Source: Solirubrobacterales bacterium (lineage in GTDB: Bacteria > Actinomycetota > Thermoleophilia > Solirubrobacterales > Solirubrobacteraceae). Taken from it: a stretch of DNA of 64,000 nucleotides. Position numbers and translations under genes: made by a program. The stretch is taken from the NCBI GenBank assembly GCA_003138355.1, contig PLFX01000016.1, forward strand, positions 123,251-187,250, read 5' to 3'. The notes under the pieces are model-generated. The model was not told the origin of the DNA. It did no database searches and saw only the letters and a program-made list of their open reading frames with translations. Below, in pieces: positions 1-64,000 of this stretch (position 1 is the stretch's first letter; each line of letters begins with the position of its first letter).

Positions 1-2277
1 ATGGGACCCATTCCGCTGCGTGTTCTGGCTGCCGTCAGGCGATTGCGCGGGTCGCTGCCGCACACGCCGCGGCGCGCGTGGCTCGCGGCGGCGGTGCTGC
101 TCGCCGCGGTCGGGACGAGCGTGTCGGTTCTCGTCGCCGAGTCGGACGCCCATCACGCCGCCGACAACTCGCGCGACGTGCTCCATTCCGGCGCCGAGGC
201 CGCCGGCGCCCAGCTTCAGCTCGCGATCCTGCACGACCGCGATCTCGATTATGCACTCGGCGCGTTCGTGGCCCAGAACCCGAACACGACCGAGGCCCGA
301 TTCCTCGCCTGGGAGCGCGCGATGCAGGTGCGCGGGCGCTACCCCGAGCTCATCGGCCTCAGCCTCGAGGTGCAGGTCCCAGCCGGCGACCTCGTCCAGT
401 TCGAGCGGCAGTTCATCGAGAAGCTGCCGCTCGCGCACGCCATCAAGCCTGGTCCGAGCTCGGTCATCCCTGCGGGACCGCGCCCCTACTACTGCCTGAC
501 GAAGTTCGCCATCGGCGCGCCGAACATCAATCTCCCGGCGACGGTCGATGCCTGCGAGTTCGAGCGTGATCTCGCCGCGACGCGAGACAGCGGCGCCTCG
601 GCCACAGGGACAATCACGTTCATCCCGGGCGACGCGATCTTCGCTCTCGGGAACCCGGTGTATGCGGGCGGCACCGTCCCGTCGACCGCGGCAGCAAGGC
701 ACAGGGCCTTTATCGGCTGGAGCGCAATAGCGATCCTCCCCGACGTCCTGCTGGCGAGGGCGCAGAAGGGACATCCCGGCTTGACGCTCACGCTCCAGCG
801 CGGCACGGGAGCCGCGGCCGTGCGCTTCGCGCTCAGGACACCGCCGGCCACCGCGAGCACGTTCGAGGTGAAGATGACGGACGGCTGGACGCTCTACGTC
901 GCCGGCCGCTTGATGAGTGGCAACGTGCTCGGTAACGGCGGCGCCTTGCGCGTTCTCGTCGTGGGCACGGTGCTCAGCCTGCTCCTTGCGACGGTCTTCC
1001 TCCTGCTCGGCACCGCACGCCAGCGGGCGCTTCGCCTCGTTGCGGAAAAGACGCGCGAGCTCGCCCACGAGGTCGAGCTGACGGCGGCCGCACGCGATAC
1101 GGCGGTTGAGGCATCGACCGCGAAGTCCGCGTTCGTCGCCACCGTCAGCCACGAGATCCGTACACCGCTCGCCGGCGTGATCGGCACGGCAGACCTGCTT
1201 CTCGATACCGAGCTCGACGGCGATCAGCATGAGCTCGCCGAGACGCTGCGATCCTCGGGCGAGGCGCTCCTGCTCGTGATCAACGACATCCTCGACTACT
1301 CGAAGATGGAGGCGGGCAAGCTCGAGCTGTACACGACCGATTTCTCGCTGCGCGAGCTCATCGCCGAATGCTCTGCCCGCGTGATCCCGAACGCGAAGCA
1401 GAAGGCCATCGCGCTGACCAATGACACGCGCCCGAGCGTGCCGCCATGGCTGCACGGCGACAGTGGCCGGATCAGCCAGGTGCTGACGAACCTACTGTCA
1501 AATGCGATCAAGTTCACCGCGCACGGCGGCGTCACGGTGACCGCGACCGCGCGTGTGGCCGAAGGCCAAGCCGACCTGCGCGTCGAGGTGGCGGATACGG
1601 GGATCGGGATAGAGTCGGCAACGGTCGAAAGGCTGTTCACGCCGTTCACTCAGGCCGACGCGTCCACGGCACGCCGCTACGGCGGCACCGGTCTCGGCCT
1701 GACGATCTCCGCCGAGCTGATCGGGCTCATGGGCGGTCGCATCGGCACCGAGAGCGAGCCGGGTCGCGGGAGCACGTTCTGGTTCGAGCTCACGCTGCCG
1801 GTCGCCGACGGCGCGCAGCTTGCGATCAGGACGCCGGAGCATTTCGCGGCCCTTGGCGAGCGCGACGAGAATGGCAACCTGACCGATGACGCGCCGATCG
1901 TCCTCGTCGCCGAGGACAACGCCGTCAACCAGATGCTGGCCGCCCGGATGCTCGACAAGTGCGGCTACCGCTCCGAGGTCGTAGCGGGCGGCAATGAGGC
2001 GCTCGCGGCGCTCGCCGAGCGCGAGTTCGCAGCGATCCTGATGGATTGCCAGATGCCGGGCATCGACGGCTATGAGACGACGCGCGAGATTCGCCGCCGC
2101 GAGAACGGCGGCGCCCACATGCCGATCGTCGCCGTCACCGCCCACTCGCTCGCCGGCGACCGCGAGAAGTGCATCGCGGCCGGCATGGACGACTACGTCA
2201 GCAAGCCGCTTCGCGCGGGCGAGCTACGCCTGGCGCTCGAACGCTCGATCGCCGCTTCGCGCGCATCTGTCCGCTGA
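1..2277 (+). CDS. Hybrid sensor histidine kinase with CHASE-like extracytoplasmic domain, HisKA/HATPase and C-terminal receiver
   Basis: N-terminal TM, CHASE-like 'YPELIGLSLEVQVPAGDLVQFERQF', H-box 'FVATVSHEIRTPLAGVIG', 'GTGLGLTIS', receiver 'VLVAEDNAVNQMLAARML...[14 protein letters not shown]'. Begins at window base 1. Confidence 0.9.
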   Translation: MGPIPLRVLAAVRRLRGSLPHTPRRAWLAAAVLLAAVGTSVSVLVAESDAHHAADNSRDVLHSGAEAAGAQLQLAILHDRDLDYALGAFVAQNPNTTEARFLAWERAMQVRGRYPELIGLSLEVQVPAGDLVQFERQFIEKLPLAHAIKPGPSSVIPAGPRPYYCLTKFAIGAPNINLPATVDACEFERDLAATRDSGASATGTITFIPGDAIFALGNPVYAGGTVPSTAAARHRAFIGWSAIAILPDVLLARAQKGHPGLTLTLQRGTGAAAVRFALRTPPATASTFEVKMTDGWTLYVAGRLMSGNVLGNGGALRVLVVGTVLSLLLATVFLLLGTARQRALRLVAEKTRELAHEVELTAAARDTAVEASTAKSAFVATVSHEIRTPLAGVIGTADLLLDTELDGDQHELAETLRSSGEALLLVINDILDYSKMEAGKLELYTTDFSLRELIAECSARVIPNAKQKAIALTNDTRPSVPPWLHGDSGRISQVLTNLLSNAIKFTAHGGVTVTATARVAEGQADLRVEVADTGIGIESATVERLFTPFTQADASTARRYGGTGLGLTISAELIGLMGGRIGTESEPGRGSTFWFELTLPVADGAQLAIRTPEHFAALGERDENGNLTDDAPIVLVAEDNAVNQMLAARMLDKCGYRSEVVAGGNEALAALAEREFAAILMDCQMPGIDGYETTREIRRRENGGAHMPIVAVTAHSLAGDREKCIAAGMDDYVSKPLRAGELRLALERSIAASRASVR

Positions 2278-2298
2278 GCGCGGCCCGCCCTGCCGCGG

Positions 2299-2715
2299 CT
2301 ACTTGACCGGGGTTACGGCCCAGTCCAGGTCGACGGTGTGCCCGCCGGCGCTCACTGCCACGCGTAGTGTGAGCGTCTGTCCGAGCGAGTCGGGCGGCCA
2401 GGTGAACGTGTCGTTGTAGTGGCCCGTGAACCGGTAGGGGTTCTTGCCATAGGGATGCTGCGTGCTCACGACCATCGGCCCGAGCATGAAGAGATAGAGC
2501 GAGGTGGCATGGGCCGGCTTAGCCGCGAGTGTCGCGGTCACGCTGAGCGGCCACTTCGCGTTGATCTTCGGGTGATGCGTGCTGGGCACGATCGTCGCCG
2601 TGAGCGGCCCCGAGCTCTTCTTGACCGTTGTCGCCTGCCCCGCCACAGCACGGCCACCAGCCACCAACACACAACAAGCCACCAACGCCACCACAGCGCG
2701 TCTCATCACGACCAA
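2299..2715 (-). CDS. Hypothetical secreted protein
   Basis: 138 aa ORF with N-terminal signal-like segment; not recognised. Confidence 0.6.
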   Translation of the reverse strand: MVVMRRAVVALVACCVLVAGGRAVAGQATTVKKSSGPLTATIVPSTHHPKINAKWPLSVTATLAAKPAHATSLYLFMLGPMVVSTQHPYGKNPYRFTGHYNDTFTWPPDSLGQTLTLRVAVSAGGHTVDLDWAVTPVK

Positions 2716-2862
2716 AGCTAGCGCAGCAGCGTCACCAACCCTGACGTCGCACCAGCATTAGCTCCGGTCGCCGGTACCGGCCCGCTGGTTAGACCAGCAT
2801 GAGCCACACCACGCGCGCGATAAGCCGCGGCGAGGATGCCGGCCCCAAGCGCAGCGGCCGTA

Positions 2863-4755
2863 TCAACCAGCCGGAGGGGCCGGCACCGCAGCCGGCATCG
2901 CAGCAGCCACCTTGAACCGCCGCACCATCTTGTTGAGCTCGTCGGCAGTGTTCGAGAGGTTGTGTGCGCGCGCGGCGATCGCCTGCGCGGACGCGTAGGT
3001 CTGCTGGGTCGCCGCCGACACCTGCTCGGTGGCGGCGGAGGACTGCTCGGCCACGGAAGCGACCTCGGTGACGCTGTCGTGCATCGCGCTCGCGCTGTGC
3101 GCTATCTGCTCGGAGCTCGCCGCGATCGCTTCGATCCGCGCAGTCATGTCCTCGATCGACCCGCCGATTCTGGTGAACGCCTCGCGCGTCTGCTCGACAA
3201 CCGTGGTGCCCTCGACGGTCCGCCGTGCACCTTCCTCGACGACGCTCACGGCGGCAGCAGTCTCCTTCTGGATCGCGCCGATCAGCTGCGCGATCTCGCG
3301 CGCCGCGAGTTGTGACTCCTCGGCGAGCGCGCGTACCTGATCGGCGACGACGGCAAAGCTCCGCCCCTGATCCCCCGCGCGCGCCGCCTCGATCGCGGCG
3401 TTGAGTGCGAGCAGGTTCGTTTGCTTGGCGATGCGAGTGATCGTCTCGACGATCTTGCCGATCTGGTCGGACTTGGATGCAAGCTCGCCGATCGTCGCGT
3501 TCACCTCGAGCGCGGAGTCGCGCACGGCCGACATCACCTGACTTGCCTCCTCAGCCGCGCCAACACCTGAGCGGGCCACGTCGCGCGTCTCGGCCGCAGC
3601 GGCGGCCGTCATGCGCGCCTCCCCGGCCGCGGATACGGCCGCTGTTACCACGTCCTCGACGGCAGTCTTTGCCTGCTCGATCATCTGCGCTTGGCGCTCG
3701 GCGCCCTGGGCGATCTCGTCAACCGCGCGCGCGATCTCACCATTCGCCCGGCCGCCTTCCTCCGATGTGTTTGCCATCTGCTCGGACGAGCTGCCGACGG
3801 TCACCGCGGTCTCGGCGACGCTTCCGATCATCCCCTGAAGTGACTCGCGGCCAGCGTTGTAGGCGTGGATCGAGGCAACCATCCGCTCGCGGATGCCGTT
3901 GACCGCGTTGGCGATCTCGCCCAGCTCGTCGCGGCCGAAGCGCTCGATCGGCTGCGTGACAGGCGCCAGCTCGTACGTCAGGTCGCCACGGGCTATCCGT
4001 TCGAGCCCCTCGCGCAGGTCGGCAGCGCAGTGGTCGTTGAGGCTCTTGAGCCGCTCGAGCACTGGCTGCACGCCGCGCTTGATCCCGCGCGTGATCAAGA
4101 ACCCGATCAGGATCGCTGCGAGCAGCGCTGCACCGGCGAGCACGAGCTCGATCGTCTCCCCAGCGTTCCGTGTCGATTGGAAGCTGGCGATGTAGCTGGC
4201 CCGCTGGCGCTCCGTGTAGGCGATGTACTGCTGGGCTGCCTGCTCGAGCTGCCCGAGCAGCGTCACCGTCTCCGGCTGAGCCTCGGCCTGGAGCGCCGAC
4301 TGTTGCTTGCCGCCCTGGACCAGAAGCATGATGTTGTTGTTGTTGACATCGAGCGCGTTGTAGGCCGTTTGCAAGTTCACGACGAGCTTCTCCGCGCGGG
4401 GATCGGCCCCGGCGTAGGCGCTGAGCCGGTTGAGCACAGCGCCGAGGGCAACATCCGCGTTCGCGTAGGCCGAGAGCGTCCGCCCGTGGTCGAGCACGTA
4501 GCGCGCCTGTTCGTTGCCGAGTTGCGCCGCATCCTGCCCAACGGCGTAGGCGGCGATGAGCTCTGGCTCGGCCTTGGCGGTGATGTTGTGCGTCGAGTTC
4601 GCGAGCCGGTTGGACACGTACGAGGAAACGCCGACGACGACGAGCAGAACCGCGCCGATCACGGCGAATCCGAGGGAGAGCTTCTTGCTCAGCGTGACCC
4701 TCATGAGCCGCATGCGCAGGGGCCGCAGCTTCGATGTGAGTGGATGGGAGGGCAT
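2863..4755 (-). CDS. Methyl-accepting chemotaxis protein
   Basis: Two TM segments, HAMP-like region, signalling hairpin '[43 protein letters not shown]'; start chosen at [12 protein letters not shown]. Confidence 0.92.
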
Positions 4756-4804
4756 TGAGCGCGCACTTCCTTCATCGGCAATAGCGCCCGCCGCTTGACT
4801 TGCG

Positions 4805-5344
4805 TCAATGCGCTGCCACGCGCAGGATCGCGTGCATCCCAAGTTTCCAGTGCCCGGGCACCGAGCACCACAGGTGGTAGACGCCGGGTCGCATGTAGAC
4901 CACGGCATCGTGCATCTGGCCGGGGTTCAGCAGCGGTAGCGAGAACACGCGTCCGGAGCTCCCGTCGCGGATCCGCAGGTCATGCGGGTCCATGCCGCCG
5001 TCGATCTGCTGCACGTGCACAGCGCCCGCGCCAACAGCAGCCTCCGAGAGCAGTAGCCGGTACTCGACCTCGGTGACCTGAACGTAGGACCCAGTTCGCG
5101 GCCGCGCGCGGGCGGGTGTGAGCGCGAGCACCCCGTCGATGAGCGCCGCGAGGGCGAGCAGGACCGCGAGCAGCCGGGCCGTTACTTCACCACCGCGACG
5201 CGCTGGTAGGCCGCGGCGCCGGGAATGATCTGGGCCGCGTCCTGTCCGAGCCACTGCTCCAGCACCGAGCAGTAGACGCTGCGGAAGTCCACGGTCTCGG
5301 TGAGGTTGCCGAGCGAGTCGAGCGCTCCCTGGATGCCGGCCCAC
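4805..5344 (-). CDS. Cupredoxin-like secreted protein; true start uncertain, probably near 5185
   Basis: Signal-like '[20 protein letters not shown]', type-1 copper motif '[12 protein letters not shown]' (C-x4-H-x4-M); 5' part of ORF overlaps the DUF1501 gene. Confidence 0.65.
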
Positions 5345-6591
5345 TCACCGATCATCTTCCCGGCCGCGTTCGTGCCGACGACGAAGCCGCAGCCGGCGGC
5401 GCCGTGGTCGGTACCGCCTGAGGCGTTCTCCTGCGGGCGGCGCCCGAACTCCGACCAGACGAGCGTGAGGACGCGGTCATCGAGCCCGCGAGCCTCGAGG
5501 TCGCGCTGGAAGGCATAGATCGTCTGCATCGCCTCGCCGAAGCCGTCGCTCGAGCCGCTCGCGAACACGCTCGACTGCTGCTCGTGCGTATCGAAGACCG
5601 AGTCGGTGGAAACGGAGACGGCTTTGATCGGAAATCCCGCAGCGAGCATCGCAGCGACCGACGCCATCCGCGCCGGGAAGCTGTCGCTCGCGTTCTGCGG
5701 GTAGTTCGCCGGGAGCGGTGGCGCCTGCTGGTTTCCGGTTGGCTGGTAAGGCAACAGCTGCTTGCGCAGCGTGTTTGACATCACCGCCGCACGCCCCGAA
5801 CCGCCCATCGCGGGATCGTGCGAGTCGATGCCGGCCTGACCGAGCGTGTCGAACGTGCTGTACATGATGTCCTGCGGTGGTCCCCAGACCCCCTGCGCCC
5901 AGAACGAGTAGTCGGAAGGCAGGTCGAGCGTCGCGACCGGCACCTTCGCGGTTGCGAGCGAGGGCTGCAGCGAGTCGTCGAGGCACAGGCCCTGGAGCGG
6001 GTTGTCCTGCGTCCCGACCGCATCCAGGTAGCGTCCAAGCCAGCCGGACAGCAAGTTCGCGTCGAGCGCGCCGACCTCGTAGTAGTGGCGGCTCGTGAAG
6101 TGCGACTGGTTCATCGGATCGGTGTAGCCGATCGTCGGCATCGCACAGACCTTGCCCTCGCCGTGCAGCTGCGCGAGCCCGCTTGCGAGCGGATGCCACA
6201 TGAGCGCCGCATCCTCGGCGAACGTGGGCCCTGATCCCGCAGCGAGACCGAGCGTCTGGCGGTACTGGTGATAGAGCGGATCGGAGACGGGCGCGAGGAC
6301 GGACATCGAGTCGATGCCCCCCTGCAGGTAGATCCCGACGATCACTCGCCCCGCCGGCACGCTGGCGGCCTGCGCGATGCCGGCTTCGAACGCTTCCGGC
6401 GCCAGCAGGCGCCCCGCGCCGTATACCGACAGCAGGACCCCCGCGCTCGAGAGTACGAACTGCCTGCGGCTCAACCCGGTGCCGGCCGGTAGCGGCATGC
6501 CGCGCTCGACGGCGGGAAGTCCGCGGCCGGCCCGTGCCGCGCCCTTGCGCAGCAGAGCGGCGCGGTTGAACTCGTTGCAGGCGCAGCCCAT
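5182..6591 (-). CDS. DUF1501 domain protein
   Basis: 'GTDHGAAGCGFVVG', 'LTLVWSEFGRRPQENASGGTDHG' typical of DUF1501; start MGCACNEF overlaps upstream stop. Confidence 0.85.
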   Translation of the reverse strand: MGCACNEFNRAALLRKGAARAGRGLPAVERGMPLPAGTGLSRRQFVLSSAGVLLSVYGAGRLLAPEAFEAGIAQAASVPAGRVIVGIYLQGGIDSMSVLAPVSDPLYHQYRQTLGLAAGSGPTFAEDAALMWHPLASGLAQLHGEGKVCAMPTIGYTDPMNQSHFTSRHYYEVGALDANLLSGWLGRYLDAVGTQDNPLQGLCLDDSLQPSLATAKVPVATLDLPSDYSFWAQGVWGPPQDIMYSTFDTLGQAGIDSHDPAMGGSGRAAVMSNTLRKQLLPYQPTGNQQAPPLPANYPQNASDSFPARMASVAAMLAAGFPIKAVSVSTDSVFDTHEQQSSVFASGSSDGFGEAMQTIYAFQRDLEARGLDDRVLTLVWSEFGRRPQENASGGTDHGAAGCGFVVGTNAAGKMIGEWAGIQGALDSLGNLTETVDFRSVYCSVLEQWLGQDAAQIIPGAAAYQRVAVVK

Positions 6592-7934
6592 CAGCAGGTC
6601 TGGTAATCGGGGCTCGCGACGATCAGGGCGCGCAGCGCGTTCTCCGCCAGCGCCGGGTACTGCTGACGCTCCCAGTCCGCGCTCGCGGCACCGATCGCTG
6701 CGGCCTCCGCGTAGCCGTGGAGCGCGCGGAGCGTGGTGGCGCTGATCTGCGGCGCGCCCCAAAAGGCGAGCGCGCGCCGGGTCATCGCCTTCGGTTCTGC
6801 CTTGACCTTGTCCTTTGCGGGATCGAGCGCGCGCTTCTCGCCGATCATGTCGGCCGTCAGATTGAAGCGCGCCTGCCAGGTTCCCGTGTTGAGCCAGCGC
6901 GTCGCATCCCAGCCGGCTACGTTGGGCGGGTAGAAGGGCGTCTGGCCGATCTGGCTCGACTGCCAGACCCAGTCGTCAGTGTCGATGTAGCGGCCCATGC
7001 CGCGCAGCATCCCGACGAGCTGAACGACCGGCGGCTTGACCATCCGCTCACCGGCGACGAACGCCGGGTGCATGAGCATCGCCTCGACGAGCGGGCGGAT
7101 CTGCTGGCGTGAGGACATGTAGATCCGCTCGGCCGCGCGCAAGTCCGCACGCGAGAGGGGCTCGGATGAGAAGTAGGACCAGAGCTTGGTGACGAAAAAG
7201 CGCGGATGGTCGGGGTGGGCGAGCACGAGCCGCAAGCTGTCCCGCCAACCGAAGTTGCCGCGCTTGCCGTAGATCACCTTGACGCCGTCGTCGTGCAGCT
7301 TCGGGTCGAAGTGGAAGTCGACGGGCTGGCCGGTCGAGGGGTCCCAGGTGTTCGTGAAGCCGGTCAGCGCCCGCGCGTGCTCGCGGACGTCGCTCTCGGT
7401 GTAGCCGTTGTCGACCCCGAGCGTGAAGAGCTCCTGCAGCTCACGCGCATAGTTTTCGTTCGGATCCTGCTTGGTCGAGCCGACCAGCGAGAGGTACGTC
7501 TGCATCGCCGGATCGAGCGTGATCGCGTTCAGCAGCCGCGGGAAGCTCGTCAGACAGCGGCGCCGCAGTGTCCAGTTCTGGGCGATCATCAACCGCTGCG
7601 AGTCGACCATCTCGTTGCTCGTCGCAAACCAGTCGTGCCAGCTCAGCGTCATCCGCTCGACGAGCTGAGCGCGGCCGCGGACCATGCGGTCTAGCCACCA
7701 GAGCACGTCGTTGCCCCAGACGTCGAACGGCTGCAATGCCGCCCCGCTCTGGACGTGCGGGGGCGGCCCGACGAGCGCCTGCGAGCGCGGCCGCGTGACC
7801 GAGTGAACGGCGCCCCGCAGCCCCATGCGCGCTAGCTCCCGCGCCTCGCCCGGCCGCGGCCCGAAGCCGGCACGCCAGAGCAGCCGCTCCGCCTGTGCGA
7901 CGCCGAATCGCCCGCTGTAGACCGGCAAGCTCAC
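6591..7934 (-). CDS. DUF1800 domain protein
   Basis: 'AERLLWRAGFGPRPGEARELA', 'NENYARELQELFTLGVDNGYTESDVREHARALTGF', 'PPNVAGWDATRWLNTGTW'. Confidence 0.9.
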   Translation of the reverse strand: MSLPVYSGRFGVAQAERLLWRAGFGPRPGEARELARMGLRGAVHSVTRPRSQALVGPPPHVQSGAALQPFDVWGNDVLWWLDRMVRGRAQLVERMTLSWHDWFATSNEMVDSQRLMIAQNWTLRRRCLTSFPRLLNAITLDPAMQTYLSLVGSTKQDPNENYARELQELFTLGVDNGYTESDVREHARALTGFTNTWDPSTGQPVDFHFDPKLHDDGVKVIYGKRGNFGWRDSLRLVLAHPDHPRFFVTKLWSYFSSEPLSRADLRAAERIYMSSRQQIRPLVEAMLMHPAFVAGERMVKPPVVQLVGMLRGMGRYIDTDDWVWQSSQIGQTPFYPPNVAGWDATRWLNTGTWQARFNLTADMIGEKRALDPAKDKVKAEPKAMTRRALAFWGAPQISATTLRALHGYAEAAAIGAASADWERQQYPALAENALRALIVASPDYQTC

Positions 7935-8106
7935 GCCCTACCCGCCATCGCAGTTGCTTTCGGCTCCAATCAGGCCCGCCTTCAGCGATCTACAACAAAG
8001 GTCCTCACCGCGTGCGAGGTCAGCCTGGGCGCGCTCCCGGACGCCCGGGAGGCGCGTTGGGCGCCACTATCGCGCGGCGCCCGGAACCGCGCCCGGCGCA
8101 GGCGGC

Positions 8107-8529
8107 CTACGGCTCCTGGAAGCGCGCGACGCTGAAGCCCAGCAGCAGCGGGATGTTCGCGGCGAAAACGAGCAGCATGCCGGTGAGGATCAGGAGCTGG
8201 CTGCCGCGCGTGTGGTCATAGACGAAGACGTACTCGAGCATGCCGGCGATGACGACGTAACCGAGCGCGGCCCAGCCGGCGACCTGGCGAAAGACGCGCC
8301 AGTTGAACGGCTCGACCCGCGCGAGCAGGCCCGCGTTGAGCACGAGGACGGCAGCCGCCGCGGCCAGCAGCGCGATTACCGGTCCCAGCGGTGCGTGACG
8401 CGGTAGGTGCCCGGCGATGTCGATGCCGCCGATGATGATCAGCACGAGGCTGGCGATTGCGAGCTGCTGAACCGGTGGCAGCCGAACGTCGTGGGCGCCC
8501 ATGCTCGATTCTCCGGCAGCCTCGATCAC
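8107..8529 (-). CDS. Small integral membrane protein
   Basis: Hydrophobic segments; 4-nt overlap with upstream gene. Confidence 0.65.
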   Translation of the reverse strand: MIEAAGESSMGAHDVRLPPVQQLAIASLVLIIIGGIDIAGHLPRHAPLGPVIALLAAAAAVLVLNAGLLARVEPFNWRVFRQVAGWAALGYVVIAGMLEYVFVYDHTRGSQLLILTGMLLVFAANIPLLLGFSVARFQEP

Positions 8530-9140
8530 AGCGAGGCGATCTTGGTCATGATCACGAGCGTCGCGATCTGCATCAGGCCGGTGAGGCCGGCGGTGTAGAT
8601 GAAGACCTTCATCAGCCGCTCGATGCGCGCCGGGTTCGGCTTCGGCTTGCGCAGCTCGAAGAGGACGGCGATGTTGGCCGGTTCGAGCAGGCCGAGTGCG
8701 ATCGTCGCCATCACGCCGACGACGATCATCGACGCAACAACCCAGCCATGCTGGGGCGCGCTCGCGCTCAGGTTGCCGAGCTTGCGCGCGAGCTGGAAGC
8801 CCGCGCCGAGCGTGAGAATGACGAGCGTCGGCATCAGCAGGACCATCTTCGGCATCAGCCGCGTCGTGAACTCAACGCGCGCCGGGACCGGCATCGACCC
8901 GATGATCGGGCCCAGCAGCAGGCCGAGGAAGAGGTCGATCGCCGTCCACGCCGCCCCACCGGAGACGTGGAAGAACTCGAGCGCCCACAGGCTGTTGGTC
9001 GCGATCGCGGCGATCAGGCCGCCGACCGCCACCGCCACGATCGGAACCCCGGCGCGCGGGACGATCTGAAACTGCCGCGGGGCCGGCACCGCGTGCGCGG
9101 CCGGCGCCTGCGTCTCCAGTGGCTCAGCTACTGCGGCCAT
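8526..9140 (-). CDS. Integral membrane protein
   Basis: Multiple TM segments; not recognised. Confidence 0.7.
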   Translation of the reverse strand: MAAVAEPLETQAPAAHAVPAPRQFQIVPRAGVPIVAVAVGGLIAAIATNSLWALEFFHVSGGAAWTAIDLFLGLLLGPIIGSMPVPARVEFTTRLMPKMVLLMPTLVILTLGAGFQLARKLGNLSASAPQHGWVVASMIVVGVMATIALGLLEPANIAVLFELRKPKPNPARIERLMKVFIYTAGLTGLMQIATLVIMTKIASL

Positions 9141-9209
9141 TCACCCTCCCCGTCCGCCCTCCGCAAACGCGCAGAGCATACCCTCAGCGGCGGGCGTTTG
9201 CCACGCTGC

Positions 9210-9965
9210 TCAGACGCTCTGGGTGGGGCGCACCATCATCTCGTTGACCGCCACATCGCGCTCGCGCGTGACGATGAAGGTGATCGCCTGGGCGATGTCC
9301 TCGGCGGTCAGCTGCTTGATGCCCTTGAAGCGGGCCTGCGAGCGCTCGCGGACATCCGGGCGCATGTGGCTCGCGAGCTCGGTCTGCGTGACCCCAGGCT
9401 CGATCAGCGACGCGCGGACGTAGCGCGTCGCGAGCTCCTGGCGCAGCGACTCGGTGAATGCGCCGACACCCCACTTCGTGAGGTTGTAGACGCCGCTTCC
9501 CTCACGCGCGATGCGCCCGGCGACGGAGCTCACGTTGACGATGTCGGCAACCCGGCGCCGGCTCGTCTCGACGGCGCCGAGGAGGTGCGGGATCGCGGCG
9601 TGGGTGACCTCGAGCAGGCCCGCAACGTTGACTTCGAGCATCCGCCGCCACTCCTCGAGCGGGGCGTCTTCGATCGGCCCGAGCAGCATCACCCCGGCGT
9701 TGTTGACGACGATGTCGAGGCGGCCGAGCTCGGCGACCGCGCGCGCGACGATCTCGGCACCGGCACCCGGTGCGGCGACATCGGCGTCGATCGCGGCCGC
9801 GCGCGTTTCGCCGAGCTCGCGGGCGAGCGCAGTCAGGCGGTCCTTGCGGCGCGCCACCGCGGCGATGCTTGCGCCCTCCGCGGCCAGGGCCAGCGCTGTG
9901 GCCCAACCGATCCCGCTGCTCGCGCCGGTGATCAGCGCGACGGTGCCGTCGAGGCTACGAGCCAT
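9210..9965 (-). CDS. SDR family NAD(P)-dependent oxidoreductase
   Basis: 'VALITGASSGIGWATALALAAEGA', 'NNAGVMLLGP', 'YNLTKWGVGAFTESLRQE'. Confidence 0.93.
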   Translation of the reverse strand: MARSLDGTVALITGASSGIGWATALALAAEGASIAAVARRKDRLTALARELGETRAAAIDADVAAPGAGAEIVARAVAELGRLDIVVNNAGVMLLGPIEDAPLEEWRRMLEVNVAGLLEVTHAAIPHLLGAVETSRRRVADIVNVSSVAGRIAREGSGVYNLTKWGVGAFTESLRQELATRYVRASLIEPGVTQTELASHMRPDVRERSQARFKGIKQLTAEDIAQAITFIVTRERDVAVNEMMVRPTQSV

Positions 9966-10040
9966 CTCGGCGCGAGGATACCTGGCCGCGGTGGCCGGCG
10001 ATCCGAGCGCGCGCCTAAGCCTTGGTGGACTCGCCGTCGC

Positions 10041-10715
10041 TCACTCGCCGCCTCCGGGCTCGTGGGCGTCGTCGGTCTCGCTCGCTGGAGCGGTGCGCAG
10101 CAGTGCCCTTGCGCGCCGCTCGCAGTCGAAGATGAAATGGATCAGCCGTTCGCGATCCGCCGGCTTGATCGAGTCGAAGGTCAGTGCGGGGTTCCCGCTG
10201 CCGGCGACGCGCACGACGCGGGCGTACCCCTCGATCGGCTCCGTTCCGGCCTCGAGACGCAGGTTGAAGCTGACATGCTCGCCCGCCTTCAGCCTGTCGG
10301 GTCCGGCAAGTAGCAGTCCGCCGCCACTGAGATCAAGCGCAAAGGTGTGGCTGACGGCGCCGTCGACGGCTCGCGACACGCGCACCGGCCTTGAGACGCG
10401 CACACGTACGAAGCGTCGCCGCTGCTCGACTTCGATGACGTCGTGCACGGCAAACTCGAGTCGCCCCTCCCCTTCCGGGGTTGCCTGGCCGGCGAGGCGT
10501 GTCATACCGCGGCTCGAGCTGCACTCGAGCACGAGCTCCTCCACCGCCGGGAAGCTGAATTGAACGCCCCTCGCCAGCACCGACAGCGTGAGCTTGGTAC
10601 CCGCTTGCCAGATCACTTCGACCGCGATGTCCTGGCCCGGACCGCGCAGCAGGCGGCCGAATGCGCCGGCAAGCGGCGGCAGGGCCACGCCGTCATTGGC
10701 GGCTCGGCGAGTCAC
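10041..10715 (-). CDS. PilZ domain protein, flagellar-brake-like
   Basis: 'RRRFVRVRVSRPVRVS', 'ALDLSGGGLLLAGPDRLKAGEHVSFNLRL'; GTG start overlaps TGA of an 11-codon ORF. Confidence 0.75.
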   Translation of the reverse strand: MTRRAANDGVALPPLAGAFGRLLRGPGQDIAVEVIWQAGTKLTLSVLARGVQFSFPAVEELVLECSSSRGMTRLAGQATPEGEGRLEFAVHDVIEVEQRRRFVRVRVSRPVRVSRAVDGAVSHTFALDLSGGGLLLAGPDRLKAGEHVSFNLRLEAGTEPIEGYARVVRVAGSGNPALTFDSIKPADRERLIHFIFDCERRARALLRTAPASETDDAHEPGGGE

Positions 10716-10746
10716 ATGCTGCCGATCGTCGGGTTCTTGGTGGCCA

Positions 10747-11052
10747 TTACTTCGCGCCCTCCTGCTCGATCAGGTCGAACAGAGCCGAGGGGCTCAAGGG
10801 TGTCACGACGCCGTCCTCCGCGGTCAGTTCGACGCCGATTCGCCCACCGGTTTGGGTGAACGAGAGGTGCCGGTGGCTCGCCGCGAGCACTTCCCACGCG
10901 CGGGCGGCCGTGGCGATTCGCTCCGTCAGCTCCTCGGGCGGGCTGGGCAGGATCTCGCCGGCAGCTCCATTACGCTGCGCCTCCTGGAGGCCCGACGCAA
11001 ACGCTCGCGGCGGCGGGCTGGCTGGATTGAGCGGGTCGATGTTGGCGGTCAA
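10747..11052 (-). CDS. FlaG-like small protein
   Basis: C-terminal 'LSFTQTGGRIGVELTAEDGVVTPLSPSALFDLI' resembles FlaG pattern; TTG start assumed; beside PilZ and sigma28 genes. Confidence 0.5.
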   Translation of the reverse strand: MTANIDPLNPASPPPRAFASGLQEAQRNGAAGEILPSPPEELTERIATAARAWEVLAASHRHLSFTQTGGRIGVELTAEDGVVTPLSPSALFDLIEQEGAK

Positions 11053-11293
11053 GGAATCTTTTCGTCGTGCGTTGGCGCACTCCAACCGCCGACGCAGGGA
11101 GCGTCGCGGCCGGAGCCGATGTACCGGCCGGCCGCACGCCGGGTCCTGCTCGCATAATCGAACGCCACCCGCGACAACTTGAGGGGAACTGGGCAAGCGA
11201 TCTAGGCGTCCGAAACGGGCGATTCGAACTCGCCCGGCTCCAGCTCGATCGACCTGCGCAGCCTGAGCGCGGTTTGCAACGGAAAGTTCACGC

Positions 11294-11320
11294 TTTAGCT
11301 CCCTGGACAAAACGCCGATA
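11294..11320 (+). promoter_or_regulatory. Candidate sigma28 (FliA/WhiG/SigD) promoter TTTA-N15-GCCGATAC
   Basis: GCCGATA at 11313-11319 with ttta at 11294-11297, upstream of the sigma28-type gene. Confidence 0.4.
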
Positions 11321-11372
11321 CGCGCTCGGAGCGGCACGGACCGCACATCAGGTCCCCAGAGAGGAGTCGGTA

Positions 11373-12182
11373 GTGAACACACAGGAGAAGCAGCGCATCA
11401 CGGCCGAGGAGGTGCTGGTCCTGTGGACCGACTACCGCGAGAGTGGGGACCGCAGGCTGCGCGATCGCCTCGTTCTCACCTTCGCGCCGATGGTCAAGTA
11501 CATCGTCTACAAGAAGATTCGCGAGATCCCCGCTCGCTGCGACGTTGAGGACTTCATCTCGTGCGGTCTCGAGGCGCTGATCCGCTCGATCGACCGTTAC
11601 GACCCGGCGAAGGGCGCGACGCTCGAGCAGTTCGCGTGGACGCGGATCCACGGGGCCGTCCTCGACGAGCTGCGCCGTCACGACTGGGCGCCGCGCTCGC
11701 TGCGCCGCTGGGAGCGCGACATCAAGCAGGCGAGGGAGCGCTTCATGACATTGCACGGTCGTCGGCCAACGCGCGAGGAGCTCGCGGAGATGGTGGGTCT
11801 GACGACCGAGAAGCTCCACAGCAAGCTCGACGACATCGCTGTCTGCGATGTCGGCTCCCTGAACGCGCTCGTCTCCGGCGCCGGCGAAGAAGGGTCGCTC
11901 GAGCGGATCGACCTCGTGACGAGTAACGACCGCGACGCCGACCCCGAAGACGCGAGCGCCCTCTCCGAGGCCAAGGAACGCTTCCGCGCCGCTTTCCGGC
12001 GCCTGCCCGAGCGCGAGCGCCACGTGGCGATCCTGCTCTACGTCCAGAACATGACGCTGCGCGAGATCGGCGGCGTGCTCGGCGTGTCCGAGAGCCGCGT
12101 CTGCCAGATCCACACCCAGCTGCGCCGCACGCTGCGAACGCTGCTCGAGGACGACGCGGCGCTCTTCTCCGAAGTCGCCTAG
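11373..12182 (+). CDS. FliA/WhiG-family RNA polymerase sigma factor
   Basis: 'APMVKYIVYKKIREIPARCDVEDFISCGLEALIRSIDRYDPAKGATLEQFAWTRIHGAVLDELR', 'LREIGGVLGVSESRVCQIHTQ'; GTG start after gaggag. Confidence 0.92.
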   Translation: MNTQEKQRITAEEVLVLWTDYRESGDRRLRDRLVLTFAPMVKYIVYKKIREIPARCDVEDFISCGLEALIRSIDRYDPAKGATLEQFAWTRIHGAVLDELRRHDWAPRSLRRWERDIKQARERFMTLHGRRPTREELAEMVGLTTEKLHSKLDDIAVCDVGSLNALVSGAGEEGSLERIDLVTSNDRDADPEDASALSEAKERFRAAFRRLPERERHVAILLYVQNMTLREIGGVLGVSESRVCQIHTQLRRTLRTLLEDDAALFSEVA

Positions 12183-12183
12183 A

Positions 12184-12594
12184 TCACCCTGGCGGGCTGA
12201 GCGGGCCCGTTCCGCCTGGCCCCAGCATCAGTAGCCGGCCGGGGACGAGCGAGTCCTCATCGGTCAGGAATGCCGCGCAGGTGCGGTGGTAGCCGTCTGC
12301 GATCTGCACGACGACCTCCCGACGCACGCAGACCAGCAGGATCGGCGAGAGCGCGATCACGCCTCTGATGTGGCCCAGCTTCTCCGCGACCTCGGTGCTC
12401 TCGGTCTTCGTCAGCAGTGGCAGGTGCGCGGCGCGCAGGATGTCCTTCGCCCGCCATGAGCCGACCGGTGCCTGCGTGAGCCCTTCGATGAGCTCGTCGA
12501 GCTCGGCCTCCGGCACGAACAGCGACAGGTAGCTGCGCGCGGCGGCGTAATCCTTCGCCTCCGGCTCCTCCAGCCACCTAATCTTCTTGGCCAC
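12184..12594 (-). CDS. Conserved hypothetical protein with ParB-like 'ADGYHR' motif
   Basis: 'AKDILRAAHLPLL...LSPILLVCVRREVVVQIADGYHRTCAAF'; start approximate. Confidence 0.6.
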   Translation of the reverse strand: MAKKIRWLEEPEAKDYAAARSYLSLFVPEAELDELIEGLTQAPVGSWRAKDILRAAHLPLLTKTESTEVAEKLGHIRGVIALSPILLVCVRREVVVQIADGYHRTCAAFLTDEDSLVPGRLLMLGPGGTGPLSPPG

Positions 12595-12604
12595 CGCGGG
12601 TAGC

Positions 12605-12880
12605 CTAACCGCCCGCGACGGCAGGCAGGATCGTGACCTCGCTGCCGTCGGGCACGGGCGTGGCAAGTCCGCTCAGGAAGCGGATGTCCTCGCCGGCGAC
12701 GTAGATGTTCACGAAGCGTCGCAGCGCACCGCGCTCGTCGGCGATCCGCTCGCGCAGCTCGCTGAAGCGACCGAAGAGCGCCTCGAGAACCTCAGCCACC
12801 GTCTCGCCTTCCACATCGACGGCGCTCTCCCCGCCGGTTGCAGGGCGCAGGGCGAGCGGGATTTTCACCGCGACCGCCAT
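12605..12880 (-). CDS. MoaD/ThiS-family ubiquitin-like sulfur carrier protein
   Basis: About 91 aa, beta-grasp pattern, C-terminus 'VTILPAVAGG' ending in Gly-Gly. Confidence 0.85.
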   Translation of the reverse strand: MAVAVKIPLALRPATGGESAVDVEGETVAEVLEALFGRFSELRERIADERGALRRFVNIYVAGEDIRFLSGLATPVPDGSEVTILPAVAGG

Positions 12881-14142
12881 CACGCCACCGCCCCAAACGC
12901 GAAGCTCGCTTCGAACGCGTCGACGGTCGGCTCGATCGCGCGCCGAGCGATGCTCTCGCGCACGGCATCGAGCGTCTTCAAGCCGTCGCCGGTGATCACG
13001 AGCACGACGCGCTCATCCGGATCGATCTCACCGCTTCGCGCCAGCTTGGCAAGCACCGCGGTGCTCACTCCGCCGGCTGTCTCGGTGAAGATCCCTGTCG
13101 TCTGCGCGAGCAGGACGATCCCCTCACGGATCTCGTCGTCGCTGACCGCCTCGACCGAGCCGCCGCTGCGGCGCGCAAGGTCGAGCACGTACGGTCCGTC
13201 GGCGGGATTGCCGATCGCCAGCGACTTCGCGATCGTGTCCGGCTTCACCGGCTGGCAGAAGTCGAGCCCGGCGGCGTAAGCGTTAGCGACCGGCGCACAG
13301 CCGCTCGCCTGCGCGCCGTTGAGCACGGGCGGCGCGCCTTCGACGAGGCCGAGCTCGCGCCACTCCTCGAAGCCCCGCGCGATCTTCGTGAACAGCGAGC
13401 CGGAGGCGATCGGAATGATCAGCCGGTCGGGCAGCGTCCAGTCGAGCTGCTCGGCGATCTCGAAGGCGACCGTCTTCGAGCCCTCCGCGTAGTACGGCCG
13501 CATGTTGATGTTCACGAACGCCCAGTCGTCGTGCTCGGCGGAAACCTCGGTGCACAGCCGGTTCACGTCGTCGTAGGTCCCGCGCACCTCGACGAGGTTA
13601 GTGCCGTAGATGCCGGTCGCGATGACCTTCTGCTCCTCGAGATCAGCCGGGATGAAAACGTAGGAGGGCAGTCCGATCGCCGCCGCCTGCGCGGCAACCG
13701 CGTTGCCGAGGTTGCCGGTCGAGGCGCACGCGAGCGCCTTGAAGCCGAGCTCACGCGCGCGCGCCGAGGCGATCGCGACGACGCGATCCTTGAACGAGTG
13801 CGTCGGGTTCGCCGTGTCGTTCTTGACGTAGACGTTGCGCAATCCGAGCTGCTCGCCGAGGCGCTCCGCGCGCACGAGGGGCGTGTAGCCGACCGGCAGC
13901 CCGGCGAGCGGGAACGTGCGGTTGCCAGGGCCCGGCGGCGGGCCCTCGAGCGGCAGGAAGTCGGCGTAGCGCCAGAGATCGGCCCGCCCCGCCTGGATCC
14001 GCCGGCGCAGCTCCTCTGGGTCGCCGTGTCCCGAGTGGTCGTACACCGCCTCGAGCGGCCCGAAGCAGCGCTCGCACACATACAGCGCTTCCAGCGGGTA
14101 CTCGGTCCCGCACTCCTTACATCTGAGCTTCTCTACCGCCAT
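12880..14142 (-). CDS. thrC: Threonine synthase
   Basis: N-terminal zinc ribbon 'CKECGTEYPLEALYVCERC', PLP motif 'NPTHSFKDRVVAIASARA', 'ACASTGNLGNAVAAQAA'. Confidence 0.9.
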   Translation of the reverse strand: MAVEKLRCKECGTEYPLEALYVCERCFGPLEAVYDHSGHGDPEELRRRIQAGRADLWRYADFLPLEGPPPGPGNRTFPLAGLPVGYTPLVRAERLGEQLGLRNVYVKNDTANPTHSFKDRVVAIASARARELGFKALACASTGNLGNAVAAQAAAIGLPSYVFIPADLEEQKVIATGIYGTNLVEVRGTYDDVNRLCTEVSAEHDDWAFVNINMRPYYAEGSKTVAFEIAEQLDWTLPDRLIIPIASGSLFTKIARGFEEWRELGLVEGAPPVLNGAQASGCAPVANAYAAGLDFCQPVKPDTIAKSLAIGNPADGPYVLDLARRSGGSVEAVSDDEIREGIVLLAQTTGIFTETAGGVSTAVLAKLARSGEIDPDERVVLVITGDGLKTLDAVRESIARRAIEPTVDAFEASFAFGAVA

Positions 14143-14151
14143 GAAAAAGAA

Positions 14152-14175
14152 CCTCCGCCGGTCTTGTGGCGAAGG
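14152..14175 (-). terminator. Riboswitch expression-platform hairpin that also contains the thrC Shine-Dalgarno
   Basis: CCTTCGCC-ACAAGACC-GGCGGAGG followed by TTCTTTTTC then ATG. Confidence 0.6.
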
Positions 14176-14192
14176 CTCTCGGTAACCCCCTC

Positions 14193-14302
14193 CACATCTC
14201 CCAGGCTTTCATTGGAGCCTGATGGAATTGGCACCGTTTACCGCTTGCGCGGCATGGTTGCCGGGGTTTCATAGGGCCAGTCCCTCCACCCCTCTGGATG
14301 CG
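14193..14302 (-). ncRNA. SAM-I (S-box) riboswitch aptamer
   Basis: Minus strand reads 'AGAGGGGTGGAGGGACTGGCCCTATGAAACCCCGGCAACC...CGGTGCCAATTCC...AGGCTCCAATGAAAGCCT...GATGTG'; P1 pairing CGCATC/GATGTG. Confidence 0.93.
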
Positions 14303-14391
14303 TCCAGCTATGTACCAGCCAGTATAGGCACAGCCGGCGGCGCAATCAATCGAGTAGCCCCCCCTACCGGGATAGGCCCTACGCTCTCCGC

Positions 14392-15342
14392 GTGGCGCAA
14401 GCCGCCGACCCGCTCGACCCACCCCCGCGCCGGCGCGCGCTCGTGATCGTCAACCCGTACGCGAGCGCCGTCTCCGACCGGCTGCGTACCGTCGTGCTCT
14501 CCGCCCTCGCTTCGCGATTCGAGCTCGAGGTGATCACCACACGCGCCCAAGGGCACGCGACCGAGCTGGGATTTATGGCCGCCTCCGGCGGCTACGGGCT
14601 GGTCGTGGCACTCGGTGGCGATGGGACGGTCAACGAGGTCGTGCAGGGGCTCGCCGGCTCGGCAGTCCCGCTGACACCGCTCCCGGGCGGCTCGGCCAAC
14701 GTCCTCTGCAAGCTGCTTGGGATCCCCGGCGAGATCGTCGACGCGACCGAGTACCTCCTCGGGCTCGCCGATAAGTGGCGCGTGCGCACGATCGACCTCG
14801 CGCGCGTCAACGGCCGCTATTACACGTTCAGCGCCGGAGTCGGCATCGACGCCAGCGTCGTGAAGGTGGTCGACGCGCGCTCAGCGCTGAAGGCACGGCT
14901 CGGCGCGAGTTTCTTCGCTGCTTGTGCGCTCTACGTGGTCGCGCGCCACTACCTCGTTCGCCCGCCGCAGTTGCGCGTCAGCGTCGATGCCAACGAGTTC
15001 AGCGGCATCACGGCGGTCGTCCAGAACGGCCATCACTACACCTACTTCAACGACCATCCGATCGACCTCGCGGCCGGCGCCACACTGGACGGCGGCCGTC
15101 TCGCCGGCGTCGTACTGCGACGCGGGTCGCCGGTGGACCTACCGACGCTGCTCTGGCGCGGGCTCAGCAGCCGTCGCGACATAGGCGCGCACCGCCAGGT
15201 CGACGCGTTCACAACCTCGACCGGCGTGACGGTCGAGGCGGTCGATCGGCCGCTACCGCTCCAGCTCGACGGCGACTACGTCGGCGATGTCGAGCGGGCG
15301 CACTTCGAGCTCGTGCCCCAGGCACTGCGCGTCGCCTGCTGA
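14392..15342 (+). CDS. Diacylglycerol/lipid kinase family protein (YegS/BmrU-like)
   Basis: 'LVIVNPYAS', 'VVALGGDGTVNEVVQGL', 'PLTPLPGGSANVLCKLLGIP'. Confidence 0.9.
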   Translation: MAQAADPLDPPPRRRALVIVNPYASAVSDRLRTVVLSALASRFELEVITTRAQGHATELGFMAASGGYGLVVALGGDGTVNEVVQGLAGSAVPLTPLPGGSANVLCKLLGIPGEIVDATEYLLGLADKWRVRTIDLARVNGRYYTFSAGVGIDASVVKVVDARSALKARLGASFFAACALYVVARHYLVRPPQLRVSVDANEFSGITAVVQNGHHYTYFNDHPIDLAAGATLDGGRLAGVVLRRGSPVDLPTLLWRGLSSRRDIGAHRQVDAFTTSTGVTVEAVDRPLPLQLDGDYVGDVERAHFELVPQALRVAC

Positions 15343-15521
15343 GTGCGTAGAAACCCCGCTCCGCTGCGGGTAACCCGCTGCGGAATCCTTACGGACGGGC
15401 GCGGATGGCGCTATGTCCGGCGCGCGCGAGAGTACGCCCAGTTCAACAACTCGAACGGGCGGCGGCGAGAACGCCTGGCGCGGCGTCCGAGTGATCGCGC
15501 CAAAGCGAAAGGAGCGTCTTC

Positions 15522-16136
15522 ATGCGCCGGAAGGTATTCGATCTTATTGCGAGCAGCGCCGGGCTGGTGATCGTGGTGGTGTTGCTCGTTGCGGGCGGGC
15601 TGCTGGCCTGGGGCGAGAGCTTCACGAGCTCGAGCGTGCACAACCAGCTCGCCTACCAGCAGATCTACTTCCCGACCAAGGCCCAGATTCTCACAAAGGG
15701 CTCTGAGAACTACCCGGAGCGCTCGTTCCTGCTCCCGTACGCTGGCCAGGAGGTTCTCGACGGGGCGCAGGCTAACGCCTACGCGCTCAAGATTCGCGAA
15801 GACATCGCCGGCATGCCCTATCACGGGGTCTACTCCAAGTTGAGCGCCGCGGCGATGGCCGCCAAGCCCGGTAGCGCTCAAGCCACCACCCTCGAGGCGG
15901 ACGTGGCGACCGCGTTCAAGGGCGTGACGCTGCAAGGGCTGCTGCTCGAGGCGTACGCGTTCTCGGTGATCGGGATCGTCATGTTCTGGGCCATGATCGC
16001 CTCGTTCTGCCTGGCGTTCATCATGGCCTTGCTGGTCGTGCTAGGCCTACGGCACGCGCGACTGACAACGCCCGAGGAAGAGCTCCTCGCGTCGCGCAGG
16101 CTTGAAGCCCGAGTGGGCTCCACGCCCACCCCGTAA
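15522..16136 (+). CDS. Hypothetical membrane protein
   Basis: Two TM segments; not recognised. Confidence 0.6.
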   Translation: MRRKVFDLIASSAGLVIVVVLLVAGGLLAWGESFTSSSVHNQLAYQQIYFPTKAQILTKGSENYPERSFLLPYAGQEVLDGAQANAYALKIREDIAGMPYHGVYSKLSAAAMAAKPGSAQATTLEADVATAFKGVTLQGLLLEAYAFSVIGIVMFWAMIASFCLAFIMALLVVLGLRHARLTTPEEELLASRRLEARVGSTPTP

Positions 16137-16158
16137 CAAGCGCTTCACGGCGCTCCAA

Positions 16159-16188
16159 CCGAGCGCCCGGCTCCGGCCGGGCGCTCGG
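16159..16188. terminator. Perfect 13-bp GC-rich hairpin
   Basis: ccgagcgcccggc-tccg-gccgggcgctcgg downstream of the 15522-16136 gene. Confidence 0.6.
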
Positions 16189-16344
16189 CGTTCCCCCACG
16201 AAAACGATTTTGCTCGGCCTTTGGCCGGGCAATCATTCGTCGCGGGTCCGCTGCCCATGGCGCGCAAGCAGCGAGAAGGGCTTCGTGAGGCCCGGCTCCC
16301 GACCGAGAGCTGAATCCCAGCGCGCAGACCCGGCCGGCACGGGT

Positions 16345-16375
16345 ACCGCTCATCGCCCTAAGGGCGAGGAGCGGT
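16345..16375. terminator. Hairpin downstream of rel stop
   Basis: accgctc a tcgccc-taa-gggcga g gagcggt; one internal mismatch. Confidence 0.5.
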
Positions 16376-16383
16376 CCCGCAGC

Positions 16384-18654
16384 CTATGACCCGGGGGTGA
16401 CCCGGAACGCGTCGAACACCGAGTCGATGTTGCGCAGCCGCGCGATGCAGGTCTTGAGGCTCTGCGTGTCGGCACATTCGACGACGAAGCGGTTGCGGAT
16501 CATCGGCGGGTTGGCGGTGCACTGGGCTTCGACGATGTTCATGCCGGCTTCCGAGAAGGTGCGTGAGAGGTCCTCGAGCAGGCGGTGGCGGTCCCAGCCG
16601 TCGATCTGGATCTCGACTTTGAACCCGGTCGTCTGCTCGCCCTCCCAGGCGACGGGCGTGAAGCGTTCCGGGCTGCGCTTGAGCGCGCGTGCGTTGGGGC
16701 AGTCATCGCGGTGGATCGTGATCCCGCGACCGAGCGAGATGTAGCCGACGATCTCATCGCCGGGTACCGGGCGGCAGCACTTCGCGAGGCGCACCATCAC
16801 GTCGCTGACGCCCTCGACGCGGATCCCGAACTCGCTCGAGGAGTTGGTCGGCCGGCGGCGCTCGCGACGCGTCGCGATGACCTGGCTCACGCTCGGGGCG
16901 TCCTCGGCCGCCTCGCCGTGCTTGAGCCGCGTCATGATCTTCGCGACGACGGTCTTGGGCGCGATCTTGGCCGCGCCGAGCGCGATGTAGAAGTCCTCCG
17001 CCTTGCGGAAGCCCATCTCGCGGATCACGTCGGCGAGCAGTGCCGAGCCGGCGACGCGCTGTGCCGGCAGGCCCTGCTTGCGTAGCGCGTCCTGGAGCGC
17101 CTCGCGACCGGTGTGCTCGGTGTCCTCGCGCGTCTCCGCCTTGAGCCACGCCTTGATCTTGTTGCGCGCGCGTGTCGTCTTGACGACGGCCAGCCAGTCG
17201 CGCGAGGGGCCGCGCTCGCGCTTTGAGGTGAGGATCTCGACGATGTCACCGGAGCGCAGCTCGTAGTGCAGCGGCACGATCTTGCCGTTGACTTTCGCCC
17301 CGACGCAGCGGTGGCCGACGTCGGTGTGGACCTCGTAGGCGAAGTCGAGCGGCGTCGCACCGGCGGCTAGCGACTTGACCTCGCCCTTGGGCGTGAACAC
17401 GTAGACCTCGTCCTCGAAGAGATCGACGCGCAGCGTCTCCATGAACTCCTTGGGGTCCGATGTCTCGCGCTGCCAGTCGACCATCGAGCGCAGCCACTTG
17501 AGCTTCTCGCCGTCCTGCGACCAGGCGTTCTTGCCGCCCTTGGCGTCCGCCGAGCGCTTGTACATCCAGTGCGCCGCGACGCCGTACTCGGCCATGTTGT
17601 GCATCTCGAGCGTGCGGATCTGGATCTCGAGCGGCCGTCCCTCGGGCCCGATCACGGTCGTGTGCAACGACTGGTACATGTTGAACTTCGGCATCGCGAT
17701 GAAGTCCTTGAAGCGCCCCGGCAGCGGCTTCCACAGCGAATGGATGACGCCGACGGCGCCGTAGCAGTCCTTCACGCTGTCGACGACGACACGCATCGCC
17801 GTGAGGTCGTAGATCTCGTTGAACTCGCGGCCCTTGCGGGTCATCTTGGTGTAGATCGAGAAGAAGTGCTTGGCGCGACCAGAGATCAGTGCGCCGATCC
17901 CGAGCGCCTCGAGCTCGCCCTGGAGGTAGGAGCCGGCGGCGGTGACGTAGCGCTCGCGCTCCTCGCGCTGCTGCGCGACGAGGCCCTTGATCTCCGCGTA
18001 TTTGCGCGGGTGGAGCGTCGCGAACGACAGGTCCTCGAGCTCCCACTTGATCGCGTGGATGCCGAGACGATGGGCGATCGGAGCGTAGATCTCGAGCGTC
18101 TCGCGCGCCTTCTCGAGCTGCTTCTGCTTGGGCAGCGCCTTGAGCGTGCGCATGTTGTGCAGGCGATCGGCGAGCTTGATCAGCACGACGCGCACGTCGC
18201 TCGCCATCGCGACGATCATCTTGCGGTAGTTCTCCGCCTGCGCCTCATCGCGCGAGGAGAACGTGATCCCGGTCAGCTTGGTGACGCCGTCGACGAGGCT
18301 CGCGATCTCCTCGCCGAAGCGCTCGTCGACCTCCGCGAGCGACGCGGTCGTGTCCTCGACGGTGTCGTGCAGGAGCGCGGCGCAGAGCGTCTCGGTGTCG
18401 AGGAGCATGCCGGCGCAGATCAGCGCCACGCCCACGGGGTGGGTGATGAACTCTTCGCCGGAGCGCCGTCGCTGGTCGGCGTGGTGCTCGCAAGCGAACA
18501 GGAACGCCTCCTCGACGCGCCCGCGGTCGATCTCGACGAGCGCCTCCTCAGCGTGCTCTTCGATGATCGCGAAGAGGTCCGAGAGCAGGCCGCGCTCGGG
18601 CTCGGTGAGCTCGGCCGCGCGCAGCGATGGAGCGTCAGCGACGACAGGCTCGAT
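16384..18654 (-). CDS. rel: Bifunctional (p)ppGpp synthetase/hydrolase; 5' end proposed (ORF track starts at 18435)
   Basis: 'AALLHDTVEDTTAS', 'KLADRLHNMRTL', 'YDLTAMRVVVDSVKDCYGAVGVIHSLWKPLPGRFKDFIAMPKFNMYQSLHTTV', TGS and ACT regions; upstream in-frame 'FACEHHADQRRRSGEEFITHP' completes the HD domain. Confidence 0.9.
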   Translation of the reverse strand: MEPVVADAPSLRAAELTEPERGLLSDLFAIIEEHAEEALVEIDRGRVEEAFLFACEHHADQRRRSGEEFITHPVGVALICAGMLLDTETLCAALLHDTVEDTTASLAEVDERFGEEIASLVDGVTKLTGITFSSRDEAQAENYRKMIVAMASDVRVVLIKLADRLHNMRTLKALPKQKQLEKARETLEIYAPIAHRLGIHAIKWELEDLSFATLHPRKYAEIKGLVAQQREERERYVTAAGSYLQGELEALGIGALISGRAKHFFSIYTKMTRKGREFNEIYDLTAMRVVVDSVKDCYGAVGVIHSLWKPLPGRFKDFIAMPKFNMYQSLHTTVIGPEGRPLEIQIRTLEMHNMAEYGVAAHWMYKRSADAKGGKNAWSQDGEKLKWLRSMVDWQRETSDPKEFMETLRVDLFEDEVYVFTPKGEVKSLAAGATPLDFAYEVHTDVGHRCVGAKVNGKIVPLHYELRSGDIVEILTSKRERGPSRDWLAVVKTTRARNKIKAWLKAETREDTEHTGREALQDALRKQGLPAQRVAGSALLADVIREMGFRKAEDFYIALGAAKIAPKTVVAKIMTRLKHGEAAEDAPSVSQVIATRRERRRPTNSSSEFGIRVEGVSDVMVRLAKCCRPVPGDEIVGYISLGRGITIHRDDCPNARALKRSPERFTPVAWEGEQTTGFKVEIQIDGWDRHRLLEDLSRTFSEAGMNIVEAQCTANPPMIRNRFVVECADTQSLKTCIARLRNIDSVFDAFRVTPGS

Positions 18655-18677
18655 CCTCGCCGCCTCCTGGGTGGGCT

Positions 18678-21122
18678 CTACGCTGCCTGCTCCTTGCTTG
18701 GTTCTAGGTATCTGAGGCCGTCCTCTAGTCGCTCACAGTATGCGCGGTAGGCGGGCGAGTGCTCGAGGCTCGTGCTCGCTGTGCTGATCACTCGCACCAG
18801 CCGCGAATCGCGCTCGATCGCGATGAGCTCGAGCTCTGAGAGGACCCGCAGCACGCGCCCTGCGAGCCCGACCGACCATGGCTCGCGCGCGTCTCCGCTG
18901 AGCACCTCCGCGAGCTTCCCGCCGCTGACGCTGCCGCCGAGATGAAGGGCTCGGTAGCAGGCCGCGAGCGGGCCTCTCAGCTGGTACTCCCGCACGTGTA
19001 TGTGTGCTGCAAAGCGTAGCTCAGCCTCTCCCCACGCCAGGTGGGTCACGCCGGTCCCGGCCTGCGCGAGCGCGAGCTGCGCCGCGCACGACGGCGGGTC
19101 GAGCAGCACAACGTGCGCGTAGGGGTCCGTCAGCGCCGGCTCGCGCTCGAGCGCCGCGTAGTCGCAGAGGTCAAAGCCGCCGAGGCGCCCGTCGAGGTGG
19201 CGCCGGCGCTCCGGTGCGGAGGCGCACAGCACGAGGACGCGCTCAGCGCTCGCGACGAGCTCGCCGAGTGTCGCCCCGATGCCGCGCCCTCGCCGATCGT
19301 TGAGCTCGCGCATCTCGCCACCGCGCAGCGGAAGCGCGGCCAGGTCACGGTCGAGTTCCGCGAGCGCGCACGCGAGCCGGTCCTGCGGCTCGCCGACGAG
19401 CCGCAGCGGCTCGGGGGCGCAGGGCGCCGCTGTGCGCAGCACGAGCCGCGGCTCGACGACCCCCTGCCATTCGTGGCGCTCGAGGGCGAACGCCGCATCG
19501 ACCGCCTGGCCGGGCTCGAACCCGAGCCGCGTGCCCGACCCGAACGCGACCGCGCGGGCTCGCGCGCGGCCGGAGCGCAGCGTGAAGCGCGCGTGCTCGC
19601 CGCGACCCTCGCCGCCGAAGCCGCTCACGCCGTCGATCGTGGCGGCGCGGAACAGCAGCGAGACCGGCGGGTTCGCGCAGCCGAACGGACCAAGCCCGGC
19701 GAGCTCCTCCGCGAGCTCGAGGCCGATGTCCTGCGCATCGACGACGGCGTCGGCGCGCTCGCGGCGCGCGAGCTGCTCGGGTCCGAGGACGCGCTCCGCA
19801 TGGGCGACGAACGCTCCGCGGAACGCGTCGATGCGCTCGCGCTCGACCTGCAGGCCGGCCGCGGCGCGGTGGCCGCCGTAGGCGATCAGCTCGCCGCTCG
19901 CGGCCCCGAGGCCGGCGAGCAGGTCGAAGGCTGGAATCGAGCGCGCCGAGCCGACGGCGGGCGCCCCATCTTCGGCGAGCGCGAGGAGCACGGCGGGGCG
20001 GTGGTGGCGCTCGGCGATCCGCGCCGCGACGATCCCGACGACGCCGGGGTGCCAGCCTTCACCCGCGAGGACATAGGCCGCGGCTGGGCCGGTGGCGGCG
20101 ACCTGGGCTTCGGCTTCGAAGCGGATCCGCGTTTCGGTGTTGCGCCGCTCGCCGTTGAGCCGGTCGAGCTCCGCCGCGAGCTGCGCGGCGCGCTGCGGAT
20201 CGTCGGTCAGCAGTAGCTCGAGCGCCACGTCGGCGCGGGCGATCCGCCCGGCGGCGTTGATCCGCGGCGCGAGCGCAAACGCGAGCTGGCGCTCGCCGAT
20301 CCGCAGCGGATCGACCTGCGCGACCGCCATCAGCGAGCGCAACCCGATGCGCCCGGTGCGCGAGAGTGCGCGCAGGCCGTCGCGCACGAGCCGGCGGTTC
20401 TCGCCGAGCAGCGGGACGACGTCGGCGACCGTGGCGAGCGCCACGAGCTCGAGCTCGTCGGGCCGCTCGCCCTCGTCGAGGCCCGCCCCACCCCGCAGCG
20501 CCTGCGCGAGCTTCATTGCTACCGCGGTGGCGCAGAGGTGCTCGCACGGGTAGGCGCAGAGCGCCGGGTGCACGATCGGCGCGTCGGGGAGCGAGCCGTC
20601 GGCGCGCGGCGCGTGGTGGTCGGTGACGAGGACGTCGAGCCCTGCACTGCGCGCGGCCGCGACGGCGTCGATCGCCGTGATCGCGCAGTCGGCCGTGATC
20701 AGCAGGCGCGTGCCGCGCGAGGCGAGCCGCTCGACGGTCGCCGGCGAGAGCCCGTAGCCATCGCCGAGCCGGTCGGGCAGATACCAATCGACGTCGGCGC
20801 CGAGCTCGCGCAACGCGCTGACGAGGATCGCCGTCGAGCAGACGCCGTCGCAGTCGTAGTCGCCGTGGACGGTGATCACCGAGCCGCGGCGCAGGTGCGA
20901 GAGGACGAGCTCGACCGCGGCGCCGATCCCGCGCAGCGCCCGCGGCGAATGCGCCTCCTCGGCGCTCAGGAATGCGCGCGCGGCGGCGGGGTCCGCGAGC
21001 CCGCGGCGCGCGAGGACCTGAGCGAGCACGTGACTGACGCCGAGCTCGCGCTCGAGCCGCGCGAGCTGCGCGAACGGCACCGGCGCGAGCTCGAAGGCGA
21101 CCGTGTCCCCTTGAGCGCTCAT
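18678..21122 (-). CDS. recJ: Single-stranded-DNA-specific exonuclease RecJ
   Basis: 'ITVHGDYDCDGVCSTAIL', 'VTDHHAPR', 'APRINAAGRI', 'GGHRAAAGLQV'. Confidence 0.93.
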   Translation of the reverse strand: MSAQGDTVAFELAPVPFAQLARLERELGVSHVLAQVLARRGLADPAAARAFLSAEEAHSPRALRGIGAAVELVLSHLRRGSVITVHGDYDCDGVCSTAILVSALRELGADVDWYLPDRLGDGYGLSPATVERLASRGTRLLITADCAITAIDAVAAARSAGLDVLVTDHHAPRADGSLPDAPIVHPALCAYPCEHLCATAVAMKLAQALRGGAGLDEGERPDELELVALATVADVVPLLGENRRLVRDGLRALSRTGRIGLRSLMAVAQVDPLRIGERQLAFALAPRINAAGRIARADVALELLLTDDPQRAAQLAAELDRLNGERRNTETRIRFEAEAQVAATGPAAAYVLAGEGWHPGVVGIVAARIAERHHRPAVLLALAEDGAPAVGSARSIPAFDLLAGLGAASGELIAYGGHRAAAGLQVERERIDAFRGAFVAHAERVLGPEQLARRERADAVVDAQDIGLELAEELAGLGPFGCANPPVSLLFRAATIDGVSGFGGEGRGEHARFTLRSGRARARAVAFGSGTRLGFEPGQAVDAAFALERHEWQGVVEPRLVLRTAAPCAPEPLRLVGEPQDRLACALAELDRDLAALPLRGGEMRELNDRRGRGIGATLGELVASAERVLVLCASAPERRRHLDGRLGGFDLCDYAALEREPALTDPYAHVVLLDPPSCAAQLALAQAGTGVTHLAWGEAELRFAAHIHVREYQLRGPLAACYRALHLGGSVSGGKLAEVLSGDAREPWSVGLAGRVLRVLSELELIAIERDSRLVRVISTASTSLEHSPAYRAYCERLEDGLRYLEPSKEQAA

Positions 21123-21171
21123 CGCGGACGAGCCTACGCGCGCGGTGCGACGGAACGCCGGGTGCGGCGGA

Positions 21172-21459
21172 TTACGCGCGTCGCGTGCCGCGCTCGCGCG
21201 ACGCGCCGATCATGTAGCCAGCGAGCATCCCGAGGATCGATCCGGGGATCGCGTAGAGCACCGTCGAGACGTGCGTGTCGTGGCGCCCGGGAATGGCGAG
21301 GCCGTGGTGGGCCACGGCGAAGATCACGATCCCGGCGATAACCGAGCCGACGATCGAGAACAGGAGCGCGCCGACGATGCCGCCCCAGAAGCGGTCGGGC
21401 AGCCAGATCGTGTAATGCCAGAGAGCGAGGCCGAGCATGACCCAAGCCAAAAGACCCAT
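21172..21459 (-). CDS. Small membrane protein, transglycosylase-associated (GlsB/YmgE)-like
   Basis: 95 aa from MGLLAWVMLGLALW; glycine-rich TM repeats. Confidence 0.6.
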   Translation of the reverse strand: MGLLAWVMLGLALWHYTIWLPDRFWGGIVGALLFSIVGSVIAGIVIFAVAHHGLAIPGRHDTHVSTVLYAIPGSILGMLAGYMIGASRERGTRRA

Positions 21460-24400
21460 TACCTGTTCCTTCCGTGGCGGCGGCCGCGCCCGCGCGACTT
21501 CGACGCTCCGCGCGGTCTGACGGATCGGTCGTCCCTCGGCATCACGACGTCCTCGGGGCGCGCGTCGGCGGTCGGGTCGATCTCGGGCTCCGGTTCGGGC
21601 AGCAGCGACCGCGCCGGGCGGTCCGCGTGGAGGTCGCGCACGAGCTGGCCCCATTCGGAGCCCGAGACAGCGGCTCCGGGAAGCGCCGGCTGAGTGATAC
21701 GGCCGCTGCTTCGCGGACGCCGCGGCTCAACCGTCGTCTCGCGCGCCTCCTCACCTGTGGTCGCATACGCGGGTACGACCCCGCCGTGCGCGGCCGCGAT
21801 GCGCGCGCGCCGGCGACGGTAGACGAGCTCGCGCTCCTTCCAGTGCGTGAGGACCGGCGAGGCGATGAAGATCGAGGAGTAGGCGCCCGAGGCGACGCCG
21901 ACGAGTAGCGCGAAGGCGAAGTCCTTGAGCGTGGTGCCGCCGAACAGCAGCAGCGCGACCACGGGCAGCAGCGTGCAGAAGCTCGTCGCGAGCGACCGCG
22001 TCAAGACCTCGGACATGGAGCGGTTGACGACCTGCGAGAAGGCGGCGTTCTGCATTCGCGCGACGTTCTCGCGCACCCTGTCGAAGACGATGATCGTGTC
22101 GTAGATCGAGTAGCCGAGGATCGTGAGCAGCGCCGCGACCGTGTCGGCCGTCACCTGCCTCCCGGTCAACGCGTAGACGCCCGCCGTGATCAGCAGGTCG
22201 TGGGCGAGGGCGATCAGCACCGGGACCGCGTACTTCCACTCGAAGCGCAGCGCGATGTACGCGGAGATCGCGAGCAGCGAGGCGATGATCGCGATCAGCG
22301 CCGAGTTCTCGACCGTCTTGCCGAAGCTCGGGCCGACCGAGCTCGAGCTGAAGTTGTGGTCCCCGAACGCGTGGGCCAGTGCGCCTTCGACCGTGCCCGG
22401 CAAGAACGCGCTCCCGAGCTGTTGCGGCGAGAGCGTCTTGACCGAGATCTGGAAGCTGTTCGCGACCTTCACGCCGTTGGAGGCGCCACCGAGCGACTTC
22501 GCGCTGATCTGCTGCACGACCGGGTGCGCGAGCGCCTTCGCGAGGCCGTGCCCGCTCAGCGACGCGAGCACCTTGTCCACGTTCGCGATCGAAGCGCGCT
22601 TGACGAATGTCGTCTGGATCTGCGTGCCGCCGACGAAGTCGATGCCAAAGTTGATGCCGTTCGCGCCGATCGCGATCGCGCCGACCGCGAGGATCGTCCC
22701 CGACAGCGTGAAGAACCAGCGCGAGCGGCCCATGAAGTCGAAGCGCCAGGCCGTGAAGTGCTCGCGCACGCCGAGCAAGGAGGGGCGGCGGACGAAGCGC
22801 GTCGTGCCGGCCGATGTGAGGATCGCGCGCGTCGCCGCGACCGCCGTGAACAGCGAGACGATCGTGCCGATGCCGAGCGTGAAGGCGAAGCCCTTCACGT
22901 CCTGCTCGGAGAGCATGAAGAGGATGAACGCCGTCATGAACGTCACCGCGTTCGCGTCGACGATCGAGCTGAAGCCGCGCTTGTAGCCGGCGGCGATCGC
23001 GTTCGCCGGCGAGCGACCGGCGCGCGACTCCTCCTTGACGCGTTCGAAGATCACGACGTTCGCGTCCGCGGCGACGCCGATCGTGAGGATCAGGCCGGCG
23101 ATTCCCGGCAGCGTCAGCGTGATCGGGATCAGCTTGATCAGCGCGAAGAAGTAGATCGCGTAGATCGCGAGGGCGGCGACCGCGATCAGGCCGAGCACGC
23201 GGTAGAAGACGACCAGGAACAGTGCGACGATCAGGAGCCCTGCCGCGCCCGCGAGCAGACCCGCGTTGAGCGCCTGGTGGCCGAGCGTAGCCGAGACCTG
23301 CTGGCTCGAGATGACGACGAGGTTGATCGGCAGCGCGCCACTCGAGATCAGGTTCGCGAGCTGGGTGGCGGTCGCGACCGTGAAGCTGCCCTGGATCTGG
23401 CTGCCACTCGACGCGTCGATCCCGCTCGGGTTCTGCGTGAAGTCGATGTAGGGGACCGTGACGAGCCGTGTGTCGAGCACGATCGCGAAGTGCTGGAAGT
23501 TGTCGTTGCCGCCGACCGTGTTCTGCGAGCCGCGCTGCGCGATCCTCGCGGTCACGTTCAGGAACGTGTTGACGGCGCCGCCGCGGAAGCCGAACGCGAC
23601 GACCTCCTGGCCGCTCTGCGTGTCCGTTTGGGCGCTCGGGTTCGTGACGTCCTTACCGCTGATCGCGGGGTCGTCCTTGAGGACGTAGTAGAAGTTGTAG
23701 GAGGGGTCGCTGCCGTCGTTGGGCGTCAGCGCCTGGCGCACGACCGTGCCGGGCTTGACGTAGACGAGCTTGGCACCGGCGGGCAACTTCTTGCCCGACT
23801 GCGAGACGTCGAGGTCCAGGTACCCGACCGCCTGGTCGAAGGCGGCCTTGTTACCGGGTGCGGGAACGATCTGGCCGGCGGGCGTCAGAACCGTCTTCGT
23901 CTTTGGATTGACGTAGTAGACCGTCCCGTACTCCGCCGACATGAGCGCCTTGTAATGGTGCTCGGGACAGCCGGCGGCGCGCTGGATGGCGGCGTATTCG
24001 GTGAGCGCGTTTGCCGACGTTCCGGGGCTGCCGCCCCCCTGTGCGGGGTTGTCCCCCGTCACCGAGTCGTTGTTCGGTCCGCCCGGCTGGCAGCGCGGCC
24101 CGAGCACGCTCGCCTCCCAGTCGTAGAAGTAGAGCTGCCCGGTCGAGCCGACCGCCGCCTCGGCCTGCGCGACGTTCTTCGCGCCCGCGAGGCTCACGTC
24201 GACCTCGTTGCGCCCGGCGCTAGTGACCGAGGTGTTGGCGAGGCCGAGCGAGTTGACGCGGGACTGGATGATGTTGATCGCCTGGCTGATCGTGCTCGGA
24301 TCGACCTTGGCGCCGCTCGTCGCGCGGCCCTGGAAGATCAGCTCGACGCCGCCCTTGAGGTCGAGGCCGAGCTGCGTCTTCTTCGGCTTGACGACCCCCG

Positions 24401-24485
24401 GGATCCCGGCCGTGACGAGCAGCGAGAGGATGACGATCCCGGCGACCAGCGCCAGCACGAAGGCGTTGCGGCGGCGGTCACTCAT
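21459..24485 (-). CDS. secDF: Fused protein translocase subunits SecD-SecF
   Basis: SecD 'LGLDLKGGVELIFQG', 'LPGIAGLILTIGVAADANVVIFERVKEE'; SecF 'FGIDFVGGTQIQ', 'TILGYSIYDTIIVFDRVREN' in a single 1008-aa frame. Confidence 0.93.
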   Translation of the reverse strand: MSDRRRNAFVLALVAGIVILSLLVTAGIPGVVKPKKTQLGLDLKGGVELIFQGRATSGAKVDPSTISQAINIIQSRVNSLGLANTSVTSAGRNEVDVSLAGAKNVAQAEAAVGSTGQLYFYDWEASVLGPRCQPGGPNNDSVTGDNPAQGGGSPGTSANALTEYAAIQRAAGCPEHHYKALMSAEYGTVYYVNPKTKTVLTPAGQIVPAPGNKAAFDQAVGYLDLDVSQSGKKLPAGAKLVYVKPGTVVRQALTPNDGSDPSYNFYYVLKDDPAISGKDVTNPSAQTDTQSGQEVVAFGFRGGAVNTFLNVTARIAQRGSQNTVGGNDNFQHFAIVLDTRLVTVPYIDFTQNPSGIDASSGSQIQGSFTVATATQLANLISSGALPINLVVISSQQVSATLGHQALNAGLLAGAAGLLIVALFLVVFYRVLGLIAVAALAIYAIYFFALIKLIPITLTLPGIAGLILTIGVAADANVVIFERVKEESRAGRSPANAIAAGYKRGFSSIVDANAVTFMTAFILFMLSEQDVKGFAFTLGIGTIVSLFTAVAATRAILTSAGTTRFVRRPSLLGVREHFTAWRFDFMGRSRWFFTLSGTILAVGAIAIGANGINFGIDFVGGTQIQTTFVKRASIANVDKVLASLSGHGLAKALAHPVVQQISAKSLGGASNGVKVANSFQISVKTLSPQQLGSAFLPGTVEGALAHAFGDHNFSSSSVGPSFGKTVENSALIAIIASLLAISAYIALRFEWKYAVPVLIALAHDLLITAGVYALTGRQVTADTVAALLTILGYSIYDTIIVFDRVRENVARMQNAAFSQVVNRSMSEVLTRSLATSFCTLLPVVALLLFGGTTLKDFAFALLVGVASGAYSSIFIASPVLTHWKERELVYRRRRARIAAAHGGVVPAYATTGEEARETTVEPRRPRSSGRITQPALPGAAVSGSEWGQLVRDLHADRPARSLLPEPEPEIDPTADARPEDVVMPRDDRSVRPRGASKSRGRGRRHGRNR

Positions 24486-24542
24486 CGCGTTGCGGGCAGT
24501 GTCATCGGCAAAAGGTCGGTGGCGAAGCGGTGCTCGGCCGCC

Positions 24543-24992
24543 TCAGCGCGCCGGCGTCAGGACCAGCAGCAGGCCACCGTCGTCATCGTAGGCGGGGAAG
24601 AGGTCGGCTGTCGCGGTGGCTGAGCGGTCGCTCTCGGTTCGTACGGTCGCGGGCTTGCCGAGCGCGCGCACGCCCCACTCGAGCACGGTCGCGACGTGGT
24701 CCTCCCCGTTCTCAAAGCTCAGACCGAGCGCCTGCGCGATCGGCTGACCGACGACCTCCTCCTCCTCGTAGCCGGTCAGCTCGAACGATCCGCGCCCGCA
24801 ACCGATCACGCGTCCTTCGCGATCGGCGACGAAGAACGCCGCGTCCGGTGCCGGGTAGTAGTCGTCGAGCAACTCGAAGAGGAACGAGAAGCCGCAGTGC
24901 GAGCAGCCGCGCTCATCGCGGCGGAACGCCTCATAGCGATCCGAGGCGCTCGAGCGCTCGCCGCAGTTGGGGCAGATGAAAGGGTGAGGCAT
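24543..24992 (-). CDS. PAS-domain protein with N-terminal zinc-ribbon-like cysteines
   Basis: 'CPNCGERS...GCSHCGFSF' followed by PAS-like 'AAFFVADREGRVIGCGRGSFELTGYEEEEVVGQP'. Confidence 0.65.
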   Translation of the reverse strand: MPHPFICPNCGERSSASDRYEAFRRDERGCSHCGFSFLFELLDDYYPAPDAAFFVADREGRVIGCGRGSFELTGYEEEEVVGQPIAQALGLSFENGEDHVATVLEWGVRALGKPATVRTESDRSATATADLFPAYDDDGGLLLVLTPAR

Positions 24993-25030
24993 CGCCGCTG
25001 ACAGCCTACCGACGCATCCTCAAGCGAAGG

Positions 25031-26050
25031 TCAGAACAACGACGCGCTGGCGGGCGGCGCGGCGAGCCCGAGGTGCGCGAAGGCGTGCGTCGTCGCCGCG
25101 CGTCCACGCGGCGTCCGCTTGATCATCCCGAGCTGGAGCAGGTAGGGCTCGTACACGTCCTCGATCGTGTCGCGCTCCTCGCCGACGGCGACCGACAGCG
25201 TGCTGAGGCCGACCGGACCGCCGCCGAAGCGCTCGCAGATGGCGCGCAGGATCTCGCGGTCGAGCCGGTCCAGGCCGAGCTCGTCGACCTCGAGCAGCGC
25301 GAGCGCCGCCTCGGCCGCGGCCGCGCTCACGGTCCCGTCGCCGCGAACCTCGGCGAAGTCGCGCGCCCGGCGCAAGAGTCGGTTGGCGACGCGCGGAGTG
25401 CCGCGGCTGCGGCGCGCGATCGCGAGCGCACCGCCCGCCTCAAGCTCCACCTCGAGGATCCGCGCGGCACGCGTAACGATCGCCGCAAGCTCCTCGTGGG
25501 AGTAGGAGTCGAGGCGCGCCTGGATGCCGAAGCGGTCGCGCAGCGGCGTCGTCAGAAGGCCCGAGCGCGTCGTCGCGCCGATCAGCGTGAACGGCGGCAG
25601 CGGGAGCGTGACGACCTTCGCCCCCGCGCCCTGCCCGACCGTGATCGGCAGGCGATGGTCTTCCATCGCCGGATAGAAGGTCTCCTCCAGCGCGCGCGGC
25701 AGGCGGTGGATCTCATCGACGAAGAACACGCTGCGCGGCTCGAGCGAGCTGAGGAACGCGGCGATGTCGCCCTTGCGCTCGAGTGCGGGGCCCGCGGTCG
25801 CGACGAAGGCGACGCCGAGCTCGGCGGCAACGATCTGCGCGAGCGAGGTCTTGCCGAGGCCGGGCGGTCCGGCGAGGAGCACGTGGTCGAGCGCCTCGCC
25901 GCGTGCGCTCGCCGCCTCGATCGCGACTGCGAGCTGCTCCTTGAGCTGGCTCTGGCCGACGAACTCCTCGAGCCGGCGCGGGCGCAGCGTGATGTCGAGC
26001 TCGTCCTCGGGCGAGAGGTAGGGCGTCTGGATGCGCTCACGCGTGCTCAC
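25031..26050 (-). CDS. ruvB: Holliday junction branch migration helicase RuvB
   Basis: '[23 protein letters not shown]', '[22 protein letters not shown]', '[22 protein letters not shown]'. Confidence 0.97.
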
Positions 26051-26640
26051 GCGCTGGCCGCCTGACGGTTGGCGCGAAGCGCCGCCGCGAGGATCTCCTC
26101 GGCGCTCTCGCCCTCGGCCGCGGCAAGCAGAGACTCGACTTCAAACGGCGCAAACCCGAGCTCGAGCAGGCCCTCGCGGGCGACCTGTCGTGGCGCGGGC
26201 TCGCCGGTGCGCCGCGCGACGATCGCCTCTCCCACGCTCTCGCCGACCTTCTCACGCAGCTCGACGATGATCCGCTCCGCGGTGCGCTTGCCGATCCCCG
26301 GCACTGTCTGGAAGCGCGCGACATCCCCCGCCGCAATCGCCGCGTAGAGCTCACTCGTGCTACCGCCGCCGAGCACCGCGATCGCGACCTTCGGTCCGAC
26401 CGACTGCACGCCGAGCAAGAGCAGGAAGAGCTCGCGCTCCTCCTCGCTCGCGAACCCGTAGAGCGCGAGCGCGTCGTCGCGCACCACGAGGTGCGTGTGC
26501 AGCGTCACCTCGCTGCCGACCGGCGGCACCGTCGCCAGCGTCGGTGCGGAGACCGCGAGCTTGTAGCCGACGCCGCCGCACAGCACCACGACGCAGTCGG
26601 CGCGGCGTGACGCCACCTCGCCGCGCAGCAGCGCGATCAT
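26047..26640 (-). CDS. ruvA: Holliday junction branch migration protein RuvA
   Basis: '[19 protein letters not shown]', '[20 protein letters not shown]'. Confidence 0.95.
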
Positions 26641-27128
26641 CGCGCGAGCGCCGCCGCCACCGGCGCGTGGTTGACGTGGCAGATCGCGACCGCCAGGGCG
26701 TCCGCTGCATGGTCGGTCGCGGGCAGCGCTGCCAGCGAGAGCAGGCTCTTCACCATCCAGCCGACCTGCTCCTTGCCGGCGCGCCCGCTGCCGCAGACGG
26801 CGGCTTTTATCTGCTGCGGCGTGTAGCTGTAGCAGTCGAGCCCGCGCTCCCCGGCGGCGAGCATCGCGACCCCGCGCGCCTGCCCCACGGCAAACGCGGT
26901 GCGGACATTCGCGCCGAAATAGAGGTCCTCGAGCGCGACTGCCTCCGGCGCGTGCTCCTCGACGAGCGCCGCGAGCTCGGCGTGCAGCTGCGCGAGGCGC
27001 TGCTCGGTGGCAACGCCCGCAGCGGTCTCGATCACACCGCCGTCGAGCGCGACGAGCCGCCCGCCACGGCGCGCGACGACGCCATAGCCGGTGTTTGCGA
27101 GGCCCGGATCGATTCCCAGCACGATCAT
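26637..27128 (-). CDS. ruvC: Crossover junction endodeoxyribonuclease RuvC
   Basis: 'MIVLGIDPGLANTGYGVV', 'VALEDLYFGANVRTAFAVGQARG', 'DHAADALAVAICH'. Confidence 0.95.
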   Translation of the reverse strand: MIVLGIDPGLANTGYGVVARRGGRLVALDGGVIETAAGVATEQRLAQLHAELAALVEEHAPEAVALEDLYFGANVRTAFAVGQARGVAMLAAGERGLDCYSYTPQQIKAAVCGSGRAGKEQVGWMVKSLLSLAALPATDHAADALAVAICHVNHAPVAAALAR

Positions 27129-27224
27129 CTGTTCGATCCGTGATTCTGCGCGGCGGCCCGGACGCCTGCGCCACGGCGGTCTCGGCCAGCCATACCAGCG
27201 CGAGCAGCTGATATACTTTTCTGT

Positions 27225-27560
27225 ATCGGCTCTGGCGATCTCATTCGCGATAAGCGCCTCGGTCTTGGCCTGAGCCAGCGATCGCTGGCTCGTCGCGCCG
27301 GGACCACGCAGGCTGCCGTCAGCAGGATCGAGCGCGGCCTCACGTCCCCGACGTGGGAGACGATCTGCGCTTTGATGCTCGCCATGGGCTTCGAGCCCGA
27401 CCTCCAGGCAGTCCGCCTGACTGGCCGCTTCGATCCCCTCCATCTCGCCAGCCTGCGTGCCAGGCCCGCGGCCGAGCGACTGGCCCTCGCGCTGTCGGCC
27501 GACCGGCTCGCGGTGCGACTACGCGACCAGGCCCGCGTGGCGAATGGCGCAACCGGCTGA
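27225..27560 (+). CDS. XRE-family HTH regulator, putative antitoxin; start uncertain (ORF track starts at 27372)
   Basis: Frame reads 'IGSGDLIRDKRLGLGLSQRSLARRAGTTQAAVSRIERGLTSPTWETICALMLAMGFEPDLQAV'; no ATG/GTG/TTG between the stop at 27141 and 27372. Confidence 0.65.
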   Translation: MGSGDLIRDKRLGLGLSQRSLARRAGTTQAAVSRIERGLTSPTWETICALMLAMGFEPDLQAVRLTGRFDPLHLASLRARPAAERLALALSADRLAVRLRDQARVANGATG

Positions 27561-28029
27561 ATCCTTTGACGCACAGCGCATCCTCGGGGCGCTGGCGCGT
27601 CACGGCGTCGACTACGTCCTGATCGGTGGCCTCGCGGTCCAGACGCACGGGCACATGCGCACGACCGCCGACATCGACATCATGCCGGCACCTGCGCGCG
27701 CCAACCTGACGCTGCTGGCGGCGGCTTTGAGCGCTCTCGGAGCGCGCGTTCTCAACCCGGGTGCCGAGGATCCGGAGATCGATGTCACAACGCTCCCGCG
27801 GGCGGCGCGTTGGCAGTTCGCGACCCGCCATGGCGCGCTCGACGTGGTGCTCGAGGCCCCTGGCGCGCCGCCATACAGCGAGCTCCGCGGGCGCGCGCTC
27901 GAGGTCGAGCTCGACGAGCTCAGGATCCCGGTCGTCGGCCTCGACGACCTCATCGCGATGAAGCGCGCAAGCGGTCGCCCGGTCGACCTCGACGACCTCG
28001 CAGCGCTGACCGAGCCTCCCCCGCCCTAG
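27544..28029 (+). CDS. Nucleotidyltransferase-fold protein, putative toxin partner
   Basis: 'GVDYVLIGGLAVQTHGHMRTTADIDIM', 'GLDDLIAMKRASGRPVDLDDLAALT'; overlaps the HTH gene. Confidence 0.8.
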   Translation: MAQPAESFDAQRILGALARHGVDYVLIGGLAVQTHGHMRTTADIDIMPAPARANLTLLAAALSALGARVLNPGAEDPEIDVTTLPRAARWQFATRHGALDVVLEAPGAPPYSELRGRALEVELDELRIPVVGLDDLIAMKRASGRPVDLDDLAALTEPPPP

Positions 28030-28034
28030 GGGTC

Positions 28035-28784
28035 CTACCCCGCGACGCGCTCCAGGACCTCGTCCGAGACGTCGAAGTTCGAGTGCACGGCGCCGACGTC
28101 GTCGTTGTCCTCGAGCGACTCGATCAGCCGGAACAGGCGCTTGGCGTCCTCCTCGCCGATTTCGATGCGCACGGTCGGGCGCTGCTCGAGCTCGGCGCGC
28201 TCGATCTCGATCCCCGCTTCCTCGAGTGCCGCGCGCACGGCGCCCAGGTCGCCCGGCTCGGCGATCACCTCGAGCAGCTCCTCGTCAGCCTCGATGTCGA
28301 GCGCGCCCGCCTCCACCGCCGGCAGCAGATCCTCCTCGCCATAGCGCGCACCATCGACGACGACGACGCCCCGCTTCTCGAACAGGTAGCCGACGCTCCC
28401 GGGCTCGCCGAGGCTCGCGCCGGCTCGCGAGAGCAGGTGGCGCACATCGGCGCCCGTTCGGTTGCGGTTGTCGGTGTAGGCCTCGATCAGCAGCGCGACG
28501 CCCCCCGGCCCGTAGGCCTCGTAGAGCACCGTCTCGATCGCCTCTGCGTCGGCGCCCGCGCCCGCGCCCTTCGCGATCGCGCGCTCGATGTTGTCCTTGG
28601 GCATCGACGCGTCCTTCGCCTTCTGGACGGCGTTCGCCAGCGCCGCGTTCGCGTCGACGTCGCCGCCGCCCTCGCGCGCCGCGACCGTGATCGCCCGCGC
28701 GAGCTTCGTGAACTGCTGTCCGCGCCGCGCGTCGACGATCGCCTTCTTGTGCTTGATGCCAGCCCATTTGCTGTGTCCCGACAT
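28035..28784 (-). CDS. yebC: YebC/PmpR-family transcriptional regulator
   Basis: 'MSGHSKWAGIKHKKAIVDARRGQQFTKLARAI', 'YEAYGPGGVALLIEAYTDNRNRT'. Confidence 0.95.
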   Translation of the reverse strand: MSGHSKWAGIKHKKAIVDARRGQQFTKLARAITVAAREGGGDVDANAALANAVQKAKDASMPKDNIERAIAKGAGAGADAEAIETVLYEAYGPGGVALLIEAYTDNRNRTGADVRHLLSRAGASLGEPGSVGYLFEKRGVVVVDGARYGEEDLLPAVEAGALDIEADEELLEVIAEPGDLGAVRAALEEAGIEIERAELEQRPTVRIEIGEEDAKRLFRLIESLEDNDDVGAVHSNFDVSDEVLERVAG

Positions 28785-28947
28785 GCGTCCGATTCTAGGG
28801 ATCAGGGGTTGGGGTGGCGCGATGCGGCGCGACCGACGCTCTTCCGGCAGCAGCCGAGGTCGGCGCGTGGAGGCTCGGCGCGTGATCGAGGTGCGCTCAC
28901 GGGGTAGACGCCGCCCGATGGTGCCACCCCATACGATCCCGACGGGC

Positions 28948-30315
28948 ATGTATCTCGACCGCTCGATCTTCAAGGCCTACGACATCCGCGGGATCTATGG
29001 CGAGCAGATCGATGGCGATCTCGCCGAGGAGATCGCGCGCGCTTTCGCGCGCGTGCTCGCCGAGCAGGCGGGGAAGCAGCCTCGCGACCTCGGCATAGCG
29101 CTCGCCCACGACATGCGCCTGAGCTCACCCGAGCTGACCGAGCGCTACAAGACCGGTCTGATGGCCGAAGGCGTGCACGTGATGGACGCGGGCGAGGCCG
29201 CGACCGAGGTCCTCTACTGGCTTGTCGGAGCGCGCGGCCTGGACGGCGGGCTTGTCTGCACCGCTTCGCACAACCCGGCGAAGTACACGGGCGCGAAGCT
29301 CGTCGGTCGCGGTGCGCTGCCGCTGTCGGGCGATGCGGGCATCGACGACGTGCGTCGCAAGGTCGAGGCGGGCCTCGGGCGGGCGCCGGGCGGCGGTAGC
29401 CAGGAGCGGGCCGAGTGGCGCCGCGGCTTCGATGAGGCGGTCATCCGCTTCGTCGACCCGGACGCGATCAAGGGCCTGCGCGTCGTCCTCGACGGCGGCA
29501 ACGGGATGGCCGGCCCGATGGTCGGCCCGATCCTCGAACGACTGGGCCTCGATCTGGTCGAGACCTATTGGAAGCCCGACGGGAAATTCCCCGACCACGA
29601 GCCGAATCCGCTGCTCGAGGAGAACCGCGCCTTCATCATCGACAAGGTCAAGGCGGAGGGCGCGGACATCGGCATCGCCTTCGACGGGGACGCCGATCGC
29701 TGCTTCTTCATCGACGAGCAGGGCGAGTTCATCGACGGTGACTTCATGACCGCGCTGCTCGCGCGCACCCTGCTGCGCTCGAGCCCAGGCGCGACGATCC
29801 TCTACGACGTGCGCGCCTCGCGGGCGGTCGCCGACACCGTTGCCGCCGAAGGCGGCACCTCCTATCCGAACCGCGTCGGCCACGCGTTCTTCAAGCGCCG
29901 GATGCGCGAGGAGGGCTCGCTGTTCGGCGGCGAGGTCTCCGGGCACTACTACTTCCGTGACTTCTACTGCGCCGACTCGGGCACGATCCCCGCGCTGTTG
30001 ATGCTCGAGATTGCCGCGCGCGCGGGCCGTCCGGTCTCAGAGCTGGTCCGCGCGTTCCGCGACAAGTACTTCATCTCGGGCGAGATCAACAGCGAAGTCA
30101 ACGATGCGCCGGCGAAGATCAGCGAGATCGCCCGGCGCTATTCGGATGCCGAGCAATCGACGCTCGACGGCATCTCGATCGACTATCCCGACTGGCACTT
30201 CAACGTGCGCTCCTCGAACACCGAGCCGCTGCTGCGACTGTGCCTCGAGTCGCTCGTCTCGCGCGAAGACATGGAGCTCCGTCGCGACGAAGTGCTGTCG
30301 CTGATCCGCGCCTGA
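28948..30315 (+). CDS. manB: Phosphomannomutase/phosphoglucomutase
   Basis: 'FKAYDIRGIYGEQID', 'CTASHNPAKYTGAKL', 'GIAFDGDADRCFFID', 'GGEVSGHYYFRDFYCADSG'. Confidence 0.93.
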   Translation: MYLDRSIFKAYDIRGIYGEQIDGDLAEEIARAFARVLAEQAGKQPRDLGIALAHDMRLSSPELTERYKTGLMAEGVHVMDAGEAATEVLYWLVGARGLDGGLVCTASHNPAKYTGAKLVGRGALPLSGDAGIDDVRRKVEAGLGRAPGGGSQERAEWRRGFDEAVIRFVDPDAIKGLRVVLDGGNGMAGPMVGPILERLGLDLVETYWKPDGKFPDHEPNPLLEENRAFIIDKVKAEGADIGIAFDGDADRCFFIDEQGEFIDGDFMTALLARTLLRSSPGATILYDVRASRAVADTVAAEGGTSYPNRVGHAFFKRRMREEGSLFGGEVSGHYYFRDFYCADSGTIPALLMLEIAARAGRPVSELVRAFRDKYFISGEINSEVNDAPAKISEIARRYSDAEQSTLDGISIDYPDWHFNVRSSNTEPLLRLCLESLVSREDMELRRDEVLSLIRA

Positions 30316-30340
30316 CTCGGTTCTCAGTCGTACGGCCGCT

Positions 30341-31399
30341 CTACGGCTCGTGCGGGCGCAGCATGAACGTTGCGAGCAGCTTGCGATCGGGAAGCAGCCC
30401 GAGCAGGTGCTCGTTCCCGCGGGCGGCACAGCTGTCGAGCCAGGCGGCGTCCGTGTCGGCGTCGAAATGCTCCATCGCGGCGAGGAAGATCTGAACGCCG
30501 GGGCCAAACCGCGCCCACGCCTCGTCGTAGGCCGTACGGTAGGCGAACGTCCCCGTGCCACAACGTACGCAGCACAGCATCGCGATCGTTTGGCCGTCGC
30601 CCTCCAGGGAGCTGAACCACATGCGGCCCTCGTCGAGGTAGTGGGCGCACACGGCCGCGAAGAAGCTCGCCCCCGCCTCGCTGCGCTGGAAGGCAAGGCC
30701 ACCTGGCTCGTTGCCTTTCCAGCCGGAAGCCTCGAGCGCCAGGAAGTCGGCAACGGCGTCCCGATCGGTCCTCACGCGCACGCTGGAACGCCCGCCGGCA
30801 GCCAGCTCGAGATGGTTGCGGTGCTGGCGAATCGTGCGGCGCCGGTGCTTCCCGATATTCGCGAGCCAGTAGGCCTCCTCGCCCACACGCCGGCGCAGAA
30901 AGGCTCGCTCCCAGCTATCGAACGCGACCAGCCGCACACCCTGCTCCGCTGCCGCTTCGTGCAGCAGGCGGCTGACCGGGCCGGCACAGCCCACCCACTC
31001 CATATCGACGAGCTCCGAACCGCGTCGGAGCGCTTCACGCACGAGCTCACCGACGGCGCACGCAATGGCCTCGCCGCCGCCTTGCTCGGTGACGAGCGGG
31101 GTCCCTAGAGCGAGCGCGTCAGGCGCGATCATCGTCGTCAGCGATGAGCGCCTCGCGCCCTCAGCAGAAGCTTCCTCGTCGATCCCAACCGTCCCGAGCG
31201 GAAGGCAGCACTCGACTGTTCCGTTGCGTTCGACGAGGACGAGCACCGGCGCGTCTGCCTCCCCGAGGTATTCGACCGCGGGCAGCAGCCACGCCGGCTC
31301 GAAGAACGGGTTTGGCTCAAGCGATCGCGCGGCGCACTCGGACCATGCAGCGATGTCGCTGCTCGTCAGCTTGTCGAACGCCACAGTTCGCGATCGCAC
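30341..31399 (-). CDS. GNAT/FemAB-like (BioF2-type) acetyltransferase
   Basis: 'NIGKHRRRTIRQHRNHLE', 'FLALEASGWKG', 'FAYRTAYDEAWARFGPG'. Confidence 0.75.
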   Translation of the reverse strand: MRSRTVAFDKLTSSDIAAWSECAARSLEPNPFFEPAWLLPAVEYLGEADAPVLVLVERNGTVECCLPLGTVGIDEEASAEGARRSSLTTMIAPDALALGTPLVTEQGGGEAIACAVGELVREALRRGSELVDMEWVGCAGPVSRLLHEAAAEQGVRLVAFDSWERAFLRRRVGEEAYWLANIGKHRRRTIRQHRNHLELAAGGRSSVRVRTDRDAVADFLALEASGWKGNEPGGLAFQRSEAGASFFAAVCAHYLDEGRMWFSSLEGDGQTIAMLCCVRCGTGTFAYRTAYDEAWARFGPGVQIFLAAMEHFDADTDAAWLDSCAARGNEHLLGLLPDRKLLATFMLRPHEP

Positions 31400-31468
31400 C
31401 AGCGAGCCAGCATATGGTCCGCGATCGCAAGGCGAGTCCTCATCGCAGCTCGGCCGCGCCCGTCGGCG

Positions 31469-32899
31469 TCACCGTGAGGATCGGCTTCCCGCGGGCGCCA
31501 TCGCGCTCCGGTGCGCGCGCGTGTCCGGCGTGAGCTCCGCGGGGCGCAGCAGCACCCATACGTGACCCCCACCCCCCGCGCGGTTGCCGGCGCCGGCGCT
31601 ACCGCCGTGCGCCTCGGCGATGGCCCGCACGATCGAGAGGCCGAGGCCGGTCGCCTCGCCGGTGCGCGAGGCCTCGGCGCGCGTGAAGGGCTCGAAAGCA
31701 TGCGGGAGGAACTCCTCTGGGAAGCCCGGCCCTTCGTCGAACACATGGAGCTCAACCGCGCCGTCGCGCTCGCGTAGCTCGAGCTCGATCGTGCCGGAGC
31801 CGTGGCGCAGAGCGTTCGTGAGCAGATTGTCGAGCGCCTGCTCGAGGCGGTCAGGGTCGAGCGCCACGACAAGCGAATCGGTCATGTCGGTGCGGATCGT
31901 GCGCCCTTCGGTTCGCGCGATCCGGTCGAAGCGCTCCGCGCTCGCGCGCAGCATCACCGCGACGTCGACCACCTGCGGACGGACCGGCAGCTGGCCCTCG
32001 CCGGCCCGCGCGATGACGAGCAGGTCGGAGGCGAGGCGGGTCATCCGGTCGACCTCCTCGACGGCTGAGCGCAGCGCGTCGGCCATCTCCTCGCGGCTGC
32101 GCTCGGGGTCGAGCGCGAGCTCGAGCTCGAGCTTGAGGACCGTGAGCGGCGTGCGCAGCTCGTGGCTCGCGTGCGAGACGAGCGCGCGCTCGCGCGAGAC
32201 CGCGTCGCTGACGCGCCCGAGCATCGCGTTCAGCGTCTCTCCGAGGCGAGTCAGGACATCGCTCGACGCCGGCACCGGCAGGCGGGCGTCGCGCTCCCCG
32301 CCCGAGATCTCGGCGGCGCGCCGGCGCATGCGCTCGACCGGAGCGAGCGCGTTGGCGGCGACCAGGTAGGCGGCGCCCGAGCTCAACAGCAGCATCAGTG
32401 GGCCGCCGAAGAAGAGCAGGTCCCCGAGCACGTTGAGCGCGTGGTCGCGCTGCGCGAGCGAAACGCCGACGACGAGGACCTCGCCGCGGGCGTCGCGAAG
32501 CGGCCTCGCCAACAATCGCGAGTTGCCGCGGTCGCTGATCAGCGTCGAGCCGTGCAGCGCCGTGATCGCGCGCGCGTCCAGCAGCGGCGTGTGGCGCAGG
32601 CCGGCGGTCGCGTCGAGCACCTTGCCGTGCAGGCTCAGGATCTCCGCGAACGCGCCTGAGCTTTCCGCGAGCGGCGGTCGCGCCGCGAGCGTCGGCTTCG
32701 CGGGGCGCTCGAGCGCCCCGAGCTCGGCCGCGCGGGCGTCGAGCGAGCGATTGATCCCGTCATCGAGGCCGACCTCGAACGAGAAGTAGAGCGCGAGCGC
32801 GAGCCCGCCGAGCAGCACAGCCGAGACGCCCGCGAAGGCGAGCGTCAGCTTGAGGCGGATCGATCGGCGCGCGAACCAGGCTTCGAAGCGCGCGATCAC
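31469..32899 (-). CDS. Two-component sensor histidine kinase
   Basis: TM, HAMP, 'RALVSHASHELRTPLTVLKLELELAL', 'ATGLGLSIVRAIAEAHGG'. Confidence 0.93.
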   Translation of the reverse strand: MIARFEAWFARRSIRLKLTLAFAGVSAVLLGGLALALYFSFEVGLDDGINRSLDARAAELGALERPAKPTLAARPPLAESSGAFAEILSLHGKVLDATAGLRHTPLLDARAITALHGSTLISDRGNSRLLARPLRDARGEVLVVGVSLAQRDHALNVLGDLLFFGGPLMLLLSSGAAYLVAANALAPVERMRRRAAEISGGERDARLPVPASSDVLTRLGETLNAMLGRVSDAVSRERALVSHASHELRTPLTVLKLELELALDPERSREEMADALRSAVEEVDRMTRLASDLLVIARAGEGQLPVRPQVVDVAVMLRASAERFDRIARTEGRTIRTDMTDSLVVALDPDRLEQALDNLLTNALRHGSGTIELELRERDGAVELHVFDEGPGFPEEFLPHAFEPFTRAEASRTGEATGLGLSIVRAIAEAHGGSAGAGNRAGGGGHVWVLLRPAELTPDTRAHRSAMAPAGSRSSR

Positions 32900-33582
32900 G
32901 CGATCACCTGCTCCTCCTGGCGCAGCCGGTAGCCCGCACCGCGCACGGTCTCGAGCGAGTTGCGCCCGAACGGCCGGTCGACCTTGTCGCGCAGGTAACC
33001 GACGTAGACCTCGATCACATTCGAGCGGTTCTCATAGCTTTCGTCCCAGGCGTGCTCGAGCAGGTCGAAGCGACTCAAGACCTCCCCCGGGCGGCGCATG
33101 AATGCCTCGAACAGCGCGAACTCGCGCGCGGTCAGCGCGAGCTCCACCTCGCCGCGCCACGCTCGCCGCGCGGCGGGATCGAGGCGCAGGTCGTCGACGC
33201 TCAGGATAGCCGAGCGCGGCCCGACCGGACGCCGCGTTAGGGCGCGGATCCGCGCGAGCAGCTCCTCGAAGCTGAACGGCTTCGTCAGGTAGTCGTCGGC
33301 GCCCGCGTCGAGCCCGCGCACGCGGTCGTCGACCTCGCCGAGCGCGGTCAGCATCAGCGTCGGCGACCACACGTCGCGCTCGCGCAGCATCCGGCACAGC
33401 TCGATCCCATCGCGGCCGGGGAGCATCACGTCGAGCAGGATCACGTCGTAGTCGGTGCTCGTCGCGCGGGTCAGCGCACCATCGCCATCGCGCGCCACGT
33501 CGACGGCCATCCCGGCGCGGCGAAGCCCGCGGCGCAGCAGGCTCGCAAGCTTCTCCTCATCCTCGACGACAAGCACCCGCAT
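32896..33582 (-). CDS. OmpR/PhoB-family response regulator
   Basis: 'MRVLVVEDEEKLASLL', 'LLDVMLPGRDGIEL', winged helix 'LTAREFALFEAFMRRPGEVLSR'. Confidence 0.94.
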   Translation of the reverse strand: MRVLVVEDEEKLASLLRRGLRRAGMAVDVARDGDGALTRATSTDYDVILLDVMLPGRDGIELCRMLRERDVWSPTLMLTALGEVDDRVRGLDAGADDYLTKPFSFEELLARIRALTRRPVGPRSAILSVDDLRLDPAARRAWRGEVELALTAREFALFEAFMRRPGEVLSRFDLLEHAWDESYENRSNVIEVYVGYLRDKVDRPFGRNSLETVRGAGYRLRQEEQVIA

Positions 33583-33681
33583 GTTGGGATTGTCGCGGCT
33601 CGCCTGCCGCGACGACGGCTCCCCTACGGAGAGGACCAGCTGAACTGGTTGCTCCAGGGAATCTGGTCGTTAGTAACTGGG

Positions 33682-34020
33682 CTACGGCAGGGTCTCGATC
33701 ATCCGCAGGAGCTCCTCCCGCCGGTAACCGTGCCGGCGCGCGACGTCGATCAACTCGCGCGCCGCGGTCAGTACGGCCGTCCGCTCGGGTGTACCGGCCA
33801 CGCTCACGCCGCGCCCACGGCGGAACTCGAGCAAACCCTCGTCGCGCAACAACCGCAGCGCGCGCAAGACGGTGTTCGCGTTGACGCCGAGCTCGGCGGC
33901 GAGATCCTTCGCCGGCGGCAGCCGCTCGCCCGGGCGCGCCTCGCCGTCGAGGATTGCCCGGCGTATCTCCGCCGCCACCTGCTCGAACACAGCCGTCGAT
34001 TCGGAACGATCAACCCGCAT
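33682..34020 (-). CDS. GntR-family transcriptional regulator
   Basis: 'VFEQVAAEIRRAILDGEARPGERLPPAKDLAAELGVNANTVLRALRLLRDEGLLEFRRGRG'. Confidence 0.93.
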   Translation of the reverse strand: MRVDRSESTAVFEQVAAEIRRAILDGEARPGERLPPAKDLAAELGVNANTVLRALRLLRDEGLLEFRRGRGVSVAGTPERTAVLTAARELIDVARRHGYRREELLRMIETLP

Positions 34021-34091
34021 GCGCCACCATCCGACCGGCAGAATAGCGCTAGGTAATCTAGCACTATCCTCGCCGCCGCAGGCGCGGCCCG

Positions 34092-34472
34092 CTACAGGTT
34101 GTAGCGCGTGTCCTTGTGCGCGACGATCGCCCGGTTGAGCGTCTCACGCGGGTCAGTGCCCTTGCGGACGTAGGCGATCGCGCCGCCGATCATCAGCTCG
34201 CGCACGATCGAGTCCTCGTCATCGCTCGAGATCACAACGATCGCTGTTTTCGGCGAGGCGGCGAGGATGCCCGGGACGGCGACGCGGCCACCGCCCTCCG
34301 GCATGTTCAGGTCGACGAGCGCCGCATCGGGACGATGCTTGCGGGCGAGTGCGATCGCTTCGACGGCATCGGTGGCCTCGGCGACGATCTCGAACTCCCG
34401 CCCGAGCGTCGCCGCCAGCACCGCCCGAACCGCTTGATCATCGTCAGCGATCAGAACTCGCGGCCTCCCCAT
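34092..34472 (-). CDS. Single-domain response regulator
   Basis: 'MGRPRVLIADDDQAVRAVLAATLG', 'ALVDLNMPEGGG'. Confidence 0.85.
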   Translation of the reverse strand: MGRPRVLIADDDQAVRAVLAATLGREFEIVAEATDAVEAIALARKHRPDAALVDLNMPEGGGRVAVPGILAASPKTAIVVISSDDEDSIVRELMIGGAIAYVRKGTDPRETLNRAIVAHKDTRYNL

Positions 34473-34528
34473 GCTCACTAACGATAGCCCTGGCCGCGGG
34501 TTCGGACGGATCCGGCCTCGTGCTGGCA

Positions 34529-35728
34529 TTACGACGTCAGGCTAGCGTCACGCTCGAAGCGCGCGCGGCAGCCCTCGCAGCAGAAGTAGTAGCTCCGTCC
34601 ACCGACGGTTGCGCGCAGCGCCCGGCGACGATCCACCTGCATCCCGCAGACGGGGTCCGTCGCGCCGCGGCGCACGGTCAGGCCGAACAGGACCAGGAAT
34701 GCCACGCTGGCGATGAGGTTGAGCACGAGCTTGTAGTCGGCGCGCACCGCACCGAACACATGCCCATGCGAGGGTCGCCCGGCCGGAATCAATCCGAGAC
34801 CGCTGAACGCGAGGTCGACGACGATCGCGGCGGCGATCATCGTCACCCCCATCAGCGCCGTGATCGCGAGCGCGTAGCGCCAGCCGTAGTACTTGCGGTA
34901 GATCACGATGATCGGCGCAATCACGAGGTCGGCAAAGAGGAAGGCGACGACGCCGGCGAAGCTGATCCCGCCGCTCCACAGGACGGCCGCGAGCGGCACG
35001 TTGCCGACCGAGCAGACGAAGCTGGCGACCGCGATCAACGGGCCGATCAGCGCGCCCCACAGCACCTGCACGGCGTGTGGCGAGCTCGTCAGGAAGGCGT
35101 CGCGCAACGTGGCGCGCGGGATCTGAGCGGCGAAGCCCGCGAGCAGGAAGCCGACGGCGATCTCCTTGTAGAGCATCTGCCAGTCGCCGCGGAAGTTGTG
35201 CGCGACGTCGGACCACGAGTCGATGCTCCGCAGGCGCATCCGCCCACCAACGCTGTGGTGCTCGTGTCCGGCGGTGGCTCCCCGCGCGTGCTCGCGCGCG
35301 GCGGCCTCGAGCCGCGGTGTGACGAACGCGCGCAGAAAGAGCGCCATCAAGGCGATCATCACGAGGCCGCCGACGTACTCGGCAAGCGCGAACTGCCAGC
35401 CGATCAGCGTCCAGAGCACGAGCCCCAGCTCCCAAACGAGGTTCGTCGACGCGAATTGGAAGGCGAGGGCGCTCGCCGCCGAAGCTCCTTTCTGGAAGAG
35501 GCTCTTGGCGATCGCGACCGCCGCATAGGAACACGACGATGAGGCGGCGCCGAGCCCGGTGGCGCGCAGGACCGCCGCCGGCCCGCTGCCGCCGAGCGAA
35601 GCCTCGATCCGCTCGCGCGGCACCCACGCCTGCACCGCTGCCGAGATCGCGAAACCGAAGACGAGCGCCCACCACACCTCCCACGCCATCAGCAGCGTGT
35701 CGCGCAGTCCGTGCCAGACGACGTCCAC
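34529..35728 (-). CDS. Metal-efflux-type permease (DUF318/SO_0444-like) with C-terminal YHS-like domain
   Basis: 'LGAASSSCSYAAVAIAKSLFQKGASAASALAFQFASTNLVWELG', C-terminal 'DPVCGMQVDRRRALRATVGGRSYYFCCEGCRARFERD'; divergent from csoR. Confidence 0.85.
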   Translation of the reverse strand: MDVVWHGLRDTLLMAWEVWWALVFGFAISAAVQAWVPRERIEASLGGSGPAAVLRATGLGAASSSCSYAAVAIAKSLFQKGASAASALAFQFASTNLVWELGLVLWTLIGWQFALAEYVGGLVMIALMALFLRAFVTPRLEAAAREHARGATAGHEHHSVGGRMRLRSIDSWSDVAHNFRGDWQMLYKEIAVGFLLAGFAAQIPRATLRDAFLTSSPHAVQVLWGALIGPLIAVASFVCSVGNVPLAAVLWSGGISFAGVVAFLFADLVIAPIIVIYRKYYGWRYALAITALMGVTMIAAAIVVDLAFSGLGLIPAGRPSHGHVFGAVRADYKLVLNLIASVAFLVLFGLTVRRGATDPVCGMQVDRRRALRATVGGRSYYFCCEGCRARFERDASLTS

Positions 35729-35737
35729 AGTCGGTAC

Positions 35738-35756
35738 GATACCCCCATGGGGTATC
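35738..35756. promoter_or_regulatory. Candidate CsoR operator GATACCCC-CAT-GGGGTATC
   Basis: Perfect 8-bp arms spanning the csoR ATG, 10 nt upstream of the divergent permease start. Confidence 0.7.
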
Positions 35757-36040
35757 CCCAACCGCTGCGCGGCTACTCCGCGACCAAGGACCAGCTGATC
35801 GCGCGCCTACACCGCATCGCCGGCCAGATCGGAGGGATCGAGCGAATGGTCGACGAGGAGCGCTACTGCATCGACGTCCTGACGCAGATCCACGCGGTCC
35901 AGGCCGCGCTCGACAAGGTCGCGCTCGGCCTGCTCGACGATCACGCACACCACTGCGTGCTCGGCGCCGACCCCGCCGAGCGCGATGCGAAGACCGATGA
36001 GCTGATGGCCGCGGTTGGCCGCCTGATGCACCGGGGCTGA
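35747..36040 (+). CDS. csoR: CsoR/RcnR-family metal-sensing repressor
   Basis: 'LIARLHRIAGQIGGIERMVDEERYCIDVLTQIHAVQAALDKVALGLLDDHAHHCV'. Confidence 0.92.
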   Translation: MGYPQPLRGYSATKDQLIARLHRIAGQIGGIERMVDEERYCIDVLTQIHAVQAALDKVALGLLDDHAHHCVLGADPAERDAKTDELMAAVGRLMHRG

Positions 36041-36043
36041 AAC

Positions 36044-36589
36044 ATGACCACCCTCCACACGGTCATCTACGTCACCTGGGCCGTCTTCTGGGTCTCCTGG
36101 GTGATCGCGGCCGTGAGCGCCAAGCCGGGATCGCGTCGTGACCTGCGCGGACGCGGGTCGACGTTTGCGATCCTGGCGATCACGTTCATCGTCGTGCGCG
36201 CCGTGCACCCCGGCGCCGGCTCCTTGACAAACGTTCCCGTTGCCGTGCTCGGGACCGCGCTCTTCCTCGGCGGACTCGCCCTGGCAGTCTGGGCGCGCGT
36301 TCACCTCGGGCGCAACTGGGGCATGCCGATGACGACGAAGGACGAGCCCGAGCTCGTCACATCGGGTCCCTACAGCCGCATTCGCCATCCGGTCTACTCG
36401 GGCATCCTCCTTGCGGTGCTCGGCACCGCGCTTGCCGCAAGCTTGTACGCGCTGATCCCGTTCGGCGCGCTCACGGTGAGGTTCGTGTACTCAGCACGCG
36501 TCGAGGAGCAAACGATGCAGCGCGAGTTTCCCGACGCCTATGCGAGCTACCGCGCGCGCACGAAGATGCTCATCCCGTTCCTCGTCTAG
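36044..36589 (+). CDS. Isoprenylcysteine carboxyl methyltransferase family protein
   Basis: 'LVTSGPYSRIRHPVYSGILLAVLGTAL', 'EEQTMQREFPDAYASYRARTKMLIPFL'. Confidence 0.88.
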   Translation: MTTLHTVIYVTWAVFWVSWVIAAVSAKPGSRRDLRGRGSTFAILAITFIVVRAVHPGAGSLTNVPVAVLGTALFLGGLALAVWARVHLGRNWGMPMTTKDEPELVTSGPYSRIRHPVYSGILLAVLGTALAASLYALIPFGALTVRFVYSARVEEQTMQREFPDAYASYRARTKMLIPFLV

Positions 36590-36692
36590 CGCGCCGACCG
36601 CGAGTTGTGAACAGCTTGATCAAGGGTTTGCCTCGCTAGGCACCACGGGCAACCGCCGCAGGGGGTGCATTGCAAAGCGCTATGCTCATCGC

Positions 36693-36944
36693 ATGGCGGA
36701 ACAGTTCGTCGTGCGTGTCCCACCGGAGCTGGCTGCGTCGGTAGACGGCCTTGTGAGCGGCGGCAGCTTCACCTCGCGCTCGGATGCGGTCCGGGCCGGC
36801 CTCGAGCTGGTGGTCGAGCGCGAGCGGCGCGCCGCCATCGGGCGTGCGATCGTCGCCGGCTACGAGCGCGTGCCGCAAGCGGGGGACGATGTCGCGTGGG
36901 CCGAAGCGCTCGGCTCGGCGATGGTCGCCGAGGAGCCGTGGTGA
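36693..36944 (+). CDS. Antitoxin, ribbon-helix-helix-like
   Basis: 'MAEQFVVRVPPELAASVDGLVSGGSFTSRSDAVRAGLELVV'; overlaps MazF-like gene. Confidence 0.8.
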   Translation: MAEQFVVRVPPELAASVDGLVSGGSFTSRSDAVRAGLELVVERERRAAIGRAIVAGYERVPQAGDDVAWAEALGSAMVAEEPW

Positions 36945-37255
36945 GCGCGCCTCGCCAGGGCGAGATCTGGTGGGCGGAGGCAGAGGACAAGCGCCGCCCG
37001 GTGCTCGTCGTCACGCGCAGCGACGCGATCGGCGTTCTGGCGCGCGTCGTAGTGGCGCCGATCACGCGAACTGTGCGCGGGATTCCGACGGAGGTCGCGC
37101 TTGGTCCGGACGAGGGCTTGCGGGCGCCGTGCGTGGCCTCGTTTGACAACCTTCTGCCGCTGAACCGTAGCCTGCTGACCGCTCGCGTCGGGCGTCTTGC
37201 GCCGGTGCGCCGCGCCGAGCTGTGCCGGGCGCTGGACGCCCTCGGCGACTGCTGA
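36941..37255 (+). CDS. MazF/PemK-family toxin
   Basis: 'VSAPRQGEIWWAEAEDKRRPVLVVTRSDAI...VVVAPITRTVRGIPTEVALGPDEGL'; GTGA overlap. Confidence 0.88.
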   Translation: MSAPRQGEIWWAEAEDKRRPVLVVTRSDAIGVLARVVVAPITRTVRGIPTEVALGPDEGLRAPCVASFDNLLPLNRSLLTARVGRLAPVRRAELCRALDALGDC

Positions 37256-38350
37256 TCAGGCCATCGGGAGCTCGACGAGCTCCCGCGGCGGCGGTCCGTC
37301 GTGCGGCGGCTGGGGCGGCTTCGAGCGCCGGCTCGGGAGCCACTGGCGCGAGCTGACGAGCGCGCGGATCGATTGGCGCGCGGAGGATGCCGTCGCGAGC
37401 GCGGCGGTCGGCTCGTAGCCGCAGTGAGCCATGCAGTTCGCGCAGCGCGGGTCGCGACCGCGGCCGTACTTGTCCCAGTCGGTCGTCTCGACGAGCTCCT
37501 TGTAGGTCTCGACGTACCCGTCACTCATCAGGTAGCACGGGCGCTGCCAGCCGAAGATCGAGTAGGACGGGATGCCCCACGCGGTGCAGGAGTAGTCGAC
37601 CTTGCCCTCGAGGAAGTCGAGGAAGAGCGGCGAGTGGTTCAGGCGCCAGCGCTTGCGGGCGCCGTTCGCGAAGGCGGCGCGGAAGAGCTCGTGGGTCTGC
37701 TTCACACCGAGGAAGTGCTCCTGATCCGGCGCCTTCTCGTAGGCATACGCGGGCGAGATCATCATCGCGTCGACCTCGAGCTCGTCGTTGAGGAAGTCGA
37801 GCACCTGGCGCACGGTGTCCGGTGAATCGTGTGTGAAGAAGGTCGTGTTAGTTGTCACGCGGAAGCCGCGTTCCTTCGCCGCCTTGATCGCGGCAACTGC
37901 CTTGTCGAAGACGCCGTCGCGGCAGACTGACTCGTCGTGGCGTTCACGCAGCCCATCCATGTGCACCGCCCAGGCGAAGTAGCGACTCGGCTCGAAGAGG
38001 TCGAGCTTGCGCTCCATCAGGATCGCGTTGGTGCAGAGATAGATGTAGCGCTTGCGCTTGATCAGCTCGCGCGCGAGCTCGTCGATCTCGGGGTGAATCA
38101 GCGGTTCGCCGCCGGCGATCGAAACCATCGGCGCGCCCGACTCTTCGATCGCCGCGATCGCTCGGTCGACCGGCATGCGCTGGCGCAGGATGTGGTCGGG
38201 GTGCTGGATCTTGCCGCAGCCCGCGCACTCGAGGTTGCATTGGTAGAGCGGCTCGAGCTCGACGATCAGCGGGAAGCGTTCGCGCTTGGCAAGTTTCTGG
38301 CGGGCGATGTAGCCGCCGACCGCCATGCTCTGGCGTAGCGGGACGGTCAT
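37256..38350 (-). CDS. hpnH: Adenosyl-hopene transferase HpnH (radical SAM)
   Basis: 'ELEPLYQCNLECAGCGKIQHPDHILRQRMPVDRAIAAIEESGAPMVSIAGGEPLIHPEI'; beside shc. Confidence 0.92.
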   Translation of the reverse strand: MTVPLRQSMAVGGYIARQKLAKRERFPLIVELEPLYQCNLECAGCGKIQHPDHILRQRMPVDRAIAAIEESGAPMVSIAGGEPLIHPEIDELARELIKRKRYIYLCTNAILMERKLDLFEPSRYFAWAVHMDGLRERHDESVCRDGVFDKAVAAIKAAKERGFRVTTNTTFFTHDSPDTVRQVLDFLNDELEVDAMMISPAYAYEKAPDQEHFLGVKQTHELFRAAFANGARKRWRLNHSPLFLDFLEGKVDYSCTAWGIPSYSIFGWQRPCYLMSDGYVETYKELVETTDWDKYGRGRDPRCANCMAHCGYEPTAALATASSARQSIRALVSSRQWLPSRRSKPPQPPHDGPPPRELVELPMA

Positions 38351-39879
38351 CCGTTCCTCGCGACGTTCGGCGGGAGCTTGAAACGAATCGTCTCCGTCGC
38401 GACGGTGCGCTGCGCGCACGTGACGGGTCCGAGCCCGGCGAGCGCGCCGACGACGCCCTCGACGAGCTCCTCGGGCGCGGAGGCACCCGCGGTCAGGCCA
38501 ATCCGGCGCGTGCCGGCGAGCAGCGCCGGACGGATGTCCTCCGCGTGCTCGACGAGCGCGGCCGGACAACCAGCGCGCTCGGCGACCTCGACGAGGCGCT
38601 GCGAGTTAGAGGAGTTCTGCGAGCCCACGACGAGAACGATGTCACACTCGCCCGCCAGGGCTCGGACGGCGTCCTGGCGGTTCTGTGTCGCATAGCAGAT
38701 GTCGTCGGATGCGGGGCCTGCCAGCAGCGGAAAGCGCTCGCGCAGGCGTTCGACGACGCGGTTGGTCTCATCCACGGCCAGCGTCGTCTGCGTGAGGTAG
38801 GCAACGCGCGTTGGGTCGTCGACCTCGACGTTGACGACCTCCTCCGCCGACGCGATCACCTGGACGCGCTCGGGTGCCTCGCCGAGAGTCCCATCGACCT
38901 CCTCGTGGCCCTCGTGCCCGATCAGGACGATGTCGAAGCCCTCGCGGGCAAAGCGCCGCGTCTCCGCATGGACCTTTGCCACGAGCGGACAGGTCGCGTC
39001 GATCACGTCCAGTCCGCGCTCGCCGGCCTCAGCGCGGACAGCCGGTGAGACGCCGTGGGCGGAGAAGATCACGGTCGCGCCGTGCGGAACCTCGTCGAGC
39101 TCCTCGACGAACACCGCGCCGAGCGCCTCGAGCTCGCGCACGACGTGCACGTTGTGCACGATCTGCTTTCGCACATAGATCGGAGCGCCACGCTCTGCGA
39201 GCGCGCCGCGGACGATGTCGACGGCGCGCACGACGCCCGCGCAGGATGCGCGCGGCGCGCCGAGGACCACGTCGCGCTCGCCGAGCAGCTCGGCCCACTC
39301 CTCGAGCAGGCCGGCGGCGCGGCGCAGCGAGCGGTAGGCGGCGAGCGCTCCCGAGGCCGCGCGGATCGGGCGGTACAACTCGTGGCTCGTGCTGTCGGAC
39401 ACGACGCGCAGGGTCACGAGCGGGCACGCCGTGGCCCGGCCCGCGATCCACGAGGACTCCATGTCGACCGCGATCGCGCCGCGTTGCGCGAGCTCGCGCC
39501 GCGCCGCGCCGTGAACGATCCGCGGCGAGCAGTGAATCGGACCGGTATGAACGCGCAGGCCACCGCGGCGCAGGATGCCGGCAAGGATCGCCGGATTGGC
39601 GCACTCGACCGTGTCGTCCGCGCTGCGCAGCTCGCTCGCGAGCACCACGTCGCCCGGCTCGAGCGAGTCGTCCAGCGCGCCCGCAAAGCCCGCGATCACG
39701 ACCGCGCTGGCGGAGTCCTGGGCGAGCCACGCGGAGCGCTCGGCGTTGCGCGGTCCGACGCCGAACTGCTCGACGCGCGCCCATGGCGCGCCGGAGCGCA
39801 CTGCGCGCGCTTCGACCCCCATCGGCGTCAGCACAACGAGGCTGCGTGTGCGCGGGGCGGTCTCGAGCAATGCGCTCAT
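38347..39879 (-). CDS. Fusion of HpnG-like nucleoside phosphorylase (N-term) and IspH/LytB HMBPP reductase (C-term)
   Basis: N-term 'LVVLTPMGVEARAVR...VVIAGFAGALDDSLEPGDVVLASELR...AVDMESSWIAG'; C-term 'VVLGAPRASCAGVVRAVDIVRGAL...IVHNVHVVRELEALGAVFVEELDEVPHGATVIFSAHGVSP...IDATCPLVAKVH'. Confidence 0.92.
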   Translation of the reverse strand: MSALLETAPRTRSLVVLTPMGVEARAVRSGAPWARVEQFGVGPRNAERSAWLAQDSASAVVIAGFAGALDDSLEPGDVVLASELRSADDTVECANPAILAGILRRGGLRVHTGPIHCSPRIVHGAARRELAQRGAIAVDMESSWIAGRATACPLVTLRVVSDSTSHELYRPIRAASGALAAYRSLRRAAGLLEEWAELLGERDVVLGAPRASCAGVVRAVDIVRGALAERGAPIYVRKQIVHNVHVVRELEALGAVFVEELDEVPHGATVIFSAHGVSPAVRAEAGERGLDVIDATCPLVAKVHAETRRFAREGFDIVLIGHEGHEEVDGTLGEAPERVQVIASAEEVVNVEVDDPTRVAYLTQTTLAVDETNRVVERLRERFPLLAGPASDDICYATQNRQDAVRALAGECDIVLVVGSQNSSNSQRLVEVAERAGCPAALVEHAEDIRPALLAGTRRIGLTAGASAPEELVEGVVGALAGLGPVTCAQRTVATETIRFKLPPNVARNG

Positions 39880-41795
39880 CGCGTGTAGCGCCCCAGCGCC
39901 ATGATCGGAAACACGAGCCTGTAGAGGTGGTAGTTGATGTAGAAGTCAGACGGGAAGCCGGTGCCTGTGAAGTAGGGCTCATCCCAGGTCCCGTCGGGCC
40001 GTTGCGTGTCGGCGAGATAGAGCAGCCCGCGGCGAACCGCGTCGGAGTGCTCGCCCGCTGCGTGCAGGGCGATCAGCGCCCAGGCGGTCTGCGAAGCGGT
40101 GCTCGCGCCGCGACCCGCCCATTCGTGGTCGAAGTAGGAGCGGATGTCCTCACCCCAGCCGCCGTCGGCGTTCTGGTGCTCCTCGAGCCAGCGAACGGCG
40201 CGGCGGATGCGCAGATCGCGCGGCGAGACGCCGGCCGCGACCAGCGCCGGGACGACGGCCCCGGTCCCGTAGACGTAGTTGACGCCCCAGCGCCCGAACC
40301 AGGACCCGTCCGGTTCCTGGTTGTCGCTCAGCCAGCCGAGCGCGCTCTGCGCATATTCGCTGTCGGTCTCGCCGTAGGCCGCCAACATCTCGAGCACGTG
40401 TGCGGTTACATCGGCGCTCGGCGGGTCGATGACTTCGCCGAAGTCGCAGAACGGGAGCTCCCGGATCACGGGCCTCGTGTTGTCGGCGTCGAACGCACCC
40501 CAGCCGCCGTCGCTCGAGCGCATCCCCTTCGTCCAGCGGACTCCGAGCTCGATCGCGCGGTCGAGCCGCGCGCGATCGGGATGGTCGGCGCGTAGCAGCG
40601 CGAGCACTACCTCCGCCGTGTCGTCGATATCCGGATAGTTGTCGTTGGCGAACTCGAAGGCCCAGCCGCCGGGGGCAAGCCCCGGGCGCCGCACCGACCA
40701 GTCGCCTTTGACCAGAACCTGCTCGTCAAGTAGCCACTCGGTGGCCTCGACGATCGCCGGGTCATCAAGCGGGGCGCCGGCGTCAGCGAGCGCAATCAGC
40801 GCGAGCGCCGTATCCCAGACGGGCGACTGGCAGGCCTCCAAGCGTCGCCCATCGCGGTCGCGGATCGTGAAACGCTCGAGCCCTGCGAGACCGGCGTGTA
40901 TCACCGGGTGCTCGAGCGGGTAGCCGCGCAGGTGCAGCGCGATCAGCGAATAGACCCACGGCGGCTGGATTCCCCCCCACGATCCGTCGGCTTCCTGGCG
41001 CGAGACGATGAACCGCTCCGCGCGGCGCGCGGCGTACTCGCGCAGCACCCGCACGGGACGGCGCTCGTAGACGTGCAGCAGGCGGTCTGTCCAGAGGAGC
41101 AAGCGCGCGCGCCAGGTCGTCGCGTGTGGCGGCTGCCACGGCTGGGGCCCGTGCAGCTCCGGGGTCGCGAAGCCAAGCGACCGGACGGGGCGCTGCGCCG
41201 AGACGAGCGTCAAGGCGACGACCGTCTGGCGCGCCCAGCAGGCGAAGTCGTAGATGTTCAGCGGAATCCACGGCGGCAGCAGCATCAGCTCGGGCGGCAC
41301 CACCGGGATCTGCTCCCATGACCAGAGCCCGAAGAGCGCGAGCCAGACGTGGGTGAAGACGCGCGCACGCTCGAGCCCGCCCGCAGCGCGGATCCGCTCG
41401 GCGGCCGCGCGCATGTGGTCGGCGCCGGGTGGGTCGCCGCCGAGGCGCAGCGCGAGATAGGCCTCGATCGTCGTCGAGAGATCGCCGGGGCCGCCGTAGA
41501 ACTTCGCCCACTGCCCGTCCGCCAGCTGCTGGCTACGGATCCATTCGCACGCCTCGCGCGTGACCGCGTCGGTGCGGATGCCGAGGAACTCGCGCAGCAG
41601 CAGGTCCTCGGCGTCCATCGTCACGTTCGTCTGGAGCTCGCCCTTCCACCAGCCATCGGCGTGCTGTAGCCCGCGCAGCTGCTCGACGGCACGACGGAGC
41701 GCCCGGGCGGGCGTCCCGACCGGGACCGCGGGCGCATCGCGAAGGACCGTTACCGAGTCGGCGGGCGCCTCGCCGACCTGCACTGCAGCGCACAT
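39876..41795 (-). CDS. shc: Squalene-hopene cyclase
   Basis: QW-type repeats 'LQHADGWWKGE', 'DGGWGAFDADNTRPVIRELPFCDFGEVIDPPSADVTAHVLE', 'QRPDGTWDEPYFTGTGFPSDFYINYHLYR'. Confidence 0.95.
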   Translation of the reverse strand: MCAAVQVGEAPADSVTVLRDAPAVPVGTPARALRRAVEQLRGLQHADGWWKGELQTNVTMDAEDLLLREFLGIRTDAVTREACEWIRSQQLADGQWAKFYGGPGDLSTTIEAYLALRLGGDPPGADHMRAAAERIRAAGGLERARVFTHVWLALFGLWSWEQIPVVPPELMLLPPWIPLNIYDFACWARQTVVALTLVSAQRPVRSLGFATPELHGPQPWQPPHATTWRARLLLWTDRLLHVYERRPVRVLREYAARRAERFIVSRQEADGSWGGIQPPWVYSLIALHLRGYPLEHPVIHAGLAGLERFTIRDRDGRRLEACQSPVWDTALALIALADAGAPLDDPAIVEATEWLLDEQVLVKGDWSVRRPGLAPGGWAFEFANDNYPDIDDTAEVVLALLRADHPDRARLDRAIELGVRWTKGMRSSDGGWGAFDADNTRPVIRELPFCDFGEVIDPPSADVTAHVLEMLAAYGETDSEYAQSALGWLSDNQEPDGSWFGRWGVNYVYGTGAVVPALVAAGVSPRDLRIRRAVRWLEEHQNADGGWGEDIRSYFDHEWAGRGASTASQTAWALIALHAAGEHSDAVRRGLLYLADTQRPDGTWDEPYFTGTGFPSDFYINYHLYRLVFPIMALGRYTR

Positions 41796-41832
41796 GCCCC
41801 ACCCGTATATCCGATCGAAGATGAGAGGAGCC

Positions 41833-42285
41833 TTAGAGCCCCTCGCGCGCCTCGAGCGTGCCGAGGTGGGCGATGCTCTCGAGGTCGGCCTGCTTGTCGC
41901 TTGGCGGCGTGGAGAACCAGGCGTCGAGGATCTCCGCAAGTTCTGCGTCGGCGGTCGAGCGCAGGCTGAGCGCAAGAACGTTTGCGTCGTTCCAGCGGCG
42001 CGCTCCGGCCGCGGCGACGGCGTCATGACAAAGCGCCGCGCGGACGCCGGGAATCTTGTTCGCCGCGATCGCGGCGCCGGTGCCGGTCCAGCAGCAGACG
42101 ATCGCCTGATCGGCTGCACCACCGACGACCTCACGAGCGGCGGCGGCAGAGCTCAGCGCCCAGTCGGGCTGCTCGCCGTCGGTGAGCGCGCCGTGAAGCA
42201 ACAGTTCGTGGCCCCGCTCCCCCAGTTCCACCGGGAGGATCACGGCAATCCCGGTCAGCTCATCCGCGGCCACGGCAATCCGCAC
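41833..42285 (-). CDS. RpiB/LacA/LacB-family sugar-phosphate isomerase, divergent
   Basis: 'AIVCCWTGTGAAIAANKIPGVRAALCHDAVAAAGARRWNDANVLALS'. Confidence 0.85.
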   Translation of the reverse strand: MRIAVAADELTGIAVILPVELGERGHELLLHGALTDGEQPDWALSSAAAAREVVGGAADQAIVCCWTGTGAAIAANKIPGVRAALCHDAVAAAGARRWNDANVLALSLRSTADAELAEILDAWFSTPPSDKQADLESIAHLGTLEAREGL

Positions 42286-42357
42286 CCGTCGAGTATGGCG
42301 CATCGCGCATTTGGCCCTGGCGCGTTTCGCCGCGAGTGACCCGAAGCTCAAGGGCTC

Positions 42358-42627
42358 ATGATAATCTTCATGCGCATGAGGCAGCGCATGAAGATCTCGA
42401 AGGGCGGCCAAATCTCGATCCCTGCCCCGATCCGCCACCGCTGGGGCACCTCGACGCTGATGCTCGAAGACCGCGGCGACAGCCTCGTGCTCAAGCCTGC
42501 GCCCGACGATCCGATCGCCGCCGCGGCGGGCGCGCTCGCCGAGTACGGCCCGATCGACATCGCCGAGCTTCGCGCGCAGGCGCGCGAGGACGAGCGGATC
42601 GCGGAGCAGCGCCGCTTCAGCTCGTGA
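42358..42627 (+). CDS. AbrB/MazE-family antitoxin
   Basis: 'MKISKGGQISIPAPIRHRWGTSTLMLEDRGDSLVLKPAP'. Confidence 0.85.
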   Translation: MIIFMRMRQRMKISKGGQISIPAPIRHRWGTSTLMLEDRGDSLVLKPAPDDPIAAAAGALAEYGPIDIAELRAQAREDERIAEQRRFSS

Positions 42628-43040
42628 CCCTGCTGGACGCTTACGCGCTCATCGCGTTCCTGACCGGCGGACCAGCGCTCGAGACCGTCGAGAGGCTTCT
42701 GCGCGAAGGTGGGGCTGCGCTCAGCGCCGTCAACCTCGTCGAGACCTGCGATGTCGCGGCGCGCCGCCACGGGATTCCCACGCAACGCGTGCTCGAGATG
42801 CTCGAGCCGCTCCTCGGCGGCGTCCTGCAGGTGATCCCGCTCGAGCTCCACACAGCGGAGCGTGCCGGCGCGCTGCGGGCGCGTCACTACGACCGTATGA
42901 CTTGCGCGATCTCCCTCGCCGACGCCGTCCTGCTTGCGAGCGCGCGCGACGCCGACAGGATCGCTACCTCCGACCCGGCCGTCTTGAGCGTCGCGGCGAC
43001 GCTCGGAATCGCGAGCTTGGCCCTCCCGCCGACGCGGTAG
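42624..43040 (+). CDS. PIN-domain toxin (VapC-like)
   Basis: 'VTLLDAYALIAFLTGGPA...SAVNLVETCDVAARR...SLADAVLLASARDADRIATSDPAV'; GTGA overlap. Confidence 0.85.
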   Translation: MTLLDAYALIAFLTGGPALETVERLLREGGAALSAVNLVETCDVAARRHGIPTQRVLEMLEPLLGGVLQVIPLELHTAERAGALRARHYDRMTCAISLADAVLLASARDADRIATSDPAVLSVAATLGIASLALPPTR

Positions 43041-43043
43041 CCC

Positions 43044-43589
43044 TCAGAACGCCGCCGCCGCATCCACCAGCCAGCGGTGCAGGCGCGTCTCCCCCGTGAG
43101 CTCCGGGTGGAACGCGACCGCAACGATCCGGCCCGAGCGGACAGCGATGACGTGCCCGTCGAGCTCGCCGAGCGACTCGACCGTGGGTCCGTGGTCCGCG
43201 ACCCAGGGGGCGCGGATGAAGACCGCGTGCATTGGCTCGCCGAAGCCCTCGAGGGTCACGTCAGACTCGAAGCTGCGGATCTGGCGGCCGAAGGCGTTGC
43301 GCTGCGTGCGGATATCGAGCACGCCGAGGTGGTCGCGGTCGAGCAGGATCATGCCGGCACAGGTCGCGAGCATCGGCAGCCCATCTGCGGCCGCCGCGGG
43401 AAGCGCTCGGTCGAGCCCCTCCCGAGCCGCCCCCAAGGCCATCGTCGTGGACTCTCCGCCCGGGAGCACCAATCCGCTGAGGCCCGCGAGGTCGGCCGGG
43501 GTGCGAACCTCGCGCGAGTCTGCGCCGAGACCGTCAAGCAGCCGGCGGTGCGCTTCGAAGTCGCCCTGGAGGGCGAGTACCCCTACCAA
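43044..43589 (-). CDS. pdxT: Pyridoxal 5'-phosphate synthase glutaminase subunit PdxT
   Basis: '[17 protein letters not shown]', '[11 protein letters not shown]', '[13 protein letters not shown]', '[19 protein letters not shown]'; TTG start assumed. Confidence 0.93.
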
Positions 43590-44467
43590 CCGCGCGGCGC
43601 GAGCAGCTGCTCTTCGGGGAGCTTGCGCGACTCGAGACTCGCCATCGCACCGCCAAGGCCCTCGGATGCAGACGCAACGCGCTCGGGGTCGGCAAAGTGG
43701 GTCGTCGCCTCGACGATCGCGCGCGCGCGGCGCGCTGGATCCTCTGACTTGAAGATCCCGGAGCCGACGAAGACGCCCTCGGCGCCAAGCTGCATTACGA
43801 GCGAGGCGTCGGCTGGCGTGGCGATGCCGCCCGCGCAGAACATCACAACCGGTAGGCGCCCGGCGCGAGCAGTCTCCTGGACGAGATCGAGCGGCGCCTG
43901 CAGCCTTTTCGCAGCCGCTGGGAGCTCCGTCGGATCGAGCGTCGCGAGGCGGCGGATCTCGCCGGTGATCTCGCGCAGATGGCGAACCGCCTCGACGATG
44001 TCGCCGGTTCCCGCCTCGCCCTTCGAGCGGATCATCGCGGCGCCCTCGCCGATCCGCCGGAGCGCCTCGCCGAGGTTCGTCGCGCCACACACGAACGGGA
44101 CCTTGAACGCCCACTTGTCGATGTGGTTCGCCTCGTCAGCGGGTGTCAGCACCTCGGACTCGTCGATGTAGTCGACCTCGAGCGCCTCGAGCACTTGGGC
44201 CTCGGCGAAGTGCCCGATCCTCGCCTTCGCCATGACCGGGATCGTGACCGCCTCCTGGATGCCCCGGATCATCGTCGGGTCGGACATGCGCGCGACGCCA
44301 CCGTCGCGGCGGATGTCCGCCGGCACGCGCTCGAGCGCCATCACCGCGCAGGCGCCGGCATCCTCGGCGACCTTCGCCTGCTCGGGCGTGACGACATCCA
44401 TGATCACGCCGCCCTTGAGCATCTCGGCGAGCCCGGCTTTGACACGGAATGTCGCTTCATCGTGCAT
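43583..44467 (-). CDS. pdxS: Pyridoxal 5'-phosphate synthase lyase subunit PdxS
   Basis: '[58 protein letters not shown]'. Confidence 0.97.
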
Positions 44468-44603
44468 GCAGAGAGATTCTAGGGGCTCGAGGGTCCGAGC
44501 CCGCGCGGCGGCCTGAGCCGCTGGACGGGCCCGACACCCGCTCATTGCCCGCGCAAGGTGTGCAGCTACGGCGCGCCGCGGCCGATACACGATCAGGGGC
44601 AAG

Positions 44604-46838
44604 ATGACATTCGACTTCGACGCTCTCTACGACCGTGCCACCCGCGCGGCGACGCCAGCGGAACGTGACGCCTGTCAGGATGAGATCGACCGGGCGCTTG
44701 CGGGCACTGCGGATGCTGCCGACCGTGGGCGGCTCCTCATGTGCCGGGCGCGCCTGCGCTCGAACCAGTGGCGCACGACGGACGTCGTTGCCGACGCCCA
44801 GAGTGCGTTCAAGCTCTTCGAGCGGGCCGGCGAGGAGGAGCTCGCCGTCGAGGCGGCGAGCCTCGCGTCGGCGCACGCGTCCCGCCTGGGCGAGCTGTCG
44901 CTCGCCTCGGAGCTCGCGACGAAGTGCATTCTCGCGCTCGACTGGCTGCCCATGGGCAGGCCGCGGCTCGAGATCACCAACCGGCTTGGGATCTACTGCT
45001 ACTCGTGCCTCGACTACGAGCGCGCCGGGGAGCTGTACACAGCCGCGCTCGCGATGGCCGAGGAGCTTGGCGATACCGAGCGGACCTGGCGCCAGCTGTT
45101 CAACGTCGCCGACGCGCTCCTGCTCGCTGCGCGCCACCGCCGTCGTCTCGGGCTCGATGGCGAGATGGCGCTGCTCGACCGCGCGGAGGCGTTGGTACGC
45201 CGGCTTCTCGCGGAGGCGCCGCTCGAGGTGCACCGGCGCTTTGCCACCCACCGTGTGCTGGCCGAGGTGCTTTGCGAGCTCGGCCGCGTCGACGAGGCGC
45301 TCAGCGCACTCGACGCTTCGCGCGGTCCGCTCGAGGATGTCGCACAGACGGCCCAGCGCGCGGCGCTCGGGTGGGTCACGGCGCGGTGCCTGCGCGCCTC
45401 CGGGCGGGCCACCGAGGCAATCGAAGCCGCGGCGACCGCGGTCGCGATCGCCGAACAGAGCGACGACGATCACGAGCTGATGCTTGCGCTTGAGGAGCTC
45501 GCCGCAAGCCAGGAGGCGGCCGGCGACGCATCTGGGGCGCTCGCGACCGCGCGCGAGGTGAACTCGCGAATGTGGGCGATCCATCAGCGCCAGACGACCC
45601 AGCTCGTCGAGGAGGCGTTCGCTCGCGCCGACCTGGAGCGCGAGCGCCGCGCGCTCGAATCCGAGGCGGCTGACGCGCACCGGGCGACCAGCGAGAAGTC
45701 CGCATTCCTCGCCAACATGAGCCACGAGATTCGCACGCCGATGAACGGCGTCCTCGGCATCGCCGAGATCCTGCTCGATACAGAGCTCAACGACGGCCAG
45801 CAAGAGCTCGTCCGCCAGCTCAGCGGCTCCGGTGAGCACCTCATGAGCGTCATCAACGACATCCTCGACCTCTCGAAGATCGAGGCCGGGCGGATGGAGC
45901 TCGACTTCACCGACTTCGACCTGCGCGACAACATCGAGCAGACCTGCGCCGCTGCGCGCGTCCAGGCCGAAGCGAAGGGCCTCGCGCTCGACGTGCACTT
46001 CGGCGAGCTGGTGCCGCGGCGGGTCTCCGGAGACGATCGCCGCATGCGCCAGGTCCTGACGAACCTCCTGGGCAACGCGATCAAGTTCACCGCTAAGGGA
46101 GCTGTCGGCGTCGAGGTCACCGTCGAGCTGCTCGAACTGCGGCGGGCACACGTCACGATCGCGGTCGCGGATACCGGGATCGGTATCGAGCCGCCGGCAC
46201 TCGAGCGCATGTTCGAGCCGTTCACCCAGGCGGGCGCCTCGACCGCTCGCAACTACGGCGGCACCGGCCTCGGCCTGACCATCGCGCGTCAACTGGCAGA
46301 GCTGATGGGTGGCACGATCCGCGCAACCAGCGATCCGGGCCACGGGAGCACCTTCGTCTTCGAGCTCGAGCTCGCGGTCGCGCGCGACTCGGGGCTTACT
46401 GCGGTGCGCAGCGAACCCGCGGAGACTGCGCACCCGCACTGGTCGCGGCCACCGCTCGTGCTTGTAGCCGAGGACAATCCGGTGAACCAGCTCGTCGTTT
46501 CTCGCGCGCTCGAGCGCGCGGGCTGCCAGGCCGAGATCGTCGGCGACGGCGAGCAGGCGCTCCAGGCGCTCGCGGAGCGCCGCTATGACGCAGTCCTGAT
46601 GGACTGCCAGATGCCGGTGCTTGACGGCTATGAGGCTACGCGCGAGCTACGCCGCCGCGAGAACAGCTCTGAGCACACGCCGGTGATCGCGATGACCGCG
46701 CACGCGATGAAGGGCGCGATCGATGATTGCCTGGAGGCCGGAATGGACGACTACCTGTCCAAGCCGCTGCGACGCGAACAGCTCAACCAGGCGCTCGCGC
46801 GCTGGATCCCCTCACAGACTGGCAGCGCAGCAGCGTGA
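44604..46838 (+). CDS. Hybrid sensor histidine kinase, TPR-like N-terminus, HisKA/HATPase/REC
   Basis: '[39 protein letters not shown]', '[19 protein letters not shown]', '[22 protein letters not shown]'. Confidence 0.92.
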
Positions 46839-46915
46839 TTATCGGCGAGCGTGGCGAGCGCTCGCATAGGTGAAGCCAGCGCGAATCGCTGTCGATATTC
46901 CCAAGAGACTCCCGG

Positions 46916-49153
46916 ATGGCGATCGATCTAGACACGCTCTACGAGCGCGCGAGCCGCGCCGCGACGCCCGGCGAGCGCGAAGCCTGCGATCGCGAGATCG
47001 ATGACGCGCTCGCGGCGAGCGCCGATCCGGTCGAGCAGGGGCGGCTGCTGATGTGCCGGGCCCGCTTGCGCTCGAACCAGTGGCGCACGGCGGAGGTCGT
47101 GGCAGCAGCGGAGAGCGCGATCGTGCTGTTCGAGAGCTGCGGCGAGGACGAGCTGGCGGTTGATGCGGCGAGCTTTGCGATGGCGCACGCCTCGCGACTC
47201 GGGGAGCTCTCGCTCGCCTCAACTCTCGCAACGAGATGCATCCTCGCACTGGACTCCCTGCCGGTCGGAGGGCTGCGAGTCGAGATCCTCAACCGGCTCG
47301 GTATCTACTGTTACTCCTGCCTCGATTATGGCCGCGCGGTCGATCTGTACGAGGCCGGTCTGGCGGTCTCCGAGGAGCTCGGCGACGACGACCGCACCTG
47401 GCGCCAGCTGTTCAACATCGCCGACTCACTCCTGCTCGCAACGCATCGGCGCCGGTGGGTGGGCCTTGACCCTGACCGGGCGGTGCTCGAACGCGCCGAG
47501 ACGGCCGCGCGACGGTTGATTGCGAACGCACCGCCGGAGGTCCACCGCCTGTTCGGCAGTCATCGTCTGCTCGCAGAAGTGCTGTGCGAGCTCGGAGACC
47601 CAGCGCAGGCGCTCGCTGTGCTCGACGACTCTCGAGATCAGTTCGAGACGGCGAACCTCGGAGTCGAGCGCGCGGCACGCGCCTATGTGCAGGCGCGCTG
47701 CTTGCGGGCTCTCGGGCGCCCGCAGGAGGCGGTCGACGCAGCGCGGCTCGCCGTGCAGATCGACGAGCACAGCGGCGACGATCACGAGCTGATGCTCGCG
47801 CTCGAGGAGCTCGGTGCGAGCGAGGAGGCCGCCGCGGACACCGCCGCAGCGCTCACGACATCGCGCCACGTGAACGCGCGAATGTGGACGATCCACCAGC
47901 GCCAGACGATGCAGCTCGTCGAGGAGGCTTTCGCCCGCGCCGACCTCGAACGCGGCCGCCGTGCGCTCGAATCGGAGGCGGCGGCCGCGCAGCGCGCGAC
48001 AAGCGAGAAGTCGGCATTCCTGGCGAACATGAGCCACGAGATCCGCACGCCGATGAACGGCGTGCTCGGCATCACCGAGATCCTGCTCGAGACGGACCTC
48101 GACGAAAAGCAGCGCGAGCTCGTCCACCAGCTCGCCGGCTCCGGCGAGCACCTGATGGGCGTCATCAACGACATCCTCGACCTCTCGAAGATCGAGGCCG
48201 GCCGGATGGAGCTCGCTGTGGGGGAGTTCGACCTGCGCGACACAATCGAGCAATCGTGTGCGGCCGCCCGTGTCGAGGCCGATGCGAAGGGGGTGGCGTT
48301 CGAGCTGTCCTTCGCCGAGTACGTTCCGCAGTGGGTCGCGGGCGACGATCGGCGCGTGCGCCAGGTCCTCCTGAATCTCGTCACGAACGCGATCAAGTTC
48401 ACGGCCGCCGGATTTGTCGCGGTCGACGTCTCAGCCGAGTTGCTGCCAAGCCGCCGGGCTCGCGTAACGATTGCGGTCAGTGACAGCGGGATCGGGATCG
48501 AAGCGCCGGCGCTCGAGCGCATGTTCGAGCCGTTCACCCAGGCGGACGCCTCGACGACCCGCAACTACGGCGGCACGGGGCTTGGCCTGACGATCGCACG
48601 ACAGCTCGCGGCGCTGATGAACGGCTCGATCCGCGCCACGAGCGGGCCGGCGCGTGGCAGCACCTTCTTCTTCGAGCTCGAGCTGGCAGTGCTCCGCGCC
48701 AGCCGCCGCCAGACCATCGATGCCTCGAGCCGGGAGAGCGCGCTGCCGAGCTGGCGCGAGGCCCCGCGCGTGCTCGTGGCCGAGGACAACCCCGTCAACC
48801 AGATCGTGATCGTGCGCGCCCTGGAGCGAGCCGGCTGCATTGCCACGGTCGTCAACGACGGCGAGCAGGCGCTCGAAGCGCTCGCGAAGGAGTGCTACGA
48901 CGTCGTGCTGATGGACTGCCAGATGCCCGGCATGGACGGCTATGAGGCGACCCGCGAGCTACGCCGCCGCGAGGAGCGGGACGGGGCTCACGTGCCCGTC
49001 ATTGCGATGACCGCACACGCGATGGAGGGCGCCGCCGACGAGTGCCGCGCCGCGGGGATGGACGACTACCTGAGCAAGCCGCTGCGGCGCGAGCAGCTGA
49101 ACGACGCGCTGGCGCGCTGGATCCCTGCCGAGAAGCACAGCGCCGCCGCCTGA
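46916..49153 (+). CDS. Hybrid sensor histidine kinase, tandem paralog of the preceding gene
   Basis: Same architecture and extended identity to 44604-46838 from the N-terminus onward. Confidence 0.92.
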
Positions 49154-49230
49154 CCCGCTCGCCCCGCGGCTATGCCGAGCAGATCCGCGGTGTATTTTCC
49201 CTTTGGCGGTACCTGAAGGCAGAATCCGGA

Positions 49231-49953
49231 ATGGGAATCACAGGCGGAAGAGACATCGCGCTCGGCTCGGCGGCCCTCGCCCCGCGTCGCTCGGCCTCGG
49301 CGCTCACGCTGGCCGGCACGGTCGCGACGGCGGCCGGCTGCTGGGTCATCTCGATCCACCAGATGAACGGCATGGACATGGGCGTCGCGACGACGCTCGG
49401 CTCGTTCGACTTTTTCATCGCGATCTGGGCCGCGATGATGGCCGCAATGATGCTGCCGGGCACCGTCGCCGTCGTGCTGCGCCGCGCCGATCGGGATGCG
49501 CGAGCAGTGCCGCTCTTTCTCGTGACCTACATCGCCGTGTGGACCGTCGTCGGCGCGCTCGCCTATGCCCTTTACTGGCCGCACGGGACGACCGTCGCCG
49601 GCATCGCCGTGCTCGCCGCCGGCGCTTACGAGCTGACGCCGCTGAAGCGCCGCAGCCGTCGACACTGCCGCGCGAGCCTGCGGTCGGGCTTTCGCTTCGG
49701 CCTTTACTGCGTCGGCTCGAGCATCGGCCTGATGGTGATGCTGCTCGCGCTCGGGCCGATGAGCATCGGTTGGATGGCCGCGATCGCGGCGATCGCGATC
49801 GCCCAGAAGCTCCTCCCGCCGCGTGCCGCGATCGACCTACCGGTCACCGCGGCGATCGTCGCGCTCGGAATCCTGATCCTCGTCCATCCCGCCACCGTGC
49901 CGGGCCTGATGCCCGCGCACAGCGTTGCTATGAGCGCAGGCATGCATGGCTGA
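49231..49953 (+). CDS. DUF2182 family membrane protein
   Basis: 'FDFFIAIWAAMMAAMMLPGTVAVVL', 'GLYCVGSSIGLMVMLLALGPMSIGWMAAIAAIAIAQKL'. Confidence 0.78.
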   Translation: MGITGGRDIALGSAALAPRRSASALTLAGTVATAAGCWVISIHQMNGMDMGVATTLGSFDFFIAIWAAMMAAMMLPGTVAVVLRRADRDARAVPLFLVTYIAVWTVVGALAYALYWPHGTTVAGIAVLAAGAYELTPLKRRSRRHCRASLRSGFRFGLYCVGSSIGLMVMLLALGPMSIGWMAAIAAIAIAQKLLPPRAAIDLPVTAAIVALGILILVHPATVPGLMPAHSVAMSAGMHG

Positions 49954-50758
49954 CCACAGGGTTGCTACGCGCGAGGAATGGCTGACCGCACGGCTTGAGC
50001 TCCTCGCCGCCGAGAAGGAGCACACACGTCGTGGCGATGAGCTCGCAAAGCGCCGCCAGGAGCTGCCCTGGGTGCTGGTCGACAAGGACTACCGCTTCAC
50101 GACCGAGGAGGGTGAGGCGACGCTAGCCGACCTCTTTGGCGGACGCTCGCAGCTCCTCGTCTATCACTTCATGTTCGGCGCCGATTACGAGAACGGCTGC
50201 AAGACATGCTCGACGATCGCCGACGGCTTCAACGGCTCGGTCGTTCACCTGCGCCACCACGATGTCGCCTTCTGGGCGATCTCGCGCGCGCCGCTCCCGA
50301 AGATCCAGGCCTATAAGCAGCGCATGCGCTGGAGCTTCCCCTGGGCCTCCTCATACGGGAGCGATTTCAACCTCGATTTCCAAGCCGGGCTGACCGAGGA
50401 GCAGCAGCGCGCCGGCGAGGGCACGTACAACTTCGCGCCGATCGACCTGCGCAAGGAGATCGCCGAGGCGGCTGGCGCCGATTGGCCGAAGGCCTTCCTC
50501 GAAGGCACGGGTACCGATTGGGCCACGTACCGGCGCGAGTCCCCCGGTCTTTCGGCGTTCGTCCGCGACGGCGGAGCCGTCTACCACACCTACTCCGCCT
50601 ACGGGCGCGGAATCGATGCCATCTGGGGCATGTACCAGCTGCTCGACCGCGCGCCGCGCGGACGCAACGAGGACGGCACGGCGTGGTGGCACCGCCGCGA
50701 CGAGTACGAGCCCGCCGAGGCGCCGACCTCGAGCCCTACTTCAGCCGGAAGGCCTTGA
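49946..50758 (+). CDS. DUF899 family protein (thioredoxin-like)
   Basis: 'TREEWLTARLELLAAEKEHTRRGDELAKRRQELPWV', 'GCKTCSTIADGFNG', 'DAIWGMYQLLDRAPRGRNE'. Confidence 0.9.
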   Translation: MADHRVATREEWLTARLELLAAEKEHTRRGDELAKRRQELPWVLVDKDYRFTTEEGEATLADLFGGRSQLLVYHFMFGADYENGCKTCSTIADGFNGSVVHLRHHDVAFWAISRAPLPKIQAYKQRMRWSFPWASSYGSDFNLDFQAGLTEEQQRAGEGTYNFAPIDLRKEIAEAAGADWPKAFLEGTGTDWATYRRESPGLSAFVRDGGAVYHTYSAYGRGIDAIWGMYQLLDRAPRGRNEDGTAWWHRRDEYEPAEAPTSSPTSAGRP

Positions 50759-51614
50759 TCCGATCGACGTAGTGCTGCTCGTCGCGTGAGTAGACGCCGT
50801 ACGCGAGGCCCTGGATCATCGACAGCAGTGCCGTGTGCGAGCGCACGTAAGCCGGGCTGTTCGACGAGTAGTACAGCTTGATCTGGGCGAGCTTCGCGAC
50901 CTCTGACATCGTCGCGTCGGTGATCGCGATCGTCTGCGCTTCGCGATGGCGCGCGAGCTTCATCGCGCGCACGACCAAGGCGTGCGGCCGCCCCGCCGAC
51001 AAGGCGATGACGAGCGTCTCGGAGTCGATCCGCGCGAGCCTCCCGAGCGCCTCCTGCGAGGGGCTCGCGACGAGCTCGGCGCGCAAGTCGAGCAGCATCA
51101 AAAGGTGGCGGAAATATGAGGCAAAGAACGCCATCTGGTCGGTGCCCGCGATGACGATCCGCGTCGCTTGAGAGATCGTGGCGATCGCCTTCTCGATATT
51201 CGCCGGCGTCGCCTTGCGCGCGGTCTCCTCGACGTTTGCGTGGTCCGCGGCGATCGCGGTCTCGAAGTCGCTGCGCTCGACTGAGAAGAGCGGCGACTCA
51301 CCGATCCCCGCATGGTTACGGCGGTACTCCTCGCGCGCGGCGCGTTGGAGCTCGGGGAAGCCTTCAAAGCCGAGCGCCTGCGAGAAGCGCACGACGGTCG
51401 AGCTCGAGGTGTTCGCGCGCCGCGCGAGTTCCTCGGCAGTCTGGAAGGCAGCCTCGTCGAGGTGGTCGATGATGTACTGCGCGACGTCCTTCTGCGAGCG
51501 CGAGCACTCGTCGAAGCGCGACTGGATGTAGCTCGAGAGCGTGTGCGGCCCATCGCCGTTCAGCTCGGGCTCAGCGTTCGCTGCCGCTCGCTTGGTCGTC
51601 ATCGTGGCGTTCAT
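50736..51614 (-). CDS. MurR/RpiR-family transcriptional regulator
   Basis: 'SQKDVAQYIIDHLDEAAFQTAEELARRANTSSSTVVRFSQALGFEGFPELQRAAREEY'. Confidence 0.92.
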   Translation of the reverse strand: MNATMTTKRAAANAEPELNGDGPHTLSSYIQSRFDECSRSQKDVAQYIIDHLDEAAFQTAEELARRANTSSSTVVRFSQALGFEGFPELQRAAREEYRRNHAGIGESPLFSVERSDFETAIAADHANVEETARKATPANIEKAIATISQATRIVIAGTDQMAFFASYFRHLLMLLDLRAELVASPSQEALGRLARIDSETLVIALSAGRPHALVVRAMKLARHREAQTIAITDATMSEVAKLAQIKLYYSSNSPAYVRSHTALLSMIQGLAYGVYSRDEQHYVDRIKAFRLK

Positions 51615-51717
51615 TTCGACGGTCCGCTCCTGACTTCCTCTAAGGGTGTCTGTCGCGACCAAGGTTCGCCGCACCGGGCCTCGTCCCTTCCCCGGGCTCC
51701 CAACTTCCGTGTGCGCT

Positions 51718-51748
51718 GCGCGAACAAAGGCTACTCGCGTGTTCGCGC
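51718..51748. repeat. Inverted repeat GCGCGAACA-N13-TGTTCGCGC
   Basis: Perfect 9-bp arms between divergent rpiR-type and cfa-type genes. Confidence 0.7.
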
Positions 51749-51811
51749 GCTGTGTGGGGATTTTCCCGACGACGTCCGCGCACTTCTGCCCGCCGGCGAT
51801 ACGCTCTCGCC

Positions 51812-53020
51812 GTGCTGTCAAAGGCGCTCGTGCTCACGCTGCTGCGCGTCGTTCGCCGGGGTACTCTCGAGCTTCTCGACGGCCAGCGCACGTACGCCTT
51901 CGGCGACGGCGGCGAGCCTCGCGCGCGTGTAAGCGTGTGCGACCAGCGCTTGTACGGCGCGGTGCTGCGCGGCTCGATCGGCCTGTCGGATGCCTATGCG
52001 AACGGCTGGTTTGAGTGCACCGATCTCGTCGCGCTCGCGCGGCTCGCGGCGATCAACATGCCGCCGATCGATCGTGTGCGCCGCGCCCTGCGACCGCTGA
52101 CCGTGCTACCCCGCACCGTCGGCTCCTGGATCGCACGCAACACGCCGGCTCGCTCGCGCCGGCGGATCGCCGCGCACTACGACCTCGGCAACGATCTCTT
52201 CGGCTTGATGCTCGACGAGACGATGATGTACTCCTGCGCGATCTTCGAGCGGCCCGACGCTTCGCTGCGCGATGCGCAGGTCGCGAAGCTCGACGCGATC
52301 TGTCGCAAGCTGCGCCTGGGACCTGACGACCACGTGCTCGAGATCGGCACCGGCTGGGGCGGCTTCGCGATCCACGCCGCCGCCAACTACGGCTGTCGTG
52401 TGACGACGACGACGATCTCGCAGGCGCAGTTGGAGCTCGCGCGAGAGCGCGTGCGAGCCGCCGGTCTCGAGGATCGCATCACGCTGCTGCACCAGGATTA
52501 CCGTGAGCTGGAGGGGCAGTTCGACAAGCTCGTGTCAATCGAGATGATCGAGGCGGTTGGTTGGCAGTACTTCGACACGTTCTTCCGTCGCTGCGCCGCC
52601 CTGCTCAAGCCGCAGGGCGCGATGCTGCTGCAGGCGATCACGATCGACCCCCGCGCGTTCCATGTCGAGAAGTACCGGCGCAGCTTTGCAAACACGCGGA
52701 TCTTCCCCGGCGGCTGCCTGCCCTCGCTCGAAGTGATCTCGCGCTCGGTCGCGCGCGTAACCGACATGCGCCCGGTTCACCTGGAGGACATCACGACGCA
52801 CTACGTGCGGACGCTGCGCTGCTGGCGCGAGAACTTTCTGACACAGCTCGACCGCGTGCGTCAGCTCGGCTACGACAGCCGTTTCCAGCGGATGTGGGAG
52901 CTCTACCTCGCCTACTGCGAGGGCGGCTTCGACGGCGGACGGATCGGCGACGTCCAACTGCTGCTCGGCAAGCCCGAGTTCCCCGCGGAGCTCGGCGGCA
53001 CGCCGCAGGCAGAGTTCTGA
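51812..53020 (+). CDS. cfa: Cyclopropane-fatty-acyl-phospholipid synthase family methyltransferase
   Basis: 'AHYDLGNDLFGLMLDETMMYSCAIFERPDASLRDAQVAKLDAICRKLRLGPDDHVLEIGTGWGGFAIHAA'. Confidence 0.94.
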   Translation: MLSKALVLTLLRVVRRGTLELLDGQRTYAFGDGGEPRARVSVCDQRLYGAVLRGSIGLSDAYANGWFECTDLVALARLAAINMPPIDRVRRALRPLTVLPRTVGSWIARNTPARSRRRIAAHYDLGNDLFGLMLDETMMYSCAIFERPDASLRDAQVAKLDAICRKLRLGPDDHVLEIGTGWGGFAIHAAANYGCRVTTTTISQAQLELARERVRAAGLEDRITLLHQDYRELEGQFDKLVSIEMIEAVGWQYFDTFFRRCAALLKPQGAMLLQAITIDPRAFHVEKYRRSFANTRIFPGGCLPSLEVISRSVARVTDMRPVHLEDITTHYVRTLRCWRENFLTQLDRVRQLGYDSRFQRMWELYLAYCEGGFDGGRIGDVQLLLGKPEFPAELGGTPQAEF

Positions 53021-53088
53021 GCGCCCGCTCGCGGTCCCCGGGACCTCCGCCTAGACTTCCCGTTGCTCTAGGCGGAGGATGAGAGCGG

Positions 53089-54879
53089 GTGCGCGCACAG
53101 ATCAGCGTCCAAGCAGCCGCGCTTGGCGCGGCGTTTGCTCTACTCGCGGGCGGTCCCGGCGTGGCTCGGGCTGCCAACCCGCCCTCGCCGCCGTCAGAGG
53201 TGATCTCCCCGCTGCCCGGCACCCCGGACGCGAACCCCGATACTCAGATCAGCTTCCTCGGCGCGCCCGCTTCTCACCTGCGCGACATCTCGGTCGTCGG
53301 GTCGCGGAGCGGGACGCACCGCGGTCGCCTGCGCTTCTATTCGACCCACACCGGCGGCAGCTTCCTCCCCGCGCGCGCGTTCATCGCCGGCGAGACGGTA
53401 ACGGTGAGCGCGCAGGTCGTCGGGTACGGCACGCCGTTGAGGATCGCTACGCGGTTCACCGTTTCGCGGCCGGCAGCGCTCTCCGGTGCAGGGCCGATGC
53501 AGGCGGCCACGCCGAGCTCGCCGGACGTGCAGCACTTCCACTCGCGTCCCGACCTCCAGCCGCCCGCAGTCAGCGTGACGACACCCGCCGCCGACCCGGG
53601 GCTCGGCGACGTGTTCATCACGGCCGACGGCGGTCCCGGCGAGGCCGGCGCGATGATCATCGCCCCGAGCGGACAGCTCGTCTGGTTCCTGCCCACGAAG
53701 GGCACGCTGAAGGCGTTCAACCTCAACGTCCAGTCATACCGCACGCAGCCTGTTCTGACCTGGTGGCAAGGGCAGGTCGTCGCCGGCCACGGCCAGGGCG
53801 TCGATGAGATCTACAGCTCGAACTACGTGCATATCGCCACGGTCCGCGCCGGCAACGGCCTGTTCGCGGACCTCCACGACTTCGTGCTCACGCCCCACGG
53901 CAGCGCCTGGATCACGGCCTACGCACCCGTGCACGCCGATCTCAGGCCGTTCGGCGGCTCGACCGACGGCATCATCGAGGACGGGGTCGTGCAGGAGATC
54001 GACATCAAGACCGGGCTCGTCATGTTCGACTGGCATGCGCTCGGCCACGTGCCGATCAGCGCGTCCTATATGTCCGTTCCGCGCCCCGCGGGCCAATTGT
54101 TCGACTTCTTCCACTTGAACTCGATCGATCCGCTGAGCAATGGGACGGCGCTGATCTCCGCGCGCAACACCTGGGCGACCTACCTGGTCAGCGAGACGAC
54201 GGGCAACGTGCTGTGGCAGCTTGGCGGCAAGCACAGCAGCTTCACGCTTGGCCCGGGCGTCAGCTTCGCCTGGCAGCACGACGCCGAGCTGCTGGCGAAC
54301 GACACGCTGACCTTGTTCGACAACGACGACTCCCCGGCGGAGGCGAGCGAGTCGAGCGCGCTCACGATCGCGCTCGATCCGAGCGCGTCGACCGCGACAC
54401 TCGTAACGCGCCTGACACACCCCGGAACGCCGATCCTCTCCAACAGCCAGGGGGACGTCCAAGAGCTTGCGAACGGCGACACCTTCGTCGGCTGGGGCGA
54501 TGTCGCCGACGCGTCCGAATTCTCGGCGAGCGGCCAGCTCACATTCGACCTGCATCTCCCGACAGCGACGACGAGCTACCGCGCATTCCGCTTCCCGTGG
54601 AGCGCGCAACCGCCGTCGCGCCCGGCGCTCGCCGCGAGCACCAACGGCCAGCAGATGTGGCTTTACGCGAGCTGGAACGGCGCGACCAACGTCGCGAGCT
54701 GGCAGGTGCTCGCGGGCTCCACGTCCGGCTCGCAGGGCGTGGTCGGCACCTATCCGGACACCGGGTTCGAGACGTCGATCGTCGCACCGACGACGGCGCC
54801 CTACGTCAGCGTCCTCGCACTCTCAGCGAGCGGCACGGTCCTCGCGCGCTCACGAACGGTCGCGCTCGCGCACGGCTGA
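53089..54879 (+). CDS. Secreted arylsulfotransferase-family (ASST-like) protein
   Basis: Signal peptide, 'GEAGAMIIAPSGQLVWFLP', 'DLHDFVLTPHGSAWITAY', 'SFAWQHDAELLANDTLTLFDN'. Confidence 0.8.
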   Translation: MRAQISVQAAALGAAFALLAGGPGVARAANPPSPPSEVISPLPGTPDANPDTQISFLGAPASHLRDISVVGSRSGTHRGRLRFYSTHTGGSFLPARAFIAGETVTVSAQVVGYGTPLRIATRFTVSRPAALSGAGPMQAATPSSPDVQHFHSRPDLQPPAVSVTTPAADPGLGDVFITADGGPGEAGAMIIAPSGQLVWFLPTKGTLKAFNLNVQSYRTQPVLTWWQGQVVAGHGQGVDEIYSSNYVHIATVRAGNGLFADLHDFVLTPHGSAWITAYAPVHADLRPFGGSTDGIIEDGVVQEIDIKTGLVMFDWHALGHVPISASYMSVPRPAGQLFDFFHLNSIDPLSNGTALISARNTWATYLVSETTGNVLWQLGGKHSSFTLGPGVSFAWQHDAELLANDTLTLFDNDDSPAEASESSALTIALDPSASTATLVTRLTHPGTPILSNSQGDVQELANGDTFVGWGDVADASEFSASGQLTFDLHLPTATTSYRAFRFPWSAQPPSRPALAASTNGQQMWLYASWNGATNVASWQVLAGSTSGSQGVVGTYPDTGFETSIVAPTTAPYVSVLALSASGTVLARSRTVALAHG

Positions 54880-54931
54880 CATCCCCTTATGCAGCGTTCA
54901 TACGCGCTCAATAGGCTTTCGCCGCCGCGCC

Positions 54932-55894
54932 ATGCCCGCCGACACGACTGACGCTACCGCCGTCCATCCGATCGTCGCTTCGAAGCTCTCGAAGCGCTAC
55001 CGCGAGGTCCTCGCGGTCGACGGCGTCGACATCGACCTGCCGCGCGGCATCGTCGCCGGCTTCGTCGGCCCGAACGGCGCCGGCAAGACGACGACGATTC
55101 AGCTGCTGCTGGGGCTCGTCCGCCCGACGGCCGGCAAGGCGCGCGTGCTTGGGGAGCCGATCGAGCATCCCGAGCGCTACCTGCATCGCGTTGGCGCGCT
55201 GATCGAGTCGCCGGCCTTCTATCCGGCACTTTCGGGCCAGCGCAATCTCGAGGTTCTCGTACGGCTCGGCCGCCTCGACGCGCGTCGCATACCCGCGGTC
55301 CTCGAGCAGGTCGGCCTCGCCGAGCGCGCCAAGGACCGCGTCAAGACTTACTCGCTCGGCATGAAGCAGCGCCTTGGCGTCGCCGCAGCGCTGCTGCCCG
55401 ACCCCGAGCTCGTGATCCTCGACGAACCGACCAACGGCCTCGACCCAGGCGGGATCCGCGAGATGCGCGAGGTGATGCGCAGCCTCGCCGACCGCGGCAT
55501 CACGGTCCTCGTCTCGAGCCACCTGCTGCGCGAGATCGAGGCGATCTGCGACCACCTGATGATGATCGACCACGGGCGGATCGTCTTCGAGGGTCCAATC
55601 GCGGGGCTGCTCGAAGCCCAGCACAGCGGCATCACTGCGCGGCCCGAGAACGTTCACGATCTGGGCAAGCTCGAGCAGATCGCGCGGGCCGCCGGCAAGC
55701 CCGCGCGCGTCGACGGCGATGCGATCTATGTGACGGCCGACGAGAGCTACGCCGCCGAGCTCAACCGCGAGGCGTTCGCGGCCGGCATCACGCTGCGCGG
55801 CCTCGAGGTCACGCGGGCGTCGCTCGAGGATGCGTTCTTCGCGATCACCGAGTCCGACGACGGCACTGCCGAGGCCGAGGAGGTGCCTGCGTAA
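54932..55894 (+). CDS. ABC transporter ATP-binding protein
   Basis: 'GFVGPNGAGKTTTIQLLLGLVRPTAG', 'YSLGMKQRLGVAAALLPDPELVILDEPTNGLDPGGIREMREVM'. Confidence 0.95.
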   Translation: MPADTTDATAVHPIVASKLSKRYREVLAVDGVDIDLPRGIVAGFVGPNGAGKTTTIQLLLGLVRPTAGKARVLGEPIEHPERYLHRVGALIESPAFYPALSGQRNLEVLVRLGRLDARRIPAVLEQVGLAERAKDRVKTYSLGMKQRLGVAAALLPDPELVILDEPTNGLDPGGIREMREVMRSLADRGITVLVSSHLLREIEAICDHLMMIDHGRIVFEGPIAGLLEAQHSGITARPENVHDLGKLEQIARAAGKPARVDGDAIYVTADESYAAELNREAFAAGITLRGLEVTRASLEDAFFAITESDDGTAEAEEVPA

Positions 55895-55897
55895 ACC

Positions 55898-56689
55898 ATG
55901 TGGGGCTCGTTCACCAGCGAGTTGACCAAGCTCGCACGGCGCAACATCATCCTCTGGGGCTTCGGCGCCGGGATGTTCTTCCCGCTGCTCGCGACGATCT
56001 TCACGATCGAGCACGCGGTGAATGTGCCACGTCCGTTTGTCGGCAATCGCGGCCACGTCCCGTTCTGGATTCTCGAGCAGCCGAACGGCCTCGTTCACGG
56101 CGTGACCGACGTGTCGGTGCTGCTCGGGATCGTCTCACTCGTCATCTTCGCCACCACGTTCTCGCTCGAGTACAGCCAGGGCACGCTGCGTAACCTGCTC
56201 GTGCGCGAGCCGCGCCGCACTCACTTCCTGGCCGGCAAGTTCCTCGCGATCTCCGCCTTCATGCTTGCGGTCGTGATCGTCGCGATCGCGCTTTCGGTCG
56301 CGCTCGCCTTCATCCTCGCCCCCGGCAAGGGCATCAGCACGTCGGCCTGGACGAGCTCGAGCGGCCTCAACGACCTCTTCCAGTCCGTCTGGCACGCCTA
56401 CCTCGCGACGCTCTTCTACGGAGTGTTCGGCGCCGCGTTAGGGATCCTGCTGCGCTCGCCCGCGGCCTCGATCGGCGTCTCGCTCGCCTACTTCATCGCG
56501 ATCGAGGCGATCATCGTCGGCGCGATCTGGTCCGGCGGCAGCAACTGGCTCCCCGACCATCTGCTCAACGCGCTCGTCCACGGCGGCAACGGCGACTCGA
56601 CCTACTACCACGCGCTGCTGATGCTGTCGATCTATTGCCTCGCCATCGCGGCCGCCATCATCACCCTGTTCCGCCGCCGCGACGCCTGA
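55898..56689 (+). CDS. ABC transporter permease
   Basis: ABC-2-like TM protein, 'FATTFSLEYSQGTLRNLLVREPRRTHFLAGKFLAI'. Confidence 0.9.
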   Translation: MWGSFTSELTKLARRNIILWGFGAGMFFPLLATIFTIEHAVNVPRPFVGNRGHVPFWILEQPNGLVHGVTDVSVLLGIVSLVIFATTFSLEYSQGTLRNLLVREPRRTHFLAGKFLAISAFMLAVVIVAIALSVALAFILAPGKGISTSAWTSSSGLNDLFQSVWHAYLATLFYGVFGAALGILLRSPAASIGVSLAYFIAIEAIIVGAIWSGGSNWLPDHLLNALVHGGNGDSTYYHALLMLSIYCLAIAAAIITLFRRRDA

Positions 56690-56750
56690 GCGCCGGCGTG
56701 CGCGGCGACTCCGGCGTGTCCGCTCGGCTGGGCATGGGAGACTGTGGACG

Positions 56751-57644
56751 ATGCGGTGGTTGCAGGCGATTTCGTCCCGTCAAACCCTCTTGAGAGCCAA
56801 TCGCCGCAGCCCTCGCGCTCGCCGCTGGGAGCTGAGTGAGGCGGAGCTCGAGCGGATGGCCGCGGCCCGAAGCCGTCCCCTTGATGCGCGCACGGCGCTG
56901 ATGCTGCTTGCGCGATCGCCCCGCCTGGCCACCGATGTCGCGCATGTTCTCGGCGGCGCGCTGCGAAGCGTGATCTTCGACAACAACCCGCTGATATCGA
57001 TCCTCGACGCAGAGCGCGGCCGCTCCGCGGTTCCGGACGCGGCCACGGGCGTGGGATGGTACGACGAGCAGCCGTTCCTGGACGTGCTTGCGCCGCACCT
57101 CCGCAGCGAGCTGATCGCACTCGAGCTCGGCTGCGGCGGCGGGCGGATCTCCCGGCGCGTGGCGCCGATGGTAGGAGAGCTCGTGTGCACCGACGTGCTG
57201 GCGTCGATGGTCGCCGAAGCGTCCGAGAATCTGGCCGCGTATGCCAACGTCACGGTGGCACAGACCGACGGCTTTGCGCTGCACGAGTTCCAGGAACGCA
57301 GCTTCGACCTCGTGTTCGCGCAGGGCGTGTTGGGGTATCTGGATCCCAATCCGCTGCTCGGCATGCTCGATGAGGTGGCGCGCGTGCTGCGCCCGGACGG
57401 AGTGTGCGTGTTCAACTTCTCGACGATCGACCACCCGCAAGACATGCGGTGGCAGCTCGAGACCGTTCGCGAGCAGGCGCGCAGGCGTCGCTTCAGTGGT
57501 GCGACGGACCGCGCCTATACGCGGGCGCAGCTCTCCGCGATGTACGAGGCAGTGGGGTTGCATGTGCTTCCCGCCGCCGAGCTCGCCGTCGCCGGCGCCG
57601 GGCGTGTCGTGATCGCCGGTCGGCGCCCGGCCGGTGGCGCGTAG
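56751..57644 (+). CDS. Class I SAM-dependent methyltransferase
   Basis: 'LIALELGCGGGRISRRVAPMVGELVCTDVLASMV', 'FDLVFAQGVLGYLDPNPLLGMLDEVARVLRPDG'. Confidence 0.85.
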   Translation: MRWLQAISSRQTLLRANRRSPRARRWELSEAELERMAAARSRPLDARTALMLLARSPRLATDVAHVLGGALRSVIFDNNPLISILDAERGRSAVPDAATGVGWYDEQPFLDVLAPHLRSELIALELGCGGGRISRRVAPMVGELVCTDVLASMVAEASENLAAYANVTVAQTDGFALHEFQERSFDLVFAQGVLGYLDPNPLLGMLDEVARVLRPDGVCVFNFSTIDHPQDMRWQLETVREQARRRRFSGATDRAYTRAQLSAMYEAVGLHVLPAAELAVAGAGRVVIAGRRPAGGA

Positions 57645-57660
57645 CCTCCGGAGGGTAGTG

Positions 57661-58905
57661 ATGGATCGGCAGCGAGCGCATTCGAAGCGTCGTCTTGCGC
57701 TGGTGGGAGTGCTGGTCGCCTGCTCCGCGTATGGCGCGCAAACCGCCGTGTCAGCGCTGCGGTCAGCTGCAGCGGCATCTCCGCCGCAGCGCGCCGCTGT
57801 TCCGGCCTCCGCGACGACGCACTACGAGTACGTGTTCGTCGACGGCGCAGTGTACGTGTACGACATCGACCACCGGATGGCGTTGGTTCGCCGGCTGCAG
57901 CTGCCGGGAATCACGTCGATCAAGGGGGTCGGCGCCGACCTGAGCAACCACATGCTCTACATCAGCCACGGCGGGGATGGCGGCGGCAACGGCAACGGCT
58001 CCCTGGCCGCGTACGACCTGTTGACGAATCTGATCGTCTGGGACCAGCCGTACAGCCGCGGGATCGACAGCTTCGCAATCAGCCGCGACGGCAGCCGCAT
58101 CTTCATGCCGGACGGCGAGCTGTCGACCGATGGGGTTTGGTCAGTGCTTGATGCGTCGAACGGAAATGTCCTCGGCACGATCACCGCTGGTGGTAGCGGT
58201 TCTCACAACACGATTGTCGGCGCCACGGGACGCGACGTATACCTCGGCCCGCGCAACAGCAACTATCTCATCGTCGCGAGCACCGCGACCGATCAGGTCG
58301 TGCGCCGCGTTGGTCCGCTGTACTCGGGCGTACGGCCGTTTACGATCAATGGTCACGAGACGGTCGCGTACACGACCGCGACCGGCCTCCTCGGGTTCCA
58401 GGTCTCGAGCTTGGTAACCGGGAGGGTGCTGTACACGGTGAATCTCGCCTCCCGCTTCTCGTATCCGGCCGGCTGGCCGCTCACCGCACCGAGCCACGGC
58501 ATTGCGCTCTCGGCAGACGAGCGCCAGCTGTGGGTGATCGACACGCCCAACGCCGACGTGCACGTCTTCGATGTCAGCGGCGTCCCGCGCCGAGCGCCGC
58601 GGCTGATCAAGACGGTTCGTCTTTCGCAGACGTTTGCCGGGCAGCAGGCTGACTGCAGCCTGGACTGTGAGCGCGATGGCTGGCTCCAGACGAGCGTCAG
58701 CGGCTGCTACGTGTTCGTCGGCGACACAGGCGACGTGATCAGCACCGCGAGCATGCGCCGCGTCGCATACCTGCCAGCGCTGCGCAACTCACGCGAGATG
58801 CTCGAGATCGATTGGCGTGGCGGGCGTCCGATCGCGACATCGACGCGGTCTAGCCTGGGGCACTGGACCGGACGCGGGCGCCCGCCGGCGCCCCGTTGCG
58901 CCTGA
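57661..58905 (+). CDS. Secreted YncE/beta-propeller-like protein
   Basis: Signal-like N-terminus and repeated 'D..NG.VLGTITAG'-type blades. Confidence 0.65.
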   Translation: MDRQRAHSKRRLALVGVLVACSAYGAQTAVSALRSAAAASPPQRAAVPASATTHYEYVFVDGAVYVYDIDHRMALVRRLQLPGITSIKGVGADLSNHMLYISHGGDGGGNGNGSLAAYDLLTNLIVWDQPYSRGIDSFAISRDGSRIFMPDGELSTDGVWSVLDASNGNVLGTITAGGSGSHNTIVGATGRDVYLGPRNSNYLIVASTATDQVVRRVGPLYSGVRPFTINGHETVAYTTATGLLGFQVSSLVTGRVLYTVNLASRFSYPAGWPLTAPSHGIALSADERQLWVIDTPNADVHVFDVSGVPRRAPRLIKTVRLSQTFAGQQADCSLDCERDGWLQTSVSGCYVFVGDTGDVISTASMRRVAYLPALRNSREMLEIDWRGGRPIATSTRSSLGHWTGRGRPPAPRCA

Positions 58906-59147
58906 TCACACGACCGCGTGGGTGGTGTACGCATGGGGAGCTCATGTCCGCCCGCAGGGCAAGCAGATAACCATTGGCCGGGGGAAACAGTGGCCGTCCC
59001 TGGGCAGAAACCGACGGCCGTTGCCGGGCCAAGGCTTGTGTACCGTGTAGCCTAAGCGCCGCAGCCTGGGCCCGGACGGCTGCGTGAGCGCAGGACTCAA
59101 TCTCTAGTGAGAAACGACCGAATGCGACCACGACGCGTGGCTTCACG

Positions 59148-59966
59148 ATGAGAACGCACGACTTCGATCAATACCTTCGCCAGCTGGGAGTCGCGGAGCT
59201 CTCGCCCGCTAGTTGTCCATTCGATCCTGGAATCGCCCCGACCGTGCTCGAGAGCCATCTTGAGCAGAGCGCTCACCTCATTCTGAGCTTGAAGATCTCG
59301 ATGTCCTGCTGGATCATCGCCAACCCCGAAGCCACACGCCGGAAGGTTGCGGCAGCGAAGGCGGCGGCCGTGGCGACCTCGGCGGGCGGTGGGCCGTACG
59401 AGGTAGCCGTCGCGCAGGGAATGCTTCCCGCCTATCTGGACCTGTGCGCGGACGTTGGTTTCGATGCCATCGAGTGCGGTTCGGGCTTCACCGATGGCGG
59501 CATGCCGCCCGCTGAAGCCGCCGAGCTGATCCGACAGCGGAACCTAATCTTCGACTACGAGTTGGGTGACAAGCACAGCGGCGAATTCGGCAGCGCGCAG
59601 GTCTCCGAGCTGATCGACGAGGGTCACCGCTGGCTGGACGTCGGGGCGCGTCGGCTCGTGATCGAGGCGCGGGAGAGCGCGAGTGATATCGGCCTCTTCG
59701 ATGCCCGTGGCAAGCTCGATACGACCCACGCAGACCGCCTCGTCGATGAGTTCGGCCTGCAGATCCTCGTGTTCGAGGCTCCGACAAAGTCGAGCCAGTT
59801 CGCGCTGATCGAGCACTTCGGACCGAACGTGCGGCTGGGAAACCTCCCGATGAACGAGCTGCTTCGCGTCGAAACCTACCGCCGCGGGCTGCACTCGGAT
59901 GCCTTCGCGAACGCGTCCCTGCGACCGCGGCGCGATGGTGTATCGGCGTTGGAGCAGTCCTCGTGA
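59148..59966 (+). CDS. ComA-like phosphosulfolactate synthase
   Basis: 'YLDLCADVGFDAIECGSGFTD', 'RRLVIEARESASDIGLFDARGKL', 'ILVFEAPTKSSQFALIEHFGPNVRLGNLPMNELLRVETYRRGLHSDAF'. Confidence 0.87.
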   Translation: MRTHDFDQYLRQLGVAELSPASCPFDPGIAPTVLESHLEQSAHLILSLKISMSCWIIANPEATRRKVAAAKAAAVATSAGGGPYEVAVAQGMLPAYLDLCADVGFDAIECGSGFTDGGMPPAEAAELIRQRNLIFDYELGDKHSGEFGSAQVSELIDEGHRWLDVGARRLVIEARESASDIGLFDARGKLDTTHADRLVDEFGLQILVFEAPTKSSQFALIEHFGPNVRLGNLPMNELLRVETYRRGLHSDAFANASLRPRRDGVSALEQSS

Positions 59967-60682
59967 GCGACGCGAGGCCCACAGTGGCCGTCGCCTGCTA
60001 TCCGAGTACGCTGGAACCGACCGCTGGATGGGTCACCGTGGGAATCGACGTCCTCCGGGCGACGACCACGGCCGTGACCGCGGTCGCTGCGGGACACCGC
60101 TGCTTTCCGGTTGGCTCAATCGAGGCGGCGGTACCGCTAGCCGCCCGTCTGCCCGATCCATTGTTAGTGGGAGAGCTCGGCGGCCACATGCCGTACGGCT
60201 TCCATCTGCAGAACAGCCCGGTCGAGATGGAGCGCCGCGCCAATTCCAACCGGCCGGTGATCCTCCTCTCGACCAGCGGCACGCGTCTGCTTAGCGAGGC
60301 CGCGGTTGCGGGGACGACATTCGCGGCGTGTCTACGCAACGCGCGCGCCCAGGCACAGTGGCTGGTCGGGCGTCACGAGCGCGTCCTGCTGCTCGCGGGC
60401 GAGAGCCGCGGCGAGTTTCGTGAGGAGGATCGCCTTTGTTGCGCGCGCATCGCCAAGGCATTGATCGAGTCGGGTTACCGACCGGCCAGCGCGTTCGTGG
60501 AAGAGCTGGTCAAGCACTGGGGTGACGCCCCCGATGACGCGTTTCTAGCTGGGCACAGCGTTCGCTATCTCACGGACACCGGCCAGTACCACGACGTCGA
60601 CTTCACGCTGGCGCACATCGATGACCTCGACTCGGTGTACGAGCTGCGCGACGGCGAGCTTCTCCGGGCAGACGGGGGATGA
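59963..60682 (+). CDS. ComB-like 2-phosphosulfolactate phosphatase
   Basis: 'GIDVLRATTTAVTAVAAG', 'LLVGELGGHMPYGFHLQNSPVEM', 'LLSTSGTRLL', 'EEDRLCCARIAKAL'. Confidence 0.9.
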   Translation: MSDARPTVAVACYPSTLEPTAGWVTVGIDVLRATTTAVTAVAAGHRCFPVGSIEAAVPLAARLPDPLLVGELGGHMPYGFHLQNSPVEMERRANSNRPVILLSTSGTRLLSEAAVAGTTFAACLRNARAQAQWLVGRHERVLLLAGESRGEFREEDRLCCARIAKALIESGYRPASAFVEELVKHWGDAPDDAFLAGHSVRYLTDTGQYHDVDFTLAHIDDLDSVYELRDGELLRADGG

Positions 60683-61983
60683 GCGCGGGCCGCCCCGCAC
60701 CCGAAGCGCACGGCCCGGAGGAACCCGACCCCGACGGCCGTCCTGTGCCGGTGCTCGTGCTGCGGCGGAGCCTGGGCGACCTTCAGCACGGCGTGCTCGC
60801 CGTCGCGCGCACCCTGGGCCGGCTCGGCGTACCTGTGTACGCGACGACTCGGAGCTGGATGGAGCCGGCGACGAAGACGCGCTACATCACGGGAAAGCTC
60901 GATCTGAGCGCCGGCGCGAGCGACGAAGAGTGGATTGACCAGCTGATGGGGCTCGACCCGCAGCTGAGCGGCGGCATCCTGCTCCCGATCGACGACGTCT
61001 CCGCGGTGACCGTCGGAGAACATCAGGAGCTCCTGTCGAGCCGTTTTCGGCTGCCTTTGCAACCGCAAGGTCTCCAGCGACGGCTGGCATCGAAGCACGC
61101 GCTGCTGACGATCTGCCAGGAGCTCGGGGTGCCCAGCCCAGAAACGAAGCTGGTCACCTCGTGCGAGGAGGCGCAGGGTTTTGCGGAGAGGTTCGGTTAT
61201 CCGGTCGTCCTCAAACGAGCTGAGACCTGGGGCGGAGTGATCGATCCGCAAGCGCCGAGTGTGCTCGTCGTCGACGGTCCGTCTGAGCTTCGCCAGGCTT
61301 ATGAGCGCATGCGCGTACAGGCCCCCGAACACGTGCCCAACGTCCTTGCTCAGGAGTACATCCCCGGCGACTCGGAGTCGGTATGGATGTTCAACGGCTA
61401 CTTCGATCGCGAGTCGCGCTGTCTGGCCGCGTTCACAGGACGCAAGCTCAGGCAGTGCGCGAAGGGCACGGGGCAGACGGCACTCGGGGTCTGCGCGGAC
61501 AACCAGACGGTGACCGACCTCGCCGTCCGGTTGATGGAAGGCGTTCACTACCACGGCATCGTCGACATGGGCTTTCGGTTCGACGCCCGCGACGGCCTCT
61601 ACAAGCTGCTTGACGTCAACCCGCGCGTCGGCAGCACGTTCCGGCTGTTTGCGGCTCCGGATGGAGCCGATGTCGTGCGAGCCATGTATCTGGACCTCAC
61701 GGGCCGTCCGGTACCTCCGGCGGCCGCCGTCGCGGGCCGCAGCTGGGTCGATGAGCCGCACGACGTGGCGGCCTCGCTGCGGCTCGTTCGCGCACGCAAG
61801 CTGTCACTCAGAGCGTGGGCTCGCTCACTGAGCGCGGTGAGCGAATCGGCCTGGTGGGCGAAGGATGACCCGGTGCCCTTCTTCGCGATGGCCGCGAGCC
61901 TGCCGCGTCATGGGTTCGCCCACCTCGTGGGCAGCCGACGCGCACGGCCCGCCGAGATGGCCTCCTCCCCGCCCGAGCAGTGA
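60679..61983 (+). CDS. ATP-grasp domain carboxylate ligase-like protein
   Basis: 'ASKHALLTICQELGVPSPETKLV', 'YPVVLKRAETWGG', 'NVLAQEYIPGDSESVWMFNGYF', 'LYKLLDVNPRVGSTFRLF'. Confidence 0.88.
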   Translation: MSAGRPAPEAHGPEEPDPDGRPVPVLVLRRSLGDLQHGVLAVARTLGRLGVPVYATTRSWMEPATKTRYITGKLDLSAGASDEEWIDQLMGLDPQLSGGILLPIDDVSAVTVGEHQELLSSRFRLPLQPQGLQRRLASKHALLTICQELGVPSPETKLVTSCEEAQGFAERFGYPVVLKRAETWGGVIDPQAPSVLVVDGPSELRQAYERMRVQAPEHVPNVLAQEYIPGDSESVWMFNGYFDRESRCLAAFTGRKLRQCAKGTGQTALGVCADNQTVTDLAVRLMEGVHYHGIVDMGFRFDARDGLYKLLDVNPRVGSTFRLFAAPDGADVVRAMYLDLTGRPVPPAAAVAGRSWVDEPHDVAASLRLVRARKLSLRAWARSLSAVSESAWWAKDDPVPFFAMAASLPRHGFAHLVGSRRARPAEMASSPPEQ

Positions 61984-62816
61984 CCGAGACGAACCCCCAG
62001 GTCGCAGTCGACGAGCACTTCGATCGGCGCAGCGATTACTGGCGCGACGTCTACGGCGGGGACAGCGCCGAGTCGCTCGCCTACCGCGAGCGCATGGAGA
62101 CGGCGCTGGCGTGGGTGGATCAGCTGAACCTGCCGGCCGGCGCGAGCGCCCTCGATGTCGGCTGCGGGGCCGGGCTGATGACGGTCGAGCTGGCGGCTCG
62201 GGGAATGCGGGTGAGCGCCTGCGACTCGAGTCCGGAGATGGTGAGGCAGGCGCAACAGACAGCCGAGGCCCGCGGCCTGGCGGCCACGGTGCAGTTCGTG
62301 CGCGCTGATGCGGGCGAGCTCCCGTTTCGATCAGCTTCGACCGGTTTGGTCGTCGCGCTCGGCCTCATTCCGTGGCTACCCGAGCCCCAGCGCGCAGTGA
62401 ACGAGATGGCACGGGTGGTCGAACCAGGCGGTTGGCTGATCCTCACCGCCGACAACGCGCTGCGCTTGAATGTTCTAACCGACCCGTCTGAGAACCAACT
62501 CCTCGCACCACTGCGGCCGGTGTACCGCGCGCTCGAGCGCTGGCGCCGGCACGGGGCCCACGCAACCGCGCGCTACTACCGGCATCGACCCTCTCAGGTC
62601 AGGCAGATGCTCCGCGCGGCCGGGTTTCAGCCGAAGCTCGAGGCGACCGTCGGCTTCGGGCCGTTCACGTTCATGGGCCGACACCTGCTGAGCGACAAGC
62701 GCTCGGTCGCGCTGACCCGCCGCCTCGAGGCCTTGGCCGAACGGCATCCCCGGCTGCGCCGCCACGGCTGGCATTTCCTGGTCAGCGCGCAGCGCGTCGG
62801 CGAACGGTCAGGCTGA
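61980..62816 (+). CDS. Class I SAM-dependent methyltransferase
   Basis: 'ASALDVGCGAGLMTVELAARGMRVSACDSSPEMVRQAQQTAE', 'VVEPGGWLILTADN'; GTGA overlap with ATP-grasp gene. Confidence 0.9.
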   Translation: MTETNPQVAVDEHFDRRSDYWRDVYGGDSAESLAYRERMETALAWVDQLNLPAGASALDVGCGAGLMTVELAARGMRVSACDSSPEMVRQAQQTAEARGLAATVQFVRADAGELPFRSASTGLVVALGLIPWLPEPQRAVNEMARVVEPGGWLILTADNALRLNVLTDPSENQLLAPLRPVYRALERWRRHGAHATARYYRHRPSQVRQMLRAAGFQPKLEATVGFGPFTFMGRHLLSDKRSVALTRRLEALAERHPRLRRHGWHFLVSAQRVGERSG

Positions 62817-62864
62817 GCGCTCGGCGCCACGACGCGCGCGGGCCGCTCGCGCGCTCGACAGCCC

Positions 62865-64000
62865 TTACGCGGCCGATGCGTGCAGGCGTTGAGAGCGCCA
62901 CCACGCAAACTGCCGCGCGCCATGATGCTCCCGCTCGCGCTTGTGGGGCGAGCTTGCGCTGGTCGCCGCGGCCCGTACGGTCGCGGTCAAGCGGGAGGTA
63001 ACCGAGCTCGATCCGGCCGCGTTTGACGCGGTCACCGTCACCTCGAGCTCCTTGCCCAGATCCGCGCCGACAACGGTGTACGACCTGGAGGTCGCGCCTG
63101 CAATCGCCCTGCACCTGAGCCCGTGCCCGTTGCAGCGCCGCCACTGGTATCTGAAGCGAGTCGGTGATCCCGTCCACGACCCCTTGGCGGCGGTCAGTCT
63201 CTGGTGCACGCGAATCCTGCCCAAAATCCCCGGTCGGCCGGTGATGCGTGGAGTGGTCGGCTCCGTCGACGAGGGAGCTCCCGGTGGCCCGGTGGCGTCC
63301 GAGGATAGGGGCACGGTCGCCGTTGCAGCCGACGTGGCCGAGCGCGATCCGCCGCCGTTCGACGCGGTCACGGTCACCGCGAGCGTGTGGCCGACGTCGA
63401 CGCTGGCCACGCTGTAGGTCTGGCCAGTTTGGCCTGTGATCGCGCTGCAGTTGGCCCCGCTCGCGTCGCAGCGCTGCCACGCGTAGCCGTAGCTGATCGA
63501 CGCTCCGCTCCAGGTTCCGTTGCTCGCCGTTAGCGTCTGGCCTACCCGCGCGCTGCCCGAGATCACCGGCGGCGCCGTGTTGGCGGGGGGAGTCGGGGGC
63601 ACAAGCACCGTCGCAGCCGACGAGGCGGACGCTGATCCGTCGCTGTTCGACGCGGTCACCGTCACCGCGAGCGTGTCGCCGACGTCGGCGTCGGCCACGC
63701 CGTAGCTCTGGCCGGTTTGACCGGTGATCGAGCTGCAGTTGGCGCCACTCGCGTCGCAGCGCTGCCACTGGTAGCTGTAGGTCGTGTAGGCCAACGGTCC
63801 GGTCCAGGTCCCGTTGCTCGCCGTGAGCGTCTGGCCCACCTGCGCGCTGCCCGAGATCACCGGCGCCGCCGTCTTGGCGGGCGGCGCCGTAGCGCAGCTA
63901 GGGATGGCTTTGCAGACGTCGAGGATGCCGCCGGTGCGTACGAGGCCGTTGAGAGCTGGGATCGGGTTGACGTTGTTCAGGATGTCGGCTTTCAGCTGGG
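62865..64000 (-). CDS. C-terminal part of a secreted protein, probably S8-type peptidase with Ig-like repeats; truncated at window edge
   Basis: Frame stays open to base 64000 ('KADILNNVNPIPALNGLVRTGGILDVCKAIPSC', subtilase-C-terminus-like), then three repeats of 'GQTLTASNGTW...YQWQRCDASGANCS.ITGQTGQ.Y.VA..DVG.TLAVTVTASN'. Confidence 0.7.
   Translation of the reverse strand, partial: QLKADILNNVNPIPALNGLVRTGGILDVCKAIPSCATAPPAKTAAPVISGSAQVGQTLTASNGTWTGPLAYTTYSYQWQRCDASGANCSSITGQTGQSYGVADADVGDTLAVTVTASNSDGSASASSAATVLVPPTPPANTAPPVISGSARVGQTLTASNGTWSGASISYGYAWQRCDASGANCSAITGQTGQTYSVASVDVGHTLAVTVTASNGGGSRSATSAATATVPLSSDATGPPGAPSSTEPTTPRITGRPGILGRIRVHQRLTAAKGSWTGSPTRFRYQWRRCNGHGLRCRAIAGATSRSYTVVGADLGKELEVTVTASNAAGSSSVTSRLTATVRAAATSASSPHKREREHHGARQFAWWRSQRLHASAA

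Follow-up and report, generated by a model that had tools for sequence, protein, structure and literature searches.

We identified a four-gene cassette, in a window of 64,000 nucleotides from a Solirubrobacterales genome (the whole stretch of DNA analysed here), that is a real, conserved and undescribed biosynthetic module of known enzyme families. Instead of running a coenzyme M pathway, the module probably produces 3-sulfolactate and then conjugates it. Its novelty lies in a widely conserved and hitherto undescribed pathway drawn from known enzyme families, for which we infer the chemistry and the acceptor. The genes of the cassette, together with two upstream genes, are as follows.

59148-59966, plus strand: ComA-clade enzyme (272 aa; PF02679 ComA, 9.7e-43)
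59963-60682, plus strand: ComB-like phosphatase (239 aa; PF04029 2-ph_phosp, 1.4e-35)
60679-61983, plus strand: ATP-grasp ligase (434 aa; weak ATP-grasp Pfam matches)
61980-62816, plus strand: class I SAM-dependent methyltransferase (278 aa; Methyltransf_11, 8.2e-25)
56751-57644, plus strand: second methyltransferase, possibly a member of the local cluster judging from relatives' loci
57634-58905, plus strand: secreted-looking protein, 0.24 kb upstream of the ComA gene

The sequence-only reading had described four plus-strand genes with overlapping junctions, and all four open reading frames were found at these coordinates, with the three junctions read in the sequence as four-base stop/start overlaps (GTGA, ATGA and GTGA). 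It had also noted that no ComC-, ComD- or ComE-like gene adjoins the cassette, which was borne out within the window; the end of the window is also the end of the 187 kb contig, so that the downstream side of the cassette is visible only in part. The genome itself is 2.76 Mb and 94% complete. Promoter and terminator scans of the four-gene operon found nothing. With regard to the upstream genes, in the closest relative (L082/L093) a 57% identical homologue of the second methyltransferase sits next to ComA in divergent orientation, and the secreted-looking protein, which gave no Pfam or NCBIfam match, has counterparts close to the cassette in two relatives (42% identity in L085, and a fragment in L082).

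The genes for ComA, ComB and ATP-grasp were found close together in all eight of the other phylum genomes retrieved with ComA or ATP-grasp queries. A scan using one genome per species then yielded 80 further loci with a ComA of the same clade, from at least eight bacterial phyla and two archaeal MAGs, although these are not 80 independent events since some come from near-identical relatives and several had already appeared among the first phylum genomes. By record name, the carriers belong to Actinobacteria, Acidobacteria, Chloroflexi, Proteobacteria (alpha, gamma and delta), Ignavibacteria, Nitrospirae, Gemmatimonadetes, Polyangium and Desulfobacteraceae, in addition to the two archaeal MAGs, which could be mis-binned. 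Among the 81 loci, the window included, ComA is present in 81, ComB in 77, ATP-grasp in 69 and the methyltransferase in 38, with all four genes in 36; where the ATP-grasp gene occurs, it usually follows ComB directly. Thus, the expectation that the neighbours are conserved across genomes held for ComB and for the ATP-grasp enzyme as a partner of ComA, whereas the methyltransferase proved less central than had been assumed. Large ORF clusters 3-5 in these loci were read as antisense shadows of cassette genes and were left out.

This association is specific to the clade. Within 1.5 kb of a clade ComA, ComB was present in 63 of 68 cases and ATP-grasp in 52 of 68, whereas neither was found within this distance of any of 44 ordinary ComA genes of the same class. 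The 20-kb neighbourhoods of clade and ordinary ComA differed likewise for ComB (46/50 vs 0/20), ATP-grasp (45/50 vs 1/20) and the methyltransferase (26/50 vs 0/20), with Fisher p values from 6.6e-14 to 1.6e-5 that ignore the relatedness of the loci. The matched controls (0/44 and the 20-locus set) ruled out a chance adjacency of ordinary ComA and its neighbours. The conservation of the cassette across genomes makes the idea of sulfolactate formation followed by ATP-grasp coupling and methylation, with a product other than coenzyme M, considerably stronger.

The ComA of the window belongs to a separate clade of PF02679. It matches the family model with 146.8 bits (gathering cut-off 25.2), as compared to 250-298 bits for ordinary ComA from 61 relatives, and it falls below the cut-off of the NCBIfam arch_ComA equivalog TIGR03849 (144.1 vs 280 bits). 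A search of 249 genomes of the class with this protein returned five matches of 51-64% identity, below which the score dropped from 268 to 87 bits, and all five genomes with such a close homologue also carry at least one ordinary, lower-scoring ComA. In a tree of 129 ComA sequences, including those of M. jannaschii (1QWG) and B. subtilis (1u83), the clade is monophyletic, with 81 tips on a long stem and a local support of 0.81. None of the three further sampled members of the genus to which the window belongs had a match to ComA, so that the distribution is patchy and horizontal spread appears likely.

Approximately 30 alignment columns are common to the clade and ordinary ComA. In M. jannaschii numbering, the residues kept in the clade include E133, K137, E168, R170, E205, N227, E237 and R240, where the catalytic-core lysine K137 corresponds to K142 of the window protein. 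A structural model of the latter (pTM 0.76) had 1QWG, a TIM-barrel, as its top Foldseek match (TM 0.73/0.79). Given the kept catalytic core and 1QWG as the best model match, the clade enzyme likely catalyzes a ComA-type reaction on PEP. At the same time, 19 positions are switched between the clade and ordinary ComA, including the loop GWGTS to SMACW as well as T76 to G, D138 to H and R244 to H (M. jannaschii numbering), and the nucleophile could therefore differ from sulfite. From the residues retained, sulfite is the probable nucleophile of the clade enzyme. The genome encodes CysH and a NirA-type sulfite/nitrite reductase; CysH activity is a source of sulfite, which the cell can thus make.

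The ComB of the window matches PF04029 with 122.9 bits (cut-off 26.4) and likewise lies below the cut-off of its NCBIfam equivalog TIGR00298 (68.8 vs 175.05 bits). Near-invariant residues in 77 homologues (D29, R32, T35, G70-E71, N84-S85-P86, G106-T107 and E155-D156) form motifs that are also present in 2yyv. The AlphaFold model of the third protein (pTM 0.85) matches ATP-grasp enzymes, with Foldseek retrieving the folds of biotin carboxylase, PurK and D-Ala-D-Ala ligase (Ddl) at TM ~0.5-0.7, and the ATP- and Mg-binding residues K139, K179, Q225-E226, D296 and D312-x-N314-P-R316 are conserved. On the basis of this model and these residues we propose that it is an ATP-grasp carboxylate-amine ligase, the substrates of which are not revealed by the modelled fold. 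The fourth protein is an ordinary class I methyltransferase.

Together, these features suggest the following pathway. The clade ComA would join PEP and sulfite to give (R)-2-phospho-3-sulfolactate, as its family and active-site conservation indicate, and ComB would strip the phosphate to release (R)-sulfolactate. The ATP-grasp enzyme would then phosphorylate the sulfolactate carboxylate with ATP and couple it to an amine, an amide and an ester both having been considered as the product; in many species the acceptor probably belongs to a polysaccharide of the cell surface or to a precursor of one. The SAM-dependent methyltransferase, which roughly half of the loci have, that of the window among them, may finally cap a hydroxyl or carboxyl group and so methylate either the sulfolactate moiety or its conjugate. 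Elsewhere, an additional and optional step, absent here, might be carried out on the alpha-hydroxy acid by a LarA-type racemase or an enolase-superfamily enzyme.

LarA and the enolase-superfamily dehydratase families both act on alpha-hydroxy acids, and members of both are found beside the cassette in other genomes. A LarA homologue occurs at the cassette in 11 loci, in 8 of them within 46 bases of a cassette gene, and an MR_MLE (enolase superfamily) protein resembling acid-sugar dehydratases comes directly after it in 7 others, on the same strand and within 102 bases in all 7. No locus carries both partners, but mutual exclusion was not significant (p = 0.28). The genome of the window has no Lar_N protein. 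The models closest to the LarA-like partner are those of the Ni-dependent malate racemases LarAH6 and LarAH5 (PMC7583248, PMC11770544), and its catalytic residues are mostly kept, but its scores of 167-178 against model cut-offs of 462-500 set it apart as a group distinct from LarAH5 and LarAH6. Sulfolactate is not mentioned in these two papers on the LarA superfamily. Malate corresponds to 3-sulfolactate with a carboxylate in place of the sulfonate, and a role of the partner as a sulfolactate racemase is therefore a natural guess.

The best-surviving alternative, which we nevertheless consider fairly unlikely, is that the nucleophile which the clade ComA adds to PEP is not sulfite, and that ComB frees some other 3-substituted lactate for conjugation by the ATP-grasp enzyme; the logic of the module would be the same, with a product that is not a sulfonate. 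The 19 clade switches, that of the GWGTS loop among them, and the low ComA equivalog score favor this possibility, against which stand the retention of the ComA core listed above and of ComB alongside it, and the malate-racemase-like partners, which fit an anionic malate analogue.

It is less probable still, with perhaps a small chance of being correct, that sulfolactate remains free (or is only methylated) as an osmolyte or store while the ATP-grasp enzyme acts on something else, for instance in assembling a short peptide or a precursor for the cell surface. There is precedent in Bacillus spores, where ComA and ComB (YitD/YitC) produce free sulfolactate, which accumulates, and we know of no ATP-grasp or methyltransferase partner of that system; the B. 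subtilis ComA (1u83) is homologous to the window protein but lies outside its clade. Nine loci have ComA and ComB with no ATP-grasp detected, in some cases owing to contig ends. This arrangement is however the exception, given how regularly the ATP-grasp gene follows straight after ComB in the 69 loci that have it and its complete absence beside the 44 ordinary ComA genes, and conjugation of sulfolactate remains the preferred reading.

That the cassette feeds a coenzyme M or sulfopyruvate pathway with its later steps elsewhere in the genome is very improbable and largely refuted: ComA and ComB do open the coenzyme M pathway of archaea as its first two steps, and a MAG that is 94% complete may miss a gene, but the window's genome gave no match to the alpha subunit of sulfopyruvate decarboxylase (ComDE) or to an Ldh_2-type ComC (sulfolactate dehydrogenase), and its sole match to the Xanthobacter XcbC is the argininosuccinate lyase ArgH (524 bits). 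Hence the earlier reading, which a full coenzyme M gene set elsewhere in the genome would have overturned, stands, and coenzyme M is not the product of the cassette. Compared with the archaeal pathway (ComA-ComB-ComC-ComDE), the cassette shares the first two families, the ComA catalytic core and the ComB motifs, but here an ATP-grasp enzyme and a methyltransferase follow instead. Among bacteria, the known loci for coenzyme M (Xcb), on Xanthobacter, Mycolicibacterium and Nocardioides plasmids, likewise use a ComA-family phosphosulfolactate synthase; it is only ~30-34% identical to that of the window, and unlike the cassette these loci have lyase and PLP-enzyme genes as neighbors and lack both ComB and ATP-grasp.

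Further clues to the product come from the genes around the cassette. Among 104 cassette-flanking genes, the commonest Pfam families were glycosyltransferases, sugar epimerases, undecaprenyl-phosphate sugar transferases and polysaccharide deacetylases. Enrichment of polysaccharide genes over ordinary-ComA neighborhoods was not significant (26/50 vs 6/20, p = 0.12), and none of the 30 Glycos_transf_1 matches in the window's genome is on the cassette's contig. For these reasons a role in surface polysaccharides is suggestive as a lead for many carriers and is not a result for the window's genome. A second ATP-grasp gene lies near the cassette in 12 loci; it resembles the ligase part of cyanophycin synthetase and N-acetylglutaminylglutamine synthetase, and by this analogy hints at amide chains. 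More tentatively, and with the odds somewhat against it in this full form, the cassette could represent a sulfolactate-amide pathway that has spread horizontally through many phyla, serving mainly the sulfonation of surface polysaccharides and in some carriers including the first known sulfolactate racemase.

We found no published function for the core gene set, and in the collection of papers searched there was nothing relevant on sulfolactate in combination with ATP-grasp, on sulfolactyl or on phosphosulfolactate synthase in biosynthetic gene clusters. A paper on Bradyrhizobium symbiosis that names sulfolactate and exopolysaccharide turned out to be unrelated to the cassette. To our knowledge, ComA has few known uses, namely coenzyme M synthesis and the formation of spore sulfolactate. 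If the proposed pathway is correct, it would define a new class of bacterial sulfonates and a new role for ComA and ComB in organisms without coenzyme M, and the cassette would serve as a simple genetic marker for finding sulfolactate conjugates. Sulfonates form an important part of the organic sulfur stored in soil. The carriers considered under the sulfolactate-amide reading are soil and sediment microbes. Cultured carriers include Bradyrhizobium elkanii WSM2783, which has the full cassette, and several Streptomyces with a ComA of the clade, and they make the idea of a sulfonated product testable now. In three Streptomyces, the clade ComA is near NRPS or ketosynthase genes with no ATP-grasp detected, and in two of these three an ornithine-cyclodeaminase-type enzyme is adjacent; this context suggests that the building block made by the cassette may also enter peptide natural products.

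A homologue of LarA, a family that includes Ni-dependent malate racemases, was found with the ComA-ComB-ATP-grasp cassette at loci L094, L113, L119, L121, L123, L125, L126, L130, L156, L158 and L162, fetched from other genomes. The models nearest to these homologues were those of malate racemase, with scores far under the cut-off, and the cassette LarA homologue is a candidate racemase of sulfolactate, the sulfonate analogue of malate. The cassette also occurred in an atmospheric-methanotroph MAG, Beijerinckiaceae USCa_AHI (L127), and in the cultured Bradyrhizobium elkanii WSM2783 (L140).

At three Streptomyces loci carrying ComA of the same clade, NRPS or ketosynthase genes lay near clade ComA (L153, Streptomyces albicerus; L157, S. 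sp. 150FB; L163, S. cellostaticus), an ornithine cyclodeaminase/mu-crystallin enzyme adjoined it in L153 and L157, and no ATP-grasp gene was detected at any of the three, which are possible sulfonated nonribosomal peptide pathways.

Further genes noted in the window were as follows:

37256-42134, consecutive genes for a radical SAM DUF3463 protein, a LytB ORF and a squalene-hopene cyclase
44604-49153, a tandem pair of hybrid histidine kinases, both containing TPR repeats and sharing one domain layout
53089-54879, a protein resembling arylsulfotransferase (ASST), encoded upstream of the operon
62865-63998, minus strand, secreted-looking protein with Ig-like repeats, adjoining the operon and extending past the window end

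Repeat proteins resembling the last of these were present near the cassette in L098, L105, L113, L122 and L171. In two further genomes, 34% homologues (L085:6399-7433 and L087:10907-11917) each adjoined ComA; the L085 product gave a weak sulfotransferase match, under the cut-off. The gene row at 37256-42134 looks like a hopanoid cluster, and its LytB ORF carries an additional PNP_UDP_1 (nucleosidase-type) domain.
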